Shown here: piece after piece, positions 1 through 51,705 of the stretch
Layout: each line of letters starts with the position of its first letter
How positions within the stretch are numbered: position 1 is the first letter of the stretch
DNA from: Acidobacteriota bacterium
Lineage (GTDB): Bacteria > Acidobacteriota > Terriglobia > Terriglobales > Acidobacteriaceae
Assembly (NCBI GenBank): GCA_003225075.1
Contig: QIAP01000053.1
Location: 1-51,705, forward strand
Reading direction: 5' to 3'
Length of the DNA stretch: 51,705 nucleotides
Translations under genes and position numbers: made by a program
The notes under the pieces: generated by a model
What the model saw: only the letters and a program-made list of their open reading frames with translations
What the model was told of the DNA's origin: nothing
Databases searched by the model: none

Positions 1-138
1 GATGTTGACAGCTTTCAGGCCGCTCTCTATTATGCAAAAGACCATGCTGACTTTCCGCCAGATGCGCAAGCAATGTACTTGTTGTTGTATGCGTGTGTCT
101 TCTGGCATGGGGAGGCTGCTGACTTAAGCGTTATCTAG
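1..138 (+). CDS. C-terminal 45 codons of an unidentified protein (partial)
   Basis: An open frame enters from the left edge and ends at a TAG at 136-138. The visible 45 residues (DVDSFQAALYYAKDHADFPP and onward) are rich in aromatic and acidic residues and have protein-like composition. I do not recognise a family. A perfect terminator hairpin begins 16 bases after the stop, which supports a real gene end here. Whether it belongs to the sulfur operon downstream cannot be judged from this fragment. Confidence 0.5.
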   Translation, partial: DVDSFQAALYYAKDHADFPPDAQAMYLLLYACVFWHGEAADLSVI

Positions 139-154
139 CAACCGGGCATTATCG

Positions 155-195
155 AACCCACCGCCAGTAGGCATTACTGGCGGTGGGTTTTTCTT
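155..195 (+). terminator. Perfect 15-bp hairpin with T-rich tail between the upstream gene and the sulfite/nitrite reductase
   Basis: Bases 155-169 (AACCCACCGCCAGTA) are the exact reverse complement of 175-189, with a five-base loop and a T-rich tail after it. This is a textbook intrinsic terminator. It ends only about 20 bases before the ATG at 215, so it either ends the upstream transcript with the next promoter squeezed around it, or acts as an attenuator for the reductase operon. Confidence 0.9.
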
Positions 196-214
196 TTGGC
201 GTCAAGATTCGCTT

Positions 215-1942
215 ATGACAAATCCGGTCCAAGAGACGAAAGCGCAACGAGTCGAGCGGTTGAAGCGGGAAAAGAATCCCTGGGAGGGCCTCGAAGAAAT
301 CCGTCGGTTCGCGCGCGAGGGATTTGAGTCGATCCCCCCCGAGTGGCTGGGCACGTATTTCCGCTGGTGGGGCGTTTACACGCAGGGGGATGGCGCGGGC
401 GTTATCGGCGGACAAGGCGGCGAAGGCAAGGCCCTGCCCTACTTCATGCTCCGCATCCGTATTCCCAACGGCCTGCTCCAGTCGCATCAACTACGAACAG
501 TCGCAGACTTGACCAAGCGCTTTGCGCGCGGTGTCGCAGATTTGACCGTCAGGCAGAACATCCAGCTTCACTGGATAACGATTGAAGCCCTTCCTGAAGT
601 TTTGGAGGGCTTGATGCAATGCGGCCTCAGCACTACCGCCGCGTGCGGCGACGTTACGCGCAACATCACCGGCTGCCCGCTTGCGGGAGTCGATGCTGAC
701 GAAATCTGCGACGCTTCGCCACTGGCGCTCGAGGCCAATCAACTGTTGGCCGGCAACGCCGACTTTTACAACCTGCCCCGAAAATTCAAGATCAGCATCA
801 CCGGCTGCCGGGTGTGGTGTGCATATCCGGAGATCAATGACGTTGGTCTCACCGCGATTCGTAGATCATTGCATGAAGATTCGAATGGAAACTCGAATGG
901 CAAGCCGGAAATCGGTTTCTCGCTGCGAGTCGGGGGAGGATTGTCAACCGATCCACATCTTGGGATGCGCCTGAATGCATTTGTGCGTTGGAGCCAGGTG
1001 ATTCCGGTAATCCGGAGAATCGCCGAAGTTTTTCGCGACAGCGAGCAGCTTCGAGAGAACCGCGAGCGGGCAAGACTAAAGTTCCTGTTCCTTCGACACG
1101 GAGTGACCGCCGAAGCGTTTCAAACGGAACTGGAGCAGAGAATCGGTTTTCGGCTGGATCCTGCAGTCCCCGAGCAACCGCCGGACGATGTGTATCGCGA
1201 TCACGTCGGCATTCACCCGCAAAAACAAGCGGGATACTTCTATTTGGGCGCCGCTGTTTTGCGAGGACGAATCTCGGCCGACCAGATGTATGCCGCGGCT
1301 GCTCTGGCGGAGAGATTTGCCGGTGGCGAACTGCGCACGACGAACATGCAGAACCTGCTGGTTGTGAGTGTACCGAAACACAACGTAGGAGCGCTGGCCA
1401 AGGAATTGGATGACATTGGCCTGCGAGTTGATGGATCGCCTTTTTGGCGGGGCGCGGTTGCGTGTAGTGGATCCGAATTCTGCAAGCTGGCGATCACGGA
1501 AACGAAGAGTTTTTCCCGCTGGCTGGTCGAAGAGTTAGAAGAGCGACTGCCTGGTTTCGAGCAGCACCTGAAACTTCACGTCACCGGATGCCCGAACAGT
1601 TGCGGCCAGCACTGGATTGCAGACATTGGCATCGAGGGCAAGAAGATCAAAGTCGGCGATCGCATGTTGGATGCGTACTACTTCTGCCTGGGCGGCGCGC
1701 TCGGCTTGCATCAGGCAGTGGCTCGTCCCATTGGCTACCGTTGCCTGGCTAGTGAAGTTCCGGACGCGATCGAACGTCTGTTGCGACGCTACTTGGCTGA
1801 GCGCGAACCAGCCGAAAACTTACGCGCATATTTTTCGCGGCACAACGATGTCGAGTTGCGAGAATACCTGGCCGGCAAGTTTGTTCCCGTGGTGGCGCGC
1901 GACCCATCACCGGGACGAGTGCCGCACGCAGTCGAGGGCTAA
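215..1942 (+). CDS. Ferredoxin-dependent siroheme/[4Fe-4S] sulfite or nitrite reductase
   Basis: A 575-residue hemoprotein reductase that performs a six-electron reduction (sulfite to sulfide or nitrite to ammonia) in the cytoplasm. Two ferredoxin-like half-domains are each followed by a 4Fe-4S/siroheme domain. The cluster ligands are visible: CSGSEFC at residues 417-423 and CPNSC at 459-463, as is the N-terminal VTRNITGCP siroheme-domain motif. The EFCKLA..ETK signature is of the NirA type, also carried by the mycobacterial sulfite reductase SirA. The neighbours are siroheme-synthesis genes and an APS reductase, which points to assimilatory sulfite reduction. Length fits the family (550-580). 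No clear ribosome binding site precedes the ATG, but no other start fits better. The substrate is inferred from context only. Confidence 0.93.
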   Translation: MTNPVQETKAQRVERLKREKNPWEGLEEIRRFAREGFESIPPEWLGTYFRWWGVYTQGDGAGVIGGQGGEGKALPYFMLRIRIPNGLLQSHQLRTVADLTKRFARGVADLTVRQNIQLHWITIEALPEVLEGLMQCGLSTTAACGDVTRNITGCPLAGVDADEICDASPLALEANQLLAGNADFYNLPRKFKISITGCRVWCAYPEINDVGLTAIRRSLHEDSNGNSNGKPEIGFSLRVGGGLSTDPHLGMRLNAFVRWSQVIPVIRRIAEVFRDSEQLRENRERARLKFLFLRHGVTAEAFQTELEQRIGFRLDPAVPEQPPDDVYRDHVGIHPQKQAGYFYLGAAVLRGRISADQMYAAAALAERFAGGELRTTNMQNLLVVSVPKHNVGALAKELDDIGLRVDGSPFWRGAVACSGSEFCKLAITETKSFSRWLVEELEERLPGFEQHLKLHVTGCPNSCGQHWIADIGIEGKKIKVGDRMLDAYYFCLGGALGLHQAVARPIGYRCLASEVPDAIERLLRRYLAEREPAENLRAYFSRHNDVELREYLAGKFVPVVARDPSPGRVPHAVEG

Positions 1943-1945
1943 TCG

Positions 1946-1975
1946 AGATGATGAGCAGGAAGATGATGAGCAGGA
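1946..1975 (+). repeat. 15-bp perfect tandem duplication before the precorrin-2 dehydrogenase start
   Basis: The 15-mer AGATGATGAGCAGGA occurs twice head to tail (1946-1960, 1961-1975) in the gap between the reductase stop and the ATG at 1986. Each copy carries an AGGA-type Shine-Dalgarno core; the second lies about 10 bases before the ATG, a workable spacing. Confidence 0.9.
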
Positions 1976-1985
1976 AAGAGACGCG

Positions 1986-2603
1986 ATGACTCTGTTTCCC
2001 ATGTTTCTCAAGCTGGAAGGGCGGGCCTGCCTGGTCGTAGGTGCGGGCAACGTGGGGGAGCCGAAGATTCGCAGTCTTCTAGATGCGAATGCCAACGTTC
2101 GCGTGGTAGCGCCAACCGCGACGGGTGCAGTTGTGGAGTGGGCTCGCGCAGGCTTGATTGCCTGGGAGAAGAGGACTTTCGAGGCTTCGGACCTGACTGG
2201 CATCTTTCTCACAATTGCGGCGACCGCCTCCACCAGCGTGAATGACTTTGTTTTCCGTGAGGCGCGGAGTCGCGGAATCCTGTGCAACGCGGTGGACGAT
2301 CCTGAGCGTTGCGATTTTTATTATCCGGCCGTGGTTCGCCGCGGGCAGCTTCAAATCGCGATTTCAACCGGCGGCCAGAGCCCAGCACTTGCCCAGAGAC
2401 TCAGGCGTGAACTGGAGATGGAGTTTGGGGAGGAATACTCGGAATGGGTGGAGGAGTTGGGCAAAGTCCGCGAGAAGCTTTTGAGCAGCGAACTTGATTC
2501 GGATCATCGCAAGCAGCTCTTACATTCATTGGCGAGTCGGGATGCGTTCGAAGCCAGACGATCAGAAAGCGCGGACGAAAGGGAGAAATTTCATGAGCGG
2601 TAA
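1986..2603 (+). CDS. Precorrin-2 dehydrogenase / siroheme synthase N-terminal type
   Basis: 205 residues. It should oxidise precorrin-2 to sirohydrochlorin with NAD+ and probably insert iron to give siroheme, the cofactor of the reductase encoded just upstream. The N-terminus MTLFPMFLKLEGRACLVVGAG holds the Rossmann GAGNVG motif; the CysG family motif NAVDDPERCDFYYPAVVRRG (around residues 103-122) and the ISTGGQSPALAQRLR stretch are clear. It corresponds to the CysG-A / Met8 half and lacks the methyltransferase half, which is a separate gene next door. The open frame extends far upstream in the reductase, but ATG 1986 matches family N-termini. It overlaps the next gene by 11 bases. Confidence 0.92.
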   Translation: MTLFPMFLKLEGRACLVVGAGNVGEPKIRSLLDANANVRVVAPTATGAVVEWARAGLIAWEKRTFEASDLTGIFLTIAATASTSVNDFVFREARSRGILCNAVDDPERCDFYYPAVVRRGQLQIAISTGGQSPALAQRLRRELEMEFGEEYSEWVEELGKVREKLLSSELDSDHRKQLLHSLASRDAFEARRSESADEREKFHER

Positions 2604-3429
2604 GGTCTACCTGGTAGGAGCGGGACCCGGCGATCCCGATCTCCTCACGCTTAAGGCTCTTAAGATTTTGAAGCTGGCCGACGTGGTGCTGCATGACGAC
2701 CTCATCCCGCGCCAGATTCTGGACCTCGTTCCCCGGACCGCCCAGCTCCGCAACGTGGGCAAGCGCTGTGGGCAAAAAAGCATTTCGCAGGATGAGATCA
2801 ATGCGCTTCTTGTGACATTTGCGTCTTTCGGCCTGCAAGTGGTTCGACTCAAAGGAGGGGATCCACTTATCTTCGGGCGGGGTGGGGAAGAAATCGAAGC
2901 CCTGCGCAAAGCCAGGATTGACGTGGAGATAGTTCCTGGCATCACCGCCGCTCTGGGTGCTGCCGCGGCAGCCCAGATTCCCCTGACCCACCGCAAACTA
3001 TCGTCTGCAGTCGTATTTCTGACTGCGCATCATGCCGATAGCGATTACGGGAGCGACTGGCACGACTTGATCAGCTCCGGTGCAACCCTCGTGATCTACA
3101 TGCCCGGCCATGATTACGATGCAACGTCAAGAGGCTTGCGGGGGGCGGGACTCGCAGCCACAACGCCCTGCGCAATTATTTCGCAGGCGACTCGCCCGGG
3201 TCAGAGGATTTATCACACGACAATCGGTACGTTGCCGGCCGCGTCCAGACATGCGTCGCCAACCCTTCTGATTGTCGGTGATGTCGCGCAACTTGGCGTC
3301 GGTGATCGCGATGGACAGGAGCAGGTCGAATCAGGCATTCATCCCTACCTCGACGAATCGACAATTCCGTTGGCAGAGATTTTCAGCGAAGGGTCAAGGA
3401 TTATCGGCAGACTGGGAGAGACCGAGTGA
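2593..3429 (+). CDS. cobA: Uroporphyrinogen-III C-methyltransferase (SUMT)
   Basis: 278 residues. It methylates uroporphyrinogen III twice with S-adenosylmethionine to give precorrin-2, the substrate of the gene just upstream. Family motifs appear in order: VYLVGAGPGDPDLLTLKA at the N-terminus, VVRLKGGDPLIFGRGGEE (about 88-105), VPGITAALGAAAAA, PLTHR, and the C-terminal ISQATRPGQR. Length is typical for a stand-alone SUMT. The start ATG at 2593 lies inside the previous gene (ATGA-type overlap), indicating translational coupling. The stop overlaps the GTG start of the APS reductase by four bases. Confidence 0.94.
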   Translation: MSGKVYLVGAGPGDPDLLTLKALKILKLADVVLHDDLIPRQILDLVPRTAQLRNVGKRCGQKSISQDEINALLVTFASFGLQVVRLKGGDPLIFGRGGEEIEALRKARIDVEIVPGITAALGAAAAAQIPLTHRKLSSAVVFLTAHHADSDYGSDWHDLISSGATLVIYMPGHDYDATSRGLRGAGLAATTPCAIISQATRPGQRIYHTTIGTLPAASRHASPTLLIVGDVAQLGVGDRDGQEQVESGIHPYLDESTIPLAEIFSEGSRIIGRLGETE

Positions 3430-4169
3430 GCGAACAATGGCAGCAGGTACAGACCGTTGCAGAAACATGGAGTCCGGAACAGGTCTTGCGTTGGGCCTAC
3501 AGCACGTTTCAACCAGACATAGCTATGGCATCCGGATTCGGTGCGGAAGGCATGGTGTTGATTGACATGGCTTCGCGACTGAATCCCGATTTTCGCGTCT
3601 TCACCTTGGACACCGAGTTCCTGTTTCCGGAAACCTACGAATTGATCGACCGGGTCGAAAAGCGGTACGGCATTAAGGTTGAACGCGTCTATTCCAATTT
3701 GACTCCGGAGGATCAAGCTGGCCTTTATGGACCAGCTCTGTGGAGCCGAAATCCGGATCAATGCTGCCGGCTGAGAAAGGTCGAACCGCTAAAAAACAAG
3801 CTGTCCGAACTGCGCGCATGGGTTGCTGCGATTCGCCGCGATCAGACGCCAACCAGAGCGATGGCTCGAAAAGTGGAATGGGACGCGAAGTTTCAACTCG
3901 TGAAAATCAATCCACTGGCGAGTTGGACGTCAGAAAAAGTGTGGTCTTACATCCGCCAGCACAAGGTTCCCTACAATCCCTTACATGACCAGAATTATCC
4001 CAGCGTCGGCTGCACCCATTGCACACGGGCGGTATTGTCAGGGGAAAACCCCCGCGCCGGCCGCTGGTCCGGCTTTAACAAGAGTGAATGCGGTCTCCAC
4101 GCGACTACTGTGGAACCTGTGGCAACGCTAGTCGGGATTGCGGCGTCGTGCGAAGCCAACGAAACGTAG
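3426..4169 (+). CDS. cysH: Adenylyl-sulfate (APS) reductase, [4Fe-4S] type
   Basis: 247 residues, reducing APS to sulfite with thioredoxin. The iron-sulfur ligands that separate APS reductases from cluster-free PAPS reductases are present: adjacent cysteines 113-114 (CCRLRKVEPL) and C196/C199 (GCTHCT). The catalytic cysteine is in SECGLH (C222). The N-terminal ASGFGAEGMVLIDM nucleotide loop and the LDTEFLFPETY motif are intact. The start is a GTG at 3426 inside the stop of the SUMT gene. It supplies sulfite to the upstream reductase, completing the APS-to-sulfide segment; ATP sulfurylase is not in the window. Confidence 0.95.
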   Translation: MSEQWQQVQTVAETWSPEQVLRWAYSTFQPDIAMASGFGAEGMVLIDMASRLNPDFRVFTLDTEFLFPETYELIDRVEKRYGIKVERVYSNLTPEDQAGLYGPALWSRNPDQCCRLRKVEPLKNKLSELRAWVAAIRRDQTPTRAMARKVEWDAKFQLVKINPLASWTSEKVWSYIRQHKVPYNPLHDQNYPSVGCTHCTRAVLSGENPRAGRWSGFNKSECGLHATTVEPVATLVGIAASCEANET

Positions 4170-4188
4170 AATCATTTCGTATCACGCC

Positions 4189-4224
4189 GCCGCCCTCCCG
4201 CAGAGCTCCTTCCCAAAGGGCGGC
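4189..4224. terminator. Possible weak stem-loop between convergent genes
   Basis: GCCGCCCT (4189-4196) pairs perfectly with AGGGCGGC (4217-4224) across a 20-base loop, in the gap between cysH and the convergent small membrane gene. There is no T-run on either side, so intrinsic termination is doubtful; it may only be a structured 3' end. Confidence 0.3.
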
Positions 4225-4245
4225 TCGCGGCAGAATGAGCCGTCC

Positions 4246-4398
4246 CTAAACTACGGTTCGGCGTCCGCTTAAGAGGTTGATCACCAGCACTACTATCGCC
4301 AACACCAGCAGAATGTGGATGAACCCGCCCAAGGTGTACGAACTAACCAGTCCCAGCAACCACAGGACCAACAGGATCACAAAGATTGTCCAAAGCAT
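4246..4398 (-). CDS. Small membrane protein, Lmo0937/DUF5670-like (50 aa)
   Basis: The minus strand encodes a 50-residue protein, MLWTIFVILLVLWLLGLVSS then YTLGGFIHILLVLAIVVLVI and NLLSGRRTVV. It has two hydrophobic segments separated by a short YTLGG turn and a basic tail, the layout of the Lmo0937/DUF5670 small membrane proteins that are widespread and of unknown function. A purine-rich GAGAGAGG stands about six bases before the ATG, a good Shine-Dalgarno sequence. It is convergent with cysH and divergent from the pseudouridine synthase. Family assignment is from pattern recall; coding status is well supported. Confidence 0.85.
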   Translation of the reverse strand: MLWTIFVILLVLWLLGLVSSYTLGGFIHILLVLAIVVLVINLLSGRRTVV

Positions 4399-4634
4399 GT
4401 TTGACCTCTCTCAGCGATAATTAGAAAGCTACGTGCCAGCTATTCTGATGCAGGTTTTGCCGTTTTTACTGCTGACGTAAGTGAGAGAGGAAGCAAGCAA
4501 TTCCGAAACCCAAAGGTTGCTACAGGAAGGACTGTAGGCTCGGGTAGTTTCCGATGACCGTGGGGCGGCGAGAGTGCGGCCTTTTATAAGGGAACCTACA
4601 GCACTTTTAGGTCGCCTCTTGCCCCGTTCACTAG

Positions 4635-5471
4635 ATGAAAAGGTTGCATACGATTATTCCTCGCCGAGTCGGTCTGGCGCGTGCGCTCTCCAAACTGGGC
4701 TACTGCTCGCGTTCCCAGGGCTTCGAACTTATTCGCGCCGGACGGGTCAAATTGAACGACCGTACGAGGCGGGATCCCGAATGCCCTGTCAATCTGGAAA
4801 AGGATCGTATTGAGGTCGATCATCAGCAAGTATCAATCAAAGCGAGAATTTATCTAATGCTAAATAAGCCTCGCGGCGTAGTGACGACTGCATCGGACGA
4901 GAAGGGCCGCAAGACAGTTTATTCCTGCTTAGTCCAAAACCTCGACCCAATCATTCGGCGCCAAGAGTTGCCATTCGTGGCGCCTGTGGGACGATTGGAC
5001 AAGGCCAGTGAAGGTCTGTTGCTGCTGACCAATGATTCTGAGTGGTCGGCACGAGTGCTCGCCCCCGAAACGCACCTGCATAAGGTCTACCACGTGCAAG
5101 TTGACCGGATTGTCGATACTTTACTGCTCCAATCTCTGATCAAAGGGGTTAACACAGAAAATGGCGAATTTCTCAGCGTCAAAGCCGCAGGCATTCTGCG
5201 GCAAGGCAAGCGCAATACGTGGCTCGAAATTGTGTTGGACGAGGGCAAGAACCGGCACATCCGGCGTTTGCTCGAGCCGTTTGGAATCGAAGTGTTGCGG
5301 CTCGTGCGAGTGGGCATCGGACCCCTCACATTGGGTGATCTTCCGAAAGGTGCCGCTCGGCCGCTCACGAATACGGAGAAGTTAGCCCTCGATGACGGCA
5401 TGAGAGACGCGCGAAGGCTGCACGCCGACGGTTCGCCCAAGAGGAAAGGTCTACCGAGGAAAGCACACTAA
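4635..5471 (+). CDS. RsuA/RluB-family rRNA pseudouridine synthase
   Basis: 278 residues, isomerising specific uridines of ribosomal RNA to pseudouridine. An N-terminal S4 RNA-binding domain (about residues 11-60, ALSKLGYCSRSQGFELIRAG) is followed by the RsuA/RluB/E/F catalytic domain with GRLDKASEGLLLLTND, where D122 is the catalytic aspartate. The motifs KVYHV and GKNRHIRRL further on are also typical. The tail after about residue 240 is basic. ATG 4635 has no obvious Shine-Dalgarno sequence, but starting there gives a complete S4 domain. Which rRNA site is modified (RluB-like U2605 or another) cannot be told from the sequence. Confidence 0.92.
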   Translation: MKRLHTIIPRRVGLARALSKLGYCSRSQGFELIRAGRVKLNDRTRRDPECPVNLEKDRIEVDHQQVSIKARIYLMLNKPRGVVTTASDEKGRKTVYSCLVQNLDPIIRRQELPFVAPVGRLDKASEGLLLLTNDSEWSARVLAPETHLHKVYHVQVDRIVDTLLLQSLIKGVNTENGEFLSVKAAGILRQGKRNTWLEIVLDEGKNRHIRRLLEPFGIEVLRLVRVGIGPLTLGDLPKGAARPLTNTEKLALDDGMRDARRLHADGSPKRKGLPRKAH

Positions 5472-5486
5472 ATGGGCGGGATTCGT

Positions 5487-5864
5487 TCATTCCCTTGAGA
5501 GTGGAAAGCCCTTCTCGCGCCATTCGCGAATGCCCCCATCCATCGAAAGAACGTTCCGGTACCCCATTTTTCGTAAGCTGTCGGCCGCCAGGGCGGAGCG
5601 GAATCCTCCGCCGCAATAGAGGACGATCTGCGCGTTCAAATCGGGGACGCGCTCTTCGATATCGCGCTCGATGATACCTTTCCCAAGGTGAATGGCTCCG
5701 GGAAGGTGATCCTTCGTCCACTCGCTTTCCTCACGCACATCCACGAGCAAAAAGTTTTCATGCTTATCGAGCTTCAACCGGACGTAATCCACTGTAGTCT
5801 CACGAATTCGTCTCTTGGAATCCTCGACAATCTCCAGGAAACGTGGGGAGTGTTTCGGGGACAT
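5487..5864 (-). CDS. Single-domain rhodanese-like protein
   Basis: 125 residues, one rhodanese domain. The active-site loop is CGGGFRS with C84 and R89, the C-x4-R geometry expected for sulfur transfer; the upstream LVDVREESEWTKDHLPGAIHL and the final DGGIREWREKGFPL are hallmark segments. An N-terminal extension of about 30 residues precedes the domain. No signal peptide is seen, so it is probably cytoplasmic. Likely roles are persulfide carriage or thiosulfate handling; the substrate is unknown. It is convergent with the pseudouridine synthase, 15 bases apart, and is not part of the sulfur operon. Confidence 0.92.
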   Translation of the reverse strand: MSPKHSPRFLEIVEDSKRRIRETTVDYVRLKLDKHENFLLVDVREESEWTKDHLPGAIHLGKGIIERDIEERVPDLNAQIVLYCGGGFRSALAADSLRKMGYRNVLSMDGGIREWREKGFPLSRE

Positions 5865-6350
5865 GTAAAACTCCTTATGATCAAATACGCCCGTTTAAAA
5901 GCCTACCACTCCACGGTGATTTGCGAGGTGCTTCGGGAAGAGAGACTTATCTGAGAGGGGTGCCCTTAGCAAATCTTTTCCCGCGACAGAAACAAACCAG
6001 CTGGAAACTCTGGCATCGAAAAGATGGGTTCAAATGATGAGATGTTCATCAAGAATCGAAATCTTGCGCTTCGTAGATTGGAACTAACTTGCTGGCTGGA
6101 AACCGTTGCAAACCTGTCTTCCTCTATGTCGCGGTCTTTTTGGTGGTTCTTTCACTGACCTATGTCTTTTTCGCCGCGAAACACTACAGAAATGCCCCTC
6201 CCCCGGCCGCGCCCTTGCACCAGAGTCGGTGATTTACAAGAGTACTGGGAAATAATTTTTTGATGGACTTGACCTTCCAGCAGACATCACACTTGGAGTA
6301 ACCTATTTGACTTCAGGCTGTGACAGCTTCTGAACTCCAGGAAGGAAGGG
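5865..6350. other. 486-bp gap with one possible tiny membrane ORF
   Basis: The gap separates the divergent rhodanese and histidine kinase genes. I see no tRNA, strong hairpin or repeat. The only coding candidate is the 47-codon frame at 6089-6232 listed separately. A good Shine-Dalgarno sequence (AGGAAGGG) ends right before the kinase ATG. Confidence 0.5.
6089..6232 (+). CDS. Possible 47-aa single-pass membrane protein
   Basis: A TTG-initiated frame encodes LLAGNRCKPVFLYVAVFLVV then LSLTYVFFAAKHYRNAPPPA and a short tail: a basic start, one long hydrophobic helix, then a positively charged, proline-rich end. This looks like a small inner-membrane protein or tail-anchored peptide. The start codon is weak and no strong ribosome binding site is visible, so it may be chance. 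No family recognised. Confidence 0.3.
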   Translation: MLAGNRCKPVFLYVAVFLVVLSLTYVFFAAKHYRNAPPPAAPLHQSR

Positions 6351-7871
6351 ATGACCGCAGACTCTCTCAGGCCTACAATTCTTTGCGTTGATGATGAAGC
6401 GCCAGGATTGTACTTTCGCAAACTGATTCTTGAACGGCAGGGCTACAGGGTGATTACCGCAACCTCTGCGGACGACGGTATTGAGCTGTTTAAGACTAGC
6501 GACATCGACCTGGTGGTGACCGACCATCTCATGGGACGCGCCACCGGCACCAAGATGGCAGCTGAGATTAAGCGGCTGAAACCTGGTATTCCTATCATTG
6601 TTTTGTCCGGTACAACAAATATTCCAGAAGGGTTAGAGAGCGCTGATTTTTTCCTGCCTAAAACCGAAGGTCCGGAGAAACTGCTGGAGAAGGTGCGAGA
6701 GTTGCTCGCGCTAAACCGACCGAATTCCGCTGCGCAGGTGGGGCCGGCGCAGGAGCAGCCGCTATTCAGCCTGGAGACCGGGCCCTTGCAGTCATTGCTT
6801 GCTGCCATCGTAGAGGGCTCAGATGATGCCATCTTTAGTAAGACTCTTGACGGAATCATCACCAGTTGGAACAAAGCCGCGGAGCGGATGTATGGCTACA
6901 GTGTGGGAGAGGTTATTGGAAAACCTGTATCCGTGCTAATGCCTTCCGACCGCCCGAATGAAATGAACGATATTCTGGAAACGCTTCGCGGGGGGCAGGG
7001 GATCAGGCACTTCGAAAGCCGTCGCAAGGCGAAGGACGGACGTGAATTAACCGTGATACTCACAATCTCTCCAATTCGCGACGATCTGGGCAAGATTGTT
7101 GGCGCTTCCACGACAGCCCGTGATATTACGCAGGCCAAAATGGCGGAGCAGGCGATTCGCAGTTCGGAAAAGCTCGCGATTGCCGGGCGCATGGCGGCCA
7201 CGGTCGCCCATGAAATTAACAATCCCTTGGAAGCTGTAACCAATATTCTTTATTTGTTGGAGAATTCTGCACAACTCGATGACAGCGCCCGCGAGTTTGT
7301 TCGTGCCGCCCAAACCGAATTGAAGCGCATCAGCCAGATCACGAAATTGACGCTGGGATTCCATCGTGGCTCAGAGAGCAGGCAAACTCCGGTGAAGATT
7401 ATGGATCTGATCGACGACGCCCTGACTCTCTATGAGCGCAAAGCTATGACTTTGGGGATTGCTGTGAACAAGCGTTATCACGGGACAGGAGTTGTACACG
7501 CCGACCCGGGCGAGCTGCGGCAAGTCTTTTCCAACCTCGTTGTCAATGCCATGGACGCTCTCGCCAATACCGGTAATCAATTATGCGTGCACGTATTTGA
7601 TTCGCTGGATTGGAGGAATCCCAGCGTCAAGGGCGTCAGGACTGTTGTCTCCGACAATGGCGGAGGCATTGCCCGGGAGCATCACCCACGCCTGTTCAAA
7701 CCTTTCTATACCACGAAGGGTGAGAAAGGTACGGGAGTAGGTTTATGGGTTTCCCGCGGCATCATTGAAAAACACGGTGGCTCGATTCGATTTAGAAGCA
7801 GCACCAAACCGGAAATCTCTGGCACATCCTTCTCCGTCTTCCTGCCTTACGCTTCCCAAAGGAATGGATAA
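6351..7871 (+). CDS. Hybrid sensor histidine kinase: receiver-PAS-HisKA-HATPase
   Basis: 506 residues, soluble. An N-terminal receiver domain (about 8-120) has the acidic pair VDDE, phospho-acceptor D58 in VVTDHLM and the conserved lysine in FLPKTEG. A PAS domain spans about 145-260. The dimerisation/phospho-acceptor helix carries H287 in MAATVAHEINNPLEAV. The ATPase domain shows the N box (LVVNAMDAL), SDNGGGI and GEKGTGVGLWVSRGI, ending near residue 500. There are no membrane segments, so the signal is cytoplasmic or delivered by phosphorylation of the receiver. AGGAAGGG precedes the ATG. The next gene encodes a receiver-like PilZ protein, a possible downstream partner, though 146 bases separate them. 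Confidence 0.95.
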   Translation: MTADSLRPTILCVDDEAPGLYFRKLILERQGYRVITATSADDGIELFKTSDIDLVVTDHLMGRATGTKMAAEIKRLKPGIPIIVLSGTTNIPEGLESADFFLPKTEGPEKLLEKVRELLALNRPNSAAQVGPAQEQPLFSLETGPLQSLLAAIVEGSDDAIFSKTLDGIITSWNKAAERMYGYSVGEVIGKPVSVLMPSDRPNEMNDILETLRGGQGIRHFESRRKAKDGRELTVILTISPIRDDLGKIVGASTTARDITQAKMAEQAIRSSEKLAIAGRMAATVAHEINNPLEAVTNILYLLENSAQLDDSAREFVRAAQTELKRISQITKLTLGFHRGSESRQTPVKIMDLIDDALTLYERKAMTLGIAVNKRYHGTGVVHADPGELRQVFSNLVVNAMDALANTGNQLCVHVFDSLDWRNPSVKGVRTVVSDNGGGIAREHHPRLFKPFYTTKGEKGTGVGLWVSRGIIEKHGGSIRFRSSTKPEISGTSFSVFLPYASQRNG

Positions 7872-8017
7872 GCTCCCTTTGCAAGGTCGCCCGTAAGCCG
7901 TAGCCGGCCCAGCGCGAAAACAATGCGCATCTACCATTTAAGTTCCATCTTTGGTAAGAGTTGGCGATTACCGGGGTCACTTTACGGGGATGTCCTCGCA
8001 GCATAAGCTGCGGTCGT

Positions 8018-8749
8018 ATGAGGTTGAACGCTCTGCTGCTGTGTCGCGAGCATCAATGCCTGCGAACCTTGTCCGCTGGATTGGGGGAACTTGGAATAGA
8101 ACCGGACGTCTGTGCTTCGGCGCCAGACGCATTGGAACTCTTGGCTCAGCGATACTTTTCAGCATTGGTCGTCGACTTCGACTTGCTGTCAGCGGCGCAA
8201 GTGGCGCGGATGGCGCGGCTTGCACCTCCGGAGCGTCGGCCGGTCGTCTTTGCCATGATTGGCGCGCGCACCGATGTCGCAGACAGCTTTCAATCGGGTG
8301 CCAACTTTGTGCTTTATAAGCCGCTCGCCCTTGCGCAGGTTTCGCGTTCGCTGCGTGCCGGAAGGGGATTTATGCAGCCGGACCGGCGGCGTTCTACACG
8401 CCTCAAACTCGAGACGCTTGTGTACCTGCGCTTCGGGGATGCTCGTGCCCTGCCAGCTATCGTGCTTGACCTGAATGAAGAGGGAGTGGCGATCCAGGCA
8501 GCAGATAGTTTGCCATCGGCGCAGCTTCCTTTGCGCTTCATTCTGCCCGGGACTTCACACCTTATTGAGGGAACCGGTGAAGTGGTTTGGGCAGACGAGA
8601 ACGGCCGCGCCGGAATTCTCTTTAAGGAACTTTCTGCCTCGTCCCGCAGACAACTGAAGAATTGGATGGCAAAGGGCAATAAGAAAGCCGCCACCCGTCC
8701 GACAACGCGTCCCCAAAAAGCGCGCGCCACCGTCTCATCTGCGCATTAG
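8018..8749 (+). CDS. Receiver-like domain fused to a PilZ (c-di-GMP) domain
   Basis: 243 residues. The first 110 residues resemble a response-regulator fold (LLCREHQCLRTLSAGLGELG, then VVDFDLLS, then a late lysine in FVLYKPL), although the acidic pocket near the N-terminus is not intact, so phosphorylation is doubtful. The C-terminal PilZ domain has the c-di-GMP motifs RRSTR (about residue 127) and DLNEEGVAI (the D/NxSxxG element, with Glu replacing Ser). A basic tail follows. Likely role: a c-di-GMP effector in motility, adhesion or polysaccharide control. ATG 8018 was chosen because MRLNALLLC begins the first beta strand; a TTG at 7961 would add 19 residues. Confidence 0.8.
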   Translation: MRLNALLLCREHQCLRTLSAGLGELGIEPDVCASAPDALELLAQRYFSALVVDFDLLSAAQVARMARLAPPERRPVVFAMIGARTDVADSFQSGANFVLYKPLALAQVSRSLRAGRGFMQPDRRRSTRLKLETLVYLRFGDARALPAIVLDLNEEGVAIQAADSLPSAQLPLRFILPGTSHLIEGTGEVVWADENGRAGILFKELSASSRRQLKNWMAKGNKKAATRPTTRPQKARATVSSAH

Positions 8750-8845
8750 TCGCCTGCATTTATCCAGTCCAGTCCGAATCGCTGAAAAAGTCGCCATTCC
8801 GCTCATGCTAGACTCGACGATTCCACCCTGGGAAACAAAGTTTTC

Positions 8846-10168
8846 ATGCCTGACCTGACTTTTCTTTCAGCTACAGAAATGGCCAAGGGAATCCGCGAAA
8901 AACAACTTTCGCCTGTAGAACTGATCGAAGCGCATTTGAGCCGCATCGAAACGCTGAATCCCAAGATGAATGCATTTGTGCAACTAGCTGCCGAACGGGC
9001 TCGTAGCCAGGCGCAGGCCGCAGAAACAGCCGTAATGGGCGGTAAAGTTTGGGGGCCGCTACATGGCGTTCCAATCAGCATCAAGAGTTCGATTGAGGTC
9101 GCAGGTCTGCGCTGTGAGGCGGGCACGCGTCTGCGGGCAGGATTGGTTGCCGAGAAGGACGCTCCTCTGGTCGGACGACTACGGACTGCGGGAGCAATCA
9201 TTCTTGGAGTGACCAACACACCCGAACTGCTGATGGCCTGGGAGACAGATAATCTTTTATACGGACGAACGAATAATCCCTGGGATCTGGAGCGAGTGCC
9301 AGCGCATTTCAGCGGGATTTGCGGGCTGAAGCCAACTCCCGGTCGTATCCCGTCCACTGGACATTATCCTAACTCGGTTGGCCCCTTTGCGCTCTTAGGC
9401 GTCGTTGGGCCGATGGCGCGCGCCGTTGCAGATTTGCAAATGTTATTTGACGCGATGGCCGGACCGGATGTCGGAGATCCTTGCTCTGCCCCCGTTCTAC
9501 TGCGCGACATTTCCCCTGCAGACCTGAAGAACATTAGGATCGGCTACTTCGAAGATGATGGCCGCACATCTGTTACTCCGGAGACGCGTGCTGCCGTTCG
9601 CACGGCTGCAGAGTCGTTGAAGCGGGCGGGTTTCGATGTATTTCCATTTCGTCCCGATGGTCTCGAACTCGCGCGGCAGCTCTGGTGGAAATTGTTCGGT
9701 ACCGCAGGCGGAATGTTACTGGGATCCTTAACCAGAGGTCATGAGTCAGAGTTGAGCCCGATCCTTAGAGAGTTTTCGAGTTGGGTAGCAGCGCAGCCGC
9801 CACACACCGGCGAATCGCTGCTTCAGACTTGGGTGGAGCGAGACATCGTTCGTCTTCAGGTGCTCACACAGATGCGAGAGTTCCCAATTCTCCTATGCCC
9901 GGTGGCTTCGGTCCCTGCCTTTCGACACGGCGAACGCAGTTGGGTAATCGAGGGTAAGAAGGTGGACTATTTGGACGCTTGGAGCTATTCGGAATGGTTC
10001 AATTTGCTAGGGAATCCCGCCGCGGTGGTGCCAGTCGCCCGCTCACCTGAGGGATTGCCGATCGGAGTGCAGATCGTGGGCCGTCCTTGGGAGGAAGAGA
10101 TCGTGCTTGCGGTCGCTGCCGCCCTGGAAAGGGAACGCGGAGGATGGCGGCAGCCACCACTAAATTGA
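8846..10168 (+). CDS. Amidase-signature-family protein lacking its active-site serines
   Basis: 440 residues. The N-terminal half matches amidases well (LSPVELIEAHLSRIETLNPK, GVPISIKSSIEVAG with catalytic Lys K80, GRTNNPWDL), and the rest (VPAHFSGICGLKPTPGRIPS, GNPAAVVP, PIGVQIVGRPW) also matches. Between them the amidase signature itself is missing: NPWDLER joins directly to VPAHF at residues 150/151, near base 9296. Family members have about 31 more residues here, carrying GGSSGG (cis-serine) and GGSIR (nucleophile). The frame is kept. The product should therefore be inactive as an amidase unless the gap is a sequence assembly error. Neighbours give no clue to a substrate. Confidence 0.85.
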   Translation: MPDLTFLSATEMAKGIREKQLSPVELIEAHLSRIETLNPKMNAFVQLAAERARSQAQAAETAVMGGKVWGPLHGVPISIKSSIEVAGLRCEAGTRLRAGLVAEKDAPLVGRLRTAGAIILGVTNTPELLMAWETDNLLYGRTNNPWDLERVPAHFSGICGLKPTPGRIPSTGHYPNSVGPFALLGVVGPMARAVADLQMLFDAMAGPDVGDPCSAPVLLRDISPADLKNIRIGYFEDDGRTSVTPETRAAVRTAAESLKRAGFDVFPFRPDGLELARQLWWKLFGTAGGMLLGSLTRGHESELSPILREFSSWVAAQPPHTGESLLQTWVERDIVRLQVLTQMREFPILLCPVASVPAFRHGERSWVIEGKKVDYLDAWSYSEWFNLLGNPAAVVPVARSPEGLPIGVQIVGRPWEEEIVLAVAAALERERGGWRQPPLN

Positions 10169-10317
10169 AGCTTGCCTGAAATGCGACGCACGCTCGGCCG
10201 ACAGTAATACTTTTATACTATGACGGTACACCCCCAAAAGCGGTACTCTGTGTAACCATAATAGTCTCCTGTGTCGTCCTGTTTCGACTCGGGCCGACTC
10301 GGCTTCCTGATCAGAAA

Positions 10318-12756
10318 ATGCCACGTTCTGAAGTTTCCGCCAGCCATCGCGTACTTCCTGGGCTGCTCGTCTTCTTGGTGTTTTCTGCCGCTTATCTTTA
10401 CAGCTTTCCTCAATCAAATGTCTTTTACGCGGTAATCGTGCTGCTGCACGTGACGGCGGGCATCGGTGCCAGTCTCCTGCTCGCTCTTCACCTGTTGCAC
10501 TTCTTGCGCAATGGCAAGTTTCACTCACGGCTGGGTTGGCTTCTTATCGCAGTCGGAGCTGTTCTAGGTTTGGCGCTCATCTACACCGGCACTCCCCGGT
10601 CGGAATGGAACTGGCTGTACGCACACATCGTTCTTAGCTTGGCGGGAGCGGGAATCATATTTGCAGACTGGGTGGGCAAACGTGGCTGGTTGCGCGCTGG
10701 CACGAGCCGAGCGATTGTTAGGGTTACGATCTGCCTGGCCGTTCTCGTGGTTTTGGGAGCGGCAGCTCGGTACCTGCGACACTCACGCTGGCAGACCAGA
10801 GCACGAATTCAGAACCCATTAATGCCGGCCGCTAACATGGACGGCGAAGGTGACGGGCCCAACGGCCCATTCTTCCCCAGTTCTGCACAAGTGTTCGGCG
10901 GCAAGAAAATTCCCAGCAAGTTCTTCATGGAGTCAGACTCCTGCCAGCGCTGCCACCAGGACATTTACAACCAGTGGTACAGCTCTGCCCATCATTTTTC
11001 GTCATTCAACAATCAGTGGTATCGCAAAAGTATTGAGTATATGCAGGACACCATTGGCACTCGTCCTTCAAAATGGTGCGGTGGTTGCCACGATCCCGCC
11101 GTGCTCTATGCCGGCAAGATGGATACGCCCATCAAACAGATTGTGCACACGCCGGAGGCCCAGGCTGGGCTGGGCTGCATGATGTGCCACTCTATTGCCG
11201 AAGTGAAGAGCACTATGGGGCAGGGGGATTTTTACCTAGAGTATCCAACGCTGCACGAGTTGGCGGCCAGCAAGCATCCGCTTGTGCGCACCTTGCATGA
11301 TTTCCTTATCAACTTGAATCCCGAGCCGCATCGCCGCGTCTTTCTGAAGCCGTTCATGCGCGATCAGACGGCGGAATTCTGCTCTGCCTGTCACAAGGTG
11401 CACCTCGACGTTCCGGTAAACCACTATCGTTGGATACGCGGATTTAATGAGTACGACAATTGGCAAGCCAGCGGCGTCTCTGGACAGGGCGCGCGGTCTT
11501 TCTATTACCCTGCTAAGCCGTCACAGTGCGCTGACTGCCATATGCCGTTACAACAATCGAAGGATGCAGGTAACAATAACGGTTTCGTGCATTCCCATCG
11601 ATTTCCGGGGGCTAATACAGCTCTGCCGATTGCCAACGAAGATGCAGAACAATTAAAGATCAGCGAAGACTTCCTAAAAAATAAGATCGTGAGCGTGGAT
11701 ATCTTTGCCTTGTCTCCAGCCCGCTCGGAAGCGAAGCCTGCTGTGGTCAATCAATCTGAAATAGCCACTACGTTCGCCGTCGGAGAGGAAGCCGAGGCAA
11801 AGATTACGCCCGGCGCTGTGGGGGAAGCGGCGCCCGTTACCGCTCCGCTGAATCGTGTGCAACCAGCGCTTCGCCGCGGCGACAACGTGCGGGTTGACGT
11901 GGTGGTGCGCACAAAGAAAATCGGCCACTTCTTTCCCGGCGGCACGGTCGATGCGTACGACACCTGGCTCGAACTTAAGGCTACGGATGATAAGGACCAA
12001 ACAGTCTTTTGGAGCGGGAAAATCGAGGACCAAGGGAAAGGTCCAGTCGAGAAGGGCGCGCACTTTTACCGCTCGCTTCAAGTGGATGCTCATGGAAATC
12101 CGATCAACAAGCGCAACGCCTGGGCATCGCGAGCGGTTGTCTATGTGCATCTGATACCACCAGGCGCCGCTGATACCGTCCACTACCGGCTGCATGTTCC
12201 AGAAAACGTGGGTAACAAAATTACGCTTCATGCCCGACTGTGCTATCGCAAGTTTGCCTGGTGGAACACGCAGTTCGCTTTTGCCGGCATGTCCGACCCA
12301 AAACAGCCTGAGCACGAGACCACCCCCGACTATGACGACTCTAAGTTTGTCTTCAGCGCTCCTCTGACGGGAGTCTCTGCCAGGCGTGAACAAATTCCTG
12401 ATCTGCCCACAGTGGTTCTCGCCGAAGATGAAGTTACGTTGCAGACGGTGCCCCAGTCAGCATCTACACCAGAACCCAAGGTAGCCTTGCAACCGGAGGA
12501 CTGGCAACGCTGGAACGATTACGGAATCGGGTTGCTTCTGCAGGGCGATCTAAAAGGGGCGCAGGCTGCGTTTCAGAAGGTGACAGAAATCGATCCGAAG
12601 AATCCTGACGGCTGGGTGAACATTGGCCGGGCTGCTGTCCAGGAAGGTGATATGGATCGCGCGCGCGCCGTGCTGGAGAAAGCGCTGTCGCTTAGTCGTG
12701 ATCTCGCGCGTGCCCATTTCTTTTATGCCAAGGTAATGCGTGCTGATGGTAATTAG
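10318..12756 (+). CDS. Membrane-anchored multiheme c-type cytochrome with TPRs, cut short by TAG
   Basis: 812 residues as read. About five hydrophobic helices (residues 12-150) include several histidines (LHVTAGIG, LHLLHFL, YAHIVL) that could bind b heme. A periplasmic region follows with five c-heme motifs: CQRCH (about 208), CGGCH (257), CMMCH (287), CSACH (355) and CADCH (404). A beta-rich segment then leads to TPR units from about residue 720 (PEDWQRWNDYGIGLLLQGDL). The frame ends at TAG 12754-12756 in the middle of a TPR, and TPR coding resumes in the same frame directly after it. Probably an electron-transfer or redox enzyme exposed to the periplasm. No Shine-Dalgarno sequence is evident. 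It heads the block of FG-GAP/UnbV genes. Confidence 0.88.
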   Translation: MPRSEVSASHRVLPGLLVFLVFSAAYLYSFPQSNVFYAVIVLLHVTAGIGASLLLALHLLHFLRNGKFHSRLGWLLIAVGAVLGLALIYTGTPRSEWNWLYAHIVLSLAGAGIIFADWVGKRGWLRAGTSRAIVRVTICLAVLVVLGAAARYLRHSRWQTRARIQNPLMPAANMDGEGDGPNGPFFPSSAQVFGGKKIPSKFFMESDSCQRCHQDIYNQWYSSAHHFSSFNNQWYRKSIEYMQDTIGTRPSKWCGGCHDPAVLYAGKMDTPIKQIVHTPEAQAGLGCMMCHSIAEVKSTMGQGDFYLEYPTLHELAASKHPLVRTLHDFLINLNPEPHRRVFLKPFMRDQTAEFCSACHKVHLDVPVNHYRWIRGFNEYDNWQASGVSGQGARSFYYPAKPSQCADCHMPLQQSKDAGNNNGFVHSHRFPGANTALPIANEDAEQLKISEDFLKNKIVSVDIFALSPARSEAKPAVVNQSEIATTFAVGEEAEAKITPGAVGEAAPVTAPLNRVQPALRRGDNVRVDVVVRTKKIGHFFPGGTVDAYDTWLELKATDDKDQTVFWSGKIEDQGKGPVEKGAHFYRSLQVDAHGNPINKRNAWASRAVVYVHLIPPGAADTVHYRLHVPENVGNKITLHARLCYRKFAWWNTQFAFAGMSDPKQPEHETTPDYDDSKFVFSAPLTGVSARREQIPDLPTVVLAEDEVTLQTVPQSASTPEPKVALQPEDWQRWNDYGIGLLLQGDLKGAQAAFQKVTEIDPKNPDGWVNIGRAAVQEGDMDRARAVLEKALSLSRDLARAHFFYAKVMRADGN

Positions 12757-13101
12757 TTTCTGCAACGAAAATACAGCGAAGCGGTGAAGGTGCTGGAATC
12801 AGTACTTGCCATCGATCCCGAGGATCTTCAGGCGCACTATAATCTGATGCTTTGCTATAACGGTTTGGGAGACGAGACAAAAGCCAAAGAGCATCAGGCC
12901 AGATATCTTCGTTTCAAAGCTGACGAAGCCGCACAGGCGATCACAGGTCCCTACCGCCAGCTCAATCCCGAAGATAACAATGAGCGGCAAGCAATCCACG
13001 AACACGTGTCCGTGCCGCTTGAGGTTTCTAAAACCGGCCGCTCGGCTGAGCAAAGCTCGGCACGCGTTAGAAGTGCCGCATCCCTCGGGGCCTCAAGATA
13101 A
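12757..13101 (+). pseudogene. In-frame continuation of the cytochrome TPR domain after the TAG
   Basis: Directly after the TAG the same frame encodes FLQRKYSEAVKVLESVLAID, then PEDLQAHYNLMLCYNGLGDE and a charged tail ending at TAA 13099-13101. These are the second part of one TPR and a whole further TPR, so this is the proper C-terminus of the cytochrome protein. Counting the 34-residue repeat, about 28 codons are missing at the junction, and the join of TA (from the expected Tyr codon) with G explains the TAG. A GTG or ATG start inside (for example 12784) could in principle yield a small separate peptide, but I find no ribosome binding site for it. The stop overlaps the next ATG (TAATG). Confidence 0.75.
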
Positions 13102-14840
13102 TGCAGATCATCGCTGTACTTTTTTTCACTCTAATAACCCTTCCTCTTGCTGCCCAGAGCATTCAATTCCGCGACATTACTTCTCAAGCCGGTATTCACT
13201 TTATTCATAACAACGGAGCCTTCGGCAAGAAGTGGCTGCCCGAGACCATGGGCCCAGGCTGTGCCTTTATTGATTATGACAATGATGGCTATCCCGACAT
13301 TCTGCTGGTGAATGGAGAAGATTGGCCGGGGCACCAGCGCACGTTGTCCACGCTGAAGCTTTATCACAATAATCACGACGGCACTTTCACCGATGTGACG
13401 CGCAAAGCCGGGCTCGCGGTCTCCATCTTTGGCCTCGGTGTTGCCATCGGAGACTACGATAATGACGGCTACGATGACATCTTCATCAGCGCTCTTGGCC
13501 AGAGCCGGTTGTTTCATAACAATGGCAATGGCACTTTCGCGGATGTGACCAAAGCGGCTGGTCTGTGGGGTCCGAACGAGTTTTCCACGGGCGCCGCCTG
13601 GGTGGACTACGATCGCGACGGGAAACTCGACCTGATCGTCGCCAACTATGTTCAGTGGTCGCCGCAGACGGACATCTATTGCACTCTCGATGGTGTTCAC
13701 AAGTCTTATTGCACACCGGAGTCCTACAAGGGATCTTCGGCGCGGCTCTGGCACAATCTGGGCAGCGGCAAGTTTGAGGACGTCACACAGAAAGCTGGAC
13801 TCCACGACCCGACCTCGAAAAGTCTTGGCGTTGCGATTCTTGATTACAACGGCGATGGCTGGCCCGATATTTTGCTGGCCAACGATACCCAACCCAACAA
13901 GCTCTATCTGAACAGGAAGGACGGCAGTTTCGAGGAGCGCGGGGTCGCTGCCGGTATCGCTTTCAGTGAAGATGGGATTGCCCGCGCCGGGATGGGTGTG
14001 GACACCGCTGATTATGACCGCTCGGGATATCCCAGCATTCTAATCACGAATTTTGCCAACCAAATGCTCTCGCTCTATCACAACGAAGGCAATGGACTAT
14101 TTGTGGACGAAGCGCCGCGGTCAGAAGTGGGACGAGCTACGCTGGTGACACTCGGTTTCGGATGCTTCTTTTTCGATTACGATAACGATGGCTGGCCCGA
14201 CATATTTGTCGCCGATGGCCACATTGAAAATGAAATCGAGCGAGTGCAGAAGCGTGTTGCGTACGCCGAGCCGCCCCATCTGTTCCGTAATCTCGGTGGC
14301 GGGCGGTTTCAGGAAGTGACCCAGCAAATGGGCACCGCCTTTGCAAGTCCGAAAGTGGCGCGTGGGGCTGCCTACGCCGATATTGATAACGACGGCGCGC
14401 TCGATGTTCTGCTGACAACCAATGCGGGGCGCACATGGTTATTTCACAACGAGGGTGGCGCCAACCACAGTCTGCGGGTAAAGCTGTCGGGGACCAAATC
14501 CAACCGCGACGGCATCGGTGCGATCGTCCGCGTCAACCTGGGGAACGGGAAACAGTGGCAGATGCTGCGCAGCGGATCGAGCTACCTCTCGCAAAGCGAA
14601 CTGGTGCTGACGTTTGGATTAGGCTTGCAAGAAAAAGTTGATAATCTCGAAGTGCAATGGCCCAGCGGGCAACTGGATAAACTGGCAAATGTTCCAGGCG
14701 ACCAGACAGTTACGATTCAGGAAGGAAAGGGCATTATTTCGTCACGCCATTATGGCAAGCCCGCGAACGGTAATAGAGAACGAAAGATTGGGAAGAGCAC
14801 TGCCTCAGTCGCGCGAAAAAACTCGGCAAGAACCAACTGA
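13101..14840 (+). CDS. Secreted FG-GAP/VCBS seven-repeat protein with ASPIC/UnbV domain (CRTAC1-like)
   Basis: 579 residues with a signal peptide (MQIIAVLFFTLITLPLAAQS). Seven calcium-loop motifs of the DxDxDG type can be counted (IDYDNDGYPD, GDYDNDGYDD, VDYDRDGKLD, LDYNGDGWPD, ADYDRSGYPS, FDYDNDGWPD, ADIDNDGALD), each followed by LFHN.GNGTF-type strands, suggesting a seven-bladed beta-propeller. The ASPIC/UnbV domain (about 460-550) ends the fold: GIGAIVRV, SGSSYLSQSE, VQWPSG. A two-cysteine loop lies between repeats three and four. The start overlaps the end of the cytochrome frame by one base (TAATG), so it is in the same transcript. Biochemical role unknown; probably extracytoplasmic binding. 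Confidence 0.9.
   Translation: MQIIAVLFFTLITLPLAAQSIQFRDITSQAGIHFIHNNGAFGKKWLPETMGPGCAFIDYDNDGYPDILLVNGEDWPGHQRTLSTLKLYHNNHDGTFTDVTRKAGLAVSIFGLGVAIGDYDNDGYDDIFISALGQSRLFHNNGNGTFADVTKAAGLWGPNEFSTGAAWVDYDRDGKLDLIVANYVQWSPQTDIYCTLDGVHKSYCTPESYKGSSARLWHNLGSGKFEDVTQKAGLHDPTSKSLGVAILDYNGDGWPDILLANDTQPNKLYLNRKDGSFEERGVAAGIAFSEDGIARAGMGVDTADYDRSGYPSILITNFANQMLSLYHNEGNGLFVDEAPRSEVGRATLVTLGFGCFFFDYDNDGWPDIFVADGHIENEIERVQKRVAYAEPPHLFRNLGGGRFQEVTQQMGTAFASPKVARGAAYADIDNDGALDVLLTTNAGRTWLFHNEGGANHSLRVKLSGTKSNRDGIGAIVRVNLGNGKQWQMLRSGSSYLSQSELVLTFGLGLQEKVDNLEVQWPSGQLDKLANVPGDQTVTIQEGKGIISSRHYGKPANGNRERKIGKSTASVARKNSARTN
13272..13290 (+). repeat. 19-nt calcium-loop repeat, copy 1
   Basis: GATTATGACAATGATGGCT encodes DYDNDG plus the first base pairs of the next codon. 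The identical 19-mer recurs at 16512-16530 in the TPR/FG-GAP gene, and near-copies occur at most other calcium loops of the three FG-GAP genes. It reflects repeated protein motifs and could serve as a recombination target between paralogues. Confidence 0.85.
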
Positions 14841-14861
14841 CCACGCAGAGTTTCTCAATTC

Positions 14862-17800
14862 ATGAAATCAACTCGTTCCATCGTTGTGTTGATTGCTCTT
14901 TCCCTTGTAGCCTTTGGCATCTTTGCCGCCGCGCCACAAAAGCCTGCGACAGCAGGGAGCGGCTCCGACAAATCAATCGAAGCCGCGCGCCTCAACAATC
15001 TTGGCGTGGCCTACATGAACCAGCAGCTCTTCGAAAAGGCATTGAAGGAATTTGAAGGGGCTGCGGCCCTTGACCCCAAGCAGCAAAGTGCGCAGATCAA
15101 TCGTGGCATCGCCCTGCTCAACCTTCAACGTGTGGACGAGGCCAAACGTATTCTGGAAGAAGCGATCAAACGTGATCCCAAGGATGCGCATGCCTGGTAC
15201 AATCTCGCACTGCTCTACAAGAACACCAGTGACACGAAGTCTGCCGCCGATGCCTTCCGCCATGTCGCCGAGATAGATCCGAGTGATCCCGACGCCTGGT
15301 ATTTCTTAGGTTCGGTGTATGCGCAGGCCAAGCAATATCCGCAAGCGATTGACGCGTTCCAGCACGCGCTCAAGTTGAACCCGCTGCACGCCTCGGCGGA
15401 ATTCGGACTGTCGCGCGCTTGCCAGCAGTCTGGCGATACGCCGCAGGCTCGCCAGCACCTGGCGCGCTTCCAGTACATCACACAGAACAAACTCGGATCA
15501 CCCATCAGTCTGGCGTACGGGGAGCAGGGTCAGTACTCGCGCGCTGAAGATTCAGCAGCGGCGCCAGCCAAGGTGCCACCCGCGATTTCTGTGCGCTTTG
15601 TTGATGCCACAGAGTTATCAGGTCTGTCAGCCATGCCCGAAGCCACCATGCTGCAAGGAACGACCCGTCCTCCCGCAGAGGGTTCGGGCGCGTGCTTCCT
15701 TGACTACGACGGTGATGGACGCTTGGATCTGTTTTTGCCGGGCGGCGGCAAGTCAGGAGGTATGGCACTGTACCACAACCGGGGTGGCGGTAAGTTCACT
15801 GATGTGACCCGGGAAGCAGGCTTGGATCCGGATTTACGAGCGATCAGCTGTACAGCCGGGGACTACGACAACGATGGCGCTACCGACCTGGCCGTGAGCA
15901 CCTTCGGAAGTCTTTTTCTCTTCCACAACGAGAAGAACGGCAAGTTTAAGGACGTTACGCAAGATGCAGGCGTGCGGTCAGATGGTACCATCCTGGGGCT
16001 AACGTTCGTTGACTATGACCATGACGGCGACCTCGATCTCTATGTGACGCGCGAGGCAGGCTTTCCGAACTCGAAGCTTCCTGAGAAATCTACAGGTCAG
16101 CCCCAGCCGCATTTCGCCAATGTAATGTTCCGCAACAATGGTAACGGCACCTTTACGGACATAACTGAATCGATCGGCCTCGCAGGCGGCACGCGCAACA
16201 TTTCCTCCACTGGGACCGACTATAACAATGATCGTGCAGTCGATATCGTCGTTACCGGTGATGTACCCACGATTTTCGAGAATCCCCGCGAAGGCAAATT
16301 CTTGTCACGCAAGCCGTGGTCCACACCAATGCCGGCCCCGACCGAAGGGGTCGCCGTCCTCGATTTCAACCACGACGGTTGGATGGGCCTTGCCTTTACT
16401 CACGCGGGTTCGCCCGGACTAACCCTCTGGCGTAACAACCAGGGCAAGAACTTCGAGGCCGTGGAACTTCCGAAGACCAACTGGGTGCGCGCCTGGGGCG
16501 TCGCCGCGATCGATTATGACAATGATGGCTGGACTGATCTCGTAGCGGTTGGCGAAACTGCTGATGGACGCGGCGAAGCCCGTCTCTTCCGTAATCTCGG
16601 TCCTGACGGATTTGAAGACGTCACGGCTGACGTCGGTCTCGACAAGATCAATTGGAAAGACCCGCGGGCAGTGATTACCGGCGATTACGATGGTGACGGC
16701 GCCACCGATTTGCTGATCACTCAGAATCACGGTCCTGCCGTTCTTCTGCGCAACCAGGGCGGCAACAAAAATCATTGGCTGCGGCTTGTGCTTAAAGGTC
16801 TGAACGACAACAAAAGCGGCATCGGCACCAAAATTGAAGTATTCGCAGGTGCTAACCGGCAGAAGTTTGAGATTGCAGGATCCTCTGGTTATCTGGGGCA
16901 GAACTCGACAGAAATCACGGTTGGACTTGGTCAGGAAAAGCAAGCCGATGTGGTTCGCATGCTTTGGCCGACTGGCATTGTGCAGGACGAGGTTGAAGTC
17001 CCGGCAGATCACCAGCAGGCCTACACGGAAATCGACCGTCGTGGCAGCTCTTGTCCTACGCTTTTCGTCTGGGATGGAAGAAGATTCCACCTAGTTTCTG
17101 ACTTGCTTGGGGCGGGGGTGGTCGGTCACTGGGTCGGACGTGGCCAGCGAAATATCGCGCGCCCAACTGAGTATGTCAAAGTCGATAGGAACATGATACG
17201 AGAGAAAGACGGCAAGTTGAGCTTTCGGCTGATGGAGCCAATGGAGGAAGTTGTTTATCTCGACCGAGTCCGTCTGCTTGCAGTGGATCATGCCAGCGAC
17301 GTCGACGTATATCCTAATGAATATTTCGCGAGCAACCCGCCGTATCCGACATTCAAAGTGATCGGCAGCCGCAACGCCACTCCACCGGCAGGCGCATGGG
17401 ACGAACACGGTCACAACGTTTTGCCTGACTTGCTTGCTCATCGCTACTTCGGCGATTTCGACTTGCTGCCGTTTAAAGGATTCACTAAACCGCACAGCCT
17501 GGAACTCGATCTCGGCGAGCCTTACCGTGGAGGCCCCCTGCGTTTGCTCATGCATGGTGAAATCGAATACTTCACGGCCACTGGCATGTACGCTGCGGAT
17601 CAGGCCGGTATTCAAGCCACGGCGCCTTACGTTGAAGCGATGGACGCGAAGGGAAAGTGGGTTCGTGTCATTGATGACATGGGGTTCCCTGCCGGTCTGC
17701 CGCGCATGACTGTGGCCGATTTGAGCGGAAAATTGCTGCCAGGCACGCAGCATATTCGCATCTCGACCAACCTGCAGATTTATTGGGACAACATTCTCAT

Positions 17801-18335
17801 CGATCGCACCCCGCAAGATGTCAGCGTGCGTTTGGCGCCCCTGTCTTTGCGAAGCGCGGATTTGCATTTCCACGGCTATCCACGCCAGATCGAAGATCAG
17901 CCGCCGGGGAATGTGAAATACGTCTATGAAGAAGTCAGCAGCACCGGCCCCTACGCGCGTCAGGCAGGCACTTACACCCGGTACGGCGACGTTCGTGAAC
18001 TATTGGCCGATTTTGACGATCGTTTGGTGGTTTTCGGATCAGGGGAAGAGGTCGCTCTCGAATTCGATCCGACTTCGTTGCCTACGCTACCCAAAGGCTG
18101 GGTCCGGGACTATTTCTTCCTGGCCAACGGTTACGAGAAGGACATGGATTTCTACGCGGCAGAGGGAAACACCGTCGATCCGCTGCCGTTTCGGGCGATG
18201 CAGACTTATCCCTATCCTGGCAAATCCTTTCCGCTGGATGATGAGCACCTAAACTACTTCCTGATCTACAACACTCGCCACGTGTCGGGGAACGAGCCCC
18301 GCGGATATCGGTACGAGTATCAGACGCCAAAATGA
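14862..18335 (+). CDS. Secreted TPR + FG-GAP/UnbV protein with large unrecognised C-terminal region
   Basis: 1157 residues with a signal peptide (MKSTRSIVVLIALSLVAFGI). TPR units (about four) cover roughly residues 40-210. Seven DxDxDG-type loops follow from about 280 to 625 (LDYDGDGRLD through GDYDGDGATD), one degenerate (TDYNNDRAVD). An ASPIC/UnbV-like segment (SGIGTKIEV, GSSGYLGQNSTEI, MLWPTGIVQDEV) ends near 725. The last 430 residues, starting at SCPTLFVWDGRRFHLVSDLL, form a region I cannot place in a named family; it is rich in aromatics and beta-type strands (HIRISTNLQIYWDNILI). The gene starts 21 bases after the previous stop. Possible scaffold of a surface or periplasmic complex with its neighbours. 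Confidence 0.88.
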   Translation: MKSTRSIVVLIALSLVAFGIFAAAPQKPATAGSGSDKSIEAARLNNLGVAYMNQQLFEKALKEFEGAAALDPKQQSAQINRGIALLNLQRVDEAKRILEEAIKRDPKDAHAWYNLALLYKNTSDTKSAADAFRHVAEIDPSDPDAWYFLGSVYAQAKQYPQAIDAFQHALKLNPLHASAEFGLSRACQQSGDTPQARQHLARFQYITQNKLGSPISLAYGEQGQYSRAEDSAAAPAKVPPAISVRFVDATELSGLSAMPEATMLQGTTRPPAEGSGACFLDYDGDGRLDLFLPGGGKSGGMALYHNRGGGKFTDVTREAGLDPDLRAISCTAGDYDNDGATDLAVSTFGSLFLFHNEKNGKFKDVTQDAGVRSDGTILGLTFVDYDHDGDLDLYVTREAGFPNSKLPEKSTGQPQPHFANVMFRNNGNGTFTDITESIGLAGGTRNISSTGTDYNNDRAVDIVVTGDVPTIFENPREGKFLSRKPWSTPMPAPTEGVAVLDFNHDGWMGLAFTHAGSPGLTLWRNNQGKNFEAVELPKTNWVRAWGVAAIDYDNDGWTDLVAVGETADGRGEARLFRNLGPDGFEDVTADVGLDKINWKDPRAVITGDYDGDGATDLLITQNHGPAVLLRNQGGNKNHWLRLVLKGLNDNKSGIGTKIEVFAGANRQKFEIAGSSGYLGQNSTEITVGLGQEKQADVVRMLWPTGIVQDEVEVPADHQQAYTEIDRRGSSCPTLFVWDGRRFHLVSDLLGAGVVGHWVGRGQRNIARPTEYVKVDRNMIREKDGKLSFRLMEPMEEVVYLDRVRLLAVDHASDVDVYPNEYFASNPPYPTFKVIGSRNATPPAGAWDEHGHNVLPDLLAHRYFGDFDLLPFKGFTKPHSLELDLGEPYRGGPLRLLMHGEIEYFTATGMYAADQAGIQATAPYVEAMDAKGKWVRVIDDMGFPAGLPRMTVADLSGKLLPGTQHIRISTNLQIYWDNILIDRTPQDVSVRLAPLSLRSADLHFHGYPRQIEDQPPGNVKYVYEEVSSTGPYARQAGTYTRYGDVRELLADFDDRLVVFGSGEEVALEFDPTSLPTLPKGWVRDYFFLANGYEKDMDFYAAEGNTVDPLPFRAMQTYPYPGKSFPLDDEHLNYFLIYNTRHVSGNEPRGYRYEYQTPK
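16512..16530 (+). repeat. 19-nt calcium-loop repeat, copy 2
   Basis: Exact copy of the 19-mer at 13272-13290, encoding the sixth FG-GAP loop (IDYDNDGWTD) of the 1157-residue protein. Confidence 0.85.
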
Positions 18336-18354
18336 CTCTCGTTTTCTGGATAGA

Positions 18355-20160
18355 ATGCAGTTATTCATGAGAGTTCGTATCCCAGGAAAAGGGTACTTCC
18401 CTTGCATCCTCTGTTTATGTGTCCTCGCATCTACGCTTCTGGCGCAGGAATCGCACCACTTACCGGCGAAAGCGAATCCTCCATCGCAGCTCACAAAGGC
18501 CGGCACTGGCAGGGACAACAAACCCGCAGTACCAGTCTTCAAGGATATTGCCCTTGAAGCAGGGCTCACGGTTTCTCACCTGTCGTCCAATGAAAAGCGG
18601 TACGTAATCGAATCCATGAGCGGAGGAGTCGGCCTGTTCGACTGCGACAACGATGGCAAACTCGACATCGTGATGGTGAATGGCTCGACTGTTGATCGCT
18701 ACCGCCAGGGCGGCGACCCATTGGTTACCCTGTGGCATCAGGACGCCGACCTGAAGTTCACAGATATCACACAGAAGGCTGGCCTCACACGCAAGGGTTG
18801 GGGTATGGGCGTCGCCGTCGCTGATTTCAACAACGACGGGTTGCTTGATCTTTACGTCACCGGGTACGGCGGCAACGCGCTTTACCGTAACAAGGGCAAC
18901 TGCACTTTTGAGGACGTTACCGACAAAGCCGGTGTACGCGCCGGGGGCTTCTCAACCGGTGCTGCCTGGGCCGATTACGACCGCGACGGCAATGTGGACC
19001 TATTTGTTTCGCGTTATGTGCACGTGGATATCGATCACCTCCCCGTCTTTGGCAGCAGCAAGTTTTGCAATTTCAAGGGAGTGCCTGTGCAGTGCGGCCC
19101 TTGGGGCATGCAGGGCGAAAGCGATCTCCTCTTCCACAACAAGGGAGACGGCACGTTCGAAGAAGTGTCCAAGAAAGCGGGAGTCAGCGATCCCAACGAA
19201 TACTATGGCCTTGGGGTGACCTGGGGCGATTACGACAATGATGGCTGGCCTGATCTGTTTGTAGCTGATGATGCCACGCCCAATTATTTGTACCACAACA
19301 ACCACGATGGAACTTTCACCGATGTTGGCATGGTCAGCGGAATCTCGCTGAGTGGTGAAGGCCAGGCGCAAGGCTCCATGGGGGTAACTTGGGGCGACTA
19401 CGATCATAGCAGGCGGCTCTCTATGTTCATTACTGAATTTGCCGACCAGCCTAATACCCTCTATCGCAATTTGGGCAAGTCAGGCTTTGAGGACGCTAGT
19501 TTCCGCGCCCAATTGGGCCAGCCGAGCATACCTTATGTCGGCTGGGGTACGTCATTCTTCGACATGGATAACGATGGTTGGCTCGATCTCTTCGTTGCCA
19601 ACGGACACGTCTATCCTCAAATGGACAGCGTTTCGGGCAGCGCGGCCTATGCCGAACCCATGCTGCTGCATCGCAACAACCGCGACGGCACCTTTGCGGA
19701 AGTTCCGACTCCAGCGGGACTAGCGGCCATGCCGCGGAGATCCCGCAGGGGCGCGGCATTCGGCGATATCGCCAATAACGGGAACGTCGATATTTTCATT
19801 CTGAACGTGGGTGAGCCGCCGTCATTGTTATTGAACACAAATCAAAATTCCAATCACCGCGTTTTGTTCAAGCTGGAGGGTACGCGGAGTAATAGAGCAG
19901 CGATCGGAGCGCGGGTGACGATTCACGCCGGAGGGATGACGCAGTTTGACGAAGTCCACGGCGGCGGGAGTTATCTCTCGCAAAATGATCTTCGCCTGCA
20001 TTTCGGGCTGGGATCCGCCGACAAAATGGATTCTGTCCAAATTCGATGGCCCAGCGGCAAAGTGGAAGAGTTGAAAGATGTAGCAGCAGATGAAATCTAT
20101 ACTCTTGTAGAGGGACAGGGGATCAAGGATACAAAACCGCTCTCGTCTCCTGGAAAATGA
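18355..20160 (+). CDS. Secreted FG-GAP/VCBS protein with ASPIC/UnbV domain (CRTAC1-like), second copy
   Basis: 601 residues; the leader MRVRIPGKGYFPCILCLCVL then ASTLLAQ is a signal peptide (an internal ATG at 18367 starts MRVRIP and is equally possible). Seven calcium-loop positions are visible (FDCDNDGKLD, ADFNNDGLLD, ADYDRDGNVD, GDYDNDGWPD, the degenerate GDYDHSRRLS, FDMDNDGWLD, GDIANNGNVD). The same two-cysteine insertion as in the 579-residue paralogue lies between repeats three and four. The UnbV domain is at the C-terminus (AAIGARVTIHAGG, GGGSYLSQNDLRLHFGLG, IRWPSG). It is a diverged paralogue of the gene at 13101. The gap to the preceding gene is 19 bases, consistent with one operon; no homologue function is known. 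Confidence 0.9.
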   Translation: MQLFMRVRIPGKGYFPCILCLCVLASTLLAQESHHLPAKANPPSQLTKAGTGRDNKPAVPVFKDIALEAGLTVSHLSSNEKRYVIESMSGGVGLFDCDNDGKLDIVMVNGSTVDRYRQGGDPLVTLWHQDADLKFTDITQKAGLTRKGWGMGVAVADFNNDGLLDLYVTGYGGNALYRNKGNCTFEDVTDKAGVRAGGFSTGAAWADYDRDGNVDLFVSRYVHVDIDHLPVFGSSKFCNFKGVPVQCGPWGMQGESDLLFHNKGDGTFEEVSKKAGVSDPNEYYGLGVTWGDYDNDGWPDLFVADDATPNYLYHNNHDGTFTDVGMVSGISLSGEGQAQGSMGVTWGDYDHSRRLSMFITEFADQPNTLYRNLGKSGFEDASFRAQLGQPSIPYVGWGTSFFDMDNDGWLDLFVANGHVYPQMDSVSGSAAYAEPMLLHRNNRDGTFAEVPTPAGLAAMPRRSRRGAAFGDIANNGNVDIFILNVGEPPSLLLNTNQNSNHRVLFKLEGTRSNRAAIGARVTIHAGGMTQFDEVHGGGSYLSQNDLRLHFGLGSADKMDSVQIRWPSGKVEELKDVAADEIYTLVEGQGIKDTKPLSSPGK

Positions 20161-20234
20161 GGCCTTGTCGGTGCATCCGGCGATCGGACTCAGCTTGCCT
20201 GAAAATTTCATCATTAAAAAAGCTGACCTCTCTG

Positions 20235-20240
20235 TATAAT
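20235..20240 (+). promoter_or_regulatory. Consensus -10 box (TATAAT) for the permease leader
   Basis: A perfect TATAAT lies 272 bases before the permease ATG. The matching -35 position is poor (CATTAA at 20212-20217). A perfect 16-nt palindrome, AAACGATTAATCGTTT (20266-20281), sits about 20 bases downstream of the expected transcription start and could be an operator. An alternative promoter is TTGACA (20341-20346) with GAGAAT 17 bases on. Confidence 0.45.
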
Positions 20241-20511
20241 TCCGAAACAATTTATCATCGACTGGAAACGATTAATCGTTTTCGAATCATTGCCAAAACA
20301 GTTTGGTGCCGATAATTCGGCACATCCCATGTTTTTTCGATTGACAGGCCTACGAGAGCGTATGAGAATCTGCCCAATCGTTGAATCCATTCGTTTACGT
20401 TCGAATGTTTTCGCGAGTACAGTTCTTCTGCTCCACGTCCGGAGCAGCCTTCCCCCAAGTACCCCACCATCGCTTGCGATGGTGGGGTTTTTCAGTTTAT
20501 AGAGGAGCAGA
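20241..20511 (+). promoter_or_regulatory. Structured leader of the amino-acid permease (candidate attenuator)
   Basis: This 270-base region lies between a consensus -10 box and the permease start. It holds several perfect stems: GTGCCGA/TCGGCAC (20306-20312, 20317-20323), CATTCG/CGAATG (20388-20393, 20402-20407), CTGCTCC/GGAGCAG (20428-20434, 20441-20447) and a terminator at 20462-20492. The GGAGCAG sequence recurs in the ribosome binding site (20504-20510), so CTGCTCC can pair with either copy. I do not recognise a T-box, lysine or glycine riboswitch in it. Confidence 0.55.
20462..20492 (+). terminator. Intrinsic terminator directly upstream of the permease
   Basis: CCCCACCATCGC (20462-20473) pairs perfectly with GCGATGGTGGGG (20476-20487), followed by five T. 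The permease ATG is only 20 bases after the T-run, with its ribosome binding site in between, leaving no room for a promoter after the hairpin. It could also end the FG-GAP transcript 300 bases upstream. Confidence 0.88.
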
Positions 20512-21897
20512 ATGGCAACTTCGACAACTGACACCACTTCCAGCGCGCCACGTTTGAAGCGCGTTCTGACGCTGTGGGACCTGATCTTTTATGGGATTGT
20601 CCTAATCCAGCCCATCGCTCCCGTGCCCCTGTTCGGGGTGGCGCAAAAACTTTCAGATGGACATTTTGCCACAATCATTTTGATCGCGATGTTCGCGATG
20701 ATGATCACTGCCGTGAGTTACGGGCGCATGGCGGCGCTTTATCCTTCCGCGGGTTCGGCATACACCTACGTCGGAAAGGGCCTCAACCCGCACCTTGGGT
20801 TCCTGGCGGGATGGGCGATGTTCCTTGATTACCTACTCCAACCTCTGATCAACACGGTTTGGATGTCAACGGCCCTGCACGAGCGATACCTGCCCCAGGT
20901 TCCATTTATGGCGTGGGCCGCGATCATTGCCGGCATCATCACTTTGCTCAACCTGCGCGGAATCCGTTCGTCAGCACGGGCCAATAAGGTCCTGCTATTT
21001 TTTATGTTTATCGTCGTCGGTTTCTTCATCGTGCTAGCTGTACGCTATCTGTTTTACTCACAAGGATTGAGGGGACTCTTTTCCATCCAGCCTTTCTACG
21101 ATCCCAAAACCTTTAACTCGCATCGGATTTGGACCGCAACCTCTTTTGCCGCTCTCACCTATATCGGCTTTGACGGTGTCACCACGTTGGCCGAGGACGT
21201 TGAAAACCCGAAGCGCAACGTTCTGCTGGCAACCGTCCTCGTTTGTGTTTTTACCGGCGTGTTCGGGGGGTTGGAGGTCTATCTGGGGCAGCGGGTTTGG
21301 CCGGACTGGCACACCTTCCCTAATCTCGAGACGGCGTTTATGGACATCTGTCGTCGCGTGGGTGGCTCACTACTTTTCAATGCTATGGGCGTAATCCTCA
21401 TCCTGGCGGCCTTTGGCAGCGCTTTGACCGGGGGCTTGGGAGCGGCACGATTGCTCTTCGGTATGGGACGCGACAATGTATTGCCCCGCAAAATCTTTGG
21501 ACATTTGAGTCCTGGCAGCAGCACACCAACCTACAACATCATCGTCATTGGATTGCTAGCCTTCGGTGGCGCTGTGATGTTGAACCGTGTGGGCAACGCT
21601 TACGAGCACGCGGGCGAGTTGCTCAATTTTGGCGCGTTTCTCGCTTTCATGGGAGTCAACCTGGCAACGTTCTGGCAATTCGCGGTGGTCGCGAAACCGG
21701 GATACAAACGGCGCATACTCGTGGATGCCATTCTGCCGCTCATTGGCTTTGCCTTCTGTGCGCTTATCTGGTGGAACCTCAATAACCTGGCCAAGACCGT
21801 GGGTGGAATATGGTTTGCCGTTGGCCTGCTCTACGTAGGAATCAAGACGCGCGGCTTCCGCACGGCACCGGTCATGATCGATTTCAGCGAATCATAA
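20512..21897 (+). CDS. APC-family amino acid/polyamine permease
   Basis: 461 residues with about twelve hydrophobic helices, an inner-membrane secondary transporter. The N-terminal LTLWDLIFYGIVLIQPIAPV replaces the usual glycine-rich first helix; YPSAGSAYTYVGKGLNPHLG (helix 2-3) and YIGFDGVTTLAEDVENPKRN (helix 6) are the hallmark APC segments. A strong Shine-Dalgarno sequence (AGAGGAG) stands five bases before the ATG. The gene is alone, behind a structured leader with a terminator, so its expression is probably conditional. Substrate is not predictable; amino acids or amines are likely. It ends convergent to the GH2 gene, 61 bases away. Confidence 0.93.
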   Translation: MATSTTDTTSSAPRLKRVLTLWDLIFYGIVLIQPIAPVPLFGVAQKLSDGHFATIILIAMFAMMITAVSYGRMAALYPSAGSAYTYVGKGLNPHLGFLAGWAMFLDYLLQPLINTVWMSTALHERYLPQVPFMAWAAIIAGIITLLNLRGIRSSARANKVLLFFMFIVVGFFIVLAVRYLFYSQGLRGLFSIQPFYDPKTFNSHRIWTATSFAALTYIGFDGVTTLAEDVENPKRNVLLATVLVCVFTGVFGGLEVYLGQRVWPDWHTFPNLETAFMDICRRVGGSLLFNAMGVILILAAFGSALTGGLGAARLLFGMGRDNVLPRKIFGHLSPGSSTPTYNIIVIGLLAFGGAVMLNRVGNAYEHAGELLNFGAFLAFMGVNLATFWQFAVVAKPGYKRRILVDAILPLIGFAFCALIWWNLNNLAKTVGGIWFAVGLLYVGIKTRGFRTAPVMIDFSES

Positions 21898-21958
21898 CCG
21901 GCAGCGCGCGAAACAGGGTTCTGGCGAATAAAAAATTGTTAAGGCTAGAAATAGCAAT

Positions 21959-24655
21959 TTACTGCACGTTCCAGCCGGACACTTCGACACTGGGCTTCGC
22001 TGTTCCTAGATCCACGGTACGATAGGTTGCGCTAAATTCGCGGCTTTCGCCGGGAAGCAGCGAGACATAGTTGTCCTGCCACAAAACCGGCAGAATTTCT
22101 TCACCACCCCCGCCTTTGTCCACTTTCATCCGAACGAAGAACGCCACGCTCTTGCTGGGATTAGCGAGAGTGACATGCGTGACCGAGTCTGCACCTTTGC
22201 GATCGGTGCGGGACGCTACTTTCAGCTTGATCTTGGGCAATTGCAAAAGCGCAGTGTAGTCTGCATAGGAAGCGGTTGGGGTTGTATACCACGTCGATTT
22301 CTCCCAATCCAAGGTTTCAGGCTTGGTGGAGAGCCAATAGAAATTCGAGCTGACCAGTTTTCCGCCCGCATCCTCCAGTCTCAGCGCCAGGAAGTAGGTT
22401 GGCGTCAGAGCTTGAATTTCCGGCAGTTCGAAAATTTTCTGCGTCCCATCAGCGGCAATATCCACAGTGGCGTCCTTGGAAAATTTCTCTGAGAAATCAA
22501 GGTTGTAAACCTTGGCTGTAAGTTTCAGTCCTTTGACGTCCTGATACTTACTGTTGACCAGCCAGACGGAATGGTCGTCATAGGCGTAAACCGGATGCAG
22601 CGGTTCCATCGCTTTCTTGGCGCCAAAATAGCCGCCTGCAGGCCGCAGGAAGTAGTCATAGAGATGCCAAATCATGGAAGGCCACGCGTTGTTAAGCATC
22701 CATTGGATCACGCCCGTCGAGACGTACTTATTACGGCTGTAGGCCTCATACATGGCGCGGATGCCCTCGTAATTCATTAGTTGCGCTTTGAGTACGAAGT
22801 CCTGAAGGTTATCCGCCTGACCGTAGCGATTGTTCAAGGCGTTCACGTATACGTTCATGTTCTTGAACTGTCCACCGCCCGCATGAAAATTCCAGTAGTC
22901 ATCAATCGGCCACAGGTGGTCCTTGGGCAGCATTCTTTGCAAACTCTCAATGGGAGGAACTGCCGGGCCTGGGCTGGTTTCCGTATTGAAGCCATAAGCC
23001 CCGCCGCACCCCCCTTGATTGCACTTGGTAGTTCGATTCGGGTTGTCGCTGTCCTGCAGCCAATACCCTGGCGCGACGTATTCATAAGGGCCAGTCATTT
23101 TTACGCCACTGTCGCCGCTGACCGCCGCGGGCTTGGCAGTGGCCGATGAAACAACCGGATTAGGCCAGCGAAGTTGTTTCTCCACATTGAGATATGTTTC
23201 TTCTACGTCCGGCGGGGGCGGATTATCGCTGCCATTCAGCCACATCACCAGGCTGGGATGGCTGCGCAACCGATAGATCTGGTCCTGCAGCGAATTTTTT
23301 GCGATGTCGTAATCCTGCGGGCTCCACTTGGACCAATGTTCCCAGTGATCACAGCAACACCACCCCGCCATAATCAAAATTCCTTGTTGATCAGCGAGAT
23401 TTAAAAACTCCTCGGTCTCCAGCTTACCTTCCAGACGAATCGTATTCAGACCCATATCTTGTACATAACGGAATTCATCATGAAGGCGTTGCGAGTTCTC
23501 GCGCAGCAGCAGGTCGGGCGACCAGCCGCCGCCGCGAATAAGAATCTTCTTTCCGTTTATCACAAACGCACGCCTGTCCGTCGCAAGCAACTCCGACGTG
23601 ACCTCGCGGATGCCGAAACGTGTGTCCGATTTGTCGGAAGTCTTGTGGTCCACATCGAATTCCAGGTTCAAAGTATAAAGATTCGGGGTCCCCATTTGTG
23701 CCGGCCACCACAGGCGTGGGTTAGCGAGATTCAACTGGGGAAATTTGTCAGGCTCGAACGTTACATCCTTGGATTCGCCTGCGGCCAGTTCCACAGCTTG
23801 TGCGAATTCTATGTTTTCGATCTTGCCTTTTAGTGACCCCTTGACGGGTTGATTGCCTCCATTTTTTAGCAGAGCGGTGACCGTCAAGTGGGCAGGATCG
23901 TTGCTGGGAGAATCAAAATGCGTAAGTACGGTTGGATAGCGGATGGCCACGGGCGCGCTCGTCGTAAAGTAAACGTCACGCCATAACCCCATCTCTTTAT
24001 CCGGAGGCGCGGGATTCCAATCCACAAATGTGATTGCGAGGTCATTCTCGGTGGGTGCGTACACCTCAACCGCGAGTACATTCGTCGCCCCTGGCTTGGC
24101 TGTGTCGGTAACGTTAAATTCGTATGTTCGCCAGGCGCCGGCCACATTGTCCGACTTCGCGATCTGCTTGCCGTTGAGCCAGATGTTAGCGCGATAGTTG
24201 ATCCCGCGAAAATTTAACCAAACCGTTTGACCCTTGTAGCCTGCCGGCAAAACAAACTGCTTGCGGTACCACCAAGGCACAGCGAACGGGCTGTCCGCCG
24301 GCATTGGTAAGTTGGAGAAATTGCTGCCAATCGGGTAACTAACACCCGGATATTGCCGCAAATTCATGCCGAAACCCGGGTCGGGATAGATTTTTTCTTT
24401 AACCAATGCGGCGACGACGATTGTGGGCACGGATGCCGCATACCAGGATTTGGGTTGGAAACCTGGGGTGGAGATCTCTTCGCCTTTCTGTTCCACTTTG
24501 GCGGAGGACTGCAGCATCCAGCCGTCAGTCAAGGCAAACTTGGCCTTGGATTGAGTCTGCGCGGAATGTTTCACCTGTCCGGAGAGTGCCGGGATCAAGG
24601 CAATAAAAAAAGACAGCAGGAAGAGTAAGCTAGGGCTAAAGATGCGAATCTTCAT
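21959..24655 (-). CDS. Secreted glycoside hydrolase family 2, exo-beta-D-glucosaminidase-like
   Basis: 898 residues with a signal peptide (MKIRIFSPSLLFLLSFFIAL, cleavage after ALSG). The order is GH2 sugar-binding domain (about 60-235), immunoglobulin-like domain (240-350), TIM barrel (from ILIRGGGWSPDLLLRE, about 371), then further beta domains. The putative acid/base is D477 in WLNGSDNPP and the nucleophile E559 in GFNTETSPGP, the arrangement of CsxA-type exo-beta-D-glucosaminidases, not the NE pair of beta-galactosidases. It would release glucosamine from chitosan oligomers outside the cytoplasm. The HHC-rich stretch GWCCCDHWEHW is shared by that subfamily. No transport genes adjoin. An inverted repeat about 105 bases upstream may regulate it. 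Confidence 0.9.
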   Translation of the reverse strand: MKIRIFSPSLLFLLSFFIALIPALSGQVKHSAQTQSKAKFALTDGWMLQSSAKVEQKGEEISTPGFQPKSWYAASVPTIVVAALVKEKIYPDPGFGMNLRQYPGVSYPIGSNFSNLPMPADSPFAVPWWYRKQFVLPAGYKGQTVWLNFRGINYRANIWLNGKQIAKSDNVAGAWRTYEFNVTDTAKPGATNVLAVEVYAPTENDLAITFVDWNPAPPDKEMGLWRDVYFTTSAPVAIRYPTVLTHFDSPSNDPAHLTVTALLKNGGNQPVKGSLKGKIENIEFAQAVELAAGESKDVTFEPDKFPQLNLANPRLWWPAQMGTPNLYTLNLEFDVDHKTSDKSDTRFGIREVTSELLATDRRAFVINGKKILIRGGGWSPDLLLRENSQRLHDEFRYVQDMGLNTIRLEGKLETEEFLNLADQQGILIMAGWCCCDHWEHWSKWSPQDYDIAKNSLQDQIYRLRSHPSLVMWLNGSDNPPPPDVEETYLNVEKQLRWPNPVVSSATAKPAAVSGDSGVKMTGPYEYVAPGYWLQDSDNPNRTTKCNQGGCGGAYGFNTETSPGPAVPPIESLQRMLPKDHLWPIDDYWNFHAGGGQFKNMNVYVNALNNRYGQADNLQDFVLKAQLMNYEGIRAMYEAYSRNKYVSTGVIQWMLNNAWPSMIWHLYDYFLRPAGGYFGAKKAMEPLHPVYAYDDHSVWLVNSKYQDVKGLKLTAKVYNLDFSEKFSKDATVDIAADGTQKIFELPEIQALTPTYFLALRLEDAGGKLVSSNFYWLSTKPETLDWEKSTWYTTPTASYADYTALLQLPKIKLKVASRTDRKGADSVTHVTLANPSKSVAFFVRMKVDKGGGGEEILPVLWQDNYVSLLPGESREFSATYRTVDLGTAKPSVEVSGWNVQ

Positions 24656-24760
24656 GGGAAATTTCCCTCGAGAATAAATTCCAAAAAAGCTGGCAACTGA
24701 GGTTGGGATTCAAATGCTCGTCGTGAGATTGCAAAACCAAGCAGGAGATTGATACCACGT

Positions 24761-24782
24761 TTTATTGATTCGTTTCAATAAA
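24761..24782 (-). promoter_or_regulatory. 8-bp inverted repeat, possible operator upstream of the GH2 gene
   Basis: TTTATTGA (24761-24768) and TCAATAAA (24775-24782) form a perfect inverted repeat around TTCGTT. It lies 106-127 bases upstream of the GH2 start and 154 bases upstream of the foldase start. Size and TGAAACGAATCA core on the minus strand resemble LacI-family operators, but this is only a resemblance. Confidence 0.35.
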
Positions 24783-24893
24783 CCCTTACTCGTCTTGCGA
24801 GCGGTAGGGTCAGGTCTCAGATTTCCGGGCAACCTATGCCATTTGTGGCTGCGTTTACGCAGTGTGCACACCATCTATTCCCTTATTCTAGTT

Positions 24894-24899
24894 TATAAT
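24894..24899 (+). promoter_or_regulatory. Consensus -10 box (TATAAT) upstream of the SurA/PpiD-type gene
   Basis: TATAAT is found 37 bases before the ATG at 24936. The -35 position is poor, but the 10-nt palindrome GTGTGCACAC (24862-24871) ends just before it, so an activator could act here. Confidence 0.45.
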
Positions 24900-24935
24900 A
24901 GTGGATTCTCTATCCAGTTCCGGAGTCTTTAGAAG

Positions 24936-26921
24936 ATGATTCGATTTCTGCAAACCCCTGGCCCGATTAAAAAAGTCATTTTGAGCGGCATTCTGCTGGT
25001 TTTTTGTGGCGCAATGGTTATCACTCTCATCCCTGGCGGGTTGGGCTCTAACTTTGGATTTGGAGCTCCAGCCGCGGGCGTTGTGGCAAACGTTGCTGGT
25101 CAGGAAGTGACCGTCATTGAGGTGCAGCAGCAGGCAAAACAGATGTTGCGACAGCAGTTTCCAAAAGGCGGTGCCGAGGCATCCATGTTGTTACCTTTTC
25201 TCGCCTCTCGCGCAGCCGAACAGTTGATTGACGAGAAGGTTATGGTGGCGGAGGCAGAGCGAATCGGTCTCAGGGCCACTGATCAAGAGCTCGCCGATGA
25301 ACTGCAACATGGCCAGCTTGCCACTATTCTCTTTCCCAATGGCGCATTTATCGGCAGGGAAGGATACGAAGATTTCCTGCAACGCAACGACCTGACCGTT
25401 CCTCAATTCGAGAAAATGGAGAAAGATTTTATTCTGGCGCGTAAACTGCGCGCCCTGATCAACGGCAGCGTAAGCGTCACTGATTCCGAACTGCGGCACG
25501 AATTTGAGCGACGGAATACGAAAGTAAAGTTTGAGTACGCCGCGCTCAGCCAGGATGAAATTCGCAAGGCTATTCATCCAACTGACGCAGAGCTAAAAGC
25601 GTTCTACGAGCGTAATAAAGCAACCTACGCCAACTCAATTCCAGAAAAACGCAAGGTTAAATTTGTACTCATCGATACTGCGAAACTGGAAGCGCAGGCG
25701 GCGATCACGCCGCAGGAATTACAGGCTTACTACAATCAGCATTTGGACGATTACCGTGTGCCCGAGCAGGTGAAAGTCAGTCACATTTTGATTAAGACTC
25801 CACTTGCGGGGGCGGATGGAAAAATCGATTCCAAGGGGGTCGAGGAAGCAAGGAAAAAGGCGCAGGATATTCTCAATCAGTTGAAAGCCGGAGCTAAATT
25901 CGAGGATCTTGCCAAGAAATATTCTGAGGACCCGGGGAGCGGTAAACAGGGTGGTTCGCTTGGTTGGATGGGGCGAGGGCGGACTGTGCCCGAATTCGAG
26001 AAGACTGCTTTTTCTCTGCCGAAAGGCCAGCTCAGCGGCCTGGTGCAAAGCAGTTACGGATACCACATCATTCGTATTGACGATAAGCAGCAGGCACACG
26101 TCAAGCCATTGGCGGAGGTCAAAGATCAGATTGAGCCGGTTCTCAAACAGCAAAAAGCCCAACGGGCTGGGGAGAATGAAGCCAATTCGTTGCTCAATCA
26201 AGCCCGCTCCGACGGTTTAGACAAAGCGGCTGCAGCCAAAGGCCTGCAAGTGGTCACAACCGACTTTTTCACCCGTACCGACAGTCTCCCGGGCATGGGG
26301 TCCGCGCCGGAATTTATGGACGTAGTTTTCAGTGCACGCGAAAAAACCCCGCCAGACCTTGCTCCTCTTCCGCATGGATACGCGGTTTTCGAACTGCTGG
26401 CCGTGAAGCCTCCGGCCACGCCTACATTTGAAGAGATCCGGTCGCGGGTGGAAAATGAGTTCAAAAACGAGCGCGCCAGTGTTCTGCTGACCCAGAAGGC
26501 GAAGGAACTGTCGGATCGAGCTAAAGCTGAACATGACTTAAAGAAGGCTGCAAAAGAGCTGGGCGCAACCTTGAAGACCAGCGATTTGGTCGCTCCGGAC
26601 GGGCAGGTCCCGGATATTGGTTCGCTTTCCGGACCGGCCAGTGTGATTTTTGATATGCAACCGGCGGAAATCAGCGGACCTGTCAGCGCTGGCGCGAACG
26701 CGGTCGTGGTTTCGCTACTGGAGAAGCGGCAGCCTTCGGATCAGGAATTCGCGCAGAAGAAAGAGCAGATTCGCGACTCGCTCCTGCAGAGCAAACAAGG
26801 TGAGCTCTTCGGTCTATTTGTTGCCAACCTTCGGCAACAGATGGAGAAGTCAGGCAAGGTAAAAATCAATCAACAGGAGATGAAGAACCTCACTCGCGGC
26901 CGGAACGAAGAGGGCATGTAG
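24936..26921 (+). CDS. Membrane-anchored periplasmic peptidyl-prolyl isomerase/chaperone (PpiD/SurA type)
   Basis: 661 residues. One N-terminal membrane helix (about residues 14-35, VILSGILLVFCGAMVITLIP) anchors a periplasmic body. A SurA_N-type chaperone region (about 40-200) precedes a parvulin-type PPIase domain (about 275-390: VSHILI, YSEDPGSGKQGGSLGWMGRG, GYHIIRIDDK). A second, more diverged parvulin-like segment may follow (about 480-600). It should help fold outer-membrane and exported proteins emerging from Sec, like PpiD. Length fits PpiD (about 620). A consensus -10 box lies upstream. It is followed 127 bases later by malQ, without functional connection. Confidence 0.9.
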   Translation: MIRFLQTPGPIKKVILSGILLVFCGAMVITLIPGGLGSNFGFGAPAAGVVANVAGQEVTVIEVQQQAKQMLRQQFPKGGAEASMLLPFLASRAAEQLIDEKVMVAEAERIGLRATDQELADELQHGQLATILFPNGAFIGREGYEDFLQRNDLTVPQFEKMEKDFILARKLRALINGSVSVTDSELRHEFERRNTKVKFEYAALSQDEIRKAIHPTDAELKAFYERNKATYANSIPEKRKVKFVLIDTAKLEAQAAITPQELQAYYNQHLDDYRVPEQVKVSHILIKTPLAGADGKIDSKGVEEARKKAQDILNQLKAGAKFEDLAKKYSEDPGSGKQGGSLGWMGRGRTVPEFEKTAFSLPKGQLSGLVQSSYGYHIIRIDDKQQAHVKPLAEVKDQIEPVLKQQKAQRAGENEANSLLNQARSDGLDKAAAAKGLQVVTTDFFTRTDSLPGMGSAPEFMDVVFSAREKTPPDLAPLPHGYAVFELLAVKPPATPTFEEIRSRVENEFKNERASVLLTQKAKELSDRAKAEHDLKKAAKELGATLKTSDLVAPDGQVPDIGSLSGPASVIFDMQPAEISGPVSAGANAVVVSLLEKRQPSDQEFAQKKEQIRDSLLQSKQGELFGLFVANLRQQMEKSGKVKINQQEMKNLTRGRNEEGM

Positions 26922-27048
26922 AAGGTAGATGCCTGATTCGTGCTCTGTGTGGTCGTGACATCCTGAGCGGGGCATCTCTCCCTTCATAGTTATTAGTAGA
27001 ACGCTACGATCTCCGCGGGCAGCTCGTTCAACCCAATAACCGCATACT

Positions 27049-28581
27049 ATGCCATTCCCGCGCGCCACAGGCATTTTGCTTCATCCAACGTCACTACCCT
27101 CGCGAGGTGGCATCGGAGATTTCGGCCCGGCAGCCTACGAGTTCGTAGATTTCCTTGCCGACGCCCGTCAAAGTCTGTGGCAAGTACTGCCGCTGGGACC
27201 CCTGGGTTACGGATTCTCCCCCTACTCATCGACCTCAGCTTTTGCCGGCAATCCACTCCTGATCAGTCTGGAACGTCTTGCGGACCACGGCTGGATTGAG
27301 CGTTCACGACTCGCGGGTCTTCCGGATCATGCTGATGCCGTGAATTATCCTCAAGTGTTTGCCAGCAAGATGCCTTTGCTGGCAGAAGCCGCCCGACATT
27401 TTATTGACTCAGCCTCAGGTAAAGCGTGCGACCGGTTTAAATCGTTCTGCAACGATAATCGATGGTGGCTGGAAGATTTTGTCCTTTTCGATGCGCTGCG
27501 CGCCCGCTATCACCTGGAAAGCTGGAATCAATGGCCCCGCGGTGTCGCGCATCGCGAAGCGGCTGCCTTAGCAACAGCTCGCGAAGAACTTGCCTCGGAC
27601 CTTAACTTCCGGCGAGCCATTCAATTCGCCTTTTACGAGCAATGGCGCTCCTTGCATTCTTATTGCAGGCAACGTTCGATTCGAATTATCGGCGACATCG
27701 CGATTTTCGTAAATTACGACAGCGCCGATGTGTGGACTCATCCCGAGCTTTTCTGCTTGGACGAAAATCTCGATCCCGAAGTAGTATCCGGGGTTCCCCC
27801 GGACTTTTTCAGTAAAACAGGCCAACGGTGGGGAAACCCGCTGTATCGCTGGGACGTGATGCGCTCATGCGGGTATGAATGGTGGGTGCAGCGGCTGCAT
27901 TGGGCGACTCAAAATTGCGATTACATTCGCCTGGATCATTTTCGGGGCTTTGAACAGTTCTGGGAAATTGCGGCCAGCGAATCCACCGCAATCAACGGCC
28001 GCTGGGTGGATGGTCCGAAGGACGATATTTTTCAAAAACTGCGTGAGGTCCTCGGTGGGCTGCCGTTCTTCGCCGAGGACCTGGGCCACATTACGCCTGA
28101 AGTGCATGCGCTTCGTGACCGTCTTCAGATCCCCGGTATGGCGGTGCTTCAGTTTGGCTTTGCGGACCCCGGCGCGCACATTTATCTTCCACACCGCTGC
28201 ACCAATGAGAAAGTCATCTACACCGGTACACACGATAATGACACACTGCTTGGGTGGTGGACGTCAGGAGCCAGTGAAGTGGAGCGCAAAAATGCTGAAC
28301 ACTATCTCGGTCGCGCCAAAGACGGAGTTCACTGGGCTTTTATTCGCGCGGCCCAGGCCTCAGTCGCCAGCTTGAGCGTCATTCCGTTGCAGGATGTCCT
28401 CGGCCTCGGAAGTGAGGCTCGTATGAATACACCAAGCAAAAACGATGGAAATTGGAAGTGGCGTTTTGCGAGCGGCGCCCTCACCCGTGAACTAGCATAT
28501 AAGCTAGCCGTTCTGGCTGAGTTGACAGATAGGGTGCCGGAGCCGGTTGCGGCACCAGGTCCGGAAGATTTCTGTGCGTGA
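27049..28581 (+). CDS. malQ: 4-alpha-glucanotransferase (amylomaltase, GH77)
   Basis: 510 residues, cytoplasmic. It transfers alpha-1,4-glucan segments between maltodextrins and releases glucose. The opening GILLHPTSLPSRGGIGDFGP is highly characteristic; the catalytic set is visible as RLDHFRG (nucleophile Asp), FAEDLGHITPEV (acid/base Glu) and GTHDNDT (third Asp). Length matches bacterial GH77 (about 500-520), with no truncation. It acts in glycogen/maltodextrin metabolism; no other glycogen gene is in the window. It is convergent with the hemerythrin gene, 37 bases apart, with no clear terminator between them. Confidence 0.96.
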   Translation: MPFPRATGILLHPTSLPSRGGIGDFGPAAYEFVDFLADARQSLWQVLPLGPLGYGFSPYSSTSAFAGNPLLISLERLADHGWIERSRLAGLPDHADAVNYPQVFASKMPLLAEAARHFIDSASGKACDRFKSFCNDNRWWLEDFVLFDALRARYHLESWNQWPRGVAHREAAALATAREELASDLNFRRAIQFAFYEQWRSLHSYCRQRSIRIIGDIAIFVNYDSADVWTHPELFCLDENLDPEVVSGVPPDFFSKTGQRWGNPLYRWDVMRSCGYEWWVQRLHWATQNCDYIRLDHFRGFEQFWEIAASESTAINGRWVDGPKDDIFQKLREVLGGLPFFAEDLGHITPEVHALRDRLQIPGMAVLQFGFADPGAHIYLPHRCTNEKVIYTGTHDNDTLLGWWTSGASEVERKNAEHYLGRAKDGVHWAFIRAAQASVASLSVIPLQDVLGLGSEARMNTPSKNDGNWKWRFASGALTRELAYKLAVLAELTDRVPEPVAAPGPEDFCA

Positions 28582-28618
28582 TTCCGCAGTTATGTGTCAG
28601 GAATCATTGTTGCAGGCA

Positions 28619-29128
28619 TCATGGACCGCTAAGCTCAGTTTTTGCTCGCAGGCGCGTCGCCGCAGCTGGCAGAGCGCAAGTTTGCGATGCATTCTTCAAT
28701 TCTTCATCGAGAGCCACACCTAGAGCGGCCAATTCCTCCGGCCTCATCAGTTTCTGCATTTGCTCAAACAGTTGCCTCTCCTCTTTGCGAATGTGGGCCG
28801 AAAGCTTGTTGGAGAAGGCCTGCAAATCTTCTATCCTTAACTCCCGACCGCCTGCGCGGGAGAAATAATCTCGCAAGGCATTATGCTCAGCAGTTAACTC
28901 ATCCACCAAAGGTTTCAATTCTGCGCATCGCAATGCGGCAGGAAATAATTCCTTTTCCTCTGCGGCAAAATGAGTTCCAATCTCCTGCTCGTAGATCTGC
29001 TGGATTTCTGCCTGCCAAGGCCCCGTTGCAAGTTCGCCCGCGTGAATGGCACGGTCAATTCGAACGCATAACGCCAGGGCGTGCTGGTGCTGTCGAGAAA
29101 GCGGAATCAGGTTCTGGTCACGTAGCAT
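28619..29128 (-). CDS. Hemerythrin HHE-domain protein
   Basis: 169 residues from the ATG at 29128 (MLRDQNLIPLSRQHQHALAL). It is a four-helix bundle with the histidine/glutamate pattern of HHE cation-binding domains: SRQHQHAL, GTHFAAEEKELFP, LTAEHNALRDYF and LSAHIRKEERQLFEQM. These would hold a di-iron site for oxygen, nitric oxide or iron handling. The frame extends 55 codons upstream, but the extra region is not helical-bundle-like, overlaps the divergent promoter region, and was not used. No strong Shine-Dalgarno sequence is visible, so the start is moderately certain. Confidence 0.85.
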   Translation of the reverse strand: MLRDQNLIPLSRQHQHALALCVRIDRAIHAGELATGPWQAEIQQIYEQEIGTHFAAEEKELFPAALRCAELKPLVDELTAEHNALRDYFSRAGGRELRIEDLQAFSNKLSAHIRKEERQLFEQMQKLMRPEELAALGVALDEELKNASQTCALPAAATRLRAKTELSGP

Positions 29129-29270
29129 GCTTACATTATCCACTGCTGGCAATGTCTGTGGCTTTACTAAATTCCCTCCTGCGTTGAAAATGGAGATTCG
29201 CGCGGCGGGCGCTCTCGAACCCCGGTTCGTTTTACGTACCCAGTATCCTACGGTAAAGACAGGAGCATTC

Positions 29271-29459
29271 ATGGTAGCTACCGGAGAACTCATTCGCCTG
29301 ATGAACTACGTTGACGATCTGGCCACCACTCTGCGGCGCATCAGCGCCGCCATTCCATTCATGACTGACGAGGAGCGCAAGCGACTGGCGGAATACATGC
29401 GTAAGTCGGATCCCAGTTTCGCCTCGGTATTGGAACACGTGGACCGGGGAGGAAAGTAA
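29271..29459 (+). CDS. Small helical protein (62 aa) directly upstream of the acyl-CoA dehydrogenase gene
   Basis: ATG 29271 is preceded by a good AGGAG (about six bases away). The product (MVATGELIRLMNYVDDLATT, then LRRISAAIPFMTDEERKRLA and on) is amphipathic and helical with no membrane segment. Its TAA is directly followed by the GTG start of the next gene, so the two are translationally coupled. No family recognised; the tight coupling suggests a partner or regulator of the dehydrogenase. Confidence 0.75.
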   Translation: MVATGELIRLMNYVDDLATTLRRISAAIPFMTDEERKRLAEYMRKSDPSFASVLEHVDRGGK

Positions 29460-30380
29460 GTGGCAGGTGTTAAGACCATCGCCGTGATCGGTGCAGGCAT
29501 CATGGGCCGAGGTATAGCTCACGCGGCCGCTCTCGGCGGTTACCGCACTATTCTTGAAGATCTATTGCCCAATGCACTGCGCCGTGCCGAGAGCGAAATC
29601 CGCGCCAATCTTGATAAGGCCGTCGAACTGGGCAAAGCGAATTCGAAAGATGCGGATGCCGCCTTCGCGCGAGTGGAATATGCTGGCTCAGTCGAGGAAG
29701 CAGCGCGCGAAGCGGACTTGGTCATCGAAGCTGTGCCTGAAGAGATGGAATCGAAGATTGAGATATTCACCTTACTCGACAAGATTTGCCGTCCCGGTAC
29801 GATTTTCGCTTCCAACACGTCTTCTCTCAGTATTACTGAAATTGCCAGCGTGACTTACCGTCCCAAGAAATGCCTGGGAATGCACTTTTTTAATCCCGTA
29901 CACAAGATGAAATTACTGGAAGTTGTTCGCGCCCTGGAAACCGATGACGATACGCTGGCCACCGCTGCCGAAGTGGGTAAGCGTATGGGCAAGGACGTGG
30001 TGGTCATCAAAGAATCGCCCGGGTTCATCACTAGCCGTATCAATGCGATGATCGGAAACGAGGCGTTCTACATGCTGCAGGAGGGCGTGGCTTCCGCAGG
30101 CGACATCGATAAGGCACTCAAGCTGGGGCTGAATCATCCGATGGGGCCCTTCGAGCTAGTCGATCTGGTAGGGCTCGATACCCGCTTGCATATCCTGGAA
30201 TACCTTCATCAGAGTCTCGGCGAGAAATTCCGCCCGGCGCCGCTGCTGGTGCAGTATGTGAAGGCTGGACGCCTGGGTCGCAAGGCTGGGCGCGGTGTCT
30301 ATGAGTATCCCGAGCAGCAGGAAAAGTCCGCCGTCAATGATGTAAACAAGGCGACGCCGGTGGGTGCCAGGAAGGGCTAG
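29460..30380 (+). CDS. 3-hydroxyacyl-CoA (3-hydroxybutyryl-CoA) dehydrogenase
   Basis: 306 residues, cytoplasmic, NAD(P)-dependent oxidation or reduction of 3-hydroxyacyl-CoA. The Rossmann motif is VIGAGIMGRGIAHAAALGGY at the N-terminus; SNTSSLSITEIA and the catalytic HFFNPVHKMKLLEVV (His, about residue 142) follow, and the C-terminal domain has NHPMGPFELVDLVGLD and GRLGRKAGRGVYEY. It is a stand-alone Hbd/PaaH form, not the fused FadB type. The start is a GTG at 29460, abutting the stop of the 62-residue ORF. Probably acts in fatty-acid, butanoate or phenylacetate metabolism; no other beta-oxidation gene is near. Confidence 0.95.
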   Translation: MAGVKTIAVIGAGIMGRGIAHAAALGGYRTILEDLLPNALRRAESEIRANLDKAVELGKANSKDADAAFARVEYAGSVEEAAREADLVIEAVPEEMESKIEIFTLLDKICRPGTIFASNTSSLSITEIASVTYRPKKCLGMHFFNPVHKMKLLEVVRALETDDDTLATAAEVGKRMGKDVVVIKESPGFITSRINAMIGNEAFYMLQEGVASAGDIDKALKLGLNHPMGPFELVDLVGLDTRLHILEYLHQSLGEKFRPAPLLVQYVKAGRLGRKAGRGVYEYPEQQEKSAVNDVNKATPVGARKG

Positions 30381-30425
30381 GCAGCCGTCCAAACGACTGC
30401 CTTCCTTCGTGCGGCCAGATGCCGC

Positions 30426-31499
30426 TTACTTGTTGATGTCCTCTTTGGCTTCGAGCCTTTTGACCAGTCCTGCTACGTATGACTTCTGCTGATCGGGTGC
30501 GCCTGCCAGCGCCACTTTCATCTCTTTCGCAGCATTGTCAAAATCACCCTGTGCGGAATAAATCCTCGCCATACCGGAATGTACGAACCACTGGGTAGGA
30601 TTCTTCTTTGCATTGGTGCGAAAGATCGCGAAGGCCTCATCCTGACGACTGTCCGCCTGGAGCTGACGGCCAAGGAGATGCACTTGCAGGGGCGTCGCGC
30701 CCTCAAGGGCTTTATTCTGCGCGGTGGCGGCTTCATCTTTGCGCCCAAGCGCCCGCAAAACGCGAGAACGCGTCACAAGATTGTCGAAACGTTCTTCGTT
30801 CTGAATGGACTTGTCTTCATAACTCAGCGCCTCCTCCAGGTTAAGCTTGTTGTCGAGGAGATAGGTCGCCGCATCGTCCCAGCCCATCCACGAATACTGC
30901 GCCAGACCTCGGAGTTGGTTGTGGAGACTTTGCTGTACGACGTCATTAACCTTCACCGCGACTTTAAAGGGGATGGCAAGCTTCTCCCATCTGAGCGTGA
31001 GCACGGCCGAGTCAGGCTTCAGTTGATCGAAGTCGTACGTCAGCGCTTCATGCAGTTCCGCCGCTTGTGGCTTCACTTGTATGCGCAGTGCATCCTCCGC
31101 CTGGTTATAGGTAAAGCTTCCCCAGGAAGTCGAGTTCTTTGAAAAAATGATCGTCCATTGGTGGGCGGTGGGAATCATGTGCAGGCCATAGGCTCCCTTG
31201 TCCAATGGTTTTCCTTCGATGGTCACCGGATCGCTAAATACAATCGTAGTGTTCTCGTTTGCCCCGGCGCGCCAAACCTGTCCATAGGGCACGACCCCAT
31301 CCCAGATCTTGCGCCCGTTGGTAAGCGGCCGATGGTATGAAATCGTGATGTCGGTTACGCCGATGCGCTGTGTCAAAAGCGCGTGCTGACTGGGCCGTGG
31401 CAGGTCCAGGACAAAGGATTGTGCATGTAAACGAGCCCCAGCAAAAAACACTCCCAGGGCCAGAAGTGCGAGCGAAACAAGGCACGGATTTCTGCGCAC
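30426..31499 (-). CDS. Secreted DUF2911 protein with C-terminal TPRs
   Basis: 357 residues from a GTG at 31499, chosen because GGGAGG stands nine bases before it and it opens a good signal peptide (VRRNPCLVSLALLALGVFFA, then GARLHAQ). The DUF2911 domain (about 35-200) contains YHRPLTNGRKIWDGVVPYGQ, WRAGANENTTIVF and GLHMIPTAHQWTIIFSKN. The C-terminal 130 residues form TPR-type helical pairs (ALGRKDEAATAQNKALEG, SAQGDFDNAAKEMKVALA). DUF2911 proteins are common in Acidobacteriota and Bacteroidetes; function unknown, location probably periplasm or surface. Convergent with the dehydrogenase gene. Confidence 0.9.
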   Translation of the reverse strand: MRRNPCLVSLALLALGVFFAGARLHAQSFVLDLPRPSQHALLTQRIGVTDITISYHRPLTNGRKIWDGVVPYGQVWRAGANENTTIVFSDPVTIEGKPLDKGAYGLHMIPTAHQWTIIFSKNSTSWGSFTYNQAEDALRIQVKPQAAELHEALTYDFDQLKPDSAVLTLRWEKLAIPFKVAVKVNDVVQQSLHNQLRGLAQYSWMGWDDAATYLLDNKLNLEEALSYEDKSIQNEERFDNLVTRSRVLRALGRKDEAATAQNKALEGATPLQVHLLGRQLQADSRQDEAFAIFRTNAKKNPTQWFVHSGMARIYSAQGDFDNAAKEMKVALAGAPDQQKSYVAGLVKRLEAKEDINK

Positions 31500-31831
31500 G
31501 GTGAAAGCCTCCCTTTCGAAAATTTGGTCGGAATTGCTACGGAGCGCCGTTGACATTAGCAAATGCCTGCCGTGCGCCCAAGCCAAGATTAGACGGTGGA
31601 GTCCACCTTCAGTGAGCAAGAATGTCTCAACGGCGAATTCGATTAGCGGGACAGTTTGTCAGTCCGCAATCGGGCGAATGCTGTAGCGTAATCTGAAAAT
31701 CGATGTAGGCAATTACTCCGGCCCACCCCTCACAAACTTGTGTTAGCCGTCTAGTTATCTCTCGGAGGCAAACTGTGCGCCTAAATGGATATCTAACTTT
31801 AGTCGAGTATCCATTCGGAGAGAGGTGTGTC
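31500..31831. other. 332-bp divergent intergenic region
   Basis: Between the divergent DUF2911 and fibronectin-III genes. The only structure I see is AATGGATA (31784-31791) paired with TATCCATT (31808-31815) across a 16-base loop, 17 bases before the fibronectin gene start. No convincing promoter pair, ORF or repeat. Confidence 0.5.
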
Positions 31832-32617
31832 ATGAAAATGAATAAGATTTCGCTCCTGATAATCCTGATGGCCACAATGGCGTTGTCACTTAATGTGATG
31901 GCGCAGGCCGCTCAGAGTTCCGCTCCCCAAGCTGTGCAAATAACCAGCGACCCGAATATCGAGACGGTAACCAGTAATTCCGCAACGATTACCTGGGGAA
32001 CTAACCAGCCTTCCGGAAGCAGAGTGTGGTACGGAACGGAAAAGGGTAATCTGACCCAGCAAGCTGAAGCTCCCTATGGTGGCACCAGCCATCGCGTACA
32101 AATCAACAACCTGCAGCCCAATACCACCTACTATTTTCAAGTCGAATCCGAGCATGGTCGGGGCGGCAGTGAGACGGAAAGCCGGGGTATAAGGAGCTTT
32201 CATGCCCTACCGTCAGGGGCGCAACCAGTGCATAATCAAAAGCCCGAGATCGTTGAGAAGGGTCTTGCCAATGAGGAAAACGGTTCCGTCAAAATCACGG
32301 GCGCGCCAATCCTTGAGTACGTGGACAGCAACTCCGCGACCATCGCGTGGTCAACGAATCTCAAGGGGAGCACCCGCGTGACTTACGGCACGGATCCCAA
32401 TAACCTTACACAATTGGCGGAAGCTCCCTGGGGACAGGGCGGTCTCACCCATCGTGTGAAGCTTCAGAACCTGCAGCCGAATACCACGTACTACTTCAAA
32501 GTAGAGACCGGACAGGCCCAGGGCACTGGCGGCGCGGAAATCGAAAGCGAAAAGGTCTTAAGCTTTAAGACACCTGCCTCTGGAGCACCACCGATCCGCA
32601 ATGAGCATCCCCACTGA
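31832..32617 (+). CDS. Secreted protein with two tandem fibronectin type III domains
   Basis: 261 residues with a signal peptide (MKMNKISLLIILMATMALSL, cleavage near NVMAQA). Two homologous fibronectin-III domains of the purple-acid-phosphatase N-terminal type follow: residues about 35-130 (NSATITWGTNQPSGSRVWYG, NNLQPNTTYYFQVES) and 150-250 (NSATIAWSTNLKGSTRVTYG, QNLQPNTTYYFKVET). No catalytic domain follows, so it is likely a binding or cell-surface structural protein. ATG 31832 has GAGAGAGG about eight bases before it. A longer frame upstream (31775) lacks a signal peptide. A perfect terminator follows 30 bases after the stop, so the gene is probably monocistronic. Confidence 0.88.
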   Translation: MKMNKISLLIILMATMALSLNVMAQAAQSSAPQAVQITSDPNIETVTSNSATITWGTNQPSGSRVWYGTEKGNLTQQAEAPYGGTSHRVQINNLQPNTTYYFQVESEHGRGGSETESRGIRSFHALPSGAQPVHNQKPEIVEKGLANEENGSVKITGAPILEYVDSNSATIAWSTNLKGSTRVTYGTDPNNLTQLAEAPWGQGGLTHRVKLQNLQPNTTYYFKVETGQAQGTGGAEIESEKVLSFKTPASGAPPIRNEHPH

Positions 32618-32646
32618 TCGAGTGAGTTAGGTCCGGCTTAACCTCC

Positions 32647-32680
32647 AACCCGGCTACTGAGTTAGCCGGGTTATTATTTT
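32647..32680 (+). terminator. Intrinsic terminator after the fibronectin-III gene
   Basis: AACCCGGCTA (32647-32656) pairs perfectly with TAGCCGGGTT (32663-32672), a 10-bp stem with a six-base loop, followed by a T-rich tail (ATTATTTT). Confidence 0.88.
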
Positions 32681-32862
32681 GTAAGAATCCCCGTCGCACT
32701 AACATTTGCTATTCAAGAACGTCTAAAACATACCTAAAAACGCGGAACTCAAGCTCGTTCCGCTGCGTATCTCACATTACTGGCACGGTAGGACTTTGAG
32801 ACCCCCTGCCGTCGCTTTTTAAGGGCCCCCAGGCGCCCTCCAGGCGTTTGGGGGCAACATCT

Positions 32863-34110
32863 ATGCGCATGCTACTCGATATCGTGCGGCAATCGCTGGC
32901 AACCCTCTGGGCTCATAAACTGCGCTCGTTCCTGACCATGTTTGGCATCGCCTGGGGCGTGGGTTCGCTGTTGCTTTTAGTAGGCCTCGGAGAAGGCTTT
33001 CGGAGTGGCCAGGCGAAAGAACTGGCTAACCTCGGGCAGAACATCATGTTTTCGTTCTCGGGCCGAATCCCGGCGGTAGAAGGAAGTACACAATCGGGAC
33101 GTCTTTACCACTTTACCTACCAGGACTACCTCGCCATTCGAGACGAGTCCAAGTTCATATCTGCGATTTCTCCGGTTTTGAACCGCGAAGATATCCGGGC
33201 GGTCAGCGACTATGGCAGCACGAACGGCCAGGTTTTTGGAGTGGCAAACATTTATAACCAGATCCGCAATGTGCCTCTCGGCACGGGGCGCTGGTTCAAC
33301 GAAGAAGACAATAATGAACGCCGCCGGGTGGCGGTGGTGGGATGGGAATTACTGAAGAATGTCTTCCCCGGGCGACCGGCGGTCGGTTCCAGCATGTTGT
33401 TAAACGGCGTGAATTTTGACGTGATCGGCGTACTCGCCAAGGTCGGCCAGGACGGAAATAACGGTACCAACGGTCGCATCTTCATCCCCATTGAGACCAT
33501 GCGCAATCTGTTCCCCCTGAAAACGGAGAACTCCGAAGAGGCGATTTCATTTATCAACTATCGCCCTGTGACCAGTGACTTGCACCTGCGGGCCAAACTG
33601 GAGTTGCACGAGATCATCGCGCGCCGGCACGGATTCAATCCCAAGCTGGAAGACGCTTTTGAGGATTGGGACACGATTGAGAACTCCCAGCGCGTAGCCA
33701 AGATTTTCGATGCCATGGACTGGTTCCTGGGGGTGGTGGGGTTGGTCACGCTCGGACTCGGCGCAATCGGGATCATCAATATCATGCTGGTTTCTGTGAC
33801 TGAGCGGACCAAGGAGATCGGACTTCGTAAGGCGTTAGGAGCAACCTATCGGAACATCCTTACGCAATTTTTCGTGGAAGGTGCATTTCTCACCGCCTTC
33901 AGCGGCGGCATTGGACTGGCAATAACGGTGGGATTTGTCACCCTGCTCGCGATGCTGCCGGCTCCCGAGGGTTTTGACACGCCTCGTATTGTGCCGGCTT
34001 CGGCGGTGGCAGCGATTGCCTCATTGGCGATTGCCGGCATTGTGGCCGGATTGTATCCCGCGCGCAAGGCGGCACTGCTGCCTCCGGTAGAGGCTCTAAG
34101 ACAGGAATAG
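32863..34110 (+). CDS. MacB-type ABC transporter permease, first of pair
   Basis: 415 residues. An N-terminal membrane helix (KLRSFLTMFGIAWGVGSLLL) is followed by a large periplasmic MacB_PCD domain (about 45-280) and three C-terminal helices of the FtsX fold (VVGLVTLGLGAIGIINIMLV, then SVTERTKEIGLRKALGATYR, a hallmark). It should work with a MacB/LolD-type ATPase to move peptides, lipids or drugs by mechanotransmission across the envelope. ATG 32863 (MRMLLDIVRQS) was preferred over an upstream TTG at 32848; a G-run lies before it. No ATPase or adaptor gene is adjacent. The next permease starts three bases after its stop. Confidence 0.9.
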   Translation: MRMLLDIVRQSLATLWAHKLRSFLTMFGIAWGVGSLLLLVGLGEGFRSGQAKELANLGQNIMFSFSGRIPAVEGSTQSGRLYHFTYQDYLAIRDESKFISAISPVLNREDIRAVSDYGSTNGQVFGVANIYNQIRNVPLGTGRWFNEEDNNERRRVAVVGWELLKNVFPGRPAVGSSMLLNGVNFDVIGVLAKVGQDGNNGTNGRIFIPIETMRNLFPLKTENSEEAISFINYRPVTSDLHLRAKLELHEIIARRHGFNPKLEDAFEDWDTIENSQRVAKIFDAMDWFLGVVGLVTLGLGAIGIINIMLVSVTERTKEIGLRKALGATYRNILTQFFVEGAFLTAFSGGIGLAITVGFVTLLAMLPAPEGFDTPRIVPASAVAAIASLAIAGIVAGLYPARKAALLPPVEALRQE

Positions 34111-34113
34111 AGA

Positions 34114-35352
34114 ATGATTCGGGAACTGGCTCGACAAGCCTATAACGCGCTTCGACACAACCGCCGTCGTAGCGTTCTGACTATGCTTGGTATGGCGTGG
34201 GGCATCGCCACGGTTGTGCTGCTACTTGCGTATGGCGCCGGATTTGAGCGTGGATTGTGGGCCGCTTTTCGTTCCTGGGGCACCAGCCTGGTCTTTATTT
34301 TTCCAGGAAGGACGGAAATGCAGGCCGGCGGCACCAAAGCTGGAACCGAGGTCCGCCTGACGGTTAGTGACCTGGACTTCATTCGTGCTGAAGTGCCCTT
34401 GCTAAAGCGCATTTCCCCGGAGAGCTTCAAACAAACTGCTGTTTCCTACGGCACACGCAGCGGGAATTACGGCGTGAGCGGTGTGTACTCATCCTATGCG
34501 CGCATGCGCCGGATGGATCTGGCTGACGGCAGCTTTTTCAGCGAACAAGACGACTTCAGTCACAGCCGTGTGGCGGTCATCGGATCAGATGTGAAGAAGA
34601 AGCTCTTCTCCGGCCAGGACGCTCTTGGCCAAAGCATTCGGCTCGATGGCATCTCCTACCAGATCATCGGCGTGCTTAAGCACCTACTGGAGAACGGCGA
34701 CGAGGATATGAATGCGAAGGTTTACGTACCGTTCAGCGCCATGAAAGACCTGAAAAACACGTACTATCTCAACTCCATCGCCATGGAATACGAGGGCGAT
34801 CACGAGAAAGTCGTTAACGCGGTTCGCAAGTCCATGGCATTTCACCATAGCTTTGACCCTAAGGACAAACGCGCCGTATTCGTGTTCGATGTCTTTGCGG
34901 ACTTGATGGATCTGAGGGTGATTACGACGGGCATCAAAATACTTCTGGGCTTTATTGGGTTGCTCACTCTGGGAATCGGCGGCGTCGGGCTGATGAATAT
35001 CATGCTGGTCTCGGTCACCCAGCGCACTCGCGAGATTGGCGTGGAGAAGGCTTTGGGGGCGCGCCGCTGGCATATTCTCTTCCAGTTCCTGGCGGAGGCG
35101 CTAGTGATTACCTTCCTGGGAGGCGTGGCCGGAGTTGCCCTGGCTTACCTGGTGTCCTGGTCGGTTGGGTCGCTCACCCTGTGGAGTGCGTTCATCGAGA
35201 ATGCCAGTGAAGGTGACATTCACCTGACGATTAACTTAGGAACACTGATCGTTTCGACCGGTATCCTCAGCGTGGTCGGCATTGTCAGTGGGATGCTGCC
35301 AGCCATCAAGGCAGCGCGACTGGACCCGATCGAAGCATTGCGCTACGAATAG
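34114..35352 (+). CDS. MacB-type ABC transporter permease, second of pair
   Basis: 412 residues with the same layout as its neighbour: N-terminal helix (RSVLTMLGMAWGIATVVLLL), periplasmic MacB_PCD domain, and C-terminal FtsX helices with GGVGLMNIMLVSVTQRTREI and GVEKALGARR. The two copies are clearly diverged paralogues and probably form a heterodimeric permease. It starts three bases after the previous stop, so they are co-translated. The substrate and ATPase partner are unknown and not in the window. Confidence 0.9.
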   Translation: MIRELARQAYNALRHNRRRSVLTMLGMAWGIATVVLLLAYGAGFERGLWAAFRSWGTSLVFIFPGRTEMQAGGTKAGTEVRLTVSDLDFIRAEVPLLKRISPESFKQTAVSYGTRSGNYGVSGVYSSYARMRRMDLADGSFFSEQDDFSHSRVAVIGSDVKKKLFSGQDALGQSIRLDGISYQIIGVLKHLLENGDEDMNAKVYVPFSAMKDLKNTYYLNSIAMEYEGDHEKVVNAVRKSMAFHHSFDPKDKRAVFVFDVFADLMDLRVITTGIKILLGFIGLLTLGIGGVGLMNIMLVSVTQRTREIGVEKALGARRWHILFQFLAEALVITFLGGVAGVALAYLVSWSVGSLTLWSAFIENASEGDIHLTINLGTLIVSTGILSVVGIVSGMLPAIKAARLDPIEALRYE

Positions 35353-35404
35353 CCCACTGATTACGAATAGCTCGCCTACGCAGGAAGAGGGCGACGGCAG
35401 CCGA

Positions 35405-35725
35405 TTGCTTTACAATCCTTTGGTGGCCGGCTCTCCCGATTCTCGTCTTGAGCGCGTTCTCGCCCAACTTCGTCTCTATGAGCACCCTTTACTTGATTTC
35501 GGAGCTCGGGAAAACGGCGAGGGCGTCGAAGTCATAATCCAATTCAAGAATTCGCCGGTTCCTGTGCATACCTACTACTTTGCTCTCCATCCTCGCGACC
35601 TCGATCATCCCCAATTCGAGTGGACGTTCCAGCGTCAGCTTTATGATTGCTTGCACGACTATCTGGTCGAAATGTTCATCCGAACACCGCAAGACCTGGC
35701 CGATCGCCGCCAAAAAGGCTTGTGA
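35405..35725 (+). CDS. Small conserved-looking protein of unknown function
   Basis: About 106 residues if started at the TTG 35405. The frame is open back into the permease gene, so the true start lies somewhere between about 35353 and 35405; no ATG exists in that interval, although AGGAAGAGGG (about 35382-35391) could be its ribosome binding site. The body (SPDSRLERVLAQLRLYEHPL, then VHTYYFALHPRDLDHPQFEW) is rich in charged and aromatic residues with no signal or membrane segment. No family recognised. The stop overlaps the GTG of the MidA-type gene by three bases, indicating coupled expression. Confidence 0.65.
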   Translation: MLYNPLVAGSPDSRLERVLAQLRLYEHPLLDFGARENGEGVEVIIQFKNSPVPVHTYYFALHPRDLDHPQFEWTFQRQLYDCLHDYLVEMFIRTPQDLADRRQKGL

Positions 35726-36858
35726 CCCTGCGCGAAAAAATCGAACAGGAAATCCGCACGCGAGGGCCTATACCCTTCTCGCGCTACATGGAAATGTGTC
35801 TATACGATTCGGAATTGGGATATTACTCTCGCACCGCCGAGCAGTTCGGCAAGGCCGGAGATTTTTATACCTCAAGCGACGTACATGCGGTCTTCGGGCG
35901 CCTTCTAGCCCGTCAATTCGAGGAGATGTGGCGAGTCCTCGGATCACCTGAAAGGTTAGTGCTCTTGGAACTGGGGCCAGGACGCGGACTGTTCGCGCAG
36001 GACGTGCTCGACTGGTCCGAGAAGAAGTTTCCTGAGTTCTTCCGCGCGCTTCACTACGCACTTGCGGAAAGCTCGCCCGCGTTACGCCAACGTATTCAGA
36101 AGAAGCTCACTAGGCACTTTGAGACGGGACGGGCGTCGCTCCGCCCGCCGGATGTGATAAGAATCGGCGAGATCGAATCTCTTTCCGGCCCCGTCATTGT
36201 CTTCGCCAATGAATTCTTCGACGCATTACCAGTGGAAGTCGTCAGCCCAGAAGGAGAGCTCCGAATCGATGCGCATAACGGGCGTTTCATGGAAACCTGG
36301 GCTCCTACATCGGTGGAGGAACTGGAATTCCTCGACCGCTACAGCATTCATCCAGAAGATATGGAGCGAATAGAAGTGCCGCTATTGGCACAGCAGTATA
36401 TGGCGCGCGTCGCCAGGTCGTTTGAGCGCGGATTCGTCCTCGCAATTGATTATGGCTACACCCGTGAGGAGCAATTAGCGGGACGCCATCGCGGCACTGT
36501 CGCTGCTTTCCGTCAACACTCGATGAGTGCCGATCCATACCAGGCTCCCGGCGAGCAAGACATCACCGCGCATGTAAATTTCACCGCACTGGCCGCAGCG
36601 ACCGAGCAGGGCGGCATGCAAGCACACAAGCTGCTTACCCAGTCGCAGTTCTTAATGGGGATTGGCCAGGCAACCGAATTTGCTGATGCCTTTGAAGAAT
36701 GCCGGCTGCCTCAGGAACGGGCAAAAGTCGCCCTACAACTCAAACATCTGATCACCCCGGCAGGAATGGGCGAGAGCTTCCATGGGCTGCTTGCCAGCAA
36801 GAAGGTGGATGCGCAGAAAGTAACGGAACTATCCGGAATGGCTTTCGCCAAATCCTAA
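35722..36858 (+). CDS. MidA/NDUFAF7-type SAM-dependent protein methyltransferase (COG1565)
   Basis: 378 residues. The N-terminus TLREKIEQEIRTRGPIPFSR, the segment MEMCLYDSELGYYSR, GDFYTSSDVHAVFGRLLARQ and the SAM motif LLELGPGRGLFAQDVL are typical of the MidA family, whose eukaryotic member methylates an arginine of complex I subunit NDUFS2. Later motifs (ANEFFDALPV, AIDYGYTREEQL) also match. The start is a GTG at 35722 inside the stop codon of the preceding small gene. Length matches the family (350-400). In bacteria the substrate is not established. Confidence 0.92.
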   Translation: MTLREKIEQEIRTRGPIPFSRYMEMCLYDSELGYYSRTAEQFGKAGDFYTSSDVHAVFGRLLARQFEEMWRVLGSPERLVLLELGPGRGLFAQDVLDWSEKKFPEFFRALHYALAESSPALRQRIQKKLTRHFETGRASLRPPDVIRIGEIESLSGPVIVFANEFFDALPVEVVSPEGELRIDAHNGRFMETWAPTSVEELEFLDRYSIHPEDMERIEVPLLAQQYMARVARSFERGFVLAIDYGYTREEQLAGRHRGTVAAFRQHSMSADPYQAPGEQDITAHVNFTALAAATEQGGMQAHKLLTQSQFLMGIGQATEFADAFEECRLPQERAKVALQLKHLITPAGMGESFHGLLASKKVDAQKVTELSGMAFAKS

Positions 36859-36883
36859 GGACGCCTACCAGCGGCCTCAGTAT

Positions 36884-38899
36884 CTATCCCGAACTGGTCT
36901 TCTCCCGCTCGAAGGGCTTCTGCAGATATTTACGAGCTTCATCCAGCGCGCCCTGTGTGTTGTCGTTGGTCTGGATGGCCTGCCGATATTCATTGGTTGC
37001 GCGTTCGCGTTGGCCTGTGATGTCGAATATCTTACCTAGCTGGATGTGGCTCCATACTTCCGTCCAGCGAGGCTCGCCGTCACCGTTAAGCGATTCGCGA
37101 TATGCATTCGCTGCGGCCTGATAGTTGTGTTGCAGGAAAAATACTTCTGCAATCCGGTAGTGGGCCAGAGAACTGTTCTTATTAACTTCGAGTGCCTTGT
37201 TGAATTCCGATAGGGCGCCAGCCAAATCACCCTGCTGTATTAGCCCTTGTCCACGCATGATCGAAGCACGCAGCTTTACGTCGGTAGAGTTCTTGAGCAC
37301 GCGATCGTCTGGATCCACTACGATGCGCCGTGGTCGGCCAAACGTTTCCACCGTGAAGGGCGAGTCCGTACCCACAACTTCCACTCGCTTATCCTCCGTC
37401 TTTCCGTCTGTATCAATCTTCAATTCGACCGGCATACGAAACAGATCGAGATCCTGGGAGATTTGACCTACGACTCGGAATCCCTTGTTGTTACCCATTC
37501 GGTATACGGTGTACTTGGTTTTAAACTCGGGAGCCCCCGTCGAGTCCAACCATTGGGAGAAGAACCAGGTAAGCTTGTCCCCATAATTCTTCTCCGCGAT
37601 ACCACGGAAGTTATCCATGGTGGCAGGTTTCCCCGCGTATTGACCGGCGAACGCGCGCATTGTTTGATCGTACTTTTGATCGCCCAGCACCCAACGCAGC
37701 ATGTGCAGGATCATTGCCCCTTTATCGGTAACCAGCGACTGGAACTCAGGAGAAAAGACATCCAGCTTGCCAATGCTTGATAGCGGCACGGTGTCGTAGG
37801 CAAGGGCGCCTACAGACATGTCTTTAACAACTTCTTCCAGACCCGCAACTCCGGCAGCGCTCTCCACATACCGAGCCTCGGAATAACGGGCAAAGCCGTC
37901 ATCTAACCACCAGTCATCGCGAGAGCCAGGACTCACCGAAGCGCCCCACCACTGGTGTGCAATGGTATTGGCGAGCAGACGGTAATTAGTTTTCTGCGTG
38001 ATCGCGCGGCTCGCAATGGCTGCGATTTCCGGGGCCCATGCGGCCGGGACTGTATCGTCCGGCAGTTCTACCACTTTCAATGTGGTGGATGGCGCGGAAC
38101 CATACAGAGTCACGAAATAAGTGAACTCTTTGATCGCCGTGGAGGTGTATTCAGCCCCCAGCGCTTGATGCGTGGGCTTGAAGAAGACGTGAAGATCCAA
38201 CCCGGCCTCATCGCTCTTGAACTCCTGAAACGTGCCCGCCATGATGGTGCCGGGAAAGCTTGGTTTATCCCACGTGAAGGTATAAGTTTTGCCCGAGAGC
38301 GGGGCAGCGGTGGATTTTCTCGCTGGCGGCGTCCCGACGGTCTGCCGTCCGCTCCCAATCACGATCATATGTGCCGGTACTGTTATAGAAATCGTTGAGG
38401 TGAATCGGTTAATACCATAACCATTCACTGGAAACCAGCGTCCCCCATAGAGCAGATAACTGGTATCTTCCCCGACGTTCGCCAGCTTGAGCCCTTGCAC
38501 CAGGCTCTCATCTCCCTCCAGCACCCCCTCGTAATCGAATGTCAGCGTAGTGGTGGAGTCCTTGGTCAAGCCAGCGGCAAGAGGAACGCGCACTGTCGAA
38601 TCCTGCGTCACACGCTCAGGCGAGAGCGGCTTGTTATTGGCGTCGAGCACTTTGGTGACGCGAAGCGCGTTATTCAATTCAAAAGTCGCGACGTTCAGAT
38701 CCTCCAGCGCGGTAAACTTTACTTTGGCCCGGGCGATCAGCTTGTGGGCGTGCGGATTGAGATCGGCCTCAATCTGGTAATCATCCACGCGCAGGCGCAT
38801 CTTTTCCGCTGCCCAGCCGGGCAGCGAGAAGGCACACAACACCAGAAGGACGAAATACAGTTTCAGGGGCCGAGGGGCGCGCCCAAGTTCAAGCAACAT
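36884..38899 (-). CDS. Secreted M1-aminopeptidase-like protein with degenerate active site and C-terminal TPRs
   Basis: 671 residues with a signal peptide (LKLYFVLLVLCAFSLPGWAA). The M1 beta-saddle and catalytic-like domains are recognisable (TIAHQWWGASVSP, WWLDDGFARYSEARYVE), but the zinc site is gone: HExxH reads NTIAH (residues 311-315) and the third ligand Glu is D334; the GAMEN substrate loop is also absent. A TPR-like tail (about 560-665, QQGDLAGALSEFNKALEVNK) follows. It is probably a non-catalytic peptide-binding or scaffold protein. AGGAG is about ten bases before the ATG. It lies 105 bases downstream of lpxB on the same strand and could be the last gene of that operon. Confidence 0.88.
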   Translation of the reverse strand: MLLELGRAPRPLKLYFVLLVLCAFSLPGWAAEKMRLRVDDYQIEADLNPHAHKLIARAKVKFTALEDLNVATFELNNALRVTKVLDANNKPLSPERVTQDSTVRVPLAAGLTKDSTTTLTFDYEGVLEGDESLVQGLKLANVGEDTSYLLYGGRWFPVNGYGINRFTSTISITVPAHMIVIGSGRQTVGTPPARKSTAAPLSGKTYTFTWDKPSFPGTIMAGTFQEFKSDEAGLDLHVFFKPTHQALGAEYTSTAIKEFTYFVTLYGSAPSTTLKVVELPDDTVPAAWAPEIAAIASRAITQKTNYRLLANTIAHQWWGASVSPGSRDDWWLDDGFARYSEARYVESAAGVAGLEEVVKDMSVGALAYDTVPLSSIGKLDVFSPEFQSLVTDKGAMILHMLRWVLGDQKYDQTMRAFAGQYAGKPATMDNFRGIAEKNYGDKLTWFFSQWLDSTGAPEFKTKYTVYRMGNNKGFRVVGQISQDLDLFRMPVELKIDTDGKTEDKRVEVVGTDSPFTVETFGRPRRIVVDPDDRVLKNSTDVKLRASIMRGQGLIQQGDLAGALSEFNKALEVNKNSSLAHYRIAEVFFLQHNYQAAANAYRESLNGDGEPRWTEVWSHIQLGKIFDITGQRERATNEYRQAIQTNDNTQGALDEARKYLQKPFEREKTSSG

Positions 38900-39004
38900 G
38901 AAGAAAAATCTCCTGGAAAAGTAGCCTAATCAGTATGATGAAGATTGTTACGCAAAAGATGCTGTTGACACAAGGTTTACAGGCATTTTTCACATCCGAG
39001 GTCA

Positions 39005-40156
39005 CTAGATTCGCGCCAGCCTCCCGCCTAACAGCCCCAAAATGGCCTCAGCAGCACGATCCGCGGGGTGCGGGGCATTAGCCCCGTCAGTCGCCCGGAG
39101 ACTGGCTTTGACCCGCGCAAGTCCCTCAAGCATCTGTTTGCGGGACGGGCCATCCGGAATGATCTGCTTTAGTCGCGCAACCACATTCTTCGCAGTAAAC
39201 CGATGCTGCACCAGTTCCGGGACAATTTCTTCGCCGGCGATCAGATTAACCATCGCAAAATAAGGAACCTTCACCCGTGGCATACCTAACATATAGGTCA
39301 GTGGCGAAACACGGTACACCATGACGAACGGAGTAGACATCACGGCAGCCTCCACCGTCGCCGTGCCGCTCGCAATAATGCCGGCTCGAGAATGGGACAG
39401 AGCTGGCAGAGCTTCGGTGACAAGCGTGATTGCGTTCTTGCCGATCTGGGCTTGCAGAAATCCCCGGTCCAGCATAGGCGCCACGGGAAGCAAGAATTCG
39501 AATTCGCGGCCAAGCTTCCTGGCAGCTTCTAACATAGCAGGCAGATTCATGCGGACTTCTTTTACGCGACTGCCCGGCATGAGCGTGATCCAGTGTTTTT
39601 CCGGGTCGAGCTTGTGCTGCGCTGCGAAATCACGCCGCGCGATGGGAGGATGGGGAACGTCGGCAAGCGGATGCCCAACAAACGTCGCATCTACTCCACG
39701 ATCGCGATAGAACTTCTCTTCAAAGGGAAAAATGACCAGCGCCTTGGTAACGTATTTCCGCAGCAGCTTCACTCGCCCTTGCCGCCACGCCCAGAACTGC
39801 GGACAAACGTAATAGACGACGGGAATGCCGCGTTTATGCATCTGGCGCGCCACACGCCAGTTAAAAGCGGGGGAGTCGATCACTATCGCGAGATCGGGTT
39901 GACGGCGATCTGCTTCGGCGATCAAGCGATCAAATAATCCATAAATCTCGCGAAGATGGCTGACAATCTCAGTGATGCCGACCACGGCCAGGGCCTTGGC
40001 GTCCACCACGGTGTCACATCCCGCAGCACGCATGCGTTCGCCGCCAACGCCAAAGAATTCAAATGCCGGCTCGCGCCGCCGTAAAGCTTCGATGAGCTGC
40101 GCCCCATACATTTCTCCCGAGGCCTCGCCGGCCGAGATAAGAATTCTCACGTGCAC
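39005..40156 (-). CDS. lpxB: Lipid-A-disaccharide synthase
   Basis: 383 residues, GT19 glycosyltransferase at the inner membrane, joining UDP-diacylglucosamine and lipid X into the lipid A disaccharide. Family motifs: ILISAGEASGEMYGAQLIEA at the N-terminus, VVYYVCPQFWAWRQGRVKLL, FVGHPLAD, LMPGSRVKEV and the donor-site ASGTATVEAAVMSTPFVMVY. The start is a GTG at 40156, as VHVRILISAGE matches family N-termini exactly. It follows an MsbA/MdlB-type exporter gene (72-base gap), an understandable pairing for lipid A synthesis and flipping. It implies a diderm cell. Confidence 0.96.
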   Translation of the reverse strand: MHVRILISAGEASGEMYGAQLIEALRRREPAFEFFGVGGERMRAAGCDTVVDAKALAVVGITEIVSHLREIYGLFDRLIAEADRRQPDLAIVIDSPAFNWRVARQMHKRGIPVVYYVCPQFWAWRQGRVKLLRKYVTKALVIFPFEEKFYRDRGVDATFVGHPLADVPHPPIARRDFAAQHKLDPEKHWITLMPGSRVKEVRMNLPAMLEAARKLGREFEFLLPVAPMLDRGFLQAQIGKNAITLVTEALPALSHSRAGIIASGTATVEAAVMSTPFVMVYRVSPLTYMLGMPRVKVPYFAMVNLIAGEEIVPELVQHRFTAKNVVARLKQIIPDGPSRKQMLEGLARVKASLRATDGANAPHPADRAAEAILGLLGGRLARI

Positions 40157-40228
40157 ATTGTAAAGCGGACAACAGGGGCGCCGCCTTCACGGCGATCGTT
40201 CAGCCAGGGATTGTTTCAGTTTTAGGTG

Positions 40229-42166
40229 CTAATCGTCGGCGCTGGTAGTAAGCTCCGGACCTGCAATAGCAGGCACCGTAATTTCCTGATCCTTATACTG
40301 CAATTGGTACAGCTTCCAGTAAATGCCGCGATTGGCCAAGAGTTGTTGGTGGGTTCCCATCTCGCGCAGTTGTCCCTTGTGCATGACGATGATCTTGTCC
40401 GCGCGCTGGATGGTCGAAAGGCGGTGCGCGATGATCAGCGAGGTGCGGCCTTCAACCATACGTCCGAGCGCGTCGCGCACGCGAAACTCAGTTTCGGTGT
40501 CCACGCTGGATGTGGCCTCGTCGAGAACCAGAATTTTAGGTTCGTGCGCCAAGGCTCGCGCAAAGGAGATAAGCTGCTTTTGCCCGGTGGATAATGTGCT
40601 GCCGCGCTCCTGAACTTCTTCGTTGAAACTGCCGGGAAGGGTTCGCACAAAGTCGGCGAGGTTTACTTCTTCGGCGGCGCGCTCTACGTCTTTGTCCTTG
40701 ATCCACTCTGTGCCCAGGCGGATGTTGCCGCCGATTGTTCCAGTGAACAGAAACGGATCTTGCAATACGACACCGAAACGGCCGCGGAGTTCAATTAGAT
40801 CCATATCCTTGATATCAACGCCGTCGATTCTGATCGCACCCTTCTGTACGTCATAGAAACGCAGGAGCAGCGAGATCATCGTTGTCTTGCCGGCACCGGT
40901 GTGGCCAACGATGGCTACAGTTTCACCAGGCGCGATCGCGAAACTCACATCGCGCAGAACCCAGTCTGGCTCCCCGGCATTTGTGGCGTGAGAGCCATCG
41001 CCCGCGGAAGCTGAAGCTGCTTGGGTGTCTCCTGTCTCGGCCGGAATACTGCGATACGCGAACCACACATGATCAAACTCGATGCGTCCCGGGCCTTCAG
41101 CTTTCTGCGTGAGGGCCGGAGAAGTGATTTCGACCGGCGTGTCCAGCAGTTTAAAAATGCGCTCACTCGCGGCCATCGCCGATTGAAGGATGTTGTACTT
41201 CTCGCTCAAGTCCTGGATGGGGCGGAAAAAACGCTGCGCATACTGCATGAAGGCAACCAGTACTCCCAATGTTGCCGTGCCTCGGATGACATCGTTCCCG
41301 CCAAACCAAATGATGGATGCGACTGCGATGGACGACAGGATTTCAACGACGGGGTAATAAAGAGCGTAAGCGAGGATGGCGTCTTTGAACGCCTCCATAT
41401 GCATTGCATTGGTGGCAGAAAACTGTTTGAATGCGCGGCGTTCGCGATTGAACAGTTGCAACACCACCATGCCAGAGACGTGCTCTTGCAGAAAGGAGTT
41501 GATGCGGGCAATCGCTACTCGGATGCGACGATAAGAGTCGCGCACTTTGGCGCGAAAGATCATGGTGGCCCAAAAAATCAGGGGCAGCACGGAGAAAGCG
41601 ATGAGCGCCAGCTTCCAGTTCATGCGCAACATGATGGTCAGGATACCGGCCAGCACAAACACGTCTTCAAAAATCGACACCACCCCGGCAGTGAACATTT
41701 CGTTCAGTGCGTCCACGTCGCTGGTGACGCGCGTGACCAGTCGTCCCACAGGATTCTTGTCGTAAAAGCCAATGTGCATCTGCTGGAGGTGACGGAAAAT
41801 CTGGCTGCGCAGATCGAACATTACTTTCTGTCCGGTCCACTGCATGAAATAGGTCTGCAAGAATTCGAAGCCGAAACCAAACACCAGCAGGCCGACGTAG
41901 ATCGCCGCAATCTGCGCGATCCCAATCAGCGGAGTGCTGCTGAGCCACCGGTCAAGTGGAGAGTGCGTACCGGCCGCGTGCGCGAGGTACTTGTCGATCG
42001 CGATCTTTGTGAGAAAGGGCCCCAGAACGTCGGCCCCCGCCTTCATGACGATGGCCGCAAGCGCCATCGCCACCTGCCACTTGTAGGGACGCAGGTATTT
42101 GAGCAGCCGCTTCATCAGCCGGCTGTCATATGCTTTGCCTAATACTTCTTCCTCGTGGCTCGCCAT
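40229..42166 (-). CDS. ABC exporter half-transporter (MsbA/MdlB/YheH-like)
   Basis: 645 residues: a six-helix type IV exporter membrane domain (about 20-330), then an ATPase domain with Walker A GHTGAGKTT, signature LSTGQKQLISFARALA and Walker B ILVLDEATSSVDTETE, and the H-loop IIAHRLST. The signature has LSTGQ instead of LSGGQ, as in the MdlB/YheH-like subgroup, in which heterodimers are known. A low-complexity linker (TGDTQAASASAGDGSHATNA) interrupts the early ATPase domain between the A-loop strand and Walker A. Location between lpxB and a ketosynthase suggests lipid export. Whether it works as a homodimer cannot be told; no second half-transporter is in the window. Confidence 0.92.
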   Translation of the reverse strand: MASHEEEVLGKAYDSRLMKRLLKYLRPYKWQVAMALAAIVMKAGADVLGPFLTKIAIDKYLAHAAGTHSPLDRWLSSTPLIGIAQIAAIYVGLLVFGFGFEFLQTYFMQWTGQKVMFDLRSQIFRHLQQMHIGFYDKNPVGRLVTRVTSDVDALNEMFTAGVVSIFEDVFVLAGILTIMLRMNWKLALIAFSVLPLIFWATMIFRAKVRDSYRRIRVAIARINSFLQEHVSGMVVLQLFNRERRAFKQFSATNAMHMEAFKDAILAYALYYPVVEILSSIAVASIIWFGGNDVIRGTATLGVLVAFMQYAQRFFRPIQDLSEKYNILQSAMAASERIFKLLDTPVEITSPALTQKAEGPGRIEFDHVWFAYRSIPAETGDTQAASASAGDGSHATNAGEPDWVLRDVSFAIAPGETVAIVGHTGAGKTTMISLLLRFYDVQKGAIRIDGVDIKDMDLIELRGRFGVVLQDPFLFTGTIGGNIRLGTEWIKDKDVERAAEEVNLADFVRTLPGSFNEEVQERGSTLSTGQKQLISFARALAHEPKILVLDEATSSVDTETEFRVRDALGRMVEGRTSLIIAHRLSTIQRADKIIVMHKGQLREMGTHQQLLANRGIYWKLYQLQYKDQEITVPAIAGPELTTSADD

Positions 42167-42224
42167 CTGTCAATTAAAGACTACCCCAAATAGATGGAAA
42201 ATGAGGAGGGAAGGATGGAAAAGC

Positions 42225-43361
42225 TTAGGGCGATGATCCGCTGGGTTCGCAGTCGCTCGGGACAGCCGCTTGAAGTGGCGAAATCTTGCTTTCCTGAATG
42301 TTGCTGGTAAGCCATTTGTTCAGCGGCTTGAGCAGGTTGGCCCCGTTGTCGGCCCGTTTGAGCGTTCCAATGCTGCCGAGACGCGGAACATTGAGATACT
42401 CCCAAATGTTCACCTTCTGGATATGCCCGGCCCGCGGAATGGTCAAGGATGTAACTTGTGCTCCGTCAACAGGTATGCGCGCGGGAGGTTCTTCGTAAGG
42501 TTTGTTGCGCAGCGTTGGCGTATCCAGAATTTCTCTCAGTAGCTGCAGTTGGGTGTCACTGATGGAATCTTCGAAAATCTGTATTTTCACATCTCTGCTT
42601 CCGAATCGCTGCCTTTTCCTCTCCAGATGGTAGCGTCCGGCGCTATACACGATCATACAGGTCCTTTCAATTTGCTGATTGCCGAGGCGGTTTATAACGG
42701 CGCGGAGGGCGTAAGAGATTAAAACTGGCTGCTTGGTCGCCGTTGCTTCGGTTTCAGTTGAGGTAGAAGTAACCGAGGCCGACCGATTGCGTGTCTTCAA
42801 CTCGATTTTTCCCGGTGGCAGGCAGTTATTTCTGGCACCCTCCTCCGTGAGGCGCACGTGCTTTTGCTTTTCCATTTCCTCGAGCCATTTGACGAGGGGA
42901 ACCAGTGATTGCTGAAAGGGCTTTCTGCTTTCGGAGTCAGGTAACGTAAGATTTTGCCAGTAACCGGGCCGTAACACGCTGAGCAGTAGTTTGTCGTTGT
43001 CAACGGTGATCATCGGCATAACGATTTTTTCTTGGGTGAGCTGAAAAAGCTCATCTGCACCCAGTAACCGCTCGAGTTTCTGCAGATCGGCGAGCGCAAG
43101 CACTCCTTCGAAAATGTCAGCTTTCTCACCAGCCAATCTTTCCACGTGGTATTGGCCGTCTCCGCGGACCAATGCGCAAACGTCCGTATCACGCAGGTGA
43201 CGTTCCATGCGAAACAGATACGCAGGGGCATTCACATCAGTAGCGGTATCAATTTGAGCGTATAGCGGAGGGATAGCTCTGCCGCTCGCTAAGTAAAAGA
43301 GACAAAGAGACAAGATAAGATACTGCACGGCGTCCGGCATTCTAAACGGGGGCGGCAGCAA
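42225..43361 (-). CDS. Exported protein of unknown function with two repeated domains
   Basis: 378 residues; a hydrophobic leader is best read from MPDAVQYLILSLCLFYLASG (ATG about 43340), giving about 371 residues. Two related halves are visible: VCALVRGDGQYHVERLAGEK with IFEGVLALADLQKLERLLGA (first), and CMIVYSAGRYHLERKRQRFG with IFEDSISDTQLQLLREILDT (second), separated by a Ser/Thr/Glu-rich linker. No family recognised. It starts seven bases after the ketosynthase stop, and 58 bases precede the ABC exporter, so it is probably part of the same operon. Likely periplasmic or outer-membrane-facing. Confidence 0.8.
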   Translation of the reverse strand: MLPPPFRMPDAVQYLILSLCLFYLASGRAIPPLYAQIDTATDVNAPAYLFRMERHLRDTDVCALVRGDGQYHVERLAGEKADIFEGVLALADLQKLERLLGADELFQLTQEKIVMPMITVDNDKLLLSVLRPGYWQNLTLPDSESRKPFQQSLVPLVKWLEEMEKQKHVRLTEEGARNNCLPPGKIELKTRNRSASVTSTSTETEATATKQPVLISYALRAVINRLGNQQIERTCMIVYSAGRYHLERKRQRFGSRDVKIQIFEDSISDTQLQLLREILDTPTLRNKPYEEPPARIPVDGAQVTSLTIPRAGHIQKVNIWEYLNVPRLGSIGTLKRADNGANLLKPLNKWLTSNIQESKISPLQAAVPSDCEPSGSSP

Positions 43362-43368
43362 AAGCTAG

Positions 43369-44619
43369 TCAGGCAATCTTCCTCAACACCAGCGCAGAAT
43401 TCTTCGACCCGAATCCCACGCAATTGCAGATCGCGTGCTCTATGCGTGCGGTTCGGCCCGGTTCGGGAACGTAGTCAAGGTCGCATTCCGGGTCGGGTAC
43501 TTCGAGGTTAATCGTTGGAGGAATTCTGCCATGCTCCATGGCAACCAGTGTGGCCGCGATGCCAGCGGCGCCGCAAGCGCCTTGGGCATGTCCAATTTGC
43601 GACTTCAACCCGGACATTGGGATGCTGCGCGCCCGTTCGCCCAACGCCAACTTTAAAGCACGGGTCTCCACCCGATCGTTGAGTTCAGTTGAGGTGCCGT
43701 GCAGGTTGACATACTGTATGTCTTCGGGCGTTAGCCCGGCCTCCTGCAAAGCCAGAGTGATGGCGCGGGCGGGTTCCTCCGCAGATTCGCTCAACCGCAC
43801 GCGATGAAAGGCTTCACAGGTGCAGCCATATCCAGCGATCTCCCCGTAAATGCGCGCGCCACGGGCAACGGCATGCTCATATTCTTCAACCACAAACATC
43901 CATGAGCCTTCAGCCAGGACAAAGCCGTCGCGGTCCGCCGAGAAGGGGCGCGAAGCGCGCTCCGGGGCGTCATTCCAGGAAGTAGTTAACGCCCGGAGCA
44001 GCGAATATCCCTTGATGATTCCGGGAGTAATCGCCGAATCGACACCTCCCACGAGAAACATCGGCAACATCTCTGCCTGGATGTGCTGCAACGCGTAGCC
44101 GATCGCGTCAGTCGAGGACGTGCAACTGGTAGTGACAACATGGCTATACCCGCGGAATCCGAAGCGCATCGAAACTTCGCTTGAAATCGTTCCCATAGTG
44201 CCGCTCGGAATGCAGAACAAGCTCACCTGCTTCACGTGTCCCGAGTGCCAGAGCCGGTATTGCTCTTCAGAAAACTCCTGGGCGCCGCCGCCCGAGCCCA
44301 GAATTACACCGATCTGGCGCTGCTCCTCCAACGACATTGCTGCTGGGTCGAGGCCGGCATCATTCAAAGCCTCGGTCGACGCGGCAATCGCCAGCGGCAC
44401 AACGCGCGACACGTGCTTACGCTCGCGCGGGTCGACCCACCCAGACTCATCGAATTCAGGGATCTCTCCCGCGATGTGTACAGGCAGATCGGTTGGATCG
44501 AAGCGCGAAATTCGTTTGACGCCCGATTTGCCAACAAGCAGAGAGCGGCAAAAGGCCTCTTTACCAATGCCGTTAGGACTGACTACGCCCAAACCGGTGA
44601 TGACGACGCGTGGAATCAT
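43369..44619 (-). CDS. Beta-ketoacyl-ACP synthase II (FabF-like)
   Basis: 416 residues, decarboxylating condensation of malonyl-ACP with acyl-ACP. The N-terminal RVVITGLGVVSPNGIGKEAF, the active-site cysteine in VVTTSCTSSTDAIGYAL, and the histidines in NLHGTSTELND and KSQIGHAQGACGAAG form the Cys-His-His triad. The nucleophile context TSCTSSTD differs from the usual STACASG of housekeeping FabF, so a specialised fatty-acid or polyketide role is possible. It is the first gene of a minus-strand run (unknown, ABC exporter, lpxB, M1-like) and is divergent from hemW-like. Gene name left open for that reason. Confidence 0.9.
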   Translation of the reverse strand: MIPRVVITGLGVVSPNGIGKEAFCRSLLVGKSGVKRISRFDPTDLPVHIAGEIPEFDESGWVDPRERKHVSRVVPLAIAASTEALNDAGLDPAAMSLEEQRQIGVILGSGGGAQEFSEEQYRLWHSGHVKQVSLFCIPSGTMGTISSEVSMRFGFRGYSHVVTTSCTSSTDAIGYALQHIQAEMLPMFLVGGVDSAITPGIIKGYSLLRALTTSWNDAPERASRPFSADRDGFVLAEGSWMFVVEEYEHAVARGARIYGEIAGYGCTCEAFHRVRLSESAEEPARAITLALQEAGLTPEDIQYVNLHGTSTELNDRVETRALKLALGERARSIPMSGLKSQIGHAQGACGAAGIAATLVAMEHGRIPPTINLEVPDPECDLDYVPEPGRTARIEHAICNCVGFGSKNSALVLRKIA

Positions 44620-44700
44620 AGATTGTTTGCAGTGCTATGAACTAGTTGAGATGCCTGCGGCCGCGTCGTAGTTCCGGCAAAAGTGGGATAATTGTCACCA

Positions 44701-45948
44701 ATGGCCTTGGGTGTCTACCTTTCGGTGCCGTTTTGCCGCACTAAATGCAGCTACTGCAACTTTGCGTCGGACGTGTTTTCTCGGGCAACGTTCGCGGGTT
44801 ACATCGACCGAATTTGCTCTGACATCGAACGCGCTCCTGTTGTGGCCGAACAGATGGGCGGTCAATATGAAAGTTCCGTAGACACTGTTTATCTGGGCGG
44901 TGGCACCCCCACTTTACTAGATTCTGCTCAACTGGAGAGATTGTTTGTCACAATTCGGCAAAATTTTTGTCTCCAGCCCGAGACAGAAATTACCGTCGAA
45001 TGCGCTCCTGGCACCCTGACAGCCCCGGTTCTGGAAGTTCTCCGGCGCTGTGGCGTCAATCGCGTAAGCCTGGGGGTGCAGTCATTTGTCGATGCCGAAG
45101 CCGCCGTCGTCGGGCGTTTACATAAGCGCGCAACTGTGTTCGACGACCTCGAAAATCTGCGCTCCGCCGGAATTACCAATATCAACATCGATCTCATTGC
45201 TGGCTTGCCATATCAGACGACCGAGTGTTGGGAACGGTCCCTTTCCGATGCCATCGCCAGTGCCGCGCCGCACATCAGCGTCTACATGCTCGAAGCCGAT
45301 GAAGATTCCCGGCTCGGCCGCGAGTTAATTGCGGGTGGCACAAAATATCATGCCCACTTTGTACCAGACGATGACTTAACCGCTGATTTCTATCTTGCAG
45401 GCTGCGAGCGCTTAAACGCGGTTGGCATATCCCATTATGAAATATCAAATTTCGCCCGCCACGGTTTTGAATCGCGCCATAACCTCAAGTACTGGACGCG
45501 CCAGCCTTATCTCGGCTTCGGCGTGGATGCCCATTCCATGCTCAAAGTAGATCGAGCTGGGAAGAACTTTAGTGAGGACAAGCGGACCGAAACGGATGAG
45601 ACTGTTAGCCCCTGGCGCGGGTTCGAGGCGGTGCGCTTCGCTATGCCGGACTCTCTGGAAGGCTACATCGCTGTTAGGCCGCCGAAGCGAACTCCGCTAT
45701 CGCGGCAAGCGGCGATTGAGGAAATCTTCTTTCTCGGGCTGCGTTTGATACGGGGAGTAGATCTCAGACAGGCAGCAACGCAATTCGGAGTTGATTCAAT
45801 AAATGAGTTTGCGGCCACGATCTCGGAACTCAAAGAGAATGGGTTACTCGAAAGCGACGGCAGCGTTATCCGCCTGACCACGCGTGGCAGACTCCTCTCG
45901 AACGAAGTCTTCGAGAAATTCATCACCATCGCTGAAAGTGTCGGATGA
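44701..45948 (+). CDS. hemW: HemW-like radical SAM protein (coproporphyrinogen III oxidase-related)
   Basis: 415 residues. The radical SAM motif is CRTKCSYC (C-x3-C-x2-C) near the N-terminus in LSVPFCRTKCSYCNFASDVF. Further HemW/HemN segments: TVYLGGGTPTLL, ECAPGTLT, NRVSLGVQSFVDAEAAVVGR, INIDLIAGLPYQT, HYEISNFARHGFESRHNLKYW and the GFGVDAHSM turn. The extra N-terminal residues that distinguish HemN proper are absent, favouring HemW, a heme chaperone. ATG 44701 was chosen; a TTG at 44692 is possible. It is divergent from the ketosynthase gene. Confidence 0.88.
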   Translation: MALGVYLSVPFCRTKCSYCNFASDVFSRATFAGYIDRICSDIERAPVVAEQMGGQYESSVDTVYLGGGTPTLLDSAQLERLFVTIRQNFCLQPETEITVECAPGTLTAPVLEVLRRCGVNRVSLGVQSFVDAEAAVVGRLHKRATVFDDLENLRSAGITNINIDLIAGLPYQTTECWERSLSDAIASAAPHISVYMLEADEDSRLGRELIAGGTKYHAHFVPDDDLTADFYLAGCERLNAVGISHYEISNFARHGFESRHNLKYWTRQPYLGFGVDAHSMLKVDRAGKNFSEDKRTETDETVSPWRGFEAVRFAMPDSLEGYIAVRPPKRTPLSRQAAIEEIFFLGLRLIRGVDLRQAATQFGVDSINEFAATISELKENGLLESDGSVIRLTTRGRLLSNEVFEKFITIAESVG

Positions 45949-46171
45949 TGATTGAAGAAGATGATTCGGCACTTGACGTCTGTCAAGCGTAGTCTTTCCA
46001 CGATTGAAGCAATCAGCGCGAAACCATCAGAGCCAGCCTCACTCCTGCTCGCACTGATTTCTCCGCGGGCTCCATGTTTGTTCGACGAATTTCAGCGCGG
46101 TTGGTTTAGGCTGGTTTTCGCATGCTGGCGAAATGTTGTGGTTTCAAGACCGAGAAATGCCGGCTGGTCGC

Positions 46172-46312
46172 TTACGATGACGCCTGATGTGTACCCGTAC
46201 CGTTCCCCACCGCCGGGGCCGGAAGAGTTTTCCTTATAAGACCGAAGACCGCGTACAGGATGAGAAGCGCGACTACCATCCGAATGACGATTACACTTTT
46301 GTTCCCTTGCAT
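46172..46312 (-). CDS. Possible 46-aa single-pass membrane protein
   Basis: Minus-strand frame MQGNKSVIVIRMVVALLILY then AVFGLIRKTLPAPAVGNGTG: a basic N-terminus, one membrane helix and a polar tail. Its ATG is six bases after the stop of the zinc-ribbon ORF, with GGGTGA as possible ribosome binding site. Zinc-ribbon and single helix often occur in one protein in Acidobacteriota, so these two ORFs may be halves of one gene split by a frameshift. Confidence 0.4.
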   Translation of the reverse strand: MQGNKSVIVIRMVVALLILYAVFGLIRKTLPAPAVGNGTGTHQASS

Positions 46313-46317
46313 ATTCT

Positions 46318-46458
46318 TCACCCTAGGTACACCGCCGGAAGCGGCTTTCCACACTCCAGGCAAAATTCTTTCGAGCGTGACGTGATCAACCCACAAGACG
46401 GGCACATCCTTTGGGATCCAAAACCCGCGATCTGTGGTTTCAGCCTTATAAAGCGCAT
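46318..46458 (-). CDS. Possible small zinc-ribbon protein (46 aa)
   Basis: Minus-strand frame from an ATG at 46458 (MRFIRLKPQIAGFGSQRM) containing CPSCGLITSRSKEFCLECGK, two CxxC knuckles spaced like a zinc ribbon, and ending PLPAVYLG. AAGG lies six bases before the ATG. The zinc-ribbon pattern is specific enough to suggest a real gene; its link to the neighbouring membrane ORF, in a different frame, is uncertain. Confidence 0.45.
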   Translation of the reverse strand: MRFIRLKPQIAGFGSQRMCPSCGLITSRSKEFCLECGKPLPAVYLG

Positions 46459-46788
46459 CGATGCCTTGAAGTTCCTGAATGAACGAGCGACAAACGTCGG
46501 TAGTGTACGGAAACGAGGACCGAACGGACGGAAAACTGGTTCCATTGATGCACCCTCATTTCTATCGGTTGCGCAGAGGACCGTCGCAGAAGGTCTGAAG
46601 GTCTAAACAGCGACAGAGTAATGCGTAAGGGACTTCTTAAGTCTAAGCTCCTGCGGTACAAAAGCAATGAAATTCGCATGAATGGTTATCATGAATCTGC
46701 GCATTGGCTTGTTCTGAGGTTCCCCCGGGTGCGAAATGAGCGGTCCTCGGGATGGTCAGAGAACAGATCACGGGGCGTATACTGTGAT
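46459..46788. other. 330-bp gap, no clear gene
   Basis: Lies between the minus-strand zinc-ribbon ORF and the plus-strand 82-residue ORF. Open frames here have unlikely composition. The only signal is TATACT at 46778-46783, a -10-like box six bases before the next ATG. Confidence 0.4.
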
Positions 46789-47037
46789 ATGGACAATACG
46801 ATTGAAGATCAGCTAAGGAATTGGAGATCAGAGATAGCTGCGATCTCGAAACTCAATGGCCACTTTGGGTATCGCCGTAGAGGGCGCACAGTTATCCAGC
46901 AAGCCGAATTTGAAGGCAGACGCAACAGACTGGAAGAAATCGTACAGCAACTCGCTGTTCTGGCTAGTCATAAATCACCAGTTAACCCGATAATTCCCAG
47001 GGGAAGATTGATTGTTAGCTCTAGCACTCAGAAATAG
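46789..47037 (+). CDS. Small hypothetical protein (82 aa), probably helical
   Basis: From the ATG at 46789 the product (MDNTIEDQLRNWRSEIAAIS, then KLNGHFGYRRRGRTVIQQAE and so on) is charged and mostly helical, with no membrane segment. There is no Shine-Dalgarno sequence; instead a TATACT box sits six bases before the ATG, which would make the mRNA leaderless. No family recognised. The frame is open further upstream but with unlikely composition. Confidence 0.5.
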   Translation: MDNTIEDQLRNWRSEIAAISKLNGHFGYRRRGRTVIQQAEFEGRRNRLEEIVQQLAVLASHKSPVNPIIPRGRLIVSSSTQK

Positions 47038-47227
47038 TTCTCTCCGTAATCTTTGTGCTCGCCAGCACACTCAAGACCAGCGAGTTTTTTAACTCCGGTT
47101 AACGCTCAATGGGCCTCGGGAACGCTCAAACCGCTATCGCGGGGTAAGTCTTTACTCGCGGGTGATAACGGCCACAATCAGGTCACCGCCCGCGCACCGT
47201 GATCTGGTGTTGCTCCCTGCGTAGACA

Positions 47228-47259
47228 AAATGGGAGGCGGCCGTTGTCGCCTCCCATTT
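47228..47259 (-). terminator. Intrinsic terminator downstream of hsp20
   Basis: AAATGGGAGGCG (47228-47239) and CGCCTCCCATTT (47248-47259) form a perfect 12-bp stem with an eight-base loop. Read on the minus strand it is followed by TTTTG, and it lies about 40 bases after the hsp20 stop. It may also serve plus-strand transcripts. Confidence 0.85.
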
Positions 47260-47299
47260 CTCTTGCTGACCATTCGCAATGAACAGCTAACTACTGGTT

Positions 47300-47800
47300 T
47301 TACGCGGCCTTGCTGGGGGCCTTTGCTTCGAGAACGTTCTCGCCGCCGACGTTGACTTTAATCTGCTTAGGCTTGGCTTCGCTCTTCTTGGCCAACTTGA
47401 TCTTTAGTACGCCGTTATCGTAGTTGGCGCCTACTTGTCCGGTATCCACGGAGTTCGGCAGCGTGAACGAGCGGGTGAAACTTCCATACTGCCGCTCGAC
47501 GCGACGGAAGTTCTCTTCTTTTTCTTCCTTCTCTAACTTGCGCTCGCCGTGAACGATGAGCGTGTTGTTTTCGATGCGGACATCAATATCCTTTTCGTCG
47601 ATGCCCGGGACTTCAATTTTCAAAGTGATGTTGTGCTCATCTTCGTAGATGTCCACCGGCGGTGCGAAGCTGGTGGTTGTCAACGCCTCTTCCGGCCCTT
47701 CGGGACTATACGACTCACGGAACAGACGGTTCATGCGGTTCATGCGGTCTTGTAGGGTGGAAAACTCACGGACGGGGTCCCAACGAGTCAATACTGTCAT
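47300..47800 (-). CDS. Small heat-shock protein, Hsp20/alpha-crystallin family
   Basis: 166 residues, cytoplasmic ATP-independent holdase. The alpha-crystallin domain spans about residues 45-145 with VDIYEDEHNITLKIEVPGID, VHGERKLEKEE, RQYGSFTRSFTLPNSVD and GVLKIKLAKK. The N-terminal LQDRMNRMNRLFRESY contains an extra three-residue unit caused by a 9-bp tandem duplication. AAGGAG stands about nine bases before the ATG. A promoter-like element, TTGACA with TAGGGT 17 bases on, lies about 110 bases upstream on the minus strand. Expression is probably heat- or stress-induced. Confidence 0.95.
   Translation of the reverse strand: MTVLTRWDPVREFSTLQDRMNRMNRLFRESYSPEGPEEALTTTSFAPPVDIYEDEHNITLKIEVPGIDEKDIDVRIENNTLIVHGERKLEKEEKEENFRRVERQYGSFTRSFTLPNSVDTGQVGANYDNGVLKIKLAKKSEAKPKQIKVNVGGENVLEAKAPSKAA
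47727..47744 (-). repeat. 9-bp tandem duplication inside hsp20
   Basis: CGGTTCATG occurs twice in a row (47727-47735, 47736-47744), giving the doubled RMNRMNR in the N-terminus of Hsp20, where relatives usually have one RMNR. Confidence 0.85.
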
Positions 47801-47909
47801 AACACAGTTCTCCTTCAGAGTGGGGAAATCTAAGAGGAAAGACTTCAGATGGGCTGACTTAGTTCAGGAGACCTGAAAGAGTGAGAAGGTGTGTGCTCGC
47901 TCATCTACC

Positions 47910-47938
47910 ACCCTAGTCTTAGGTGTTGGGATTGTCAA
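47910..47938 (-). promoter_or_regulatory. Putative hsp20 promoter
   Basis: On the minus strand TTGACA (47938-47933) and TAGGGT (47915-47910) are 17 bases apart. The upstream element TGTTTGACAATC is shared exactly with the divergent gene's promoter. Confidence 0.5.
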
Positions 47939-48168
47939 ACAACGATGTAGTGGTGCCCGTTTGACTTCCCACTTTTCGCGCGCCCAGGCGCGTGGGCGTA
48001 GCATTGCTCACGCGATCTGTTTGGGGGGCACAGGGCCCGCCTTAAAGAAACTCCCATCGAAGTACCTTCCTTAAAATCCTCCGAAAATGACGACTGCGGA
48101 GCGTCGCATCTACTTCGCAAACGCAAGCCGAAATCCGAGGCCGGCAGGAACTCAAACTGCAGCGCTGT

Positions 48169-48196
48169 TTGACAATCACAGCTATGAGACTAGACT
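48169..48196 (+). promoter_or_regulatory. Putative promoter of the small secreted protein gene
   Basis: TTGACA (48169-48174) and TAGACT (48191-48196), 16 bases apart. It shares TGTTTGACAATC and a GACTAG block with the hsp20 promoter element. Confidence 0.5.
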
Positions 48197-48395
48197 AGAG
48201 GATGAGCGATTAGACCCTGTCGCTCTTTCAGATTCCCTGAGCTAAGTCAGCCTCTCTGAAGTTTTCTCATCTTAGATCATCCGATGAATCGCAGTGCGGC
48301 AGTCGTGTTCGTGTTGGCGAGTGCGCTCCAAACCTGAGAGCCCAACACCATGTCGGCATTTCGCGTCGGTCGGAACCTTAAGGAGGTTTCTTTCC

Positions 48396-48737
48396 ATGAA
48401 GACTCTTTTATTGGCTACGCTCGCTACGTGCCTTGGGCTAAGTGTTTTTGCAGTCGCGCAGAACAGTCCTAGTCAGGCGCCCCAGAAGGATCAGGCCAGT
48501 GCAACATCCCAACTGACAACCATCAGTGGCACAATTAAGGGCGAAGGCGACAAACTGACGTTCGTGAGCGACACTGACCAAAAAGCGTGGACGGTAGATA
48601 ATCCCGAGACACTGAAGGGCCACGAAGGGCACCACGTGCAAGTTAAGGCCCAGGTAAACGCTGAAAAGGCATCGATTCACGTCGCAGAAGTCAAGATGCT
48701 CACCCCAAGTGACAGCTATAAGAATGACGTGAAGTAA
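48396..48737 (+). CDS. Small secreted protein, DUF5818-like
   Basis: 113 residues with a clear signal peptide (MKTLLLATLATCLGLSVFAV, cleavage after AQ). The mature part is a small beta-rich domain (SGTIKGEGDKLTFVSDTDQK, WTVDNPETLKGHEGHHVQVK) resembling the OB-like DUF5818 group seen in Acidobacteriota; this assignment is from memory of the pattern. The perfect AAGGAGG lies nine bases before the ATG. The shared promoter element with hsp20 hints at stress-related expression. A terminator follows about 40 bases after the stop. Confidence 0.85.
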   Translation: MKTLLLATLATCLGLSVFAVAQNSPSQAPQKDQASATSQLTTISGTIKGEGDKLTFVSDTDQKAWTVDNPETLKGHEGHHVQVKAQVNAEKASIHVAEVKMLTPSDSYKNDVK

Positions 48738-48779
48738 GCGAAGTAAGCGAAGAGATCCCGCACGCTCGGAGCGTGTCCG

Positions 48780-48827
48780 CCCACGTGGCTTGCCATCGAC
48801 TCATCATCGCTGGCCATGTGGGTTTTC
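48780..48827 (+). terminator. Probable intrinsic terminator after the small secreted protein gene
   Basis: CCCACGTGGC (48780-48789) pairs with GCCATGTGGG (48813-48822; one G-U) across a 23-base loop and is followed by TTTTC. Confidence 0.6.
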
Positions 48828-48970
48828 TGCTGTCCTCTTTCGGATAAACGTTGGCTGCGCTAGGGCGAGTGCTATTATTCCCGCCAGATAAGGAGCGCCT
48901 GCTTCCCAAACCGCTTCAGCTAGAATCACTGACGTGAGACCGCACGTCGGAGAAAGGTATTGGTCGAATC

Positions 48971-49531
48971 GTGATCACCATAGTCTCGGGACTCCCCCGC
49001 TCGGGGACATCCCTGATGATGCAGATGCTGGGTGCAGGCGGCATGATCGTCCTCACCGACTTCGAACGCCAGCCGGACGCCGACAACCCACGGGGCTACT
49101 CTGAGTGGGAACCCGCCAAGCTTCTTCCCAAGCAGCCCGATCGCATCGACGAAGCTGAAGGCAAGGTCGTGAAGGTTATTTCCCAACTTCTCTTGTCGGT
49201 CCCTGAAGGGCGCAACTATAAGGTCATTTTCATGGAGCGGCCTCTTCCGGAAGTACTCGCCTCGCAGGGTGAGATGCTCAGACGCCGCGGCAAATCTGAT
49301 TCTTTGAGCCATGATTTGATGTCCGCGGCATTCACGAAACACTTAAGAGAAGTCAATGCGTGGCTCAAGCGGAGGACGGAGATCTCCCTTTGCCGTGTGC
49401 AATACAAACAGTTGCTTCACGATCCTGCCGGCAGTGTAGAAACGATCAGGAACTTCTTGGCACTTGAGTTGGAGGTGGAAGCCATGGTTCGAAAAGTGGA
49501 TCTTTCGCTATACCGCAACCGAAGTTCCTAA
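48971..49531 (+). CDS. Sulfotransferase-family protein
   Basis: 186 residues from a GTG at 48971. The opening VSGLPRSGTSLMMQMLGAGG is the 5'-phosphosulfate loop of PAPS-dependent sulfotransferases, and the later LCRVQYKQLLHDPAGSVETI holds the region usually contributing the 3'-phosphate contacts. FMERPLPEVLASQGEMLRRR fits the conserved R-x-P segment. It is shorter than carbohydrate sulfotransferases (250-300) but matches compact bacterial members. The acceptor is unknown; the nearby glycan-related genes on the opposite strand suggest a carbohydrate. GGAGAAAGG lies about 13 bases before the GTG. Confidence 0.82.
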   Translation: MITIVSGLPRSGTSLMMQMLGAGGMIVLTDFERQPDADNPRGYSEWEPAKLLPKQPDRIDEAEGKVVKVISQLLLSVPEGRNYKVIFMERPLPEVLASQGEMLRRRGKSDSLSHDLMSAAFTKHLREVNAWLKRRTEISLCRVQYKQLLHDPAGSVETIRNFLALELEVEAMVRKVDLSLYRNRSS

Positions 49532-49703
49532 ATGTTCCAAGCGGCCCTGCTCTGGACATTTGGCATTCGAATAATGTCTGGTAAGGTCAAGCCGAGTCGC
49601 TAACCTGACGGGAACATAGAAACGCGGAATTTAATTCAAGATCTTTTTCGGACGTGCTGGCAGGTGCCTTGTCCTACTATTTTTCCGCAGGAGAGTTGTA
49701 TTT

Positions 49704-50402
49704 TCAGCTGGCTTGCCGCAGCGGGCTGGATGGGTGACTTTCGGTTGTGATGCTTGGGCGAGCAGATACGTGGCTCACGAGCTTTAATCCGGTATAGAGT
49801 TTCGGCATCGACGGATTTGCCCAAGGCGCCGCCCGCTCTTCCACCAGAGCAAAGCGCCGGCAGAAAGTCGGTATCACGTTCTTGCGTCTGTCGGCGAAGT
49901 CCTTCTTTGCATTCTCTCTGGTAAGCAATCTCAAGCCGGCATCGAGGATTGGCGAATCATGGGGCGTCACGACGAGAAAAACGCCTTGGTCGTTGAGCAC
50001 CCGCTCGATTTCGTCGCAGGCGGTTTCCAGGTCGTCTACGAATTCAAAAACGCTTACTCCAACAATGCAGTCGAAATAGCGATCGGGAAATGGAAGGGAG
50101 GTAACCGGAGCGCTATAGAGCTTGGCGTCAGTATTAGCCCTTGCCAGCCTCTCGGACACCGCGTCGGCATGGCAATGAACATCGACTCCATAAAGTTCTC
50201 TGGCATGCAGCGCGAGCTCGGGCATTAAAACACCGCTGCCGTAGCCTATTTCGAGCAGCCGCTCAAACTTCCCACCGTTAAGCATGTTGCGAATCAGGCG
50301 AAAGCGGGCACGCGAAACTAGCCCCAGGAAGGGACGGAAATTCCAGTCAGCATGGTCGACCGGCCCAGTTTTTACCAAGAGTTCTTGCGGAAGCAGTCTC
50401 AT
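49704..50402 (-). CDS. Class I SAM-dependent methyltransferase
   Basis: 232 residues from the ATG at 50402 (MRLLPQELLVKTGPVDHADW); a TTG at 50459 would add 19. Motif I is LLEIGYGSGVLMPELALHA, the acidic strand-2 end is YGVDVH, and FDCIVGVSVFEFVDDLETAC followed by RVLNDQGVFLVVTP is the usual methyltransferase_11 core. Similar proteins act on sugars, lipids or small molecules in surface-polysaccharide clusters, which agrees with the deacetylase gene upstream on the same strand (108-base gap). Substrate unknown. Confidence 0.88.
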   Translation of the reverse strand: MRLLPQELLVKTGPVDHADWNFRPFLGLVSRARFRLIRNMLNGGKFERLLEIGYGSGVLMPELALHARELYGVDVHCHADAVSERLARANTDAKLYSAPVTSLPFPDRYFDCIVGVSVFEFVDDLETACDEIERVLNDQGVFLVVTPHDSPILDAGLRLLTRENAKKDFADRRKNVIPTFCRRFALVEERAAPWANPSMPKLYTGLKLVSHVSARPSITTESHPSSPLRQAS

Positions 50403-50510
50403 AGGAAGGGCGCGACTAGCTGCTTCTAAGAGAGTAGCGCACTTCCGACGGTTGTCCAACTCTTATGATTTTATTTGACAGACATTTGGCCAGATCACTG
50501 TCCGGAGGCA

Positions 50511-51482
50511 TTACTTGGCGAAGTCGGGAGCCACTCGATTCAGGTTCTGGCAGGACACATGTTTTGCATGCCGTTCCATCGGTACGATCTCAAAACGTTC
50601 GCGGAAAAGGTCCAAGACTCGGCCTACAAAGGAGACCTTCGTCGGGCTCCGGAGTTGCATCGCTGGAAAGAAGCTTAATGCCGTCGTGTCATCACACCCG
50701 AGAAAATCAAGCGGGTGCAAAAGCAGAGACGGCTGGGTTCCAGTCCAGCGGCATACTTCGAGGGCCGTTCTGAAATAGGCGAGAGCAAGCGCCGAGGAGA
50801 AATCGGATAGAAAGAGCAAATAACTTACGTGAATCGGCAATTTGAGACCCGGCATAGTCGTAACTGGTATCTCTATCAATTCGCCCGCTTTAGACCGCCA
50901 GCAATACGCTTTCGTGGGCCGCAACCCATCAGAGAAAGACCCAAATAGATTCTTTCGTTCCTTCAAGTCATTCTCTGATAGACGGCTCTTCATGAAATAG
51001 TAGGCGCGTGCGATAGGGCCCAGGTAGGTTGGAAAGGTCGAGGCGTCATACAGATAACCGCGGTGGGTGAGCAATTCAATCAAATCGCTGGAAAGGCTGA
51101 ACCCGGGGCCGCGAAACCCGATGGGCTTGCGGCCGGTGGCTTGTTCGATCGCCGTTTCCGCCTTCGTAATCTCAGTTAGTAGTTGCTCTTGGGAGTACAG
51201 ATGTAGCCACGGCTCGTGATGAAACGAATGGTTCCCAATCTCATGTCCAGCCTCGGCGATAGAACGCAGAACGGCATGATTTCGCTCCTGATCGGCGTCG
51301 AGGCCCACAATAAAAAAAGTAATGGTCAAGCCCTTCTCTTTCAATAGCTGCAGGACACGAGGGACGACAATATCCAAATACGAAGGAAGCGATTCCCATC
51401 CCGCATCACCGTGCGTCTTCATGTAGGACCACTGATTGTCGAGGTCCAGGGAAAGGCTGGCCAGAGGCCTAGGCTCCTGCAT
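50511..51482 (-). CDS. Polysaccharide deacetylase (NodB/CE4 family)
   Basis: 323 residues from the ATG at 51482 (MQEPRPLASLSLDLDNQWSY). NodB motifs: SLDLDNQW (catalytic Asp region), GHEIGNHSFHHEPWL (the HSxxH metal site) and FRGPGFSLSSDLIELL. It should remove N- or O-acetyl groups from a polysaccharide. No signal peptide, so it may act on the cytoplasmic face or on a lipid-linked intermediate. The start lies 14 bases inside the end of the FAD oxidoreductase gene, indicating translational coupling. Together with the methyltransferase it suggests a glycan-assembly cluster extending past the window edge. Confidence 0.9.
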   Translation of the reverse strand: MQEPRPLASLSLDLDNQWSYMKTHGDAGWESLPSYLDIVVPRVLQLLKEKGLTITFFIVGLDADQERNHAVLRSIAEAGHEIGNHSFHHEPWLHLYSQEQLLTEITKAETAIEQATGRKPIGFRGPGFSLSSDLIELLTHRGYLYDASTFPTYLGPIARAYYFMKSRLSENDLKERKNLFGSFSDGLRPTKAYCWRSKAGELIEIPVTTMPGLKLPIHVSYLLFLSDFSSALALAYFRTALEVCRWTGTQPSLLLHPLDFLGCDDTTALSFFPAMQLRSPTKVSFVGRVLDLFRERFEIVPMERHAKHVSCQNLNRVAPDFAK

Positions 51483-51705
51483 GTTCAGTCCTTTCGGCGC
51501 CAGCCGGCATGGAGACCAGTTCCGGAATGGTGCGTTCGGCCAACTGAACAGTCTCATTCACATTCAACGTTCCATTGATGATATGCGCGGAGTTCACGAT
51601 ATGAACGCCGGGCACCGAGGTGGACATCGAGGGCAATTCGCGCGAGTAGTTCAAAGTTGGAATTGCGAACACGTAGCGGACCCGGCTGATCTGGAAACTC
51701 AAGAC
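51469..51705 (-). CDS. C-terminal end of an FAD/NAD(P)-dependent oxidoreductase (partial)
   Basis: The last 78 codons of a gene running off the right edge. The segment SRVRYVFAIPTLNYSRELPS followed by SVPGVHIVNSAHIINGTLNV and NETVQLAE resembles the FAD-binding C-terminus of amine-oxidase/protoporphyrinogen-oxidase-like proteins (the PGVHIVNSA strand with the following NETV helix contacting FAD). Such genes are often found in glycan clusters. The stop codon overlaps the deacetylase start by 14 bases. The assignment rests on a short fragment. Confidence 0.65.
   Translation of the reverse strand, partial: VLSFQISRVRYVFAIPTLNYSRELPSMSTSVPGVHIVNSAHIINGTLNVNETVQLAERTIPELVSMPAGAERTEHAGA

Follow-up and report, generated by a model that had tools for sequence, protein, structure and literature searches.

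A membrane-bound multihaem cytochrome (CYT) and two predicted exported proteins (A and BIG), each with an FG-GAP propeller and a UnbV/ASPIC domain, are encoded side by side on an acidobacterial contig and recur together in related genomes. We propose, with a probability of roughly 0.55, that in this module a redox protein of the membrane cooperates with UnbV propellers in the periplasm. The proposal draws on the domains that the proteins contain, on the conserved closeness of their genes, on sister operons whose membrane subunit is a different one, and on homology to the UnbV and UnbU proteins of enediyne clusters. UnbV/CRTAC1 proteins occur from bacteria to humans, and we know of no established bacterial function for them. 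Titles and abstract openings in the open-access literature yielded no description of the CYT-A-BIG module, and the accessible part of one paper only names ASPIC/UnbV among Solibacter paralogues (PMC3174227).

Gene layout and the interrupted cytochrome frame

The window, that is, the whole stretch of DNA analysed, spans 51.7 kb and is one (G000:C123) of the 259 contigs that make up a 4.79-Mb draft genome. Among the matches listed, the named assemblies closest to it come from metagenomes and bear the labels Acidobacteria gp1, Candidatus Sulfotelmatobacter, Acidobacteriaceae and Terriglobia. The four genes CYT, A, BIG and B are all real and, as the initial annotation had stated, lie on the same strand (+). 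Their features, together with the flanking ones, are as follows:

8846..10168, + strand: amidase (PF01425), upstream of CYT
10318..12756, + strand: CYT, multihaem cytochrome of the membrane, 812 aa in this assembly, with five transmembrane helices, five CXXCH motifs, a GHFFPGG-containing beta region and TPRs
10339..10803, + strand: CYT membrane domain, model helices 8-29, 35-65, 68-90, 94-120 and 129-162
10942..11721, + strand: CYT pentahaem c domain, CXXCH at residues 209, 254, 287, 355 and 404
12754..12756, + strand: in-frame TAG at the point where 84 nt present in related sequences are deleted
12757..13101, + strand: conserved continuation of the CYT frame past the TAG, with a TPR and a ...NNERQ.IHEH... 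tail
13101..14840, + strand: A, seven-loop FG-GAP propeller with UnbV/ASPIC, predicted exported, 579 aa
14862..18335, + strand: BIG, TPRs, FG-GAP propeller, UnbV and a C-terminal region, predicted exported, 1157 aa
17370..17819, + strand: CBM35/CBM32-like (galactose-binding-like) beta sandwich, BIG residues about 837-986
18355..20160, + strand: B, FG-GAP propeller with UnbV, predicted exported, accessory, 601 aa
20461..20488, + strand: terminator-like hairpin 3' of B, 12 pairs, T-rich tail

The hairpin has the longest stem among 14 sites, and the count of promoter- and terminator-like sites is not above that in shuffled sequence. A permease gene and an exo-glucosaminidase-like GH2 gene lie downstream of the four-gene set.

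The gaps are 21 nt between A and BIG and 19 nt between BIG and B. The spacing of 1 to 21 bases described in the initial annotation holds throughout only if the CYT frame is read through the TAG; as annotated, 344 nt separate the end of CYT from A. Beyond the TAG, the frame is open until a TAA at 13099-13101, which overlaps the ATG of A by one base. Relatives of CYT are mostly about 900-1030 aa long, against 812 in the window. Alignment with these relatives shows that the window copy lacks 28 residues (84 nt), comprising most of one TPR, and that the TAG is the deletion junction. Similarly, the window amidase lacks 31 aa (93 nt), including the GGSSGG signature. The occurrence of both losses on a single contig points to decay or to a fault in the assembly, and shorter CYT frames were also seen in three other loci (L124, L125 and L126). 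Read-through of the TAG as a code change was rejected, since the codon sits on a deletion junction and the amidase is similarly deleted. A separate 105-aa gene at 12784-13101 was also rejected, because this segment is the continuation of CYT.

Conservation of the neighbourhood

Gene neighbourhoods were compared in the best 80 of at least 587 confirmed CYT relatives; one locus is labelled Acidimicrobiia and the rest carry acidobacterial names. A neighbouring gene was identified by its similarity to a window protein and not through Pfam, and loci without room were dropped (of the 80, 13 for A, 28 for BIG, 33 for B and 8 for the amidase). Of the 67 loci in these best 80 that extend at least 1.5 kb beyond CYT, 64 carry an A-like UnbV gene on the same strand no more than 1 kb after CYT. 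The gap is at most 10 nt in 45 of the 64, five of these short gaps being large overlaps that arise from mechanical start calls. In the three remaining loci, the UnbV gene is inverted and further away (L117) or none was seen (L157 and L165). Where at least 5.5 kb follows CYT (52 loci), BIG is present in 35. The amidase is found upstream of CYT, no more than 1 kb away, in 28 of 72 loci, and B adjoins BIG in only 4 of 47. Therefore, CYT-A is the core, BIG is a frequent partner, and B and the amidase are accessories; a four-gene core that includes B was rejected on the last of these counts. The neighbourhood survey that the initial annotation had suggested thus supports a conserved redox/UnbV module among the best 80 of the at least 587 relatives. 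Of the three FG-GAP/UnbV proteins originally assigned to the cytochrome, A and BIG keep their place and B does not.

The association extends to whole genomes. CYT is matched at E 1e-20 in 67 of 100 genomes, the genome of the window included. A long CYT orthologue, read at 45% identity or more with contig-end fragments included, is present in 56 of the 100, its presence in one of them (G057) being read from 113 residues. The C-terminal region of BIG is matched in 62 of the 100, the distant BIG2 type included. BIG was found in 53 of the 56 genomes with CYT versus 9 of the 44 without it, so that 53 genomes have both, 3 have CYT only, 9 have BIG only and 35 have neither (Fisher p 3.5e-15, with related genomes that share ancestry treated as independent).

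The pairing of CYT with UnbV genes exceeds chance, as the genome of the window has just 11 UnbV matches in its 4.79 Mb, on seven contigs, and none was found in 14 well-known control genomes. UnbV genes also occur in other settings. In what was sampled of five of the six other UnbV contigs (C209 excepted), no listed ORF of at least 100 aa has a CXXCH motif, and thus UnbV is not redox-linked everywhere. Outer-membrane barrel genes occur on three of these five contigs, OMP_b-brl_4 is among the neighbours, one contig has a GH116 enzyme, and TPR proteins are frequent. Among the seven other UnbV genes fetched from this genome, the closest kin of B lies beside TPR, GH116 and outer-membrane-barrel genes. 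Because TPR proteins are so common beside UnbV genes here, the TPRs shared by CYT and BIG, which had been taken as a sign of assembly, are a poor argument for it.

Domains of the cytochrome and the propeller proteins

CYT matches Cytochrome_C554 (PF13435, 33.8 bits against a cut-off of 20.8) as well as TPRs, has exactly five CXXCH motifs, and contains hydrophobic segments sufficient for five transmembrane helices. Its original description as a membrane cytochrome with five CXXCH motifs and TPRs is thereby borne out. All 37 CYT sequences compared retain His44 and His103, together with the five CXXCH histidines and His 225, 338, 362, 427, 537 and 622. In the membrane domain, compared across 20 sequences, only His44, His103, L20, Y26, G48, G84 and G91 are invariant, and no invariant histidine other than these two was found. 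There is likewise no second histidine pair for a haem b; His 58 and His 61 of the window vary among the 37 sequences. Of the five long helices in an AlphaFold2 model (pLDDT 66.5), the second contains His44 and the fourth contains His103. Both histidines are near the helix starts, which the topology would place on the periplasmic side. The haem part of the model is of low confidence, too uncertain for ligand geometry, and structure searches with the model gave TPR matches among those listed.

The haem domain of CYT matches cytochrome c552 (5ze8) with an E-value of 2.7e-6 over about 93 positions, and no other PDB sequence relative was found below E 0.1. The membrane domain alone has no significant match in Pfam or PDB; the comparison was therefore made through CYT3, a sister subfamily with the same plan as CYT and four or five CXXCH motifs. 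In ten CYT3 sequences, the membrane domain has four invariant histidines, with a pair 18 apart in TM2 and a pair 14 apart in TM4. At E up to 1, DUF4405 is matched by five of the ten (best E 6e-7) and cytochrome b561 by three (best E 0.0014). When aligned with hhalign, the two histidines of CYT fall on the first of each CYT3 pair (P 2e-7), and thus CYT is probably a bc-type fusion of haem-b and multihaem-c parts that retains a single haem b, with His44 and His103 as the candidate bis-His site. This case for haem b goes through CYT3, whose best PDB sequence, the b556 subunit of formate dehydrogenase, is not a significant match (E 0.071).

FG-GAP_3 and UnbV_ASPIC were found by Pfam in A, B and BIG, with TPRs additionally in BIG; the UnbV_ASPIC (PF07593) scores are 72.4 bits for A, 50.4 for BIG and 91.1 for B against a cut-off of 23.4. 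Each protein begins with a hydrophobic signal-like segment and, as read from the sequence, has no TM-like segment later. A and B share both domains and 41% identity over 541 columns, in keeping with the earlier view of them as secreted paralogues. Seven calcium loops had been ascribed to each propeller protein. A has seven, all clean, and BIG seven with one degenerate; in B, a loose pattern finds six, two of which are degenerate by a strict pattern, and the seventh, near residue 470, was read by eye. A also matches the solved structure of human CRTAC1 (9etn, E 2.2e-23), a protein for which we know of no redox partner. None of A, BIG and B contains a CXXCH motif, so they are unlikely to conduct electrons by themselves.

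The last 440 residues of BIG, the 1157-residue TPR-FG-GAP/UnbV protein for which a unique end was noted originally, have no Pfam match, and a phmmer search of the C-terminal region against PDB found nothing. A model of this region (pLDDT 66.8) compares with 2w47 at a VIA Z of 9.2, with an rmsd of 3.2 over 115 aligned residues and many folds tied within 1 Z. The best CBM32 row in Foldseek has an E-value of 3.3e-3, the top rows having low TM-scores. This CBM35/CBM32-like sandwich, in a low-confidence model, faintly hints at the polymer binding suggested in the initial annotation. For the mineral binding suggested alongside it, and for a surface location, nothing was found in support. The periplasmic or surface redox complex envisaged there is supported in part.

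Proposed exchange of the membrane partner and possible functions

The pairing of UnbV genes with membrane or haem proteins extends to relatives of CYT. A UnbV-like gene adjoins CYT3 in all ten loci with room, and in locus L087 the order is CYT3, two FG-GAP proteins and BIG. CYT2 is a mostly secreted five-haem relative of CYT, for which 11 of 17 CYT2-type places were fetched, one without room. In the ten with room, a UnbV-like gene is adjacent in six, lies at about 1.2 kb in one and is missing in three. The counts leave out two CYT3 loci (L199 and L206) and one CYT2 locus (L205), in which the sequence stops at the cytochrome.

BIG-like genes located away from CYT led to a second operon, consisting of BIG2, a second FG-GAP/UnbV gene (fg), a membrane protein and A2. 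It was found in L170-L174 and L177, L175 not among them; BIG2 runs off the stretch in L174, and a lipobox is visible by eye in some A2 proteins. The membrane protein, of roughly 280-300 residues, belongs to the NQR2/RnfD family in the three cases tested (E 2.5e-7 to 1e-9). Six strong matches to this RnfD-like protein occur in the 100 genomes, all six inside BIG2-fg-RnfD-A2 loci; a seventh, in G050, is weak (34%), and the genome of the window has no match at E 1e-12. The best reading of these operons is that a protein of the RnfD/UnbU family takes the place of CYT and that the membrane subunit is exchangeable.

A similar arrangement is found in enediyne clusters. When the RnfD-like protein was compared with plasmids by tblastn, 48 records matched, 45 of them from Streptomyces, and 15 of the 30 plasmid matches listed are annotated as "enediyne biosynthesis protein". 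On the C-1027 plasmid SGLP1, the gene order is DUF1702, DUF1702, CRTAC1 family, RnfD family and polyketide synthase. The RnfD-like gene of S. clavuligerus carries the label UnbU and is preceded by a VCBS-repeat gene, and a Serratia plasmid has DUF1702, VCBS and RnfD-family genes. For a Metabacillus match, the annotation shows no neighbouring gene of the UnbV type. The C-1027 CRTAC1 protein aligns with A (24%, E 8e-15) and is assigned to UnbV_ASPIC by Pfam; the RnfD-family protein beside it aligns with that of L171 (27%, E 4e-14) and matches NQR2_RnfD_RnfE just under the cut-off. Thus, the enediyne clusters seen here, like the sister operons, have a UnbV propeller gene directly beside an NQR2/RnfD-family membrane protein. 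In the window, unlike in the enediyne cassette, the membrane partner is a multihaem cytochrome, and no polyketide synthase or DUF1702 gene is among the ten window proteins scanned. We take the E3/E4/E5 genes of the cassette to be UnbL/UnbV/UnbU, and the Pfam name UnbV presumably derives from it. According to the accessible part of a comparative study, a five-gene enediyne PKS cassette (E3/E4/E5/E/E10) is common to the ten clusters compared (PMC5181780).

In the mechanism that we favour, CYT, A and BIG would form a cell-envelope redox module. CYT would be an inner-membrane protein that combines in one chain a cytochrome-b-like membrane domain, TPRs and a pentahaem c domain located in the periplasm, and His44 and His103 would hold a single putative haem b near the periplasmic face. 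The protein would exchange electrons with the quinone pool and pass them along its c haems, so that electrons from quinol, the presumed donor, would enter at haem b and travel by way of the five c haems to a site on or close to docked A. A, which is near-constant, BIG and sometimes B would dock directly on CYT, and these exported propellers may hold or present a substrate. BIG would add TPR contacts, and its CBM-like part may tether the complex to a glycan-like polymer. The same design, UnbV propellers with an exchangeable membrane redox protein, would use an RnfD/UnbU-family protein in the sister operons. The CRTAC1 genes that lie beside hydrazine-synthase homologues (PMC12758564) also count in favour of this mechanism.

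The same proteins might instead serve extracellular electron transfer, CYT sending quinol electrons via the propellers to a mineral, humic matter or a partner cell, the direction in which the initial annotation leaned. CYT and CbcL are alike in that a putative haem-b membrane part is joined to a multihaem c part and quinol oxidation is proposed; CYT differs in its TPRs, its UnbV partners and its one membrane histidine pair. This comparison is by architecture, not sequence. The resemblance to inner-membrane bc-type cytochromes of this kind speaks for such a route, as CbcL oxidises menaquinol in Geobacter extracellular respiration according to the part of the report available (PMC12307469). We nevertheless consider it improbable, because the ten window proteins scanned between 6.3 and 26.9 kb include neither an outer-membrane barrel, as in an MtrCAB-like porin-cytochrome conduit, nor a second cytochrome, and because propellers lacking CXXCH would hardly conduct alone. 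An equally doubtful possibility is that the UnbV and TPR proteins bind nutrients for polymer or glycan acquisition, with CYT a linked but separate respiratory protein. The OMP_b-brl_4, TPR and GH116 genes near other UnbV genes of this genome, the CBM-like sandwich in BIG and the downstream permease and GH2 genes would fit this; against it, CYT-A is the most conserved link of those counted in the best 80 of at least 587 relatives, and a different UnbV set goes with a membrane protein of the RnfD type.

Slightly less remote, though still unlikely, is a catalytic multihaem enzyme whose pentahaem domain converts a small periplasmic nitrogen or sulphur molecule, with the UnbV propellers shaping the complex. 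In hydrazine synthase, propeller subunits shape the active complex. The c552 relationship of the haem domain, its sole PDB relative below E 0.1, points the same way, as do the CRTAC1 genes beside hydrazine-synthase homologues of clades I-III, clade I also featuring cytochrome c554 domains, described in the accessible part of one study (PMC12758564). Those clusters share with the window a CRTAC1-family FG-GAP gene beside multihaem proteins, but CYT has a membrane domain and no alpha or beta-gamma homologue is present among the proteins scanned. Hydrazine synthase itself was rejected, as no HZS-type domain (alpha, CCP-type gamma) occurs in the four proteins. Against a catalytic role, five motifs that are all CXXCH together with further invariant histidines would suit bis-His electron-transfer haems.

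Beyond the redox module favoured here, a wider reading is tentative, and we hold it at somewhat less than even odds: UnbV/ASPIC propellers of this kind may serve in the periplasm as dedicated partners for membrane or haem redox proteins that can replace one another, and the enediyne UnbV/UnbU pair a co-opted copy. The partners would comprise bc-type multihaem cytochromes (CYT, termed CYT1 in this comparison, and CYT3), RnfD/UnbU proteins and hydrazine-synthase-like haem complexes. If so, human CRTAC1 would be a descendant without a redox module, and the acidobacterial CYT-A-BIG operon a widespread example. For soil bacteria, CYT itself brings in a candidate class of multihaem cytochromes linked to quinone. 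The CYT-A and UnbU-family operons make UnbV/UnbU function testable, as propeller binding to, and electron exchange through, a membrane redox protein. On a Rhodobacteraceae plasmid, a CRTAC1 gene also lies next to a redox gene, that of a cytochrome-c peroxidase; the two are convergent and are therefore not one operon.

Amidase gene upstream of the cytochrome gene

8846-10168 (+): amidase gene (PF01425), upstream of CYT, the membrane multihaem cytochrome gene

Based on alignment with its best relatives (12/12), the amidase of the window lacks 31 residues, including the conserved GGSSGG signature, and is probably inactive or misassembled. Of 72 loci, 28 have the amidase gene no more than 1 kb upstream of CYT, and it adjoins BIG, the gene with TPR, FG-GAP and UnbV regions, in the CYT-less loci L171, L175, L180 and L181.

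Downstream of the module

20461-20488: hairpin of 12 pairs with a T-rich tail, between B, the accessory FG-GAP/UnbV gene, and the permease gene

This hairpin is a plausible terminator. An amino-acid permease gene and an exo-beta-glucosaminidase-like GH2 gene (20512-24655) follow the module in the window, as they do in many relatives.

Variant arrangements

In L129, L132, L135-L138, L140, L142, L144, L146 and L150, several of which carry the gp2 label, an extra UnbV gene resembling A, the first propeller gene, lies directly 5' of CYT and the CYT-A gap is longer; BIG was not found within their fetched stretches.

Beside the RnfD-UnbV operon, in which an RnfD-like membrane protein replaces CYT, L171 (6587-10510) contains asparagine-synthase-like, radical-SAM (weak) and tryptophan-halogenase-like genes, which may form a biosynthetic cluster. 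The neighbors in L174 and L177 resemble those of L171 in size. Additionally, a cytochrome-c peroxidase gene and a CRTAC1-family (UnbV/ASPIC) gene are convergent on a Rhodobacteraceae plasmid (L192, 4311-7255).
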